Shown piece by piece: positions 1 to 64,000 of a stretch of DNA of 64,000 nucleotides; within the stretch, counting starts at the first letter, position 1, and each line of letters opens with the position of its first letter. The position numbers and the translations under genes are program-made. Origin of the DNA: Sipunculus nudus (lineage: Eukaryota > Annelida > Sipuncula > Golfingiida > Sipunculidae); the NCBI GenBank assembly GCA_026874595.1, contig CM049315.1, positions 6,568,664 to 6,632,663 of the forward strand. The letters run 5' to 3'. The notes under the pieces are model-generated. The model was not told where the DNA came from, did no database searches, and worked only from the letters and a program-made list of their open reading frames with translations.

Positions 1-672
1 ATTTTCTGTGGCCTGTCATGACCCTATCCTTAACTTTAGTAATATGAGAAAACGTATTTAAATATTTAATGTCCCAAATAAATTATAGTGAACATTGGTT
101 CCATTCGCAAATTCATTACAAACTTAATAGATATAGCCATAAATTTACAGAGGACATGTTGTAACAACATCAGCTGTGAAGCAGTATTCATGAACTGAGA
201 TGTTTTGTTATAGATTTATTATAGCAAGAAAATCATTTATGTATTCTGATACACCAAAGAGGTCAGGTCAGAGGTCAGGTCAGGGGTGACCAGAGTTCAT
301 GGCTTAGCAAAATGGCTCTTCTCTTCATGATAAATTGCTGTTATATCAATTATAACATAACCAGGGCACTCCACATGTATGTCAACTGAGAAATAAAGGA
401 CAGATATAGGTAGAGTGGACATAGTTTAAGCTACATCTTATGGTTAATTACTCTTATTTGTTCTTTCGGGTATACCAGAATTGCCAAATACTTTGCTAGT
501 TCAATTATCTGGTTAGCGAATTTCTATTCTGGCATTAATTAGGACGTTATTTATATTTGAGATCTATTTTTGTTAGGATAAAAAGGGATAAACATAAACT
601 TAGTATTCAGGCACACGACGCTTTTGATATATCCTTCCGGAATTTTCCATGTGTAGTATTCACATGCGAGCA
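1..672. other. AT-rich sequence without recognisable genes
   Basis: No ORF, RNA or mobile-element signature is visible. The only structured piece is a run of AGGTCA-type half-sites at about 260-291, described in the findings. The rest is ordinary AT-rich intergenic or intronic DNA. Confidence 0.5.
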
Positions 673-780
673 CGTTGGTGTTTATCCATGAAACATTTAC
701 TGGATGCAACTTTAGTAGCTGACCCTGTCGGTGTATAAACCCACATTACATTAACTGCATGTATCTCTATCACTGGAGAC
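673..780 (+). repeat. Two divergent outlying monomers of the 53-bp satellite
   Basis: Two successive stretches begin with the TTGGTGTTTATCC and GTCGGTGTATAAACCC signatures. They continue with ACATTTACTGGATGCA- and ACATTAACTGCATGT-like sequence, clearly diverged forms of the monomer that fills the array further right. A microsatellite separates them from the main array. They look like old edge copies that no longer exchange with the homogenised core. Confidence 0.6.
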
Positions 781-884
781 AATCAATCAATCAATACATA
801 CATACATACATAAACCAATCTATACACACATACATAAATCAATCAATCAGTCAATCATTATATAAATCAATCAATCAATCAGAC
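781..884. repeat. Compound tetranucleotide microsatellite (AATC)n/(CATA)n
   Basis: Interrupted runs of AATC and CATA directly abut the left edge of the 53/107-bp satellite. The run splits two diverged monomers from the main array, so it probably expanded within satellite sequence. Confidence 0.85.
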
Positions 885-3665
885 TCTCTTAGTGTATACC
901 TGTAACACATTTAATGTATATAGTTTTAACATCTGATCCTCTTGGTGTATACCGAAAAAAGATTTACTGTATGTAGTTTAACTATCTTACACTCTTAGTG
1001 TATAACTGTAACACATTTAATGTATATAGTTTTAACATCTGATCCTCTTGGTGTATACCGAATAACAGATTTACTGTATGCAGTTTAACTATCTTACCCT
1101 CTTAGTGTATACCTGTAATACATTTAATGTATATAGTTTTAACATCTGATCCTCTTGGTGTATACCGAAAAAAGATTTACTGTATGTAGTTTAACTATCT
1201 TACACTCTTAGTGTATAACTGTAACACATTTAATGTATATAGTTTTAACATCTGATCCTCTTGGTGTATACCGAAAACAGATTTACTGTATGTAGTTAAA
1301 CTATCTTACCCTCTTAGTGTATACCCGTAACACATTTAATGTATATAGTTTTAACATCTGATCCTCTTGGTGTATACCGAATAACCGATTTACTGTATGT
1401 AGTTTAACTATCTTACCCTCTTAGTGTATACCCGCAACACATTTAATGTATATAGTTTTAACATCTGATCCTCTTGGTGTATACCGAAAACAGATTTACT
1501 CTATGTAGTTTAACCACCTTACCCTCTTAGTGTATACCCGTAACATATTTAATTTATATAGTTTTAACATCTGATCCTCTTGGTGTATACCGAATAACCG
1601 ATTTACTGTATGTAGTTTAACTATCTTACCCTCTTAGTGTATACCCGTAACACATTTAATGTATATAGTTTTAACATCTGATCCTCTTGGTGTATACCGA
1701 ATAACCGATTTACTGTATGTAGTTTAACCATGTTACCCTCTTAGTGTATACCCGTAACACATTTAATGTATATAGTTTTAACATCTGATCTTCTTGGTGT
1801 ATACCGAATAACCGATTTACTGTATGTAGTTTAACTATCTTACCCTCTTAGTGTATACCCGTAACACATTTAATGTATATAGTTTTAACATCTGATCCTC
1901 TTGGTGTATACCGAATAACAGATTTACTGTATGTAGTTTAACTATCTTACCCTCTTAGTGTATAACTGTAACACATTTAATGTATATAGTTTTAACATCT
2001 GATCCTCTTGGTGTATACCGAATAACAGATTTACTGTATGTAGTTTAACTATCTTACCCTCTTAGTGTATAACTGTAACACATTTAATGTATATAGTTTT
2101 AACATCTGATCCTCTTGGTGTATACCGAATAACAGATTTACTGTATGTAGTTTAACTATCTTACACTCTTAGTGTATACCTGTAACACATTTAATGTAGA
2201 TAGTTTTAACATTTGATCCTCTTGGTATATACCGAATAACAGATTTACTGTATGTAGTTTCACTATCTTACCCTCTTAGTGTATAACTGTAACACATTTA
2301 ATGTATATAGTTTTAACATTTGATCCTCTTGGTGTATACCGAATAACAGATTTACTGTATGTAGTTTAACTATCTTACACTCTTAGTGTATAACTGTAAC
2401 ACATTTAATGTATATAGTTTTAACATTTGATCCTCTTGGTGTATACCGAATAACAGATTTACTGTATGTAGTTTAACTATCTTACCCTCTTAGTGTATAA
2501 CTGTAACACATTTAATGTATATAGTTTTAACATTTGATCCTCTTGGTGTATACCGAATAACAGATTTACTGTATGTAGTTTAACTATCTTACACTCTTAG
2601 TGTATAACTGTAACACATTTAATGTATATAGTTTTAACATTTGATCCTCTTGGTGTATACCGAATAACAGAATTACTGTATGTAGTTTAACTATCTTACA
2701 CTCTTAGTGTATCCCCGTAACACATTAAATGTATATAGTTTTAACATCTGATCCTCTTGGTGTATACCGAATAACAGATTTACTGTATGTAGTTTAACCA
2801 TCTTACCCTCTTAGTGTATACCCGTAACACATTTAATGTATATAGTTTTAACATCTGATCCTCTTGGTGTATACCGAATAACAGATTTACTGTATGTAGT
2901 TTAACTATCTTACCCTCTTAGTGTATAACTGTAACACATTTAATGTATATAGTTATAACATCTGATCCTCTTGGTGTATACCGAAAACAGATTTACTGTA
3001 TGTAGTTTAACCATCTTACCCTCTTAGTGTATACCCGTAAACATTTAATGTATATAGTTTTAACATTTGATCCTCTTGGTGTATACCGAATAACAGATAT
3101 ACTGTATCTAGTTTAACTATCTTACCCTCTTAGTGTATAACTGTAACACATTTAATGTATATAGTTTTAACATCTGATCCTCTTGGTGTATACCGAAAAC
3201 AGATTTACTGTATGTAGTTTAACTATCATACCCTCTTAGTGTATAACTGTAACACATTTAATGTATATAGTTTTAACATCTGATCCTCTTGGTGTATACC
3301 GAAAACAGATTTACTGTATGTAGTTTAACCATCTTACCCTCTTAGTGTATACCCGTAAACATTTAATGTATATTGTTTTAACATCTGATCCTCTTGATGT
3401 ATACCAACAACACATTTACTACATGTAGTTTTACATCTGTAGCCCTATTGATGTATACCCACAACACATTTACTACATGTTGTTATAACATCTAGCCCTC
3501 TAGATGTATACCCACAACACATTTACTACATGTAGTTTTAACATCTAGCCCTCTAGATGTATACCCACAACACATTTACTACATGTAGTTTTAACATCTA
3601 GCCCTCTAGATGTATACCCACAACACATTTACTACATGTAGTTTTAACATCTGACTATCTTGCTG
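885..3665 (+). repeat. Tandem satellite: 53-bp monomer, about 107-bp dimeric higher-order unit
   Basis: The CTCTTAGTGTAT start recurs at 886, 992 and 1099, a period of 106-107 bp. Each unit is a dimer of two related monomers of about 53 bp. One starts CTCTTAGTGTAT and carries AACACATTTAATGTATATAG. The other starts CTCTTGGTGTATACCGAA and carries AGATTTACTGTATGTAG. From about 3395 to 3640 the dimer gives way to a plain 53-bp monomer with CTCTAGATGTATACCC starts and ACTACATGTAGT centres. Array size is about 2.8 kb, or about 52 monomers. Variation is mostly single substitutions plus A/AT indels after ACCGAA. No coding potential is seen. Confidence 0.92.
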
Positions 3666-5855
3666 TTTACCCACAAGACAAAAACCTCGTTGCGTGATGT
3701 ATTAAAGAAATATAAACTTGATTGGGTTATGCGTACAGACATATGCATCCACTATACATGCCACATTTTACATTGCATGAAATTCTTGAGTCATTATGCA
3801 TACTGTTAGGTCGCATTTCCCATGATGAATTAATTTTATGTTTTAAAGTTTACACACAACAACTAGACAGTACTCAGAGACCACAATTATACCTCCGCCG
3901 GGATCTTGATCGTACTTTGGTGTTTGTTATACAAGAACAGCAAATTACACCATATGAATGCAGATCCAGAGGTAAATTTTTCACGGCTCTTCTACTATAT
4001 GCCTTCATTACAGTAGAGCTTACCTCGCCAGAGCAAAGGCGGCCACAACATAAACTCGATATAGGCAGAGATAGACAAATTCTCCAATCTCACAATGATA
4101 AAGAATCATTTTAACCACAACAATATATTACTTCCAATATTTAAATGATTTCATCAGTTGTTAACCTGCATGTAAGTTCTTCAAAATCATAATCTTCTGA
4201 GTAATGTAAACAACCAACAAAGGGCGGTAAAAAACCATAGCTCGTGTATAATAATGTTGCGTACTCACTTCTAAAACGCGTTCAACAGACTCAGTCCCCT
4301 CTCCTGTCCGTGTTTTTGTCTTAAGATATAAATACTGAAATACGACGAAGCAGCCGGAGCAACTATGTCAATAAACAATAATTATGGCATGACAAGTTGT
4401 AATATTCTACCTGTAGCCAGGACGTACATAGTCAGAACAACCCAGGGCGGGTGTCTCTTTGACTTGAGGTGTCCTTGTATATTTATAGACAAATCAATGC
4501 ATGGGATAACGTGACAGTGTCGCGGCTTTGAACGGGGCGTACGAGAGACCTGTCGTCAGTTTGCCTGAAGAAGATGTGAGAGACAACTAAACATTCTGGT
4601 GGTTACCGGAGTGGAACCTGGCCATCACGACATTACGAATTAATCAATGTAGGCAAGATGGCCTGTTTCCCAAGACACTTCATACTGTGTTCTTTAGTAT
4701 GACGTAAGTACGTTTGCGACGCCCGCTAAAGTTTGTTAGATCTCTTCTGGGACTTGGAGTGTGTGCTGTGAATGAAGTAATTAGTGACACCTTACTCCAG
4801 CACCTGTGAAGCACGGGCGTGCACCCGCTGACCTCCAGACGCACTGGGACACCCGTGCTCAGTCGCGCACCAAAACACGTGTTACCACACAAAGATAACA
4901 AAATGCCAAGTTTACAAAGGTTAGCTTTCTACTTAGGCTAAATCACATATGCCTTCGCCAGGGACCCAGCAATTCTCGAGATCCCGTGTTTAACTAAACT
5001 GGGTTGGATCCCAGGTGAGCTCAATACGCCAGACGAAAGGTGGTCAACATTATGACCTGTGACTGGCTCTCTCAGGGAGATTGCAAGGTCTCAACATCAA
5101 AAGATGTTATCTGTGATCCAGATTACTGCCACAATATAATGGGTTTTTTCTTTGACTTCACCCTGGCCCTTAACAACATTTAACCAAAATCCATTCATAA
5201 CCCTTTCAGTTAAGTAACAAACCAACAGACAAACCAACCAAGTATTCAACAAACACGAAATCATAATACCAGGCAGTACATTGAGATTATATATATATAT
5301 AATGTCACTCCCTTTTGCTAGAAACAGTCTAACAGTCTATGATAAGATTTAAGTCTAGTTTAATAAGTAAATATACTGAGAAGATAAACACGTAAAGCTG
5401 GACAGCTTTAATTCGCAATTTTAATAAGCCCAGAGCTGGTAGGAGCGAAATAATAGTTAAGGCACTGGGTGGCGGGTCGATCCCTTCGGTGCATTGAAAG
5501 CAAAATATCATCTTATCATCTTTACCTCGTTTTTTTAGACAGTGCCACCTACTGGTTATAGATTCTTAACTGGTCTCTTCCTAAAAAAAACTGAACTGTG
5601 TTAGCAAGGAGATAACATACAAATTATTGAATAGAAATTGAGTTGAATCTTTATATTTTACCCCCAACAAATACGTAGCTTTAAATCCAGCGAATAAGAG
5701 CTTGCAAGCCAGAAGACTATAAAGTGTCGTTATTTCGTTATTGTCCAAACCATTATATACTTTGCACCGTTTATTTTAACGCTAGTGCAACAAGTTCACG
5801 ATGTACCATAAGGAAACATATTCCGGGATGTTCAAGTCTTCATGATTTTTTGGAC

Positions 5856-5860
<5 letters not shown>
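3666..5860. other. Unannotated sequence, no supported gene
   Basis: A 130-codon plus-strand ORF at 3722-4114 and short minus-strand ORFs at 4680-4901 and 5329-5511 resemble no family I recognise and show no domain or signal. A stretch at about 4440-4900 is somewhat richer in G+C and contains a GTAAGT at 4704-4709 that would be a good splice donor. No matching acceptor or exon could be assigned. I regard the block as intergenic, with a noncoding exon possible but unproven. Confidence 0.4.

Positions 5861-5916
<56 letters not shown>
5861..5916. repeat. (GA)28 dinucleotide microsatellite
   Basis: An uninterrupted 56-bp run of GA. It generates meaningless Arg-Glu and Ser-Leu ORFs on the two strands, which should not be annotated. 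Confidence 0.97.
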
Positions 5917-5919
<3 letters not shown>

Positions 5920-7449
5920 GGGTAATACTTTGAGACGAATAATCACAGACGATTTTGACTGTGATAGCAATTCTGCAAGAGGACTATAATTCTGTGATTA
6001 ATAAAACAGTGCGGACATTCCATCGCTTAACTTGTCAGCGTGAGATTCACATTGTCTCTGTGCCAAGTACAAATGGTTCTTTCAGTGATTAAGGCGAGGC
6101 GCTGTAGAAATCGATGCTTGTCTGGCCATTTATAAGTGAAATATGATTGTGTCTTATTATAAAATGGCCTGGCCACATGTGTGTTTGGTGTGACACGGGG
6201 GCATTAGCTGCAGATTTAACTTTCCAGTATGAAGTGGCGTTTTTGTCGATTTTGCACTCTGTATTAACTATTCATAAACGCATAGGGGGCTTATTAGGAT
6301 TTCCAAGAAGGCCACGTGACTCAGCCTGCCCGTTAAACCCACATCATGTCATTATAGATTTGAACAGAGCACTATCACTCGGTCATTTACTGGAGCGGTT
6401 TTTCTGCCTTTTTTAATATTCAATTAGCAGTGCATTTTTTAACGGTAGAAAGATAAATAGAATGTCAAATGCCCTAAGGATTATGACTCTGAGAGAAAGA
6501 ACAAAACTGGCCGCTCACCGCACGACATAGGATGATTAATATTTTTACAGCTCGTTCGACATGTTGTCTAGCGGGGTGCAAAATTTGCGTGATCTGCTCG
6601 CGCTGAAAATAAAGTAAACACGCCCTGCCCGCCGCTAACACCACCATATCATTCCTTATGCATTGTATTCTTTCATGAATACTTAATGGGACAGTGCATT
6701 TCGTTCCACTTCCGAATTAACAGCATTGTTACACCTAATTCAAATAAGGCCATATGAGGAAAAGTGTTTATTCGAATAAATTTATAAGTACGTTAGTAAT
6801 AATGTTATTAACCATGCAGTACATCTAAATGCTATATGAAAACAGCCATGACATGGACCAAAGCGCGTGTTAATTTTGTGAATCATGCAGAAATTAACAA
6901 TATTTAACACAACCCTTGGGAAGCGCATATCAGCGCCATTACCTAGGTCCACATTCAGTTTCTCTTCAATATTGATCTGGACTTGACATTTAAATATTTG
7001 TCATGTTGCGATGGCCGCCTTCCATAAAAAGTTCTTAAAAAGTTCTTTTTATGTTTTTTTCGAAGGGCACACAGACAGAACTCAGTGAACGCACAACCTC
7101 CGCCAGCTGCGTTGTTTGACATGCTATAATATATGGAATATAATTCTCAATTATTTTAAAAACAATGAAATGTGTCCGTAATTCCTGAAAATCCAAAGGG
7201 TAGGTTCACCGACAAAAATGAATCAACCGTAGATAGGCATAGAGACACACTTCTAAAGAATAGTACAATAAAAATTTTTTTGCATCTATATAATGCTACC
7301 TGGCACCCGTATATCACAAATGATGGAGCTAGCACATAGGCTTACACCCAGTCCGCTTCTCGGCACGTACCGTGCGATGATATATGTCCTTTTATGTAAA
7401 TTGGTGTTCCTGTTTTTTGTTACGTGCTGTTTCTATACATATATGTTTC
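5917..7449. other. Unannotated AT-rich sequence
   Basis: No gene, RNA or repeat family is recognised. Short ORFs such as the one at 6147-6416 have no recognisable composition or motif. Confidence 0.4.
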
Positions 7450-7481
7450 ATATATATATATATGTATGTATGTATGTATGC
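7450..7481. repeat. (TA)n(TGTA)n microsatellite
   Basis: A short TA run passes into repeated TGTA units. The overlapping ORFs (7293-7641) run through it and are not supported as genes. Confidence 0.9.
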
Positions 7482-7985
7482 TACAACAGTCCCAACGGAA
7501 ACTGGGGAAATGCTTTTTTTTTTAATGGGCGTCGGCTATGCATTTTTCAGCTTGAACGGAAATTTATATTTCGAAATGTTTACCTTAAATGCGAATCAGG
7601 AGGAACAAAATTCAATGATTCAATGCAAAATATCTAAGTGAAAGCTGAAAGATGGATTTGACACTCTTTCTCATTTTCTTTTATCCAATTGTCTAAAATA
7701 TAGTAAGAACAATAAATATTGTAAAATTGACAAAATACAATGATAAATAGGCGAACAAGGAGACAAGACAACCTATACAACCACTGTTTGAAAAATCATT
7801 CTTCGTAGGAATTGTTGCTCAAAGTGAATCAATTAGGGTGGATTTTGTTCAAACATTGCCAGACAACAGAGCTTTTGGTCTGACTGAGGTATTCTAGTAC
7901 AGTTTTGTCATTCCGTGCAAATTGCTTATTGACGAAAGAATAAATGAATGATATAGTTGTCAGTTTCAAAATAATGATCAAACTA

Positions 7986-9053
7986 TACACTCAAAAAACA
8001 CATTGGTTGAATCAACCAACAAATTGGTTGATTCCAACCAATTTAATTGGTCAAAATATGTCCAAACAATTTATTGTTTAAAACAACCAATTTATTTTGG
8101 TCGTAATCAAACAACAGGTATTGGTCAAATCAACCTATATAATATTGGTCAGAGCAACCAACACAGCTGATCAATTAAACCAACAAAATTTGTTAGTTTG
8201 ACCAAAATAATTTGGTTTTCTCGACCAATGTACTTTGGTTGAGGTCAACCAAAATAAATTGGTTAAATCAAATAACAAATTGGTCACATGAACCAATTCA
8301 AATTGGTCAGACTAGTGGACACATTTATGTGTGCACTGCTACTATCAGGCCCCTTTTCAGTTGTTTTATCCTTCAGATTGATTGGGAGTCTTCTTGTAAG
8401 TCATTCTCTAATTTCGGGTTGCTCTGGTGTGGGTTTCAAGGGGCAATTGAAATTACGCCCAGTATTGGAATCGAACCTATGACCGCTCGCATACAAGTCA
8501 GACGTTTTGCCCCTCAGCCAGTGAAGCTTGCATCATTTGTGTCTGATTTTGGAGCACTTTTGTGTCTGATGTTAAAACTGACCAATCGGTTTGGTCAGTG
8601 CTTAACCAATCACTTGGTAAAATAACCAATATGTTGATAAAATTAACCAATGTTTAACTCAACCAAGAAAACTGGTTAAATATATGCAACCAAACGGTCG
8701 ACCAATAAAATTAGTTAAAATGACCAATGAGTTTGGTTACAAGTTGGTTGAAATTACCAATGTGTTGGTTAAATCAACCAATATCATCTCAGACAACCAA
8801 ATTGGTCATATATGTGTTATTAAGTAACCAATATTTTGGTTATCAATTGACCAATATATTGGTTAAACCTATATACAGTATTTTTATTATGTTAACCAAT
8901 AAAAATTGATAAAAACAACCAACTGGTTTGGTTAGTACTTTAACAATGCATTGGTTAAGATAAACAATATCTTGGTTAAGAAAACGAAAACTGGCTTAAC
9001 CAATTAAACAATTAAATTGGTTATATATTTAACCAATCTGTTTTTTGAGTGTA
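7986..9053. mobile_element. Non-autonomous TIR element (MITE-like) with TA target duplication and CCAAT/ATTGG tandem palindromes
   Basis: The left end reads TA-CACTCAAAAAACA at 7986 onward and the right end reads TGTTTTTTGAGTG-TA ending at 9053. This gives inverted termini with a TA duplication, as made by Tc1/mariner-type transposases. Inverted similarity continues inward into ATTGGTT / AACCAAT. Nearly the whole interior is degenerate short units of AACCAAT and ATTGGTT in alternating orientation, so the strand can fold into many local hairpins. A unique core at about 8315-8595 interrupts this pattern and contains a tRNA-like segment. No transposase is encoded; ORFs at 8212-8625 and 8727-8909 are products of the repeats. 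MITEs carrying tandem repeats are known in bivalves. The specific family is not recognised. Confidence 0.75.
8461..8535 (-). mobile_element. tRNA-derived SINE head (A and B box) inside the TIR element
   Basis: On the minus strand a TGGCTGAGGGGC sequence (8509-8520) matches the RNA polymerase III A box. GGTTCGATTCC (8468-8478) matches the B box, at tRNA-like spacing. The anticodon arm does not pair well, so this is not a functional tRNA. The downstream body, toward about 8330, is not recognised. It may be a SINE that landed in the element or a captured tRNA pseudogene. Confidence 0.55.
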
Positions 9054-10013
9054 GTATTGTGTTTGTTAATATAAAGGTTTCATGAGCTGAAGATGGAACA
9101 AGCTGTTTCCTGTCAATCATAAAAAAAAAATGAAAAAAAATCTAGCGGTCCATGAATGATGTCGCTCTCCTGATAAAACCCGAGGTAATAGTCATTTGTT
9201 CTTTTTGGTCTACGAAAATGGGAAAAAGTGACAATAACATGTGTCTTTTATCATGTGGAGGATAACTCAAGAAAAATAATTATAAAACCACAAAGAATTC
9301 TGTGGAATCCTAAAGGCGTAATTGGTTTATTTCTTTACATGCATATATAAATGTAAGTGTGCCTGAGATGATTCTTTTATATTCATGAATCAATACAAAC
9401 TTTTCTTTGCCCCAGTTAAACCTGTGATGTGACGTATTAATTTCCAATGTGTAAAAATAAAAAAAAAATCAGGTGTGATGACAACAGATGTGACCGTCAC
9501 ATCTGTTCCATGAATTTTCATTTTTTATTGATCCGTTATATAGAAATTTAACAAATTACAATGAAACAATTTTTTAAACGAACCAAGGCATATGACTTTC
9601 ATTCTTGCAGGCAATGAAACGTCTGGCTTTCGAGGTTTTTAAGGTCACATGTCTTTCCCTTTACCAAAGAGAATGTAGATTACATGAACCTTTTTTCCAG
9701 CTCGCAAGAAGTTATTTGCAGCTTTTACATATTAATATTTAACTATTGGTGTAAATAATACCGTACGTGTGGTTTATTAGAGCTAAATCATTACTTTAAA
9801 CAAACATTTTATCATGTACAACTAGTATTATTTTATCTAAAGCGAGATGAAATGTATATTTAATGTCACTTTAATAAAAAGAGATAAATAATGCGTCTCC
9901 TTTCTTACCGTAACACCGAAAATAGAACATAAGACAAAACATTAATAAGTGGTATTTAATTGATTCTTCATACACATGGCTGCTTTGAAATAATATCGAA
10001 AAATATTAACGGA
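9054..10013. other. Unannotated AT-rich sequence
   Basis: No gene is recognised. It contains short poly-A runs (about 9120 and 9462) and a perfect 25-bp palindrome at 9483-9507, treated separately. Confidence 0.4.
9483..9507. promoter_or_regulatory. Perfect inverted repeat, 12-bp arms with 1-nt centre
   Basis: AACAGATGTGAC and its exact reverse complement flank a single C. Each arm contains a CAGATG/CATCTG E-box, the type bound by bHLH factors. Function is inferred only; it could equally be a relic of a small inverted-repeat element. Confidence 0.4.
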
Positions 10014-10051
10014 CTTCTTTTTTTTTCTTTTTTTTCTTTTTCTTTTTTTTT
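10014..10051. repeat. Poly-T tract, interrupted
   Basis: About 38 bp of T with scattered C. It could be the reverse complement of a retroposon poly-A tail, but no element body was recognised next to it. Confidence 0.8.
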
Positions 10052-10201
10052 GTTGGAGGTAACCGCCTCCATTTTTAATGCTGACTTATCTAATTTATAA
10101 TCTAAGTGTTTACACCTGCAGAGAGTTCCACTTCGGTTAAGGACTACTTGACAGAGCGGTAGCACTCGCTTCCTTTCATTTTATTTTATATCCTGGTGTC
10201 A

Positions 10202-10238
10202 CCCAGGCCCGTTGTCTACCGCACCAGTAGGGCCTGGG
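10202..10238. other. GC-rich stem-loop
   Basis: CCCAGGCCC (10202-10210) pairs exactly with GGGCCTGGG (10230-10238) across a 19-nt loop. It is unusually GC-rich for its surroundings. It may be the remnant of a structured repeat end; no U-run follows. Confidence 0.4.
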
Positions 10239-10629
10239 ACTTCTTTGTTATTAACATGTTACAATTCCTCAGAACACTATCCATAAATACACTAGATTCA
10301 ATGTAAGATGAGTCATACAAATCAGAAAGTTTTAGATATTGAAACTAGTTTTACACCAAATAAATGACCCTGTCAAAAATTTATGCACTCCTACCCCTTA
10401 AACTGTTACATTTCCGATATTCCTCTCCATGTACAAAAAAAGTATATATACTTATCAGTTTTTATGCAATTGACCGGAAACGCTCACACTTTTGATACGG
10501 GAATCGAACATATTTTTAAAAGGGAAGCTCATAAGCTCATAAGATCTATTATTATTGTTTAATTATATCGGTACCATCGTCTCCTACGATATGGCTGTTT
10601 TTCAAGGTCCCCTGCAACACTAACCCCGG
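10239..10629. other. Unannotated sequence left of the 35-bp array
   Basis: No gene is seen. The last 50 bp (from about 10582, CTACGATATGGCTGTTTT) resemble a decayed 35-bp monomer. Confidence 0.4.
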
Positions 10630-11429
10630 CACAAAGTCTACGTCAGGGAGGTTTATGATTAACATACAGAGTCTACGTCATAGTATTTTATGACTAACAT
10701 GCAGAGTCTACGTCAGGCAGGTTTATGATTAACAAACAGAGTCTACGTCAGGCAGGTTTATGATTAACGTACAGAGTCTACGTCAGGCAGGTTTATGGTT
10801 AACATACAGAGTCTTCGTCATGGTTATTTATGATTAACATACAGATTCTACGTCATGGTTGTTTATGATTAACATACAGATTCTACGTCATGGCGGTTTA
10901 TGATTAACATACAGATTCTACGTCATAGTGGTTTATGATTAACATACAGATTCTACGTCAGGGAGGTTTATGATTAACATACAGAGTCTACGTCATAGTA
11001 TTTTATGACTAACATGCAGAGTCTACGTCAGGCAGGTTTATTGATTAACAAACAGAGTCTACGTCAGGCAGGTTTATGATTAACGTACAGAGTTTACGTC
11101 AGGCAGGTTTATGATTAACATACAGAGTCTACGTCATGGTTATTTATGATTAACATACAGATTCTACGTCATGGTTGTTTATGATTAACATACAGATTCT
11201 ACGTCATGGCGGTTTATGATTAACATACAGATTCTACGTCATGGTGGTTTATGATTAACATACAGATTCTACGTCATGGTTGTTTATGATTAACATACAG
11301 ATTCTACGTCATGGTTGTTTATGATTAACATACAGATTCTACGTCATGGTGGTTTATGATTAACATACAGCGTCTACGTCATGGTGGTTTATGTTTAACA
11401 TACAGATTCTACGTCATGGTTGTTTATGA

Positions 11430-14400
11430 TTAACATACAGATTCTACGTCATGGTTGTTTATGATTAACATACAGATTCTACGTCATGGTGGTTTATGAT
11501 TAACATACAGCGTCTACGTCATGGTGGTTTATGTTTAACATACAGATTCTACGTCATGATGGTTTATGATTATCATACAGGTTCTACGTCATGGTGGTTT
11601 ATGATTAACATACAGAGTCTACGTCAGGCAGGTTTGTGATTAACATACAGAGTCTACGTCATGGTGGTTTATGATAAACATACAGATTCTACGTCATGGT
11701 TGTTTATGATTAACATACAGATTCTACGTCATGGTTGTTTATGATTAACATACAGCGTCTACGTCATGGTGGTTTATGTTTAACATACAGAGTCTACGTC
11801 AGGCAGGTTTATGATTAACATACAGAGTCTACGTCATGGTTATTTATGATTAACATACAGATTCTACGTCATGGTTGTTTTTATGATTAACATACATATT
11901 CTACGTCATGGCGGTTTATGATTAACATACAGATTCTACGTCATAGTGGTTTATGATTAACATACAGATTCTACGTCAGGGAGGTTTATGATTAACATAC
12001 AGAGTCTACGTCATAGTATTTTATGACTAACATACAGAGTCTACGTCAGGCAGGTTTATGATTAACAAACAGAGTCTACGTCAGGCAGGTTTATGATTAA
12101 CGTACAGAGTCTACGTCAGGCAGGCTTATGATTAACATACAGAGTCTACGTCATGGTTATTTATGATTAACATACAGATTCTACGTCATGGTTGTTTATG
12201 ATTAACATACAGATTCTACGTCATGGCGGTTTATGATTAACATACAGATTCTACGTCATGGTGGTTTATGATTAACATACAGATTCTACGTCATGGTTGT
12301 TTATGATTAACATACAGATTCTACGTCATGGTTGTTTATGATTAACATACAGATTCTACGTCATGGTTGTTTATGATTAACATACAGATTCTACGTCATG
12401 GTTGTTTATGATTAACATACAGCGTCTACGTCATGGTGGTTTATGATTAACATACAGAGTCTACGTCATGGTGGTTTATGATTAACATACAGATTCTACG
12501 TCATGGTTATTTATGATTAACATACAGATTCTACGTCATGGTTGTTTATGATTAACATACAGATTCTACGTCATGGTTGTTTATGATTAACATACAGCGT
12601 CTACGTCATGGTGGTTTATGTTTAACATACAGAGTCTACGTCAGGCAGGTTTATGATTAACATATAGAGTCTACGTCATGGTTATTTATGATTAACATAC
12701 AGATTCTACGTCATGGTTGTTTTTATGATTAACATACAGATTCTACGTCATGGCGCTTTATGATTAACATACAGATTCTACGTCATAGTGGTTTATGATT
12801 AACATACAGATTCTACGTCAGGGAGGTTTATGATTAACATACAGAGTCTACGTCATAGTATTTTATGACTAACATACAGAGTCTACGTCAGGCAGGTTTT
12901 TGATTAACAAACAGAGTCTACGTCAGGCAGGTTTATGATTAACGTACAGAGTCTACGTCAGGCAGGTTTATGATTAACATACAGAGTCTACGTCATGGTT
13001 ATTTATGATTAACATACAGATTCTACGTCATGGTTGTTTATGATTAACATACAGATTCTACGTCATGGCGGTTTATGATTAACATACAGATTCTACGTCA
13101 TGGTGGTTTATGATTAACATACAGATTCTACGTCATGGTTGTTTATGATTAACATACAGATTCTACGTCATGGTTGTTTATGATTAACATACAGATTCTA
13201 CGTCATGGTTGTTTATGATTAACATACAGCGTCTACGTCATGGTGGTTTATGTTTAACATACAGATTCTACGTCATGGTTGTTTATGATTAACATACAGA
13301 TTCTACGTCATGGTTGTTTATGATTAACATACAGATTCTACGTCATGGTTGTTTATGATTAACATACAGATTCTACGTCATGGTTGTTTATGATTAACAT
13401 ACAGATTCTACGTCATGGTGGTTTATGATTAACATACAGCGTCTACGTCATGGTGGTTTATGTTTAACATACAGATTCTACGTCATGATGGTTTATGATT
13501 ATCATACAGGTTCTACGTCATGGTGGTTTATGATTAACATACAGAGTCTACGTCATAGTATTTTATGACTAACATACAGAGTCTACGTCAGGCAGGTTTA
13601 TGATTAACATACAGATTCTACGTCATGGTGGTTTATGATTAACATACAGAGTCTACGTCAGGCAGGTTTGTGATTAACAGACAGAGTCTACGTCATGGTG
13701 GTTTATGATTAACATACAGAGTCTACGTCAGGCAGGTTTATGATTAACATACAGAGTCTACGTCATGGTTATTTATGATTAACATACAGATTCTACGTCA
13801 TGGTTGTTTATGATTAACATACAGATTCTACGTCATGGCGGTTTATGATTAACATACAGATTCTACGTCATAGTGGTTTATGATTAACATACAGATTCTA
13901 CGTCAGGGAGGTTTATGATTAACATACAGAGTCTACGTCATAGTATTTTATGACTAACATGCAGAGTCTACGTCAGGCAGGTTTATGATTAACGTACAGA
14001 GTCTACGTCAGGCAGGTTTATGATTAACATACAGATTCTACGTCATGGTTGTTTATGATTAACATACAGATTCTACGTCATGGTTGTTTATGATTAACAT
14101 ACAGATTCTACGTCATGGCGGTTTATGATTAACATACAGATTCTACGTCATGGTGGTTTATGATTAACATACAGATTCTACGTCATGGTTGTTTATGATT
14201 AACATACAGATTCTACGTCATGGTTGTTTATGATTAACATACAGATTCTACGTCATGGTTGTTTATGATTAACATACAGCGTCTACGTCATGGTGGTTTA
14301 TGTTTAACATACAGATTCTACGTCATGGTTGTTTATGATTAACATACAGATTCTACGTCATGGTTGTTTATGATTAACATACAGATTCTACGTCATGGTT

Positions 14401-14584
14401 GTTTATGATTAACATACAGATTCTACGTCATGGTTGTTTATGATTAACATACAGATTCTACGTCATGGTGGTTTATGATTAACATACAGCGTCTACGTCA
14501 TGGTTGTTTATGTTTAACATACAGATTCTACGTCAGGCAGGTTTATGATTATCATACAGGTTCTACGTCATGGTGGTTTATGAT
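11430..14584 (+). repeat. Higher-order block, copy 1 (about 3,154 bp)
   Basis: Rare variants in this block recur exactly 3,154 bp later. The CATACATATT variant is at 11891 and 15045, and ATGATAAACA is at 11671 and 14825. The period equals 90 monomers of 35 bp plus two TT insertions. Edges are approximate because flanking monomers are alike. Confidence 0.8.
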
Positions 14585-17500
14585 TAACATACAGATTCTA
14601 CGTCATGGTTGTTTATGATTAACATACAGATTCTACGTCATGGTGGTTTATGATTAACATACAGCGTCTACGTCATGGTGGTTTATGTTTAACATACAGA
14701 TTCTACGTCATGATGGTTTATGATTATCATACAGGTTCTACGTCATGGTGGTTTATGATTAACATACAGAGTCTACGTCAGGCAGGTTTGTGATTAACAT
14801 ACAGAGTCTACGTCATGGTGGTTTATGATAAACATACAGATTCTACGTCATGGTTGTTTATGATTAACATACAGATTCTACGTCATGGTTGTTTATGATT
14901 AACATACAGCGTCTACGTCATGGTGGTTTATGTTTAACATACAGAGTCTACGTCAGGCAGGTTTATGATTAACATACAGAGTCTACGTCATGGTTATTTA
15001 TGATTAACATACAGATTCTACGTCATGGTTGTTTTTATGATTAACATACATATTCTACGTCATGGCGGTTTATGATTAACATACAGATTCTACGTCATAG
15101 TGGTTTATGATTAACATACAGATTCTACGTCAGGGAGGTTTATGATTAACATACAGAGTCTACGTCATAGTATTTTATGACTAACATACAGAGTCTACGT
15201 CAGGCAGGTTTATGATTAACAAACAGAGTCTACGTCAGGCAGGTTTATGATTAACGTACAGAGTCTACGTCAGGCAGGCTTATGATTAACATACAGAGTC
15301 TACGTCATGGTTATTTATGATTAACATACAGATTCTACGTCATGGTTGTTTATGATTAACATACAGATTCTACGTCATGGCGGTTTATGATTAACATACA
15401 GATTCTACGTCATGGTGGTTTATGATTAACATACAGATTCTACGTCATGGTTGTTTATGATTAACATACAGATTCTACGTCATGGTTGTTTATGATTAAC
15501 ATACAGATTCTACGTCATGGTTGTTTATGATTAACATACAGATTCTACGTCATGGTTGTTTATGATTAACATACAGCGTCTACGTCATGGTGGTTTATGA
15601 TTAACATACAGAGTCTACGTCATGGTGGTTTATGATTAACATACAGATTCTACGTCATGGTTATTTATGATTAACATACAGATTCTACGTCATGGTTGTT
15701 TATGATTAACATACAGATTCTACGTCATGGTTGTTTATGATTAACATACAGCGTCTACGTCATGGTGGTTTATGTTTAACATACAGAGTCTACGTCAGGC
15801 AGGTTTATGATTAACATATAGAGTCTACGTCATGGTTATTTATGATTAACATACAGATTCTACGTCATGGTTGTTTTTATGATTAACATACAGATTCTAC
15901 GTCATGGCGCTTTATGATTAACATACAGATTCTACGTCATAGTGGTTTATGATTAACATACAGATTCTACGTCAGGGAGGTTTATGATTAACATACAGAG
16001 TCTACGTCATAGTATTTTATGACTAACATACAGAGTCTACGTCAGGCAGGTTTTTGATTAACAAACAGAGTCTACGTCAGGCAGGTTTATGATTAACGTA
16101 CAGAGTCTACGTCAGGCAGGTTTATGATTAACATACAGAGTCTACGTCATGGTTATTTATGATTAACATACAGATTCTACGTCATGGTTGTTTATGATTA
16201 ACATACAGATTCTACGTCATGGCGGTTTATGATTAACATACAGATTCTACGTCATGGTGGTTTATGATTAACATACAGATTCTACGTCATGGTTGTTTAT
16301 GATTAACATACAGATTCTACGTCATGGTTGTTTATGATTAACATACAGATTCTACGTCATGGTTGTTTATGATTAACATACAGCGTCTACGTCATGGTGG
16401 TTTATGTTTAACATACAGATTCTACGTCATGGTTGTTTATGATTAACATACAGATTCTACGTCATGGTTGTTTATGATTAACATACAGATTCTACGTCAT
16501 GGTTGTTTATGATTAACATACAGATTCTACGTCATGGTTGTTTATGATTAACATACAGATTCTACGTCATGGTGGTTTATGATTAACATACAGCGTCTAC
16601 GTCATGGTGGTTTATGTTTAACATACAGATTCTACGTCATGATGGTTTATGATTATCATACAGGTTCTACGTCATGGTGGTTTATGATTAACATACAGAG
16701 TCTACGTCATAGTATTTTATGACTAACATACAGAGTCTACGTCAGGCAGGTTTATGATTAACATACAGATTCTACGTCATGGTGGTTTATGATTAACATA
16801 CAGAGTCTACGTCAGGCAGGTTTGTGATTAACAGACAGAGTCTACGTCATGGTGGTTTATGATTAACATACAGAGTCTACGTCAGGCAGGTTTATGATTA
16901 ACATACAGAGTCTACGTCATGGTTATTTATGATTAACATACAGATTCTACGTCATGGTTGTTTATGATTAACATACAGATTCTACGTCATGGCGGTTTAT
17001 GATTAACATACAGATTCTACGTCATAGTGGTTTATGATTAACATACAGATTCTACGTCAGGGAGGTTTATGATTAACATACAGAGTCTACGTCATAGTAT
17101 TTTATGACTAACATGCAGAGTCTACGTCAGGCAGGTTTATGATTAACGTACAGAGTCTACGTCAGGCAGGTTTATGATTAACATACAGATTCTACGTCAT
17201 GGTTGTTTATGATTAACATACAGATTCTACGTCATGGTTGTTTATGATTAACATACAGATTCTACGTCATGGCGGTTTATGATTAACATACAGATTCTAC
17301 GTCATGGTGGTTTATGATTAACATACAGATTCTACGTCATGGTTGTTTATGATTAACATACAGATTCTACGTCATGGTTGTTTATGATTAACATACAGAT
17401 TCTACGTCATGGTTGTTTATGATTAACATACAGCGTCTACGTCATGGTGGTTTATGTTTAACATACAGATTCTACGTCATGGTTGTTTATGATTAACATA

Positions 17501-17738
17501 CAGATTCTACGTCATGGTTGTTTATGATTAACATACAGATTCTACGTCATGGTTGTTTATGATTAACATACAGATTCTACGTCATGGTTGTTTATGATTA
17601 ACATACAGATTCTACGTCATGGTGGTTTATGATTAACATACAGCGTCTACGTCATGGTTGTTTATGTTTAACATACAGATTCTACGTCAGGCAGGTTTAT
17701 GATTATCATACAGGTTCTACGTCATGGTGGTTTATGAT
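14585..17738 (+). repeat. Higher-order block, copy 2 (about 3,154 bp)
   Basis: This is the second tandem copy of the preceding block and carries the same rare variants in the same order. Near-identity over 3.1 kb indicates recent duplication, or an assembly artefact that should be excluded. Confidence 0.8.
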
Positions 17739-17939
17739 TAACATACAGAGTCTACGTCAGGCAGGTTTGTGATTAACATACAGAGTCTACGTCATGGTGG
17801 TTTATGATTAACATACAGATTCTACGTCATGGTGGTTTATGATTAACATACAGAGTCTACGTCAGGCAGGTTTGTGATTAACAGACAGAGTCTACGTCAT
17901 GGTGGTTTATGATTAGTTTTCGAGTTCAGTAATTAAGAT

Positions 17940-18025
17940 TTCGTTCTTGACTTGTAGAGTCTATAACAGAGATTTAATGATGAACATACATAATCAACGT
18001 TAGGGAAGATTGGTTAATATACAAG
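17940..18025 (+). repeat. Degenerate trailing monomers of the 35-bp array
   Basis: TAGAGTCTATAACAGAG and GATGAACATACATAATC segments are recognisable but strongly mutated 35-bp monomers. They mark an old, no longer homogenised array edge. Confidence 0.5.
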
Positions 18026-19020
18026 CAGTTTACCTAGCCTGATCATGAATTATAATACCACTTTTGATAGGTTTATAGTGAGAGCCGTCACGGGGCAAAG
18101 AGCACCCTGACAGTTCAAAAATGCCATCCGATGGAAGTGGTATTTCTTACAGCCATTATCACCTTTAGAGATATGGTGTTGAGCCACATCTACCCTGGAG
18201 ATCTAAATATTGGTAGACTAAGCAGAAAGAAAGAGGCCAGTGTGACACGGCAAGTTGTTGATATTCATAATGAAGTGCTAGCATTACTGCCGGCAGAGAT
18301 CCCTGGGGCTGACCAGAGCGCGTAGCCATACATGAGAAAAATGCCCCTCTTGGCCAAGCTGTATTTCAAAGGGCTCTGAGTCAACGGGTGATATTGTCGC
18401 TTCGTGTTTTCAAGACACCCTTGGGAACCCTAATGTCCTTTTATTCATAGAATCCCTGCTCACGGGGGAACAGAGCGATTAATTTTGGCACGGGACTGTC
18501 ATAGCCAGCTAACGGGCCATGTTTTTCGCGCAGCGCCCCCCATTAACGTCCTGGGCAGCAATTTGTCGTCGAAGGCTTTTCCTTTACTGCCCTGTCCCTT
18601 GGGTTGTCACCGCTTCGAGGCCGTCGCCTGACGCCCATGGAGGGGCAGTGCCTCTGGGACCTACACCAATCTTTCTCTAGCCCTGTTGATATACGTGCAA
18701 AACCAACCCAGCCGCCCTCTCACAATCGGTGTGAAGAAAGAAATCGGATATATAAAACATGCTCTGACGCCAACCCAGGACTCTCAATAACCTCTCCACT
18801 CACTTCTCTGAAATGTGGAAGGGGATTTTTTTCAAAGAAAGTAACTGTTTGAAAGCCTCTGAGTGTCAAATAAGCCAGGAATAACTAGTTTCGCCTGTAC
18901 ATCTTTAGTTTTTAACTAAAGACAGCTCCAAATAAATATTTTTTCCAAGTTTTTGTAGTTATCGGCTGCTTTGTTGTCTGCCCCGGTCTAAATCATATCC
19001 CAGTGTTCACTTTTGTCTGC
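18026..19020. other. GC-richer unique sequence, possibly conserved noncoding
   Basis: Between the 35-bp array and a T-rich array lies about 1 kb of higher-complexity sequence, richest in G+C around 18480-18720. It has no repeat structure. ORFs at 18131-18325 and 18604-18852 are short and unrecognised. The contrast with neighbouring repeats makes it the best candidate here for constrained noncoding sequence or an unrecognised exon, but nothing in it can be named. Confidence 0.35.
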
Positions 19021-19600
19021 CCTTTGACATTTTCACAGTCTTGACCATAGTCCGAGTTTTTATTATTTTCTCAGTCTGCCCTTTTTTGTTTCTTCTTTCA
19101 AACAGTTCCCAGGCTTCACCAATATTGTGTTTCCAGCATTTACCTAGTCTTCTCAATTTTCTGTTTCAAATGTCTATTCTTTACGATGGTTTTTGTATTC
19201 AACATCTTCTCCATTATTCCCGTTTTCAACATTCCCAAGTCTTTATTATTTTTTTGTTTTTAACATTTTCCTAATCTTCATTGTTTTCATTTTCAATATT
19301 TACTCAAATTTTCATCCTTTTCTTGTTTTCAACATTTCCAAGTCTTCATTTTTCAGTCTTAATTATTTTCTTATTTTCAATATTTCACTAACTTTTATCC
19401 TTTTCATTTTTTTCAATATTTCCCTGTCTTCATTATTTTTTTGTTTTCAAAATTTCTACAGTTTTGATAATTTTCATGTTCAAAAACATCCTCAGTTTGT
19501 ACAAATGGTTTGTTCCATTATTTTCTCAGTTTTCCTCATTACCTTGTTTTCAACATTTTTCGAAGATTCGCCAATTCTGGTTTTTTAAGATATCCGTCTT
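19021..19600. repeat. Degenerate T-rich tandem repeat, unit about 35-45 bp
   Basis: The motif TTTTCAACATTTCCCAAGTC, with CATTATTTTCTTG, recurs about a dozen times with heavy substitution and length change. A further outlying copy lies at about 20285-20320. The 131-codon Phe-rich ORF through it is a composition artefact. Confidence 0.7.
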
Positions 19601-20828
19601 CGTCAGTATATTGTTTACAATATCTATAAGTTTTTAACAAACCTGTGAATCTTAATTTGCTTTGGAATATTTCAAGGTTCAAATAAAAACGACGTTCTTA
19701 AGCATAATCTTGATATAATAAAGAGAAACGCATCATAAAAATTCAATATTATCTGAACTACCTTATCCAACTCGTTTATTGTCCCAAATACAATAGGAAT
19801 ATCATGACTAAAAATAATTTGTAAATTAATACGCAGTAGATTACACAAACCCAACTGACGACATGTTTTATAAATCTTTATTATGGGAGGGCCTTAGGCC
19901 TTGATTAAGAGTAACAAGCTGCTTTCTGTCTAAATACACAATCGTAGTTGCCAACAGGTGGCGCTGTGATAGATCCTTCGAAAAAATTATATGAAATATC
20001 TTTTGATATAAAGAGAAATAAGATAAATGGCCCCCTTAAGACACATTTTGCATCATTTAAGACAGTACAAGACCGAAATAAATGTTCTACCAAGACTGGT
20101 TTTAACACGCAGGAGAAAATAATCATTACAAAACTTTACAACCAGGGAGCAAGATCCAGTTCAAATACAAATTTCCGTTTATAAATGAATTTGCTTTGAT
20201 AATTTATTATACATTTGCGTTTGATAATATGCAATCGCATTTCCCATTAATTTATTTGAAAGATTGCCAAACCCTGGTCTTCACCACTTTCTTTTTTTTC
20301 AACATTTTCCAAACTTCGTGTTGGTCTGTTTTTCGCTTGTTTTGTAAAATATATTTTTTTGCTTGAGTGTTTACTTGAAACCTATTGTATCAAGCTCGTA
20401 TGAATTTTCCTCACTGCTCGTTTTTTACACCGAATTATGATCCTAAATCAACCAATCAACTCTCGCTCAAGACATCACAATATTCAAACAAACTTTACCA
20501 TATATACACTGAGGATATATATTTGATAAAGGGTATATTTATTACAGTAGTTTTTAACATTGGAACTCCGGTGCGGAAAACATTTAATCAATATAAATAT
20601 ATATTTGGTGGCAAGTAAATAATATTTCCTCTTAAACTGACTCTGTCAGACATTGTTCAGAACAGAGACGTGTTAACATTATAAATTCTTAATTACTTAA
20701 TAAAACTTTACACCCACATGTATTTTTAGGGGTTTGCCAGCCTTGTTTCACTGTTTGTATGCTAACTGGAAATTCAAAATGTTTCCACGCAAAGCAATCT
20801 GATATGTGATGAACTAACAGGATATCCA
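19601..20828. other. Unannotated AT-rich sequence
   Basis: No gene is recognised. It holds one stray T-rich monomer at about 20285-20320. ORFs at 19948-20184 and 20385-20618 show no known domain. Confidence 0.4.
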
Positions 20829-20913
20829 CAAGAGTTGAAAGTAGTAGAGATTCACAGAAATGAAATGGTCAGAGATCATGGAATGACCAAAGAACATGAG
20901 ATATGCAGGAGGT
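20829..20913 (+). repeat. Degenerate monomers of the 26-bp minisatellite, left of the retroelement
   Basis: CACAAGAG, GAGATTCACAGAAATG, CAGAGATCATGGAATGACCA and GAACATGAGAT match, with mutations, the units of the array that resumes at 25485. They imply that the LTR element between them inserted at the edge of an existing array. Confidence 0.5.
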
Positions 20914-21374
20914 TGTTACAGGTGCCCTTTTATTGTGTGACACGGGCGTAACTCGTCTTGTAGCGCCCGCGTCTGGCCGCGTATTGCATTCTTAGCTTGG
21001 TCCGTACTGGTTGAACTCTCGTTGTTATGCTACCTTGGGGCTTTCTCGCCTGGCCGAGATCACGTGTGAACCCTGGTATGTGGAGCCACAGCGATGTTCT
21101 TCTAGATGATTCCTGTAACGCGTGTTTACTGTGTATTATGTAAAATCCTTTAGACTGTTCGAGAAGTGGAAAATTCTCGGCTTGGGGCAAGAAGTTATAA
21201 ATAGGGGGCTGTGTTTTACAGAGAGAGAGAGAGGAGAGAAGATTCCAGCAGACACAGACGTGTTTATGTCAGTTTGTGGGACCTGTCCGATAATCCAGTA
21301 ATTTCAGGGATTCTGCTATTACTAACTCCATACAATTTAGTGCTGCCTGTCTCAAGTTTACTTTCTGGATTGTT
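20914..21374 (+). mobile_element. 5' LTR, truncated
   Basis: It starts TGTTACAGG and matches the first about 475 bp of the 3' LTR with scattered substitutions. It contains a TATAAATA box at 21196-21203 followed by a GA-rich tract. At 21374 it breaks straight into pol coding sequence, so the rest of R, U5, the primer-binding site, gag and protease are deleted. The ORF starting at 21211 fuses LTR sequence to pol and is not a natural start. Confidence 0.8.
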
Positions 21375-22905
21375 ACACGTGTTTTCAGACAGGCACACTT
21401 CAGTTCCGCTTCACAGTATCCATTTAAAGTCAGGCAATGATGTTGCAGGTGACAAAGTACAGCCCGTACCAATAGTGACAGAAAAGCCGTCACTTGATCA
21501 GGAGACTTACCCTGAAAGTCAGGAAATTCCTAGTTTGTATCCTTCATGTGCTGTAAATAGATCTATGGCCAAGATAAACACACATGAGGATAATGGTCCA
21601 GATAATAACACTCTGGGAGTCACTAGTGACTCGTCTAATGACTCGCCCGTACAGGATGCAGCATTCTCAATTTCAGAACTTATTGTGGAACAGCATAAGG
21701 ACCCTGATATTTCATGTTTGTTTCCCGGGGCAGTTTCTAAAGATGAACTGTCACAGGACCCAGTTTGTTTCTATGTTAAAAATGGAGTGCTTATGCGTAA
21801 ATGGCGACCACCTGATGTATGCGCTGATGAAGAGTGGGCCCACAAACATCAAATAGTAATGCCCAAAAGCTTTCGCAATGAAATTCTAAGCATGGCACAT
21901 GAGGCTCCTTTGTCGGCCATTTAGGTATATAAAAAATATCAGAAAGTTAGTACACACTTCTATTGGCCTTACCTAAGGAAAGATGTTGTACAATATTGTA
22001 AATCATGCCATAAATGCCAGATGGTAGGCAAGCCCTATCAGAATCCTCCTAAGGCCCCACTTAGGCCTATTCCTGCGTTCGAGGAACCATTCAGTAGGAT
22101 TATTGTTGACTGTGTTGGACCACTGCCATAAACAAATTCTGGACATGAATACTTGCCGACAATTATGTGCGCATCTACCAGGTTCCCTGAGGCAATACCA
22201 TTGCGCAAAATTAATGCCAAAAGTGTTATCAAAGCTCTGACAAAGGTTTTACAACTTTTGGATTACCAAAATCCGTCCAGTCTGACCAAGGGTCTAATTT
22301 TATGTCTGGCTTATTCCAGCAAGTTATGCTTGAGCTAGGTATAAAACAGTACAGCTCTTCGCTATACCATCCTGAAAGCCAGGGCGCCCTCGAGCGTTTT
22401 CACCAGACATTAAAAAACATGATCAGGACTTATTGCTATGACGCACAGAAAGACTGGGATGGAGGAATCCACCTATTGCTGTTTGCTGTCAGAGAATCCT
22501 TTAAGAGTCCTTGGGTTTCAGTCCCTTTGCACTAGTTTTTGGACACTCCGTTCGAGGTCCATTGAAACTACTTAAATCAAAACTCTTGTGTAAAAATCCT
22601 GATTCTCTTAGTTTACTGCAGTTTAACTTTCGCACTAAACAACACAATGCTTGTGAGATTGCAAATTCAAATCCAAAATCTGCACAAAGTAAAATGAAAA
22701 CAAAGTATGACAAGCACAGTGTAAGTAAGACGTTTGAGCCTGGTGAAAAGGTCCTTGCCTTACTCCCCTTCCCTGGCAGACCTCTGCAAGCTAGGTAGTT
22801 GGTCCTTACATTGTTGACAAAAAAGTCAATGATTTAAAATACATACTGTTGACACCAGATAGACGTAAGAAGAAACAACTGTGCCATGTTAACATGTTGA
22901 AACTA
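21375..22905 (+). pseudogene. Integrase part of pol, frameshifted
   Basis: The order is a linker region, then an H2C2 zinc finger whose His pair lies near 21896-21920 and whose CKSC follows at about 22000. Next come the core with Asp in a VDCVGPLP context (about 22107), a second Asp in SDQGSNF in another frame (about 22280), and Glu in GALERFHQ (about 22390). A GPY/F-type C-terminal module ends in HVNMLK (about 22885-22905). Breaks are a 1-nt deletion at about 21914, a stop after GPLP, a frame change before SDQG, another near 22510, and a stop and frame change near 22796. Comparison with the copy at 44797 supports the first deletion. The catalytic D,D,E positions persist, but no full protein can be made. 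Confidence 0.85.
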
Positions 22906-24361
22906 TATTATGACAGAAATAGCACATCAGATGTTGTACATAGTGTTGCTGCTGTAAATTGTGTAAACACTGACCCTGACCCAGTTAAAGTAGATACTGA
23001 TTGTAAGTGTGATGTAGACATTCAGTGTGGTACAGTACTATTAAAAAACTCAGAGCTGGATGCCAAACTGTCACACCTTACCGCACAACAACAACAAGAC
23101 CTCAAGAACCTGATGCGGAATTATGAGCATTTGTTTAGTGACATTCTAACGCGAACTAACATATTGTGACGTCGATGTTGGCGTGGCAAGCGCAGTCAAG
23201 CAACATCCTTATAGACTGAACCCAGAAAGGCAAAAGTATCTACAGGATGAGATTCAATATTTGCTGGACAATGATTTTATTGAAACTAGTAACAGTAACT
23301 GGAGTTCACTGTGAATTCTTGTGCCAAAACCTGATGGAAGTTACCGTATGTGCACAGATTATCGAAAACTGAACTTTGTCACCAAGACTGACACGTTCCC
23401 GATTCCGAGGATCGATGATTGTATTGATAGAGTCGGTAGCTCCAGATATGTTTCCAAGTTTGACTTGCTAGAAGGATTCTGGGAGGTTCCGCTGACAGAA
23501 CAAGCAAAAGAAGTGTCCGCATTTGTGTGCCGCAAGGACTGTACCAGTATAAAGTTATGCCGTTTGGCATAGCATAGCGACACCTGGGATTAACATCTGC
23601 AAATTCGTCGCGACCTCTTCGAAAGACTCAGTGAAGCACGTTTGACCATCAACTTAGTAAAATCTGAGTTTTGTCATGCACAAGTAACATTTTTTGGTCA
23701 TATTGTAGGGCAGGGTCAGGTACAACCTGTTGATGCTAGGATAAGTGCTATTTCTGCATTTCCTAGACCAGAGAACAATAAGCAAATAATGCGTTTTCTT
23801 GGTATGGTTGGATACTACAGGAAGTTTTGTCCAAATTTTTCTGCTGTAGCTGAACCTTTGACTTATTTGTTAAAGAAGAAACAAAAGTTTGTGTGGAATG
23901 TTCAGTGTGAAAATGCATTTCAGAATTTGAAAGCAATTCTGCAAAGTTCACCAGTTTTAGCAGCTACAGACTTTTCTGTACATTTTAAGTTAGCTGTAGA
24001 TGCTAGTGATACTGCTGCTGGTGCTGTGTTGTTACAAGAAGGCAATGATGGCATAGATCGTCCAATTTGTTATTTCTCAAGAAAGTTTAATGCAAACCAG
24101 AAAAACTACTCCATTATTGAAAAGGAATGTTTGGCTTCGATTTTGGCATTGCCACATTTTGAAATTCATGCTACTTCATCAGTCAGGCCTATCATTGTCT
24201 TCAGTGATCACAATCCCCTCATGTTCATGAACAAGCTGAAGTGTAAATATCAAAGATTGTTCAGATGGAGTTTGTTCTTACAAGATTACAACCTTGAAAT
24301 CAAACACAGTAAAGGGAAAGACAATGTACTTGCTGATTGTTTATCGAGATGTGTTATGTAA
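22906..24361 (+). pseudogene. Reverse transcriptase and RNase H part of pol, RT catalytic region deleted
   Basis: A spacer (about 22906-23160) leads into RT. VPKPDGSYRMCTDYRKLN (about 23320-23375) and KFDLLEGFWEVPL (about 23456-23495) are typical Ty3/gypsy RT motifs. After MPFG (about 23560) the reading jumps to DTWD (about 23580), removing the YxDD active site, roughly 30-40 codons. Stops also occur near 23167 and 23312. From 23642 a 239-codon open frame covers the RT connection and a complete RNase H: VDAS (about 23996), IEKE (about 24117), SDHN (about 24204) and NVLADCLSR (about 24325), with catalytic acidic residues kept. It ends at 24361, close to the 3' LTR. Confidence 0.88.
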
Positions 24362-24485
24362 TGTTGTAAACGAGATGTTTATGTAATGTTGTATATAAGA
24401 TGATTTTTAAGATGTTGTAAAAATTTAGTGATTGTGATCGCAAAAAAAAGTTTTACGCGAAAACTTTCTTTTTTTCTTACAGGAG
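24362..24485 (+). other. Retroelement 3' noncoding region before the LTR
   Basis: Imperfect copies of a 25-26-bp unit (GAGATG-TTTATGTAATGTTG) straddle and follow the stop. They are followed by AAAGTTTT-ACGCG-AAAACTTT, an inverted repeat at about 24447-24467. Poly-T and CTTACAGGAG then reach the LTR. The same layout appears in the second locus (about 43997-44135, minus strand), so it is a family feature. A purine-rich polypurine tract is not obvious beyond AGGAG. Confidence 0.6.
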
Positions 24486-24784
24486 TGTTACAGGTGCCCT
24501 TTTATTGTGTAACACGGGCGTAACTCGTCTTGTAGCGCCCACATCTGGCCGCGTATTGAATTCTTAGTTTGGTTCGTACTTGTTGAACTCTCGTTGTTAT
24601 GCTAGCTTGGGGCTTTCTCGCTTGGCCGAGATCACGTGTGGACCCTTGTATTTGGAGACACAGCGATGTTCTTCTAGATGATTTCGCGTGTTTACTGTTT
24701 ATTATATACGATCCTTTAGACTGTTCGAGAAGTGGAAAAATTCTCGGCTTGGGGCAAGAAGTTATAAATAGGGGGCTGTGTTTT

Positions 24785-24823
<39 letters not shown>

Positions 24824-25457
24824 GGTTCCAGTGGACACAGACGTGTTTATGTCAGTTTGTTGGACCTGTCCGATAATCCAGTAATTTCAGGGATTCTGCT
24901 ATTACTAACTCCATACAATTTAGTGCTGCCTGTCTCAAGTTTACTTTCTGGATTGTTACAAGAGCTTTACATTGGACTGTTATTCTCCGAGAAGATTTGT
25001 GTAGACTTTTCATCCTGCATATACATTTTACAGGATTTATCGTAGTGGCAGTAGTGGTATCCAGGTACTGTGCTCTTTGTTTATTTTACTGTGTGATTCT
25101 ATTGATTTGTTGTTGTACTGCTATGATACTGAGTAATTGTATTGATTTAGTGTATTGTAATTTTAAGGTTGTTTTAAGTTTGGTACTGTACACTTCATTT
25201 ATTATACTGTGTAATTGCATTGATTTACTGTTATACTGTTGCTATACTGTGTAATAGTATTGATTTAATGTATTTTAATGTTAGGGTTGTTTTAAGAATA
25301 AATTATAGTTATTTGTTAACAAAAAACACTAACTTATTTATTCATTCCCCTAGACATTTCACGCTGCCTTGTGTTACAGAATCTGATTTTTTTGTCTCCA
25401 TTACAAAATTTGTGTTCTTCACGCATACGTGATCTGTTTATATTAGGTTCTGTAAAA
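24486..25457 (+). mobile_element. 3' LTR, about 970 bp
   Basis: It starts TGTTACAGG and ends near TTAGGTTCTGTAA. The end is inferred from the minus-strand copy, which ends cleanly in CCGTAACA. It contains a TATA box at 24763-24770 and a (GA)n tract at about 24788. A poly-A signal AATAAA lies at 25297-25302, implying a long R region of about 500 bp if transcription starts just after the TATA box. ORFs in it (24599-25045 and 24997-25432) are not genes. Confidence 0.75.
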
Positions 25458-25484
25458 AAGTGGAATACCCGAAGTACCGCAGTT

Positions 25485-26385
25485 GTTAGAGTGTCTAGTG
25501 ATCATCAGGAATGACTAGGGAACCACAAGAGATGGAATGACTAGCGACCCGTAAGAGATGGAATGTCTAGAGATCACCAGGAATGACTAGTGAACCACAA
25601 GAGATGGAATGACTAGCGACCCGCAAGGGATTGAGTGACTAGCGAACCACAAGAGATGGAATGACTGGCGATGCACAAATGATGGAATAACTAGCGATCC
25701 ATAAGATATGGTAAGACTAGAAATCCACATGAGAACCACAAGAGATGGAATGACTAGTGATCTACAAGAGATGGAATGACTAGCGATCCATAGAGATGGA
25801 ATGACTGGCGATCAATAAGAGATGGCATGACTGGCGAACCACATGAGATGGAATGACTAGCGATCCATCAGAGATGGAATGACTAAACATCCACATGAGA
25901 TGGAATGACTAGTGGTCTAGAAGAAATTGCATGACTAGAGATTCATAAGAGATGGAATGACTAGTGATCTATTTGAGATGGAATGACTAGCGATCTATAT
26001 GAGATGTTATGACTAGCGATCCACATGAGATGGAATGTCCAGCGATCAATAAGAGATGGCATGACTGGCGATCAACATGAGATAGAATGACTAGCGATCA
26101 ACATGAGATGGAATGACTAGTGATCTAGAAGAGATGGAATGACTAGCGATCCATAAGAGATGGAATGACTAGCGATCCATATGAGATGGAATGACTAGCG
26201 ATCGTCAAGAGATGGAATGACTAGCGATCCACGAGAGATGGAATGACTAGGACACCACAAGAGATGGAATGACTAGTGATTTACAAGAAATGGAATGACT
26301 AGCGATCCACAAGAGATGGAATGACAAGTGATCCACAAGAGATGTAATGACTAGAAATCCAAAGGGGAAGGATGACTAGCTATCG
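25485..26385 (+). repeat. 26-bp minisatellite, about 34 copies
   Basis: Units of GATGGAATGACTAGCGATCC plus ACAAGA or ATAAGA repeat with many substitutions and occasional indels. The first units at about 25485-25680 are the most irregular. Decayed units also lie at 20829-20913, on the other side of the LTR element. Confidence 0.9.
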
Positions 26386-26704
26386 GCTGGACACGAAATT
26401 ATTTCTCAACAGACATCCCCTCTAGGGTGTTTGTACTGTTTCCTGTGTTTTTACCTGTCGATTGGTGTTTTCCTCGTCCCGATTGTCTGTTTCGTTCCTT
26501 ATCATTGCCATGACCAGGTACTGAGTACTTACAAACATTTTTTTCTCACTGGACCTCGTGTGGACATGGGGTCTATCGGCGTGAGTGAAAACCACCATGT
26601 ATGGTATATAACACGTATTGTAACTGCATACGTGTTTTGTCTTACCTGGAAGACTGAAACCCAAGTTTTGTTGACTTGTTTTACCATTTCGCTGGAACCA
26701 AGCG
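26386..26704. other. Unannotated spacer between two minisatellites
   Basis: About 320 bp with no recognised repeat unit. ORFs on both strands (26422-26664 and 26431-26715) overlap each other and show no domain. Confidence 0.4.
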
Positions 26705-28705
26705 TCAGCCCCTGACTTGCTGTTTGCTTTTCCGTCTGCGCTCTTGTTTGCTGTCTTTCCTAGGGTTACCGTTTGCTTTGCCCTAATACTATTACTTCAA
26801 CCACTCGTAAGCCCAGAGCTTGCTGGCTTTTATAACCGTCTGTCGTAAGGCCCTAGCCTTCCATTTGCAAAGCCATCTTACGTCAGCTCCCGGCCTTCGG
26901 TTTTGCTTTGCCGTCTGTCGTCATGCCCTGGCCTTCCGTTAGCATAGCCATCTTCCATCAGCTCTTGGCTTTTTGTTTGCTTTGCCGTCTTACGACAGCT
27001 CCTTGCTTTCCGATTGATTTTTCTTCAGGCCCTGGCGTTCCGTTTGCTTTGCCATAAGTTGATAGCTCCTGGCCTTCTGTCAGCTTTGCCATATGTTGTC
27101 AGCTCCAGGCCTTCTGTCTCCTTAGCCGTCTGTTGTCAGCTCCTGGCCTTCTGTTGCTTTGCCGTCTGTCGTCAGCTCCTGGCCTTTTGTCTGTTTTGCC
27201 GTCTGTCGTCAGCTCCTGGCCTTCTGTGTGCTTTGCCGTCTGTCGCCAGCTCCTGGCCTTCTGTCTGATTTGCCGTCTGTCGTCAGCTCCTGGCCTTCTG
27301 TGTGCTTTGCCGTCTGTCGTCAGCTCCTGGCCTTCTGTCTGCTTAGTCGTCTGGCGTCAGCTCCTGGCCTTCTGTCTGCTTTGCCGTCTGTCGTCAGCTC
27401 CTGGCCTTCTGTCTGCTTAGCCGTCTCTTTTCAGCTCCTGGGCTTCTGTCTGCTTTGCCGTCTGTCTTCAGCTCCTGGCCATCTGTGTGCTTTGCCGTCT
27501 GGCCAGCTCCTGGCCTTCTGTCTGCTTAGCCGTCTTTCGTCAGCTCCTGGCCTTCTGTCTGCTTTGCCGTCTGTCGTCAGCTCCAGGCCTTCTGTGTGCT
27601 TTGCCGTCTGTCGTCAGCTCCTGGCCTTCTGTCTGCTTTGCCGTCTGTCGTCAGCTCCAGGCTTTCTGTTTTCTTTGCCGTCTGTCGTCAGCTCCTGGCC
27701 TTCTGTGTGCTTTGCCGTCTGTCGTCAGCTCCAGGCCTTCTGTCTGCTTTGCCGTCTGTCGTCAGCTCCTAGCCTTCTGTCTGCTTTGCCGTCTGTCGTC
27801 AGCTCCTGGCCTTCTGTCTGCTCTGCCGTCTGTCGTCAGCTCCTGGCCTTCTGTGTGTTTCGCCGTCTGTTGTCAGCTCCTGGCCTTCTGTCTGCTCTGC
27901 CGTCTGTCGTCAGCTCCTGGCCTTCTGTGTGCTTTGCCGTCTGTCCTCAGCTCCTGGCCTTCTGTGTGCTTTGCCGTCAGTCGTCAGCACCTGGCCTTCT
28001 GTCTTCTCTGCCGTTTGTCGTCAGCTCCTGGCCTTCTGTGTGTTTTGCCGTCTGTTGTCAGCTTCTGGCCTTATGTCTGCTTTGCCGTCTGTCGTCAGCT
28101 CCTGGCCTTCTGTGTGCTTTTCCGTCTGTCGTCAGCTACTGGCCTTCTGTGTGCTTTGCCGTCTGTCGTCAGCTTCTCGCCTTCTGTGTGTTTTGCCGTC
28201 TGTCGTCAGCTCCAGGCCTTCTGTGTGCTTTGCCTCTGTCGTCAGCTCCAGGCCTTCTGTGTGCTTTGCCGTCTGTCGTCAGCTCCAGGCCTTCTTTGTG
28301 TGTTTGGCTTTCCGTTTGATTCGTAATCAGATATCAGCTCCTGGCTTTCCGGGGTTTTTTTTGCATGTGACGTCTGCTCCTGGCTTTCCGTTTGATTTGG
28401 CGGGTGATGTCAGCTCCTTGCTTTACGTTTGATTTGTCGGGTGTCGTCAGCTCTCGGCTTTCCGTTTGATTTGTCGGATGTCGTCAGATCTCGGCTTTAC
28501 GTTTGATTTGCTGTCTCACGTCAACTCCTTGCCTTCCGTTTGAATTTGCGGGTGACGTAAGCTCCTGGCTTCCCACTTGATTTGTTGGGTGTCGTCTGCT
28601 CCTGGCTTTCCGTTTGATTTGTCGTGCGATGTCAGCCTCGGCTTTCCGATTGATTTCTTGTATGACGTCAACTCCTGGCTTTCCGTTTGCTTTTGCATGT
28701 GACGT
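26705..28705 (+). repeat. 37-bp minisatellite, about 54 copies, three open reading frames
   Basis: The unit CTTTGCCGTCTGTCGTCAGC plus TCCTGGCCTTCTGTSTG repeats at 37-bp spacing (27194 to 27231, for example). Both edges hold diverged units: CGTTTGCTTTGCC forms on the left, and CCGTTTGATTTGTCGG forms from about 28300 on the right. Because 37 is not a multiple of 3 and the unit has no forward stop, every frame reads the same 37-residue repeat. This gives 386-, 279- and 167-codon ORFs. They are unlikely to be proteins: frame is not preserved, single-base indels are tolerated, and no flanking exon or signal is seen. Confidence 0.93.
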
Positions 28706-28815
28706 TACCCTTCAAAAATAAATATGGATTGAAACCGTTTTCAATGCGGATTGAGCTTTCACATGGCTATATGTTTATCGAATCCGTTTTGGTCAAACCG
28801 AGCTTAACCCCTTCT

Positions 28816-30190
28816 ACCAAGTCATGAATTAAAGATGTCACGGGCATGGTCAATTGTTTTATACGATGTCATTGTTTGGGAAGCACGAACCCGCGTCCGT
28901 CCGTTAACATGGCGCAAATCGTAACCGCTGGACCTGGCATCTTCTAACTTGGCATCCTGGGAGGTCCATAAAAAATTACCTTGGAAAACTGAAATTGGGT
29001 CTCTGTTACCCATATTCTCCTGGTTATGGGTCTCGTAAGTACCCCCCCCCCCCCAGAATAATCAAAAATTTGATACAAAAGCTCAATTATCTGAATAACT
29101 ACCGCATCGATAACTATGATTCTTTGCATAAATATTGATCATTGAGTGATCCATCAGTTCCTGCCACCTGGTGGCGCCACCTGTATATTTTCTTATTTTT
29201 ACGATTTTTTTCTCTATTTTTGAGACCTTCAAAGAAGTTGTCAATTGTTAACAAGGCACAAATCGTAACTGCTGGACTTCTAATTTGACATCAAGAGAGG
29301 TCTATGAAAAGTCTTTGTGGAAATGTGAATTTAGGTCTCTGTTACCCATATTCTCGGAGCTATGGAGCTCATAAATATCCCTCAGAATAATTAAAAATTT
29401 TCATACAAAAACACCAGTATCTGAATAACTAATGCATTGATTATCATGATTCTTTGCATGCTTACTGATCATGGCCTGTTTCTTCAGTTCCTGCAGACTG
29501 GTGGCGCCGCCTATATTTTTTCGAATTTTCATGCATTTGTTTTTTCTATTTTTGAGATCATTCAAATAAAGCATCATCTGTTAACAGGGCACAAATCATC
29601 ACATTTTTTACCTAGAATCTTCTTACTTATCATCGAAAGAGGTCCGTGAAAAGTCTTCATTAATATACCTGAAATTATGTCTCTGTTACCCATATCCTCC
29701 GAGCTATTGGGCTTGTAAGTACCCAAGAATAATTAAAAATGTGATACAAAAGCTTCTGTATTTGAATAACTAATGCATTGCTTGTTATGATTCTTTGCAT
29801 GCCTTTTGATCATTTAGTGCTTCATCAGTTCCTGGAACCTGGTCGCGCCACCTGTATTTTTTTTTATTTTTCACACATTTTTTCTCTCTTTTTGAGACTT
29901 TCAAATGATGCAATCATCTGTTTACAAGGCACAAATCGTCACTGTTTGACCTAGAATCTTCTAACTTGACAGCTCGGGAGGTCCATGAAAATTCATCATG
30001 GAAACCTGAAATTAGGTCTCTGTTACCCATATCCTCTGAGCAATGGGGCTCGTAAGTACCCCAGAATAATTAAAAATGTGTTATAAAAACTTCTTTATTT
30101 GAATAACTAATGCATTGATTGCTATGATTCTTTGCATGCTTTCGATCATGGAGTGCTTCATCAGTTCCTGTAGACTGGTGGCTAAAATAT
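28816..30190 (+). repeat. Dispersed composite repeat, module A: four units of about 340 bp
   Basis: The phrase GTCTCTGTTACCCATAT recurs at about 28999, 29335, 29679 and 30016. Each unit also has CACAAATCGT, CTAGAATCTTCTAACTT, GGTCCATGAAAA, AGTACCCCAGAATAATTAAA and GATTCTTTGCATG. A 12-bp palindrome GGTGGCGCCACC, or a mutated form, follows. Units differ at many positions, so the tandem is old. No coding sequence. Probably the interior of a non-autonomous mobile element. Confidence 0.7.
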
Positions 30191-30650
30191 GACATTTTTG
30201 TGAACCCCATAACTTTTGAAGTATTTCACATTTTGTCCTAAAGTTTGGTGAACCAATTGTTCCTACCATGTTTTCGGATGAGTTTGATACCTGGTGACCT
30301 TGTCCAGGATCTTCAAGGTCAAATCAGTCGAATTATAGTTATTGTCTTGTGGACGAGACAACTTTTGAAGGGCTGCATATTTTCCTCCAAAATTTGAAAC
30401 ACTTTGTTCCTACCACAATCTTGGACATGACAGAAATCCTGTGACATTGACCTTTATCTTCAGGGTCAAATTCATGCAATTCTAGGCTTATTGTGACCCC
30501 AGTTACTTTGTAAGTACTGAAGTGTTTTCTTCAAATTTGACACACCAGTTCTTTCTGCAAAAATGTCATCAGAGCTCGAAAAGCTATGACCTTGACCTTC
30601 AAGGTCTAATCCGCTGAGATTTAGATTCATTGTTTTGAGATATCGCATAT
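30191..30650 (+). repeat. Dispersed composite repeat, module B: three units of about 140-147 bp with TCAAGGTCA motifs
   Basis: Units are marked by TTCAAGGTC at 30312, TTCAGGGTC at 30459 and TTCAAGGTC at 30598. Each is preceded by TGACCTTG- or TGACATTGACC-type sequence, and the motif pairs are inverted. Other shared words are AACTTTTGAAG, GTTCCTACCA and AATTTGA. TCAAGGTCA is the monomeric nuclear-receptor site (FTZ-F1/ERR type); binding is inference. Confidence 0.6.
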
Positions 30651-31022
30651 TTTAACCCTAATGTTTTGGGATGATTGATAGGGGGAGACATATATCTGTT
30701 TGGCACTGCAAAAAACACAGCCATTCTAGTTTCAATTTTTTTTTACACATTTTTATGTCTTTTTTTGAGAACTTCAAATGAAGCAGTTGTCCATTTACAG
30801 GGCACATATCATGAGTGTGGGACCTAGAATCTTCTAACTTTACATTCTTAGAGTTCCATGAAAAATATCCTTGGAAAATTGAAATTGGGTTATGGTTAAC
30901 TATATTTTGCAAATTAGGGGAGAAAACAGGATTTTTAAGCACCAGGTGGGGCACAAATTGTATCCATTTGGCCTAAAATCCTTGAATTCAGCTGAGCGTC
31001 ATGGCCCATGGGCCACTTGTAT
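30651..31022 (+). mobile_element. Terminal part of the composite repeat, ending in a GGCCCATGGGCC hairpin
   Basis: A partial module A unit (GGGACCTAGAATCTTCTAAC) is followed by GGGCACAAATTGTATCCATT and CATGGCCCATGGGCCACTTG. The last contains a perfect 12-bp palindrome about 10 bp before the likely end. A short palindrome just inside the 3' end is typical of rolling-circle type elements, but a canonical CTRR end is absent. The family is not named. Confidence 0.45.
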
Positions 31023-34000
31023 TATTTGCCATGTGAAAGATGCATATCGGTTTCTGTAATCCGCATTGGCTAACATTGTTTAGGCGCAGTTGCCAAGTGA
31101 CAGAAATAAACTGCTGTATCTACACGCATGTTATGTGGAAACAATTTCATGAACAATCATGTAACCAGTTCGAATAAATGAAAAAAACTGCTGAAATCCA
31201 TCAGAATCTACCCTTCACGTAGCGCCACCTAGCGAGGGTAAACCTCCTGTCATGTGTGCGCTGTATACTTTTTTCCCGCGTAAGACAGTTTAATGTAGGA
31301 AACCCAAACACTTTCGATTAATTTTGATTTGATAATTATCTAAATTTAATTTGGACTTATCTAAATGCCAGACTGGTTATCGAGCTTTCGCAAAGAGCGA
31401 GCTATACTGAAACATATCCTTAGGTGCCTTTAAAACTCTGGCATGATCCATTTATTTAGATAAACTTTGCCAGTGAATCTAATCATTACAATACTTGTTA
31501 TTTGCTATCACAAATGGACACTGATAAGCAGCAAGGGGTCTGTTTATTCGGCGATCCAGTGTTTCCACAGTGCGGCAGATAAAGTCCACATCCAACATGA
31601 GGATGCAGATAGAATTCTGATGACAAGTCATTGCTTCAAGGTACAGACGCCGGATGAACATCTATGAATAAAACTTGCTGATTGTTAGCTATCAACATTC
31701 CATTGCATTCTTTCTTATGTGACTTCTTACAGTCTAATGTTGAGCCCTATGGCAACCTCCTCGAATCTGTAATGCTTTCCCTACATCCCAAATACATGCG
31801 TCCTATTATAGTAGCATGAAACACACAGACTCATACATACATTTATAAATATTTCGGTGGTATGTAGACAAAGTTTACAGTGTGAGGAGATTTTTTGGAT
31901 ATATTTTGAATGACTTTTTATCGATTTCTACATGCATTTCAAACATGTGCTGCTAGGTTGTCCTTAACCCAACTAGTCTTCAGGTATATCGTCAACACAG
32001 CCTTATGTGAGGCTTATTTATAGATATATAATAAACACAACCTCGTCCAATGAAGGTCTGTGAGCATTTCATCACCAAGTTATCCATAGACCATGCAGGC
32101 ATATTATAATAATATGGTCACAATGCTTTGCGGCAGTCCTTTCAATAATACGTTAGGAAATTGACCTAAACCAGTAAAATTCATCGATATATGATCACAA
32201 AGGTCTTAAACCAGTATTGATGTTGATAAATGACCACAATGACCTAACACCAGTGATGTTATTGATTAGGTTAAAAAGGTCTAATCTTTGTATTATCCAT
32301 AGTTTAATATCTCTAGTACACAGTGTCTGTAGTGAGTATCTACTGTTTCTACATAACACATACGGCTCGAAACAAACCGTATCTACAATTTAATATATCT
32401 TAGCCTTTAATTTATTAAATTATCTGTTGTTACATATATGACTATCGTGGAATACAGTCGTTACTATATTTGCAATGTATCTGTTGCCAGAAACTATGCG
32501 TAAGCGTACTCCATTTTATTATCCCATGACCCGTGGCTTTACGTCCATATATAACCTATGTAGCCTGGAATTCCGGTAGACATACCTCCATTTATTATCC
32601 ATTTGGCCTTAAATTATTTGTATCTCCACCTTTACATGTTATCCCTCTTGTTTTGAACCAACTGCAGCCAAAGTACGATATACCATTGAAATTAACAGAA
32701 TTGACCATTGAGACTTGAAACAAGTATTACCTTAAGATCATTTTTTATGACCTGTGACTTGTAAAATTAATATATGCTGTAGCATGCGAAACCGCTCTTG
32801 CACAGGAGTATGACTTTGCTATTTAGGAATTGTTAGAGATAATATCTTACACCCACAATGCACAGGGGCTTGTTTATACACCAGCAACGTAGGTATAAAT
32901 GTAGTGAAGAGGACAATGAAGTCCTCAAGTGTGTTGGATAAAATTTATTCAAGGAAAATTCATAAACATGGGTGTTATTCTGGTAGGGACTTTATGTTTC
33001 ATTTTTTGTTGTAAATTAACATTCAGACAAATATAAATGTTCTAAAGGTAACTGGGTATTAGAATGGCGTAAAAATACACCAATTATCAACAAAACGACC
33101 ATTTTGAGAATTTCTAATTTCTGATGATAAATTAAAGAGTTTTAAATATTAGTTTTAAGTGCTTTATCAAAGTCAGGTAGAAAGATTGAGACATACTTTC
33201 TAAGTAGGTTACTGGAATTATACTGAATGCATACGGATTGACTCAATTTCCTATCTCAACGGTTCACAGGACACTGCTTATCTCAAAATCCGACATCAAA
33301 GCTTATATATGGAGGAACATATAAACATGGGGCGAGAGCGAGATCGCCGTGCGGCTTTGTAGTTTAATAGGATAACAAGTCAAAAGTTGACATAATGTAA
33401 AGATGTATGAACCATAGAGAGCTACACCAGCGAACTCTAATCAAATAAGTGAACAATGCATAAATCAAACTCGGCCCCCATTCACCCCTGTGGATAATAA
33501 TTTGCAGCGAGCCCGACCAATTTAGTGCCGCTTCGATAAAATACCTATCACTGTCGTATTGCGTTAGCGTCACATTAGCGGCTTTAACCTGCATGGTTAA
33601 CTAGCGGGAAGCCCGTGTTCACCTAGCGAGAAAGGGGATCCTCCCTGCCGGATGAACAGAAAATCCCGTGGTCTCTGATTTTCAAACGGTCTCCTCAAAG
33701 GGGACATACCACCAACGCATCAAGCTGGATATGTTCGTCCAAAGGCATCGTTTCCAAAAGACATTTGTATGCAGCCAACGGATGAAATATGGGGCGTACA
33801 TGTAAAAATATTATAAAAAATAATGTTTACATGGTCACATCCCCTTATATCGCTCATCGTTCACATCAAAATGACTATTTGAAATGCATACCTGTGCGCC
33901 AGTCAATATATCTTAAATCTGTAACCCGTGTATGTATGATGCACAAGTGATATTTGTACTAGTCATTAGGGATGATAACATACACACGTAGACAGACATC

Positions 34001-34715
34001 CCTTCTTACTCAGGCATTCGGTGTGTGGTAACGCGTTTTGGAACCACCACACTATCGCACGCATAGTATCACTTTTACACGCACGATCACGGAATTATTT
34101 TTATGCAGTTTTGATTTAATGATTTACAGAATATTTGTAGGTAATTTTTTGTCAGCCTTATCTAACAAGATATAATTGTTTGCATTCCTAAAACATAATC
34201 ATACATTTTAAACTTGGATATAGAATCTACAAGAACCGTGCCCAGCAAATCTAATATTGCAGCATTTAAAAATCAAAACTAAACAAAAGTTACCTCTGGA
34301 CTGGATTGAAAGACGAGTGGAGGGTAGCAAGTTCCGCTTTCCCCCATCAGCACCCACCCCTTTATTAAGTTTGCTTTCCTGACATGGTCATAACTTTTGC
34401 TATTCCTCAAGGTTGAAGGGTCTTCACACATACAAACACTCTTGCATGGAAGCATACGTGGGTCTAAAAAAATTACTCAAACCCAAAAACACTTATAATG
34501 TTTAACACTTTTCATTCCAGGCACAAATCAGAAGGACAGATAAATAATATTCAGTTGCAACCATAGTATAGTACTATTTTTAAACTTGAAAAGAACACAT
34601 GGGTAGTTTAATGTGAGGAGCACGACTCTGGTATTGTCAACCTGCTGATAGACAGACTGGTAGACAGACAAACATACGTCATAATAAACAAGCCAACATT
34701 ACAGGATGCACCTGC

Positions 34716-34745
34716 CTTCTTGCATCCATTACAGGATGCAAGAAG
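34716..34745. other. Perfect 12-bp stem, 6-nt loop hairpin
   Basis: CTTCTTGCATCC and its exact reverse complement flank ATTACA. ATTACAGGATGCA also occurs just upstream (about 34698), so direct and inverted copies of one word are packed within 50 bp. This is a pattern left by template-switch or small inversion events. A regulatory role is not supported. Confidence 0.5.
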
Positions 34746-34999
34746 ACATCGATCTATAAGAAGTGATGGCTTAAATAATCTAACCTTACCCGACAATATA
34801 CCATTTCATAACGACATTAACCAGGCTATGAGAAATGCACCAGACAACACATGGTATAAGTCGGGCAGCTATCACTCAATGCCGGAGAATTATTTTCCGA
34901 CAAATAATGTCGCTAATGCCAAAATTAATAATTACAGCCTCATTTTTAAGTAAATGATAAAAAATTGCAATAAATTTAGAAATAAATTAATTATTTAAC

Positions 35000-35135
35000 C
35001 TGCTCTTGGATCTCGGACATTTGGCAGCTTCAGGACCGCCGGGTCCCACCCCTCTGGGGCGGACACCCCGCCATAACGGGCAAGTCTTCCTGTTCTGTGA
35101 CTCCCTGCTATAGAGGGTTGTCACTGTATAGATGA
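35000..35135. mobile_element. Possible DNA-transposon end fragment
   Basis: A GC-rich patch reads GGACACCCCGCCATAACGGGC, followed by CTATAGAGGGTTGTCACTGT. This style (GGACAC, TATAACGG, CACTGT) resembles terminal sequence of pogo/mariner-type elements. No second end or transposase was found. Confidence 0.3.
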
Positions 35136-38039
35136 AGTTCCTACAAACATAAATAATTGAAGGGTAGCTTGATGTATGGCATACAGGTAAACCATAAATG
35201 AAAAAATTCGTATCGTTATCCTAAAGCATACATGTAACTGTACTATTTAATATGTTAAGCCTGCTGCCAAATGACGAGTTTGCTAACCTTTGTCTGCGCA
35301 TCAAAGGTTTAAGTGTCCATGGATTTCCTGAATCAACAGGTGTCTTTTGATCCAAAATAAAGAACCTGATTTTCTAGAAAATATCTACAAACATGTGAGA
35401 ATATATGCAAGCCGATTCGTCAAGAATGGCATGGTGATAATAGAACAAACACTTTTTGCACTATGGTAAAGTGTTTCCGTTAACAGCAACACTCTGGCCC
35501 AGTTTAAGTATTTGTAAACAGCACAGCTGACATAATCGGTATACATGTACTTTATGATAATTTGTCTTCATTAAGTTATTCAGGGCAGTTTGGATGCCGT
35601 ACCTGCAGGCTAACACAAACACATTAGTATTAGCAATTGCTAAGGAGAAAAGCCATTTTCCTTTGAAAAGAGTCGGGTCAAAATGGTTCTGTCCTAGATT
35701 CTTCGTGCTTCAGAAATGAAAGCCAGCATTCAGATGAAGACATGTCCATGAACCTTTGTTCTTCTAGATGAATTCCAACATCAGGTTTTAGTCTGTATCA
35801 AAATCATACTTTGGTTATGAGGGTTTTATCCTGTACGAAATGAATAACTTATAGGGACTCTTTTGAAATGCTTTCGCAAGGATTGAATGACTGAACCTTT
35901 GATAAGGACAGTCAAACACGAAGATACTGGTGGACAGAGCCAAGCGGCGAATCTATCTGTAGAGAGAGGGTTTTTTTTCGCGGTTGGAACGTTGTGGCAT
36001 ATAATTCGGCCGAATACCGCAGCAACAAAGATGGCAGTGATAGTATAGCATCCTGATCTATCAAAATCATTATGGACATTATGACATTTATAATGCCAGT
36101 GCATAAGTGCAATTCCCTTATTAATGGGTACAATTCTTGAAGTGTTCAACTGTAATTAATTGGGTTGTATTTCATTTAAGAATGTAAAATCTGATAATGT
36201 AATATACTCTGCAGAACACATGATTCCGACTGAATGCCCTCCTCCTGTTGATTAAATTTAGCCGGTGTGAAATTAAAATAGATATAAAAACCGTTTGCAC
36301 GTGAAATCCCTGACGCTTTGGAATGTTTCATCTTCTACACAATACCAATGACCCTATATGTAAAGTTATAAAACACAATAAATTATTTGCAAAACCATTC
36401 GAAAAACTTGGTTAATTGACTATCTGTTTATGCATACATACATAATGCAACCCCAGTCCACCAATTTTTATCAGTTGGAAAAGGCATTTTAAGATGGAAA
36501 ACTTGGACATCAACCTACTTTCCATCAAGGGAATAAATACCTGCTTTTCACAAAATTGATAAAATACATTCAATTAAAAATCTGAAAAAAAATCACCCAT
36601 TACGACATTTCAAATCCGTGTCTGGCAATCAGTGTCACATGCAAGATGGTCTCAGTTGATATCTGCTGACCTGATGACCACATGGAAACGCTCAGAACAA
36701 ACTACCATTCGCAAGGTTAAGGTCATGAATACATTTCGACAGGCTTTGACATCTGTTCCATAAATGTCCATAAAGCCATTCCTGATATTCCTTATTTAAT
36801 ATTTAAACATATAAACAAAGTTCGAGGTCTATTTAAAGGTCACAATCTCTTTTTAAATGGACTCATAATCACTGACCAATATTTTTTATATTAAAAAAAG
36901 TTAGAGACTTTGGACAAATTGGAATCGGATTAAATACAAATTATAACAGTCTGGAGAGCCAAAGACTCTATCATTTTCAAGAGCATAACCACACTTTATA
37001 ATTACCTAATATGCCAAGAAGCAATCCACATCGGTTATGTTTCTTGAAACCATTACTGATTAATGTGCTCATTTTTTCCAGAAAAATCCATCAGTACGTA
37101 TCACGTCCATCAGTACGTATGTATTGTACTAAAGGTATATCGATGGTGAGGTATTAATGGGTACTTATCTTGTTTTCTAGAGTCAGTGAAATTTGTGCAA
37201 TTTTCGTCAATCTAATCTTCTATTTGCAACCAGTTCGTCATGAAGGTTGTCATAGCTACAAAACAAATTTGGAATTTCCTTAGATTTCTGTCAAGACTTT
37301 AACAACTATCCATAAATATCAGTATAAAAATATATGTATATTTATTCAAGTGTATACATGTATTATTTTCACTTGGCTTTCCCGTGTAATTCTCCACATC
37401 TCAAAATCCTAGCTATGCTCTTGTTTTTATAGTTGAAGTCGATCGGAAGGGGGGGGGGGTGGAGCTTGCTTTATTTGTCCTAAAACACATTTGGATTTTA
37501 GCATATTGAAATAGTGCCAATACACTATAAAATCCAAGCCGTGTATAGCCAACAGTATGGTAACAACAATTATTTTTGTGAAAAGTCATATTAAAAAAGA
37601 ATTTACTAAAATGTCGTTATTGATCAGTCTCATGTAGAAAAAAGGAAACATGGACTGAAATGGAAGAAAAAATTAAAAATTACAAATGGCTCCCAATCTG
37701 GGTGCAACAATGGCAAGACGGGAGGATTCTTCCATTACAATTTAGTCATGACACATTAATGATTGCTGTAGATGGTGTCATACTCGACTGTGGTATGTTT
37801 TGTTGTAAATACTAGTAAGTCATTCTTTGGATTTATATTCAAAATAAGCCATTCGGATGTCGAAATAAATATTGAAACCGCTCCAATGAATGCACAACTT
37901 CATTGGTCAAAACATATATTAAAAGAGGAATTTGTCATAAGAGGGAGACCTTCTTTACTGGTCCGCCATGCCCCATCCCCCCGTCTAATTAGACCAATAA
38001 GAGCGGGTGAACTATGTTTAAAATTTGGAGCTGGAGGCA

Positions 38040-38312
38040 CAACGCTCTCGTTGGTCGGATAACAACTTATTGGTGGTGCGACTCTGAGAATCTTGATATA
38101 CAGAGAAGCGGTAAAACCAAGTAGATCTAGGACGACTGTATAGCCGCTGCGTGAGGAGTGGATTTATAAGAGATGGAGGAAACCTGAGAACCCAGGGAAA
38201 ACAACTGGCCTTGGACGGGCAAATACAACCCACTCTCATTACCATGCCGAGGATCGAACCCTAGTCGCCAGCGTAGAGAGCCGAGCGTTTTATCACTCGG
38301 TTGTCCGACCCA
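38040..38312 (-). mobile_element. tRNA-derived SINE, V-SINE/RUDI-like
   Basis: Reading the minus strand from about 38312, an A-box-like CAACCGAGTGATAAAACGC and a B box GGTTCGATCC (38251-38260 region) form a tRNA-like promoter. The body contains, in plus orientation, GGAGGAAACCTGAGAACCC followed by AGGGAAAAC (about 38174-38201). This resembles the conserved central domain of V-SINEs, and a V-SINE family (RUDI) is known across molluscs. The 3' end near 38040 is uncertain. The 75-codon ORF at 38018-38245 is incidental. Confidence 0.6.
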
Positions 38313-40680
38313 TAAATCAGTCTAACATGGTCTAAATTCATAAGACTTCTGTTATTCCCCTGCAAACGTGCATTTGCGTTCACCTGACTAGTTTCTCTGT
38401 GCCACCATGCATGGAACCACCTTCCAACATGCGACCTCTTGAATAAAAGAAAACTTGCGTGAAGCTTAATATATCAAGTTAGAGTCTGCATCTTTTTGTA
38501 CCTCTAGGCAAATGGACGAAAGATAAACATTACCGGGCATCACTCTTTAACTACAATTTCTTTTGACTATAGCTCGTTGTTAATGACATTTATTAAAAAG
38601 ACAATTAAGGCATTTATTCTTTTTATCCTGCTGAAAAAAAGAAGTTGAACAGATTTTTTTTTTCTTATTCAGATTTCTTCACTCATCAAGTTTACGTTCA
38701 ACAAGTGGGTATTTATTGAAAATTTACCATGCGAACAGGTACTGAAATGGGAAAACTCTAGTTCAGAAATGGATGACATATTATGAAAACACATTAACAA
38801 AAGCGAAAACGAGAAAGCGATTAAAAATAATGAGCAGCAATCAAGATATTGTGAACTATTTAAAAGATTTTAAAACCTTAACATCAAAATGAAGATTACT
38901 CATATTGAAAATGCAATAAAAATGCAATACCATAAATGATGATTATTACATAAATTGTACATTAGATAATAAACTTATCTAAACACAGAGTTAAAGTTTA
39001 GTGGCCCATATACATCCGCGTGTGTTTTTTCATTAATCTGTACTTTTGTAAACAAACCAGCCGCCTCGATGTACATTTCTTTTTCTGTCATGAACTCATA
39101 TTATTATTAAAACATATTGTTTTCAATGTAAAACAATTCGACAATGAATGGTATGTTCAATGGTTGTTTTACACTTGGATTACTTACTCCTGATGCAAGA
39201 AATATCCGCGGATTTGAATTTTGTTTCTCTGTCTGAAAAATATGGATGACCGGTGAAAGCACCAGTGTTTGAATAATGAAAACCACCCCTGACCATAAAT
39301 GTCTGAAGTTAGTTCATTCAGAGCAGCGGCGTAACTAACCTCATTGCCGCCCGGGGCGGTCTTAGAAATTGCCTGCCCTCTTACAAAGCATCACAAAACT
39401 GGTCAACATAGAAACATGTCACGTCAAATTTCCTTGTTATAGGCTTTAAGTTTTAATGGATTAATTCATTAGCAGGGATTCCTTCGTAACACATTAAAGA
39501 GGAGCCATCTCTTTGCTACTGTATATCAAAAGATCTCTCCAATTCCAAACAAGTACATTTCATGTTAAGTGCACAGAAAAGAATAAATTGTAACAGGAAA
39601 AAAAGTATACTGTATGATATACATGTAATGTGGTAACTTTATTTTCATGTAAACTAGATGTATGATGAGCTTAAACTAAACATGGAAAAAAACATCATAT
39701 GGTGATAGCTATTCAATTCTAAACGCATATAAATACCTTGTCACTATATTTTCACCATTTGTTATCGCATATGACAGCAGCAACACCTAATTGAGCTCTG
39801 TGATATGCATGGTATTGCTGCAAGCAAGGCAACTATACTTTAGTTTTAACCCAAAACACGTAATACCATGCATGAGTTATATGTGCATGTTTAATGCACA
39901 GATAAAAAAAATCCATTGTTCGGACTTTTTGTCTTCAATTACAAAGTAAATTTTCAATTTAGAATAAGAGATTACGTTTTTGCACTTTGCGAGGTTTTAT
40001 TTGTGAACCTATTATTTGTTATTCAAAAAAGTATTAATAAATTGAATAAATTTCAAGTAATTATATCATTGAAATAGATATCAGATATAATAACTTGCAA
40101 TGATTTGTCACAACATACAACAATTGTCTGTAGGTAGTGGATCATTAAATAGTTCATAACAGTAAGACAATATATCTTTATTTCAGTTTTGAACTCTTAG
40201 AGTGATACTGATACTTGATACGTATGTTGAATGTGACATAGCTCCCGGGGGATTCATAACCCGGACATTTATAATAGAGTTTTATTTGAAATGCGATCTT
40301 AAAGATAAAATAACTTCTATATAGGTTTTGGCGGAAGATTGATATTATCAATAAGCAAGCAAGCTATTTTAGTGATAAAAATGACCGTGTGGGGGTCATT
40401 CAAGTCCAACTACACTTTTCACATAAATACAAAAAAGAATAACGGGTCTTTTTACGATGATCCCACCTATGCTTCTACTATTCTCTATAACAGACATTCT
40501 AAGGTGTTCTATTGGCAATCAACTATCCTTTTCATTCATTTTAAACAAAAAGTAGTAAAAAGACATAAAAACTTTTCATACATATAGGATGTCTTTCCTT
40601 TTTTCTTCCTGAAAACCTGATTGTTGAAATGAGAAGTGGAGAGAAATAGTATAAGGGTTTGTTCGATTGAATTAATTATT
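38313..40680. other. Unannotated AT-rich sequence
   Basis: No gene is recognised. A patch at about 39320-39375 (GCGGCGTAACTAACCTC and GCCGCCCGGGGCGG) resembles a dispersed-repeat fragment, but its family is unknown to me. Confidence 0.4.
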
Positions 40681-40726
40681 GCATCCGCCAAAACAGAGTT
40701 TTGCGGATACTATGTTTTCAGCTGCA

Positions 40727-40759
<33 letters not shown>

Positions 40760-42148
40760 GTAGGTGTCCGGAGAACTCCTCCGTAACCGCTGGGCGGAAT
40801 TTTACGAAACCCGGGATTATGTTCGGGTCACATGTGAACTGCTGCGCCCCGATTTTGTTTTGACCTCTGTCCTTTCCTCTGCGCTCTGCGTCCGTTTGTG
40901 CGTCTGTTTCCACACATAAACCCACATATCTCGGGAACCGTTTGATCGATCGGGAAAATTTTTTTGCACAAATGTAGCCCTTGGAGAGTTTTATAACATA
41001 CACGAAAAATGGTTGCACCACCTGCAACCATGTTTGCACAGTGTCCATCTGTTCGTCTGCCTTGGGTTAAAATCACTCATATCTCTGCAGTGACTAGACT
41101 AATTCACCTGAAATTCGGCATGCGTAAACATCCTGGATAGCTTTTCTGATTTTATGACAGGTGGCGCCACCTACATTCACGTTTACGCTGCAGACATCCA
41201 AGCTCATATCTCGGGAACCGTTTGACCGATCAGGAAAATTTTTTTGCACAAATGTAGCCCTTGGAGAGCTTTATAACATACACACACAATGGTGGCGCCA
41301 TCTGCAACCATGTTTGCACAGTGTCCATCTGTTCGTCTGCCTTGGGTTAAAATCACTCATATCTCTGCAGTGACTTGACTAATTCACCTGAAATTCGGCA
41401 TGCGTATACATCCTGGATAGCTTTTCTGATTTTATGACAGGTGGCTTCACCTACATTCACGCTTACGCTGCAGACATCCAAGCTCATATCTCGGGAATCG
41501 TTTGACCGATTGGGCCAAAATTTTGCATGTGTATAGATCTCACATAGCTTTTCATCATACGCAAAACTGGTGGCGCCACCTGCAGCCATTTTTGCACAGC
41601 TCCTGTCTGTTTGTCTGCCATGGGATAAAATCACTCATATCTCGGCAGTGGTTTGACATATCTGCCTAAAATTTTGCAGGTTTATACATCCCAGACAGCT
41701 CTCTTGATTTTATGACAGGTGGCGCCACCTGCATTCTAGTTTATGCAGCAGACATCCAAGCTCATATCTTGGGAACCGTTTGACCGATTGGGCCAAAGTT
41801 TTACATGTGTATAGTTCTCACATAGCTCTTTATTATACGCAAAACTGGTGGCGTCACCTGCAACCATTTTTGCTCAGCGTCCATCTGTTTGTCTGCCACG
41901 GGCTAAAATCACTCATATACATGTAGTTGTTTGACTTATCTGCCTTAAATTTGCATATGTATACAACTTGGACGGCTTTCTGGATTTTGTGGTAGGGGGG
42001 CAACCTACATACACAATTTGGCTGCAGACATCCATGCTAATATGCAACACTCTATTTCCCCTTGCCACTCAATCCATGCCTCACTTCACCCGTTCCACTC
42101 TGATTTAGGCGGATACCCGTAGTCGCTTGTCGACTACCCGTATTCTAG
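40681..42148 (+). mobile_element. Non-autonomous Helitron/Helentron-like element with four internal units of about 280 bp
   Basis: The left end carries ATCCGCCAAAACAGAG, part of an 11-bp-stem hairpin (40683-40708). Its inverted counterpart CTCTGATTTAGGCGGATAC lies at 42098-42116. The right end has a 7-bp stem hairpin (GTAGTCG, 42119-42125; CGACTAC, 42131-42137) followed 8 bp later by CTAG and T (42145-42149), the classic rolling-circle terminus. A (GCC)n microsatellite lies near the left end. The interior repeats about every 280 bp (CATATCTCGGGAACCG at 40924, 41205, 41485 and 41763). Subterminal inverted repeats, an internal tandem array and a 3' hairpin match Helentron-associated elements. 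No Rep/helicase is present. The exact 5' boundary is uncertain. Confidence 0.7.
40728..40760. repeat. (GCC)n microsatellite
   Basis: About 11 GCC/CCG units near the left end of the Helitron-like element. It causes poly-Pro and poly-Gly ORFs on the two strands that are not genes. Confidence 0.95.
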
Positions 42149-43292
42149 TTACATAATGCTAGTATTATATGCATTTGTCGCCATTCTAGGGGTTATGTGT
42201 TCCTGTATCACAGCTCAGATCTATATTTCATGACTGACGTGTTAGGTTGGGATGCAGACTGACAAAAAAACTGCATGCCTCTGAACGCTACCTACCGATC
42301 ATCTATTTAGTGATCAGAACCCGGGAAATAGGGTTATAGGGTTAAGGTAAATGTGCACCCCGAACATAAATATTGTCCACATATCTCTGTAAGCAACAAG
42401 TTTGCAAAAGGTTTGCCTGTCTGCTATGGTAACTTGGCTGTCAATTCACATGTACCCCAGGATATATCGAACATCCTGGATATTCTTTTCATTGTGATTG
42501 TGAAAACTGGTCATCCATCTATTCCAAACAAAACAGAATGTTTTGGTTCATAGTAGATTTTACAGAACCATACAAAAATAATTGCTACGATCTAAGAAAC
42601 ATCAAATGATTTCCACGCTTGTATTTTGTTTTCTTATGCTGATTTTCATTCAACTCTCCAAGTTTTGCCTGATTAAAGGGGCGTTCCCACTGTCAAGAAC
42701 TAGATCCCTGATGCGCTACAAATCGGACATTTTTCTGGCTTCTGGGATCTTTGTCGGGGTTCGTGAAGCGCTTCCATGTAATTCGTACCACTATTGGCGT
42801 AGCGTGAGCATTATCCTACAAATTTACGCAAAGTACCAACGCTCAAACATGAAGTACATACGATTCAGTTATGACGTATCACGAAGGTTCTACGTTACAG
42901 CTTAAAAACTTCTACCAAGCGTAACGAAATGAAAACTTTAATAGTGCTGTCTTAATGTATAAACTAGAAATATGCATCCCAGTGGATGCATGCCTCCACC
43001 ATGCTGGGGCCCTTATTGTGGGATAGTCCCTAAGGCCTAACCGGTGTTTGCATCCTTTCACCTCAGAACTAAGAACACCGGTTTCAGAAACGCTTTGCGA
43101 ACATTGAAATCCCGGTGCATTTAGTTTAAAGTTTGAAATAAATGTCTGATGTGCACAAGCTATATTGCAGATAACCACTGGACACCGTCACTTCGAGGTG
43201 CTTGGCGCTCGACGGTGGCCTAAAAAATGGTCAGGCCACACTGCGCGGCCATGAGGCTGGACCTTGTCTGAATTCGCTTATTTTTTGCCTAT
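42149..43292. other. Unannotated spacer between two mobile elements
   Basis: No gene is recognised. It contains a small perfect inverted repeat (ATGCATCC-CAGT-GGATGCAT, 42972-42991). ORFs at 42582-42905 and 42912-43178 show no domain. Confidence 0.4.
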
Positions 43293-43996
43293 TGTTACGG
43301 AACCTAATAACAACAGATCACGTAATTGTGACCAGCACAAATTTTGTTACGGAGATAAAAAAATCAGACTCTGTAACACTAGGCAGCGTAAAATGTCTAG
43401 GGGTATGAATAAAGAGGTCAGTGTTTTTTTTTTGTTAACAAATAATTATAATTTGATCTTAGAACATTCCTAGATTACAATACACTAAATCAATACAATG
43501 ACACAGTATAACAATAAAAAATGTGCAGTACCACAGCGTCCGGATCCTAGGCTTTGATTCTGGATACCACCACTGTCACAGCTCAACAAGTTCTTTAAAA
43601 CCAATAATCCACGTAAATAGTAATAATCCAAAGGCAAAACTGGAGACAGTCCCTATTAAATCTGTATAAAGTCTAAAACTGACAAGAAGGTAACACACTC
43701 AGTGCTCGCTGGTCTTTTCCTTTCTGCCGGCTCTAAACACAGCCCCTAATTTATAGCTTCTGATTCGAAAATTCTATAAATGAAAAATTCCAAAAACAAT
43801 ACAAACGCACATGAACAGAACTGAAACGTCTAGAACAAAAAAGAACGCTGTGGTTCTACACTTTAGACCCCACACGCGAGCCAGCGCCCAACAAGCGAGG
43901 TTCCCATAGCATCGAACTATGCCTGCGCTACACGAATCAGAATGTCAACAGACACCTGTAACTCTCCTGCGCACAATAAAACAGACACCTGTAACA
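43293..43996 (-). mobile_element. LTR of the Gmr1-like family, minus strand, complete
   Basis: On the minus strand it starts TGTTACAGG (43996) and ends CCGTAACA (43293), giving clean inverted LTR termini of about 704 bp. TATAAATTAGGGGCTGTG (about 43745-43762) matches the TATA region of the LTR at 24763. The U3 part differs strongly from the 24486 LTR, while R/U5 words such as GGTGGTATCCAG are shared, so this is a distinct subfamily. A short duplication (ACAGACACCTGTAAC twice, 43948-43996) sits at its start. Confidence 0.8.
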
Positions 43997-44795
43997 CTCC
44001 ACCTCCTGTAAGAAAAAAAAGAAAGTTTTGCAATCACAGTCCCTAAATTTTTACAATATTTCGAAAAACATCTTCTTTGCAACATTTCATAAACATCTCC
44101 TTTACAACATTTCATAAACATCTCGATAAGCAATCAGCAAGTACATTGCCTTCCCTTTTATGTGTCTAATTTCAAGATTATAATCTTGTAAAAACAAACT
44201 CCATCTCAACAATCTTTGATTTTTACACTTCAACTTGTTCATGAACGCGAGGGGATTGTGATCACTGAAGACAATGATAGGCTTGACTGATGAAGTAACA
44301 AATACCTCAAATGTTGCAATGCCAAAAACAAAGCCAAACATTCTTTTTTAATTGTGGAGTAGTTTTCTGGTTTGCATTAAACTTTCTTGAAAAATAACAA
44401 ATTGGATGATATATGCCATCACTGACTTCTTGCAAACAACACAGCACCAGCAGCAGTATCAAAAGCATCTACAGCTAACTTAAAAGGTACAGAAGAGTCT
44501 GGAGCTGCTAAAACTGGTGAACTATGCAGAATTGCTTTCAAATTCTGAAATGTATTTTCGCACTGAACATTCCATGCAAACTTTTGTTTCTTCTTTAACA
44601 ATTTAGTCAGAGGTTCAGCTACAGCAGAAATATTTGGACAGAGTTCAGTTTTCGATAATCTGTGCACAAACGGTAACTTCCATCAGGTTTTGGCACAAGA
44701 ATGCATGGTGAACTCCAGTTACTGTTACTAGGTTCAATAAAATCATTGTCCAGCAAATATTGAACCTCATCTTGTAGATATTTTGCTTTTCTTTA
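43997..44795 (-). pseudogene. RT/RNase H fragment of a Gmr1-like element, minus strand
   Basis: Reading leftward: an RT start at about 44795-44660 (NDFIE, then VPKPDGSYRLCTDYRKLN in broken frame). An internal deletion then jumps to the RT connection (ISAVAEPLTKLLKKKQKF, about 44630-44575). RNase H follows, with VDAFD, SDHNPLAFMNK (about 44245) and LEIRHIKGK (about 44160), broken by frameshifts. The palm with YxDD is deleted. A 25-bp unit (AACATTTCATAAACATCTC) repeats about three times next to the 3' end, as in the 24362 region. The fragment runs into the LTR at 43996. Confidence 0.82.
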
Positions 44796-44796
44796 G

Positions 44797-44979
44797 TGGC
44801 ACTTGTGGCTCCTTTGTCTGGCCATTTAGATATATATAAAAATTATCCGAAAGTTAGTACACACTTCTATTGGCCTAATCTCAGGACTGACGTTGTACAA
44901 TACTGTAAATCATGCCACACATGCAAGATGGTAGGCAAGCTCGATCAGAATCCTCCTAAAGCCCCACCAGAACTTCACT
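44797..44979 (+). pseudogene. Integrase zinc-finger fragment, plus strand, head to head with the RT fragment
   Basis: The frame contains LSGHLDIYKNYPK, then HFYWPNLRTDVVQYCKSCHTC. This is the HHCC region of a Ty3/gypsy integrase and is close to that at about 21895-22015, with the frame intact. It begins within a few bases of where the minus-strand RT fragment ends. The integrase core is missing and sequence passes directly into LTR near 44980. Confidence 0.82.
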
Positions 44980-45408
44980 TTTGGATTACAACAGATTGTT
45001 TTCGGGGTTTCATTGGACTATTATTCTGTGAGAAGATTTACGTGAACTGTTCATTTGGATTATATGTTTTAAAGGACTTGTTGAGCTGTGACAGTGGTGG
45101 TATCCAGAAAAGCCTAGGACCCGGACACTCTGGTACTGTACACTTCATTTATTATACTGTGTAATTGCATTGATTTACTGTTATACTGTTGCTATACTGT
45201 GTAATAGTATTGATTTAATGTATTTTAATGTTAGGGTTGTTTTAAGAATAAATTATAATTATTTGTTAACAAAAAACACTGACCTCTTTATTCATTCCCC
45301 TAGACATTTCACGCTGTCTAGTTTTACAGAATCTGATTTTTATTTATTTCCGTAATATAATTCATGCTCAGCACGACTACGTGATCTGTTGATATTAGGT
45401 TCTTAACA
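44980..45408 (+). mobile_element. 3' part of a Gmr1-like LTR, plus strand
   Basis: From TTTTGGATTACAACAG it matches the second half of the LTR at 24950-25457, including GGTGGTATCCAG, CATTTATTATACTGTGTAAT, the poly-A signal region GAATAAATTATA (about 45247) and ACTACGTGATCTGTTGATAT. It ends TTCTTAACA at 45408 against a CA repeat. The U3 half with the TATA box is absent. The ORFs across it are not genes. Confidence 0.8.
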
Positions 45409-45419
45409 CACACACACAC
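45407..45419. repeat. Short (CA)n run at the LTR edge
   Basis: Six CA units immediately follow the LTR end. Confidence 0.85.
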
Positions 45420-48400
45420 CTAACAGGACTCACGCACATATAATGGGGCATTCACACACAATCATTCCGGACTTTGTATGCATGTAAATGTTAAATAGCA
45501 TTTGTATATGTTGGACATTTGAGCATTGTTTGTCTTAGTATGAAAATTAAAGTATTGGTATAGTATTGGTATTGAAACGAAAAATTTTATATATAAAAAA
45601 AAGATATAAATACACTCTGCGTTAACACAACCATGATCTCTGGTACAGCCAAGAAAATATGTGCTCGTCTGGCTTTCACACACTCAGTATGCCACCTTAA
45701 CACACTCAACATAGGACATTCACACCTTCACTCGGCATATCATATTTTAATAATCAGCTGTGATGGGCAAAATGTGAATGTCCCATGACCAGCACGTGAA
45801 CGTCATATGGGCAGTGTGTTAATATCTTATGAGCAGTTCATATCGTATACGCTCTTGTGTATGCTCGTCAATATGTTGCCAGTGAAATAACGTGAAAAGT
45901 ATTAGAGTTTAACTCCTAGTGATGAAAACCTCTTTCACTCCTCATTTTAATAGTTTGTCCAAACTTATAGCGTTGCCTATAGCGTTATGACGCGTAGCAG
46001 CTTAATGCGAGAAAATGCTTATACTTATGCGTTGAACTGCAGATTTGTTGTGACGAAATCGTAATAGCTACGTAACGTTTCATAACTGATTCGAAGCAGC
46101 ATAGTCGGACTTCTTAGTGGCTAATTCCAAGTCATGTCATCAGGGCAACATCGCTCGGATTCTCGTGACCTTCGATATCTTTCCTGTTAGTACAGCATCG
46201 GGAGATCAATTTTCTATTGCAATCAACTAAATCAAGTCTACCCTCGCTTGTGACCCCATCTGGTCGCTTGAGGGTATATTCATATGCAGGTCATATTCAC
46301 GTTAAATTTTACAACCAATGGTAAATAAAAAATGAAATTTAGGTAGTACTCAATCTATTCAAGATAGAGTAAACGTTTGTATTAAGGAGTCAGTTGTAAG
46401 AGTGTGAGGAATCATAAAAAAATGAATTTCAAATTGTTTGAGACTGTTTAAATATCATTAAATACTGGATTTCTGTAAACAGCCTTGAAATGCACGCCTT
46501 TGCATGGCTGGTCAGATTATCGATGGTGTTCTAACATTGCAAGACCGCTCATCTATCAATAAATATATACAACATATCTGTATTTCTTCTTACGTAGCTT
46601 ACCTCTATAGAGATCTTTCGCAAATCATTCGGTTGGTTCCACTGCCCAGTTTATAAATCCTGAAATACATGAAATGGGACACACAGCCAAACAACACCAA
46701 ACCTTTTGATTTTCTAACAAAAAAAAAGGAAAATTTGTACAGTTTGAGGATCTCCTTATGCCATTTCATTACACTAATTCCCCGAAATGCTGTCCCCAAA
46801 ATGTGTATATTCTTTATAATTGTAGATATAAATGTTCATGATGTCAAATTGTTGTAGAACGGTAAAAGCCCACTGCAAAAACTTGGTTGACACTTAATTC
46901 CTCTTCTAAGGAAACAAAATTCTGAAAATGTGACCCTGGTAAACAGATACAGCTACGCCTCTCTGTAACAGATAAAAAAAAGATAAACGTAAAATAACCA
47001 AAGGGTGTCCAGTAAACCGCATAGCATTTATTACAAGCATAGTGAACAAGTTAGATATCCACAGTTCAGTCCTGGAAAACATACGAGAAGACCTTACGCA
47101 GACTATATATTGTAGAATAGTTGATACTCTGTTCTTTACTATTTAAAATGATGTCATCTCCAGTATATCTTATTAATATAACATAAAACCTACAACTGTT
47201 ATAGCTTCATGTAACTATTACAAGTATGATGTTACGTCCGCTTTTCGCATTCTATATGAAGGGGAAACACTTAAAACCAAGGCTCTAACATTAAAAGGAA
47301 ATGAAGATTTGGCACTCGTAACATATTGTAAACTCTACAGAAATTAAAAAAAAAAACCTTTGGTAAAAAGTTTAAAGGATTATAAACAGACTGAAAGATT
47401 AATTTACTATACATTTATAGTATGAATTTTTTTTAACCCGCAAAGTACAAATGGAGTGAAAATTTCGCCAACCTTCGTTTCTCCTCCATTGGCAAGAATG
47501 CTCTTTGAAATATAATATAATTGCTATAATATACACCGTAGGCCTTCGGGAATGGTATAATTGGTATCTCCATACCTCATATTACCTACTAATTGATATA
47601 AAATCATTGAAATCGGACCACTTTGACAAAAGTTACATTAAAATACTTATGAGAAGGGGGTAAATGGCGGTTATCTTGAAAAAGATTGGCGGCCATGATT
47701 GATTTTTGGCTGGATAACGTTTTCCTTCTTGCAAACGGGTCTTAACCGAACAACATGCAAAATTTGGTGCTTGTATCACCAACTGAAGTATTCTTGCCAT
47801 ATTTGCACTTATCTGCTGGCTGGCACCCTAAAACACTGCCACCTATAGTCACAAAAAGTCCAGGCAAAATAATAGCTTTTAAGCGGGTTTTGTGGCTACC
47901 TGCGCATTTTATTGTTTTAAACTTTTGGAGATGGTTTACACACCCAGGAAAGAACCCACGTTTGGTTATTATAAGCTAATTGTATGATTTATTTAAAAAC
48001 CCATGTCCTAGCACCATACCTTCATTTTATAAAGAGTGCTTGTAAGCCTGACTGGGAATGAGGCTTACTGCGTAGGCTTATGAGACTATATTCACCAGCC
48101 CCTGACTCCCGAATTCAGAACCTATATACGATCCCATCATGCTCTCCAAGACAAACCGTGAACCGGCACATCGGAGCTTCAGCATATCAAACCCTTTATA
48201 ATTTTATCGATTCAAATTTCGTAGGAACCGATTGAACAAGTGTTGTATTCCCTTGGTCCTAATGTGGGAATAACGATAGAGAAAAGTCGGCCGACTAAAA
48301 AAAAAACGGACAGTAGAACACGGCATCATCAGAGTGACATACTTTACACCATACCGCGTCATTGTAGAGAACAGGTGCGAAGAGATCTAGAGAGGATTCA

Positions 48401-49734
48401 CTCCACCACTGTAGAAATCATTGGTTAACACACGTTAAGAATCAGACTCATAAACATGTGCATTTTAACACCTACAATACCACAGCAATGCTCATATGAA
48501 AGGCAAAGACTAGGTTAACCATACTCCGGCATTGTTGCTAGGATTAATAGAATATGCCATCGGTTAAAAAGTGATATCATTAATATTGTATAGGCCTCTC
48601 CTGGCCTATTTTATCATATAGAACCAGCTTGTGAAATGGATCCGGGGATTCTGTATAAGGATAAGCCATATGATATATTACAACTAATAACACTACGATA
48701 GCGGGCCGGTTTAATGCAAAAGAGCTGTACCTTTGGGACCTAGCCCAAACTAGTCATCAATCAGCGTGGCAGCTAATATGTAAGTGGCAAGGCCACAATG
48801 AACGTAAACAATAAAACAGTCTGGCAAAACTCAAGGACTCAACAGCAAAATGCAAGACTTTCTTTTATTCTGCATTTTTTATATTTTCACCTAATTACTG
48901 CGGTATTGACTCAACTTTGCCCATCTCCGGCCCTGTGTACACAGGAACGCAAGCCGTCTCTATGAAAGCCAGCTTAATAGGACAGTGCATGACCTCCGTG
49001 CCTGACTCTAACCCCGGCAAACGTGCCCTCTCTGCTAGCCTGCCTCTCTTCCTAGAGGATGGTCTTCTTTAGAAACTACAATAAAGAGGAAAACCAAATG
49101 GTCTCCTTCAACAAAAACCGATTAAGACCCCCCAAAATAGTTAAGAATGAAGTAAGCACAGGCGACTTGGTCATTACATCGCTGCAACCGACCCAGCGAG
49201 CTCCACCATTTAGAGCTGTGCTTGATTGAAATCATTGGGTCCTGTGCTGAAAGCGGGTTTGTGAAATGCGGTGAAATGAGAACTACAACTAACGTATGTA
49301 ACGTAAATAACAAACACTGTCTGTGCCGTACACATAAAACAGTCAAGGTCTACAACGAAATAACATTTGGCAAGCCCAAGTACCCTATCGACTTCAATAT
49401 TAGTTCATAAACCCTGGTTCATATGATGCATTATGTAACGAAACGCATAAGGTTTTCCTTAGAAGATGAACCCACAGCCATCAGAGGGCGCTGTCGGGAA
49501 CCAGAGGGTTGAGGGAAACGTTGACGCATACAGAATTATCTTAATAAGTGCATTTGTGTCACAAACACTTGCCACAGAATAGATTAAACACCCTCAGCAA
49601 TAGCAGGATTATATATAGAGTAGCTCCTGTGTATAGATGATAACATATATATGTTACTGTAATCTTTAAATGGATCGATAGATACAGCAAAATTGTTGAA
49701 TGACAGGCTCTATCCTTTAACGCTTTATACATGT
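45420..49734. other. Long unannotated sequence
   Basis: No gene, RNA or clear element is recognised in 4.3 kb. The stretch at about 47450-47850 (ATTGAAATCGGACC, AAATGGCGG, TTGGCGGCCATGATTG) has the wording of dispersed repeats common in marine invertebrates and may be an old element. ORFs (46605-46799, 47755-47979, 48240-48428, 49122-49346) are short and unsupported. Confidence 0.4.
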
Positions 49735-50420
49735 TTTACAGGTTCTAGTGTTCAAGTCGAATACACACTGTCTGAGTGACAATCCGAGTCTTAGTCTAGC
49801 CCCGGTCCAGTCCGATTCCAAGTCAAGGCCCAGTCCAGTCTGAGTCCGAGTCCAGGCGCGGTCCAGTCTGAGTCCGAGTCCAGGCAGGGTCAAATCTGAG
49901 TCTGAGTTAAGACGCGGTCCATTCTGAGTCCCAGTCAAGACCCGGTCCAGTCTGAGTCCAAGTCAAGGCCCGGCCCGTCTGTGTCTGAGTCCAGGCGCGG
50001 TCCTGTCTGAGTCTGAGTCAAGACGCGGTCCAATCTGAATCTAAGTCAAGGCGCAGTCCAGACTGAGTCCGAGTCCAGGCGCGGTCCAATCCGAGTCTGA
50101 GTCAAGGCGCAGTCCAGTCTGAGTCAAGGCGCAGTCCAAGTTCAGGCGTGGTCCAATCTGAATCTGAGTCAAGGCGTGGTCCAGTCTTGCGCAGTCCTAT
50201 CTGAGTCCGAGTCCAGGCCCGGTCCAGTCTGAGTCAGAGTCCAGGCGTGGGTCAGTCTGAATCAGAGTCTAGGTGCGGGCCAATCTGAGTCTGATTCCAG
50301 GCCCGGTCCAGTCTGAGTCCGAGCCCGGTCCTGTCTGAGTTTGAGTCCAGGCCTGGTCCAGTCTGAGTCAGAGTCAAGACCCGGTCCAGTCTGAGGCCGA
50401 GTCAAGGCCCGGTCCTGTCT

Positions 50421-53400
50421 GAATCTGAGTCCAGGCCCGGTCCAGTCAGAGTCTGAGTCAAGGCCCGGTCCAATCTGTGTCTGCGTCCAGACCCGGTCCT
50501 GTCTGAGTCCGAGTCCAGGCCTGGTCCAGTCTGAGTCTGATTAGCATGGTCCAATCTGTATCTGATTCCAGGCCCAGCCCAGTCTGAGTCTGAGTCCAGG
50601 CGCGGTCCAGTCTGAGTCCGAGTCTAGGCGCGGGCCAGCCTGAGTCTGAGTTAAGGCGCGGTCAAGTCTGAGTTCGAGTCAAGACCCGGTCCTGTCTGAT
50701 TCCAGGCCCTGGTCCAGTCTGAGTCCGAGTCAAGGTGCGGTCCTGTCTGAATCGAGTCCAGGCCCGGTCCAGTCTGAGTCTGAGTCAAGACCCGGTTCTG
50801 TCTGAATCCCAGCCCAGGCGTGGTCCAGTCTGTGTCAGAGTCCAGACCCAGTCTTAATCTAGGTCAAGGCGCAGTCCAGACTGAGTCCAAGTCCAGGCGC
50901 AGGCCAGTCTGAGTCTGAGTCCAGGCGTGGTCCAGTCTGAGTCCGAGTCCAGGTGCGGTCCAATCTGAGTCTGAGTCAAGGCCCGATCCAATCTGAGTCT
51001 GAGTCCAGGCGCGCTCCAGTCTGAGTCCGAGTCCAGGCGCGGGCCAGTCTGAGTCTGAGTCCATGGGCGGGCCAGCGTGAGTCCGAGTCAAGGCCCAGTC
51101 CAGTATAAGTTCAAGTTCAGGCACGGTCCAGTCTGAGTCTGAGTCCAGGTGCAGTCCAGTCTGAGTCTGATTCCAGGCCCGATCAAGTCTGAGTCCAAGT
51201 CCAGGCCCGATCCAGTCTGCGTGAAAGTCCAGGCGCAGTCCAGTCTGAGTTTGAGTCCAGGCCCCATCCAGTCTGAGTCCGAGTCAAGACCCGGTCCAGT
51301 CTGAGGCCGAGTCAAGGCCCGGTCCTGTCTGAATCTGAGTCCAGGCCCGGTCCAGTCAGAGTCTGAGTCAAGGCCCGGTCCAATCTGTGTCTGAGTCCAG
51401 ACCCGGCCCTGTCTGAGTCTGAGTCATGGCGCGGTCAAGTCTGAGTTCGAGTCAAGACCCGGTCCTGTCTGATTCCAGGCCCTGGTCCAGTCTGAGTCCG
51501 AGTCAAGGTGCGGTCCTGTCTGAATCGAGTCCAGGCCCGGTCCAGTCTGAGTCTAATTAGCATGGTCCAATCTGTATCTGAGTCCAGGCCCAGCCCAGTC
51601 TGAGTCTGAGTCCAGGCGCGGTCCAGTCTGAGTCCGAGTCTAGGCGCGGGCCAGCCTGAGTCTGAGTCAAGGCGCGGTCAAGTCTGAGTTCGAGTCAAGA
51701 CCCGGTCCTGTCTGATTCCAGGCCCTGGTCCAGTCTGAGTCCGAGTCATGGTGCGGTCCTGTCTGAATCGAGTCCAGGCCCAGTCCAGTCTGAGTCTGAG
51801 TCAAGACCCGGTTCTGTCTGAATCCCAGCCCAGGCGTGGTCCAGTCTGTGTCAGAGTCCAGACCCAGTCTGAATCTAGGTCAAGGCGCAGTCCAGACTGA
51901 GTCCAAGTCCAGGCGTGGGCCAGTCTGAGTCTGAGTCCAGGCGTGGTCCAGTCTGAGTCCGAGTCCAGGTGCGGTCCAATCTGAGTCTGAGTCAAGGCCC
52001 GATCCAATCTGAGTCTGAGTCCAGGCGCGCTCCAGTCTGAGTCCGAGTCCATGGGCGGGCCAGCGTGAGTCCGAGTCAAGGCCCGGTCCAGTATAAGTTC
52101 AAGTTCAGGCACGGTCCAGTCTCAGTCAGAGTCCAGGCGCAGTCCAGTCTGAGTCAAGGTGCGGTCCAGTCTGAGTCCGAGTCCAGCCGCGGTCCAGTCT
52201 GAGTCCGAGTCCAGTCAAGGTCCAATGTGAGTCTGAGTCAAGGCCCGGTCCTGTATGAATCTGATACCAGGCCTGGTCCGGTCAGAGTCTGAGTCAAGGC
52301 ACGGTCCAATCTGTGTCCGAGTCCAGACCCGTTCCTGTCTGAGTCCGAGTCCAGCCTAGGTCCAGTCTGAGTCTGAGTCAAGGCCCGGTTCTGTCTGAAT
52401 CCGAGTCCAGGCGTGGTCCAATCTGAGTCAGACTCCAGACCCAGTCTGAATCTGAGTCAAGGCGCAGTCCAGACTTAGTCCGAGTCCAGGCACGTGTCAG
52501 TCTGAGTCCGAGTCCAAATGCAGGCCAGTCTGAGTCCGAGTCCATTGGCGGGCCAGCCTGACTCCGAGTCCAGGCGCAGTCCACTCTGAGTCTGAGTCAA
52601 GGCCCAGTCCAGTCTGAGTCAAGGTGCAGTCTGAGTCCATTGGTGGGCCAGCCAGAGTCCGAGTCCAGGCCCGATCCAGTCTGAGTCACAGTCCAGTCTG
52701 AGTCCGAGTCCAGGCGCGTTCTAGTCCGAGTCCGAGTCCAGGCGTAGTCCAATCTGAGTCTGAGTCAAAGCGTGGTCCAGTTTGGCGCAGTCCAATCTGA
52801 GCCTGAGTCAAGGTGCGGTCCAGTCTCAGTCCGAGTCCAGGCGCAGTCAAGTCTGAGTCCGAGTCCAGTCAAGGTCCAATGTGAGTCTGAGTCAAGGCGC
52901 GGTCCAGACTGAGTCTGAGTCCAGGCCCGGTCCCGTCTGAGACTGAGTCCAGGCGCAGTCCTTTCTGAGTCCGAGTCAAGACGCGGTCCAATCTGAATCT
53001 AAGTCTAGGCGCAGTCAAGACTGAGTCCGAGTCCAGGCGCGGGCCAGTCTGAGTCCGAGTCCAAGCGCTGGCCATTCTGAGTCCATGTTCAGGCACTGTC
53101 CATTCTGATTCCAAGTCCAGGCGCCGTCTAGTCTGAGTCCCAGTCCAGGCATGGTCCAATCTGAGTCTGAGTCAAGGCACGGTCCAGTCTGAGTCCAAGT
53201 CCAGGCGCAGTCCAGTCTGGGACTGAATCCAGGCGCGGTCTTGTCTGAGTCCGAGTCCAGACATGGTCCAATCTGAGTTTGAGTCAAGGCATGGTCCAGT
53301 CTTGCGCAGTCCAATCTGAGTCCAGGCGCGGTCTAGTCTGATTCCAAGTCCAGGCGTGGCCCAAACTGAGTCTGAGTCAAGGCGCAGTCCAGTCTGAGTC

Positions 53401-53759
53401 CGAGTCTAAGCGCTGGCCATTCTGAGTCCATGTTCAGGCACTGTCCATTCTGATTCCGAGTCCAGGCGCGGTCTAGTCTGAGTCCCAGTCCAGGCATGGT
53501 CCAATCTGAGTCTGAGCCAAGGCACGGTCCAGTCTGAGTCCAAGTCCAGGCGCAGTCCAGTCTGGGTCCGAGTCCAGGCGTGGTCTAGTTTGAGTCCGAG
53601 TCCAGGCATGGTCCAATGTGAGTCTGAGTCAAGGCGCGGTCCAGTCTGAGTCTGAGTCCAGGCCCGGTCACGTCTGAGACTGACTCCAGGCGCAGTCCTT
53701 TCTGAGTCAGAGTCAAGACGTGGTCCAATCTGAGTCTGAGTCAAGGCACGGTCCAGTCT
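50421..53759. repeat. Higher-order block H1, copy 1 (3,339 bp)
   Basis: Distinctive variants recur 3,339 bp later. CTGCGTCCAG is at 50481 and 53820, and the segments at 50864, 51801 and 52378 recur at 54203, 55140 and 55717. The period is not a whole number of 28-bp units, so shared indels also define it. Confidence 0.8.
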
Positions 53760-56361
53760 GAATCTGAGTCCAGGCCCGGTCCAGTCAGAGTCTGAGTCAA
53801 GGCCCGGTCCAATCTGTGTCTGCGTCCAGACCCGGTCCTGTCTGAGTCCGAGTCCAGGCCTGGTCCAGTCTGAGTCTGATTAGCATGGTCCAATCTGTAT
53901 CTGATTCCAGGCCCAGCCCAGTCTGAGTCTGAGTCCAGGCGCGGTCCAGTCTGAGTCCGAGTCTAGGCGCGGGCCAGCCTGAGTCTGAGTTAAGGCGCGG
54001 TCAAGTCTGAGTTCGAGTCAAGACCCGGTCCTGTCTGATTCCAGGCCCTGGTCCAGTCTGAGTCCGAGTCAAGGTGCGGTCCTGTCTGAATCGAGTCCAG
54101 GCCCGGTCCAGTCTGAGTCTGAGTCAAGACCCGGTTCTGTCTGAATCCCAGCCCAGGCGTGGTCCAGTCTGTGTCAGAGTCCAGACCCAGTCTTAATCTA
54201 GGTCAAGGCGCAGTCCAGACTGAGTCCAAGTCCAGGCGCGGGCCAGTCTGAGTCTGAGTCCAGACGTGGTCCAGTCTGAGTCCGAGTCCAGGTGCGGTCC
54301 AATCTGAGTCTGAGTCAAGGCCCGATCCAATCTGAGTCTGAGTCCAGGCGCGCTCCAGTCTGAGTCCGAGTCCAGGCGCGGGCCAGTCTGAGTCTAAGTC
54401 CATGGGCGGGCCAGCGTGAGTCCGAGTCAAGGCCCAGTCCAGTATAAGTTCAAGTTCAGGCACGGTCCAGTCTGAGTCTGAGTCCAGGTGCAGTCCAGTC
54501 TGAGTCTGATTCCAGGCCCGATCAAGTCTGAGTCCAAGTCCAGGCCCGATCCAGTCTGCGTGAGAGTCCAGGCGCAGTCCAGTCTGAGTTTGAGTCCAGG
54601 CCCCATCCAGTCTGAGTCCGAGTCAAGACCCGGTCCAGTCTGAGGCCGAGTCAAGGCCCGGTCCTGTCTGAATCTGAGTCCAGGCCCGGTCCAGTCAGAG
54701 TCTTAGTCAAGGCCCGGTCCAATCTGTGTCTGAGTCCAGACCCAGTCCTGTCTGAGTCTGAGTCATGGCGCGGTCAAGTCTGAGTTCGAGTCAAGACCCG
54801 GTCCTGTCTGATTCCAGGCCCTGGCCCAGTCTGAGTCCGAGTCAAGGTGCGGTCCTGTCTGAATCGAGTCCAGGCCCGGTCCAGTCTGAGTCTGATTAGC
54901 ATGGTCCAATCTGTATCTGAGTCCAGGCCCAGCCCAGTCTGAGTCTGAGTCCAGGCGCGGTCCAGTCTGAGTCCGAGTCTAGGCGCGGGCCAGCCTGAGT
55001 CTGAGTCAAGGCGCGGTCAAGTCTGAGTTCGAGTCAAGACCCGGTCCTGTCTGATTCCAGGCCCTGGTCCAGTCTGAGTCCGAGTCAAGGTGCGGTCCTG
55101 TCTGAATCGAGTCCAGGCCCAGTCCAGTCTGAGTCTGAGTCAAGACCCGGTTCTGTCTGAATCCCAGCCCAGGCGTGGTCCAGTCTGTGTCAGAGTCCAG
55201 ACCCAGTCTGAATCTAGGTCAAGGCGCAGTCCAGACTGAGTCCAAGTCCAGGCGTGGGCCAGTCTGAGTCTGAGTCCAGGCGTGGTCCAGTCTGAGTCCG
55301 AGTCCAGGTGCGGTCCAATCTGAGTCTGAGTCAAGGCCCGATCCAATCTGAGTCTGAGTCCAGGCGCGCTCCAGTCTGAGTCCGAGTCCATGGGCGGGCC
55401 AGCGTGAGTCCGAGTCAAGGCCCGGTCCAGTATAAGTTCAAGTTCAGGCACGGTCCAGTCTCAGTCAGAGTCCAGGCGCAGTCCAGTCTGAGTCAAGGTG
55501 CGGTCCAGTCTGAGTCCGAGTCCAGGCGCGGTCCAGTCTGAGTCCGAGTCCAGTCAAGGTCCAATGTGAGTCTGAGTCAAGGCCCGGTCCTGTATGAATC
55601 TGATACCAGGCCTGGTCCGGTCAGAGTCTGAGTCAAGGCACGGTCCAATCTGTGTCCGAGTCCAGACCCGTTCCTGTCTGAGTCCGAGTCCAGCCTAGGT
55701 CCAGTCTGAGTCTGAGTCAAGGCCCGGTTCTGTCTGAATCCGAGTCCAGGCGTGGTCCAATCTGAGTCAGACTCCAGACCCAGTCTGAATCTGAGTCAAG
55801 GCGCAGTCCAGACTTAGTCCGAGTCCAGGCACGTGTCAGTCTGAGTCCGAGTCCAAATGCAGGCCAGTCTGAGTCCGAGTCCATTGGCGGGCCAGCCTGA
55901 CTCCGAGTCCAGGCGCAGTCCACTCTGAGTCTTAGTCAAGGCCCAGTCCAGTCTGAGTCAAGGTGCAGTCTGAGTCCATTGGTGGGCCAGCCAGAGTCCG
56001 AGTCCAGGCCCGATCCAGTCTGAGTCACAGTCCAGTCTGAGTCCGAGTCCAGGCGCGTTCTAGTCCGAGTCCGAGTCCAGGCGTAGTCCAATCTGAGTCT
56101 GAGTCAAAGCGTGGTCCAGTTTGGCGCAGTCCAATCTGAGCCTGAGTCAAGGTGCGGTCCAGTCTCAGTCCGAGTCCAGGCGCAGTCAAGTCTGAGTCCG
56201 AGTCCAGTCAAGGTCCAATGTGAGTCTGAGTCAAGGCGCGGTCCAGTCTGAGTCTGAGTCCAGGCCCGGTCCCGTCTGAGACTGAGTCCAGGCGCAGTCC
56301 TTTCTGAGTCCGAGTCAAGACGCGGTCCAATCTGAATCTAAGTCTAGGCGCAGTCAAGACT
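53760..56361. repeat. Higher-order block H1, copy 2, incomplete
   Basis: It follows copy 1 with the same variant order for about 2.6 kb, then breaks at about 56362. There the sequence returns to a point equivalent to about 54050 and starts the next block. Confidence 0.75.
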
Positions 56362-59300
56362 GGTCCAGTCTGAGTCCGAGTCAAGGTGCGGTCCTGTCTG
56401 AATCGAGTCCAGGCCCGGTCCAGTCTGAGTCTGAGTCAAGACCCGGTTCTGTCTGAATCCCAGCCCAGGCGTGGTCCAGTCTGTGTCAGAGTCCAGACCC
56501 AGTCTAAATCTAGGTCAAGGCGCAGTCCAGACTGAGTCCAAGTCCAGGCGCGGGCCAGTCTGAGTCTGAGTCCAGGCGTGGTCCAGTCTGAGTCCGAGTC
56601 CAGGTGCGGTCCAATCTGAGTCTGAGTCAAGGCCCGATCCAATCTGAGTCTGAGTCCAGGCGCGCTCCAGTCTGAGTCCGAGTCCAGGCGCGGGCCAGTC
56701 TGAGTCTGAGTCCATGGGCGGGCCAGCGTGAGTCCGAGTCAAGGCCAAGTCCAGTATAAGTTCAAGTTCAGGCACGGTCCAGTCTGAGTCCGAGTCCAGG
56801 TGCAGTCCAGTCTGAGTCTGATTCCAGGCCCGATCAAGTCTGAGTCCAAGTCCAGGCCCGATCCAGTCTGCGTGAGAGTCCAGGCGCAGTCCAGTCTGAG
56901 TTTGAGTCCAGGCCCCATCCAGTCTGAGTCCGAGTCAAGACCCGGTCCAGTCTGAGGCCGAGTCAAGGCCCGGTCCTGTCTGAATCTGAGTCCAGGCCCG
57001 GTCCAGTCAGAGTCTGAGTCAAGGCCCGGTCCAATCTGTGTCTGAGTCCAGACCCGGTCCTGTCTGAGTCTGAGTCATGGCGCGGTCAAGTCTGAGTTCG
57101 AGTCAAGACCCGGTCCTGTCTGATTCCAGGCCCTGATCCAGTCTGAGTCCGAGTCAAGGTGCGGTCCTGTCTGAATCGAGTCCAGGCCCGGTCCAGTCTG
57201 AGTCTGATTAGCATGGTCCAATCTGTATCTGAGTCCAGGCCCAGCCCAGTCTGAGTCTGAGTCCAGGCGCGGTCCAGTCTGAGTCCGAGTCTAGGCGCGG
57301 GCCAGCCTGAGTCTGAGTCAAGACCCGGTCAAGTCTGAGTTCGAGTCAAGACCCGGTCCTGTCTGATTCCAGGCCCTGGTCCAGTCTGAGTCCGAGTCAA
57401 GGTGCGGTCCTGTCTGAATCGAGTCCAGGCCCAGTCCAGTCTGAGTCAAGACCCGGTTCTGTCTGAATCCCAGCCCAGGCGTGGTCCAGTCTGTGTCAGA
57501 GTCCAGACCCAGTCTGAATCTAGGTCAAGGCGCAGTCCAGACTGAGTCCAAGTCCAGGCGTGGGCCAGTCTGAGTCTGAGTCCAGGCGTGGTCCAGTCTG
57601 AGTCCGAGTCCAGGTGCGGTCCAATCTGAGTCTGAGTCAAGGCCCGATCCAATCTGAGTCTGAGTCCAGGCGCGCTCCAGTCTGAGTCCGAGTCCATGGG
57701 CGGGCCAGCGTGAGTCCGAATCAAGGCCCGGTCCAGTATAAGTTCAAGTTCAGGCACGGTCCAGTCTCAGTCCGAGTCCAGGCGCAGTCCAGTCTGAGTC
57801 TGATTCCAGGCCCGATCAAGTCTGAGTCCAAGTCCAGGCCCGATCCAGTCTGCGTGCGAGTCCAGGCGCAGTCCAGTCTGAGTCAAGGTGCGGTCCAGTC
57901 TGAGTCGAGTCCAGGCGCGGTCCAGTCTGAGTCCGAGTCCAGTCAAGGTCCAATGTGAGTCTGAGTCAAGGCCCGGTCCTGTATGAATCTGATACCAGGC
58001 CTGGTCCGGTCAGAGTCTGAGTCAAGGCACGGTCCAATCTGTGTCCGAGTCCAGAGCCGTTCCTGTCTGAGTCCGAGTCCAGGCTAGGTCCAGTCTGAGT
58101 CTGAGTCAAGGCCCGGTTCTGTATGAATCCGAGTCCAGGCGTGGTCCAATCTGAGTCAGACTCCAGACCCAGTCTGAATCTGAGTCAAGGCGCAGTCCAG
58201 ACTTGGTCCGAGTCCAGGCACGTGTCAGTCTGAGTCCGAGTCCAAATGCAGGCCAGTCTGAGTCCGAGTCCATTGGCGGGCCAGCCTGACTCCGAGTCCA
58301 GGCGCAGTCCACTCTGAGTCTGAGTCAAGGCCCAGTCCAGTCTGAGTCAAGGTGCAGTCTGAGTCCATTGGTGGGCCAGCCAGAGTCCGAGTCCAGGCCC
58401 GATCCAGTCTGAGTCACAGTCCAGTCTGAGTCCGAGTCCAGGCGCGTTCTAGTCCGAGTCCGAGTCCAGGCGTAGTCCAATCTGAGTCTGAGTCAAAGCG
58501 TGGTCCAGTTTGGCGCAGTCCAATCTGAGCCTGAGTCAAGGTGCGGTCCAGTCTCAGTCCGAGTCCAGGCGCAGTCAAGTCTGAGTCCGAGTCCAGTCAA
58601 GGTCCAATGTGAGTCTGAGTCAAGGCGCGGTCCAGTCTGAGTCTGAGTCCAGGCCCGGTCCCGTCTGAGACTGAGTCCAGGCGCAGTCCTTTCTGAGTCC
58701 GAGTCAAGACGCGGTCCAATCTGAATCTAAGTCTAGGCGCAGTCAAGACTGAGTCCGAGTCCAGGCGCGGGCCAGTCTGAGTCCGAGTCCAAGCGCTGGC
58801 CATTCTGAGTCCATGTTCAGGCACTGTCCATTCTGATTCCAAGTCCAGGCGCCGTCTAGTCTGAGTCCCAGTCCAGGCATGGTCCAATCTGAGTCTGAGT
58901 CAAGGCACGGTCCAGTCTGAGTCCAAGTCCAGGCGCAGTCCAGCCTGGGACTGAATCCAGGCGCGGTCTTGTCTGAGTCCGAGTCCAGACATGGTCCAAT
59001 CTGAGTTTGAGTCAAGGCATGGTCCAGTCTGGCGCAGTCCAATCTGAGTCCAGGCGCGGTCTAGTCTGATTCCAAGTCCAGGCGTGGCCCAAACTGAGTC
59101 TGAGTCAAGGCGCAGTCCAGTCTGAGTCCGAGTCTAAGCGCTGGCCATTCTGAGTCCATGTTCAGGCACTGTCCATTCTGATTCCGAGTCCAGGCGTGGT
59201 CTAGTTTGAGTCCGAGTCCAGGCATGGTCCAATGTGAGTCTGAGTCAAGGCGCGGTCCAGTCTGAGTCTGAGTCCAGGCCCGGTCACGTCTGAGACTGAC

Positions 59301-60079
59301 TCCAGGCGCAGTCCTTTCTGAGTCAGAGTCAAGACGTGGTCCAATCTGAGTCTGAGTCAAGGCACGGTCCAGTCTGAGTCCAAGTCCAGGCGCAGTCCAG
59401 TCTGGGTCCGAATCCAGGCGCGGTCTAGTCTGAGTCCGAGTCCAGGCATGGTCCAATCTGAGTCTGAGTCAAGGCATGGTCCAGTCTGGCGCAGTCCAAT
59501 CTGAGTCCAGGCGCGGTCTAGTCTGAGTCCCAGTCCAGGCGTGGTCCAAACTGAGTCTGAGTCAAGGCGCGTTCCATTCTGAATCTAAGTGAAGGCGCAG
59601 TCCAGACTGAGTCCAAGTCCAGGCGCGGGCCAGTCTGAGTCCGAGTCCAAGCGCGGGCCATTCTGAGTCCGAGTCCATTGGTGGGCCAGCCAGAGTCCGA
59701 GTCCAGGCGCGGTCCAATCTGAGTCTGAGTCAAGGCGCAGTCCAGTCTGAGTCAAGGCGCAGTCCAAGTCCATGGGCGGGCCAGCCTGAGTCTGATTTCA
59801 GGCCCGATCCAGTCGGAGTCCAGGCGCAGTCCAGTCTGAGTCCGAGTCCAGGCATTGTCCAATCTGAGTCTGAGTCAAGGCGCAGTCCAGTCTGAGTCAA
59901 GGCGCAGTCCAAGTCCATGGGCGGGCCAGCCTGAGTCTGATTTCAGGCCGGATCCAGTCGGAGTCCAGGCGCGGTCCAGTCTGAGTCCGAGTCTAGGCGC
60001 GGGCCAGCCTGAGTCTGAGTTAAGGCGCCGTCAAGTCTGAGTTCGAGTCAAGACCCGGTCCTGTCTGATTCCAGGCCCT
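56362..60079. repeat. Higher-order block H2, copy 1 (about 3,718 bp)
   Basis: Segments at 56515, 57446, 58106, 59061 and 59518 recur at 60233, 61170, 61830, 62785 and 63242. The offset is 3,718 bp at first and 3,724 bp after a 6-bp difference near 57440 (GAGTCT missing in this copy). H2 begins with H1-like sequence, so it arose from H1. Confidence 0.8.
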
Positions 60080-63000
60080 GGTCCAGTCTGAGTCCGAGTC
60101 AAGGTGCGGTCCTGTCTGAATCGAGTCCAGGCCCGGTCCAGTCTGAGTCTGAGTCAAGACCCGGTTCTGTCTGAATCCCAGCCCAGGCGTGGTCCAGTCT
60201 GTGTCAGAGTCCAGACCCAGTCTAAATCTAGGTCAAGGCGCAGTCCAGACTGAGTCCAAGTCCAGGCGCGGGCCAGTCTGAGTCTGAGTCCAGGCGTGGT
60301 CCAGTCTGAGTCCGAGTCCAGGTGCGGTCCAATCTGAGTCTGAGTCAAGGCCCGATCCAATCTGAGTCTGAGTCCAGGCGCGCTCCAGTCTGAGTCCGAG
60401 TCCAGGCGCGGGCCAGTCTGAGTCTGAGTCCATGGGCGGGCCAGCGTGAGTCCGAGTCAAGGCCAAGTCCAGTATAAGTTCAAGTTCAGGCACGGTCCAG
60501 TCTGAGTCCGAGTCCAGGTGCAGTCCAGTCTGAGTCTGATTCCAGGCCCGATCAAGTCTGAGTCCAAGTCCAGGCCCGATCCAGTCTGCGTGAGAGTCCA
60601 GGCGCAGTCCAGTCTGAGTTTGAGTCCAGGCCCCATCCAGTCTGAGTCCGAGTCAAGACCCGGTCCAGTCTGAGGCCGAGTCAAGGCCCGGTCCTGTCTG
60701 AATCTGAGTCCAGGCCCGGTCCAGTCAGAGTCTGAGTCAAGGCCCGGTCCAATCTGTGTCTGAGTCCAGACCCGGTCCTGTCTGAGTCTGAGTCATGGCG
60801 CGGTCAAGTCTGAGTTCGAGTCAAGACCCGGTCCTGTCTGATTCCAGGCCCTGATCCAGTCTGAGTCCGAGTCAAGGTGCGGTCCTGTCTGAATCGAGTC
60901 CAGGCCCGGTCCAGTCTGAGTCTGATTAGCATGGTCCAATCTGTATCTGAGTCCAGGCCCAGCCCAGTCTGAGTCTGAGTCCAGGCGCGGTCCAGTCTGA
61001 GTCCGAGTCTAGGCGCGGGCCAGCCTGAGTCTGAGTCAAGACCCGGTCAAGTCTGAGTTCGAGTCAAGACCCGGTCCTGTCTGATTCCAGGCCCTGGTCC
61101 AGTCTGAGTCCGAGTCAAGGTGCGGTCCTGTCTGAATCGAGTCCAGGCCCAGTCCAGTCTGAGTCTGAGTCAAGACCCGGTTCTGTCTGAATCCCAGCCC
61201 AGGCGTGGTCCAGTCTGTGTCAGAGTCCAGACCCAGTCTGAATCTAGGTCAAGGCGCAGTCCAGACTGAGTCCAAGTCCAGGCGTGGGCCAGTCTGAGTC
61301 TGAGTCCAGGCGTGGTCCAGTCTGAGTCCGAGTCCAGGTGCGGTCCAATCTGAGTCTGAGTCAAGGCCCGATCCAATCTGAGTCTGAGTCCAGGCGCGCT
61401 CCAGTCTGAGTCCGAGTCCATGGGCGGGCCAGCGTGAGTCCGAATCAAGGCCCGGTCCAGTATAAGTTCAAGTTCAGGCACGGTCCAGTCTCAGTCCGAG
61501 TCCAGGCGCAGTCCAGTCTGAGTCTGATTCCAGGCCCGATCAAGTCTGAGTCCAAGTCCAGGCCCGATCCAGTCTGCGTGCGAGTCCAGGCGCAGTCCAG
61601 TCTGAGTCAAGGTGCGGTCCAGTCTGAGTCGAGTCCAGGCGCGGTCCAGTCTGAGTCCGAGTCCAGTCAAGGTCCAATGTGAGTCTGAGTCAAGGCCCGG
61701 TCCTGTATGAATCTGATACCAGGCCTGGTCCGGTCAGAGTCTGAGTCAAGGCACGGTCCAATCTGTGTCCGAGTCCAGAGCCGTTCCTGTCTGAGTCCGA
61801 GTCCAGGCTAGGTCCAGTCTGAGTCTGAGTCAAGGCCCGGTTCTGTATGAATCCGAGTCCAGGCGTGGTCCAATCTGAGTCAGACTCCAGACCCAGTCTG
61901 AATCTGAGTCAAGGCGCAGTCCAGACTTAGTCCGAGTCCAGGCACGTGTCAGTCTGAGTCCGAGTCCAAATGCAGGCCAGTCTGAGTCCGAGTCCATTGG
62001 CGGGCCAGCCTGACTCCGAGTCCAGGCGCAGTCCACTCTGAGTCTGAGTCAAGGCCCAGTCCAGTCTGAGTCAAGGTGCAGTCTGAGTCCATTGGTGGGC
62101 CAGCCAGAGTCCGAGTCCAGGCCCGATCCAGTCTGAGTCACAGTCCAGTCTGAGTCCGAGTCCAGGCGCGTTCTAGTCCGAGTCCGAGTCCAGGCGTAGT
62201 CCAATCTGAGTCTGAGTCAAAGCGTGGTCCAGTTTGGCGCAGTCCAATCTGAGCCTGAGTCAAGGTGCGGTCCAGTCTCAGTCCGAGTCCAGGCGCAGTC
62301 AAGTCTGAGTCCGAGTCCAGTCAAGGTCCAATGTGAGTCTGAGTCAAGGCGCGGTCCAGTCTGAGTCTGAGTCCAGGCCCGGTCCCGTCTGAGACTGAGT
62401 CCAGGCGCAGTCCTTTCTGAGTCCGAGTCAAGACGCGGTCCAATCTGAATCTAAGTCTAGGCGCAGTCAAGACTGAGTCCGAGTCCAGGCGCGGGCCAGT
62501 CTGAGTCCGAGTCCAAGCGCTGGCCATTCTGAGTCCATGTTCAGGCACTGTCCATTCTGATTCCAAGTCCAGGCGCCGTCTAGTCTGAGTCCCAGTCCAG
62601 GCATGGTCCAATCTGAGTCTGAGTCAAGGCACGGTCCAGTCTGAGTCCAAGTCCAGGCGCAGTCCAGCCTGGGACTGAATCCAGGCGCGGTCTTGTCTGA
62701 GTCCGAGTCCAGACATGGTCCAATCTGAGTTTGAGTCAAGGCATGGTCCAGTCTGGCGCAGTCCAATCTGAGTCCAGGCGCGGTCTAGTCTGATTCCAAG
62801 TCCAGGCGTGGCCCAAACTGAGTCTGAGTCAAGGCGCAGTCCAGTCTGAGTCCGAGTCTAAGCGCTGGCCATTCTGAGTCCATGTTCAGGCACTGTCCAT
62901 TCTGATTCCGAGTCCAGGCGTGGTCTAGTTTGAGTCCGAGTCCAGGCATGGTCCAATGTGAGTCTGAGTCAAGGCGCGGTCCAGTCTGAGTCTGAGTCCA

Positions 63001-63803
63001 GGCCCGGTCACGTCTGAGACTGACTCCAGGCGCAGTCCTTTCTGAGTCAGAGTCAAGACGTGGTCCAATCTGAGTCTGAGTCAAGGCACGGTCCAGTCTG
63101 AGTCCAAGTCCAGGCGCAGTCCAGTCTGGGTCCGAATCCAGGCGCGGTCTAGTCTGAGTCCGAGTCCAGGCATGGTCCAATCTGAGTCTGAGTCAAGGCA
63201 TGGTCCAGTCTGGCGCAGTCCAATCTGAGTCCAGGCGCGGTCTAGTCTGAGTCCCAGTCCAGGCGTGGTCCAAACTGAGTCTGAGTCAAGGCGCGTTCCA
63301 TTCTGAATCTAAGTGAAGGCGCAGTCCAGACTGAGTCCAAGTCCAGGCGCGGGCCAGTCTGAGTCCGAGTCCAAGCGCGGGCCATTCTGAGTCCGAGTCC
63401 ATTGGTGGGCCAGCCAGAGTCCGAGTCCAGGCGCGGTCCAATCTGAGTCTGAGTCAAGGCGCAGTCCAGTCTGAGTCAAGGCGCAGTCCAAGTCCATGGG
63501 CGGGCCAGCCTGAGTCTGATTTCAGGCCCGATCCAGTCGGAGTCCAGGCGCAGTCCAGTCTGAGTCCGAGTCCAGGCATTGTCCAATCTGAGTCTGAGTC
63601 AAGGCGCAGTCCAGTCTGAGTCAAGGCGCAGTCCAAGTCCATGGGCGGGCCAGCCTGAGTCTGATTTCAGGCCGGATCCAGTCGGAGTCCAGGCGCGGTC
63701 CAGTCTGAGTCCGAGTCTAGGCGCGGGCCAGCCTGAGTCTGAGTTAAGGCGCCGTCAAGTCTGAGTTCGAGTCAAGACCCGGTCCTGTCTGATTCCAGGC
63801 CCT
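60080..63803. repeat. Higher-order block H2, copy 2 (about 3,724 bp)
   Basis: Nearly identical to copy 1. From about 63804 to the window end a third copy begins (matches 60080 onward), so the true array is longer than shown. Confidence 0.8.
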
Positions 63804-64000
63804 GGTCCAGTCTGAGTCCGAGTCAAGGTGCGGTCCTGTCTGAATCGAGTCCAGGCCCGGTCCAGTCTGAGTCTGAGTCAAGACCCGGTTCTGTCTGAAT
63901 CCCAGCCCAGGCGTGGTCCAGTCTGTGTCAGAGTCCAGACCCAGTCTAAATCTAGGTCAAGGCGCAGTCCAGACTGAGTCCAAGTCCAGGCGCGGGCCAG

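Follow-up and report, generated by a model that had tools for sequence, protein, structure and literature searches.

By the textbook rule, gypsy elements carry the integrase (INT) last, and an INT-first order is normally that of Ty1/copia elements. At positions 20914-25457 (plus strand) of the DNA analysed here, a stretch of 64,000 nucleotides referred to as the window, lies a degenerate LTR retrotransposon of Ty3/gypsy type in which INT precedes reverse transcriptase (RT). The question is whether this order is a genuine property of one element and its family or a local accident and, if genuine, to which gypsy group the family belongs.

Pfam matches give the domain order as truncated 5' LTR, protease (PR) remnant, INT, RT, RNase H and 3' LTR. 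Together with the match to Ty3 RT (see below), this order bears out the claim of an initial annotation that INT lies before an RT/RNase H of gypsy type. The parts of the window copy are as follows:

20914-21376, plus strand: 5' LTR, first ~463 bp only, 3' half deleted (blastn to the 3' LTR, 91% including gaps)
21377-21921, plus strand: PR C-terminal remnant and pre-integrase linker (tblastn to the L041 frame, residues 50 onward)
21925-22128, plus strand: INT H2C2 zinc-binding domain and start of the catalytic core (Integrase_H2C2 PF17921, 8.6e-11)
22215-22532, plus strand: INT catalytic core, literal D-35-E (rve PF00665, 2.9e-5; at least 150 relatives in the genome)
22505-22795, plus strand: INT region from the core to the GPY-type C-terminus (collinear in relatives)
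22795-23166, plus strand: single open frame with the INT C-terminal domain (VGPYIV) and pre-RT linker (Integrase_p58_C PF22938, 1.3e-7; relatives with the same junction)
23168-23569, plus strand: RT, N-terminal part (RVT_1 PF00078, 3.7e-11 at 23315-23569; tblastn to the L009 frame)
23594-24358, plus strand: RT C-terminal end and RNase H (PF17917, 4.6e-30; PF17919, 3.4e-29; at least 149 relatives)
24485-25457, plus strand: 3' LTR, 973 bp, TGTTACA...GTAAAA (right end from the homology limit; relatives end GTAACA)

The D-35-E and GPY modules of INT can be read directly from the window copy. PR was assigned by motif alone, the protease region having no Pfam match; the L041 frame used as the PR query begins RDTGSG...LLGSDVAG. 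The open frame at 22795-23166 spans 124 codons, with Integrase_p58_C at its start. The initial annotation had this frame joining the INT end to the RT start; it does join the INT C-terminus to the pre-RT linker, but ends about 150 bp short of the first RT motif in the window copy. The stop codon that had been noted after RNase H is present (24359-24361), at a distance of 123 rather than 125 bp from the 3' LTR. Homology to many relatives breaks off at the right end of this LTR, confirming the boundary. The 3' LTR also contains an internal 118-bp duplication (25064-25296), and LTR length varies within the family because L024 has extra copies of the duplicated segment.

The window copy is badly decayed, with several frameshifts and stops. 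The 5' LTR retains 463 of ~973 bp, its 3' half being lost together with the primer binding site (PBS) region, gag and most of PR, and after 23569 RT lacks the segment that in relatives includes the YIDD active site. With gag, most of PR, half of the 5' LTR and the active-site part of RT gone, the copy cannot move on its own; as read from its sequence, it is an inactive, internally deleted element. No PBS was located, and no target-site duplication is recognisable around the window copy (flanks GAGGT and AAGTG). The two LTRs differ by a K2P distance of 0.052 over 457 sites. The insertion would be about 2 million years old at 1.3e-8 per site per year, a rate borrowed from an annelid (PMC8220671) that may not fit the host, and about 13 million years old at 2e-9, an assumed slower rate that may not fit it either. 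A deletion junction common to the window copy and L038, as in a mobilised deletion derivative, was considered and dropped, because the two junctions differ.

Several repeats accompany the element. Tandem arrays lie directly 3' of it, at 25508-26384 (26-bp units) and 26881-28295 (37-bp units), and a 386-codon open frame in the 37-bp array is probably a mere repeat artefact. Satellite arrays occupy 886-3652 (107-bp unit, 26 copies) and 10637-17915 (35-bp unit, about 208 copies), and an array with a 28/56-bp unit runs from 49803 to the window end at 64000. Another copy from this element's family, itself scrambled, lies at 43295-45406, with RT/RNase H fragments (44825-44115) and an LTR tail (43533-43295) on the minus strand and an INT H2C2 fragment (44796-44966) and an LTR tail (45008-45406) on the plus strand.

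Evidence that the order is genuine comes from the rest of the genome (1.43 Gb in 153 contigs were searched). The family has at least 149 RT/RNase H relatives, at 76-88% protein identity, and at least 150 INT relatives. INT lies directly upstream of RT in every fetched copy long enough to include the two, and the fetched loci, where the stretch is long enough, show the block order pre-INT, H2C2, INT core, INT C-terminus, pre-RT, RT, RNase H. More than 20 independent loci, spread over many chromosomes, repeat this block order, which rules out chance. At two loci (L010:562-1560 and L021:358-1491) Integrase_p58_C is followed by RVT_1 within an unbroken frame, and in L041 (1674-2855, minus strand) one frame runs from the protease motif into INT H2C2 with no RT between.

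The same order emerged when family matches were listed genome-wide and partners within 8 kb were paired. The initial annotation had proposed a check for relatives with the order RT-RNase H-INT, and its claim withstood that check: INT was upstream of RT in 20 of the 22 pairs among the matches listed. SCAN-type gag was upstream of INT in 27/27 and upstream of RT in 23/23 of the listed pairs, and none of the listed INT-RT, gag-INT or gag-RT pairs had its members on opposite strands. Spacings were tight, near 1.5-1.9 kb (INT-RT), 2.1 kb (gag-INT) and 3.5-4.1 kb (gag-RT). Both INT-RT exceptions come from contig C15, where members of the family form a tandem array, and they arise because the nearest RT there belongs to the adjacent array unit. 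The integrase-first order of the family is thus confirmed as genuine rather than a local accident. The array itself, at ~45.89-45.91 and 46.03-46.04 Mb (L015, L026), consists of Gmr1-like elements in which the 3' half of the LTR is different and gag begins soon after the LTR.

Divergence among copies is similar in the INT part (6.3%) and the RNase H part (5.3%). Because the family is star-like, its INT and RT trees are only weakly congruent (Mantel r 0.31, p 0.04, or r 0.26, p 0.08 when the window copy is left out). Stops or frameshifts interrupt most copies, and the complete layout was therefore pieced together from several overlapping copies rather than from one intact copy. The best INT-core matches in the assembly (L001-L005) lie on the small contigs C106, C110, C118, C128 and C135; those of L001, L002 and L005 resemble bacterial IS3 transposases, which suggests that bacterial contigs are present in the assembly.

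Gypsy elements of the ordinary kind, also present in this genome, served as controls and were compared with the family by position, by pairing entries of the rve and RVT_1 lists. In four rve/RVT_1 pairs (near C3:93.71 Mb, C14:30.55 Mb, C6:29.37 Mb and C2:47.87 Mb) RT lies ~1.6-1.8 kb upstream of INT in 4/4, and the C3 and C14 pairs are each contained in a single frame, of 1444 and 1365 amino acids, respectively. Standard Ty3/gypsy elements have the same RT, RNase H and INT families as the present elements but, unlike them, place RT and RNase H before INT; in the Ty3 structure (PDB 7q5b), RT occupies residues 584-1009 and INT begins at 1080.

The pieced-together layout of the family is gag (SCAN, CCHC), PR, INT, RT, RNase H, polypurine tract, LTR. 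Its RT is closest in the PDB to Ty3 RT (1.1e-86), its RT/RNase H is of Ty3/gypsy type (PF17917 and PF17919 at 3.4e-29 or better), and its INT is likewise of gypsy type, with H2C2 (PF17921), DD35E (PF00665) and a GPY C-terminus (PF22938). The gag of two relatives (L040 and L026) matches SCAN (PF02023) at 1.8e-9 and 9.8e-10, above the Pfam cut-off, and 150 SCAN matches were found genome-wide among the matches listed; a CCHC knuckle is present in the gag of family members. No outside relatives of the family were found in viral and prokaryote sequence collections.

The Gmr1 clade is said to go back to the Gmr1 element of Gadus morhua, described by Goodwin and Poulter in 2002. It is the gypsy group with INT upstream of RT (PMC6238403, PMC8220671, PMC3587641), and it shares with the present family both this pol order and a SCAN-type capsid; it is also like the family in lacking env, none having been seen in the latter. 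In vertebrate zinc-finger proteins, the SCAN domain is a homologue of the Gmr1-like gypsy capsid and derives from the gag of such elements (PMC4592553). Pol order and capsid type are two independent features that point to Gmr1, and we call the family Gmr1-like on these two features of its sequence rather than on a tree with Gmr1 sequences. The likeness to Gmr1 that the initial annotation had drawn from the INT-first order is strengthened by the SCAN-type capsid of the relatives. The family apparently has gag and pol in one frame, as do the pufferfish Gmr elements, whose LTRs are 337-518 bp long versus 973 bp in the window copy (PMC11117352, table 2). A TIHG protease flap has been reported for Gmr1 (PMC2577118, with the data not shown there), a trait that does not define the clade; reading the protease region of five relatives in every frame did not turn up the literal motif.

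How else might an INT-first gypsy element come about? INT from one element and RT from another that lies next to it or is nested with it could mimic a single element, and the wealth of repeats and rearrangements in the window, with the scrambled family copy at 43295-45406, speaks for such an arrangement. However, more than 20 loci share the INT-RT junction, at a constant spacing, and a single frame crosses it in L010 and L021. This explanation was therefore rejected as highly improbable, and the earlier view that one element is present rather than two is upheld. It is harder still to believe that a Ty1/copia element has been mistaken for gypsy. The order PR-INT-RT-RNase H is common to copia and the family and would by itself fit, but the RT/RNase H match gypsy-type models (Ty3 RT at 1e-86) and INT has gypsy-type H2C2 and GPY/p58 C-terminal modules; the copia domain families differ from these, and a copia identity was rejected on that ground.

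An INT-first order that arose independently of Gmr1, by a separate rearrangement within a standard gypsy clade, deserves somewhat more weight but is also unlikely. It would fit with the placement of the family without a Gmr1 reference tree, with the absence of the TIHG flap from the five relatives, and with a mollusc survey that names 21 gypsy clades, many of them mollusc-specific, with Gmr1 not among them (PMC6238403). Against it, the SCAN-type capsid of the relatives is the one reported for Gmr1-like elements (PMC4592553), so that gag type and pol order agree on one lineage. If the order had indeed arisen independently, gypsy pol could be reordered more than once and still be functional enough to produce hundreds of copies. 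The preferred reading, held with high confidence, is that the window copy is an inactive, deleted member of a high-copy integrase-first (Gmr1-like) Ty3/gypsy family.

Nothing in the observations requires a new mechanistic step. From established LTR-retrotransposon biology, the element RNA would be expected to yield a Gag-Pol polyprotein. The gag tail, PR and INT are joined in a single frame in some copies, and INT and RT in others; such frames across domain junctions make one Gag-Pol polyprotein the likeliest product. PR would cut this polyprotein, the capsid would package the RNA, RT/RNase H would make cDNA using the PBS and polypurine tract, and the H2C2/DD35E/GPY integrase would insert the cDNA. 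The sole departure from an ordinary gypsy element would be the position of INT within the polyprotein, which we propose is tolerable because PR cleavage separates the products. The polypurine tract, AGGAGGGGGAG, lies directly 5' of the 3' LTR in relatives. Upstream of it, most copies (L007, L014, L019, L025, L027 and L030) have a short inverted repeat (AAAGTTTTC...GAAAACTTT).

The possibility of a protostome member of the Gmr1 group, put forward in the initial annotation as the point of interest, is outdated as a novelty. Crustacean Gmr1-like elements, called the first in protostomes, were published in 2013 (GyLiva4, the fragmentary GyRex4 and GyRex5, and others; PMC3587641), and LGF3, a family of the annelid Lamellibrachia, followed in 2021 (PMC8220671). 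These protostome members of the Gmr1 clade are likened to the present family by description. Gmr1 is also listed as a clade that occurs in more than one phylum (PMC8556966). If the host is a mollusc, the family would be a modest addition that fills a gap, given that Gmr1 is missing from the clades named in the mollusc survey (PMC6238403). Three marker families searched for in the genome, mollusc haemocyanin (PF14830), big defensin (PF14862) and egg-laying hormone (PF02323), had no matches, but the controls had none either, and these searches therefore carry no weight for or against a mollusc host. Protostome occurrence is therefore not new: the group is already known from both major animal branches, and the present family is a new member of it.

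What the family contributes is a rare exception to the INT-last rule for gypsy elements, confirmed at more than 20 loci in one genome with ordinary controls beside it. In addition, the presence of a SCAN-type capsid in what may be a protostome would date the combination of SCAN-type gag and INT-first pol to before the protostome/deuterostome split, and such a date would bear on where the SCAN domain of vertebrates came from.
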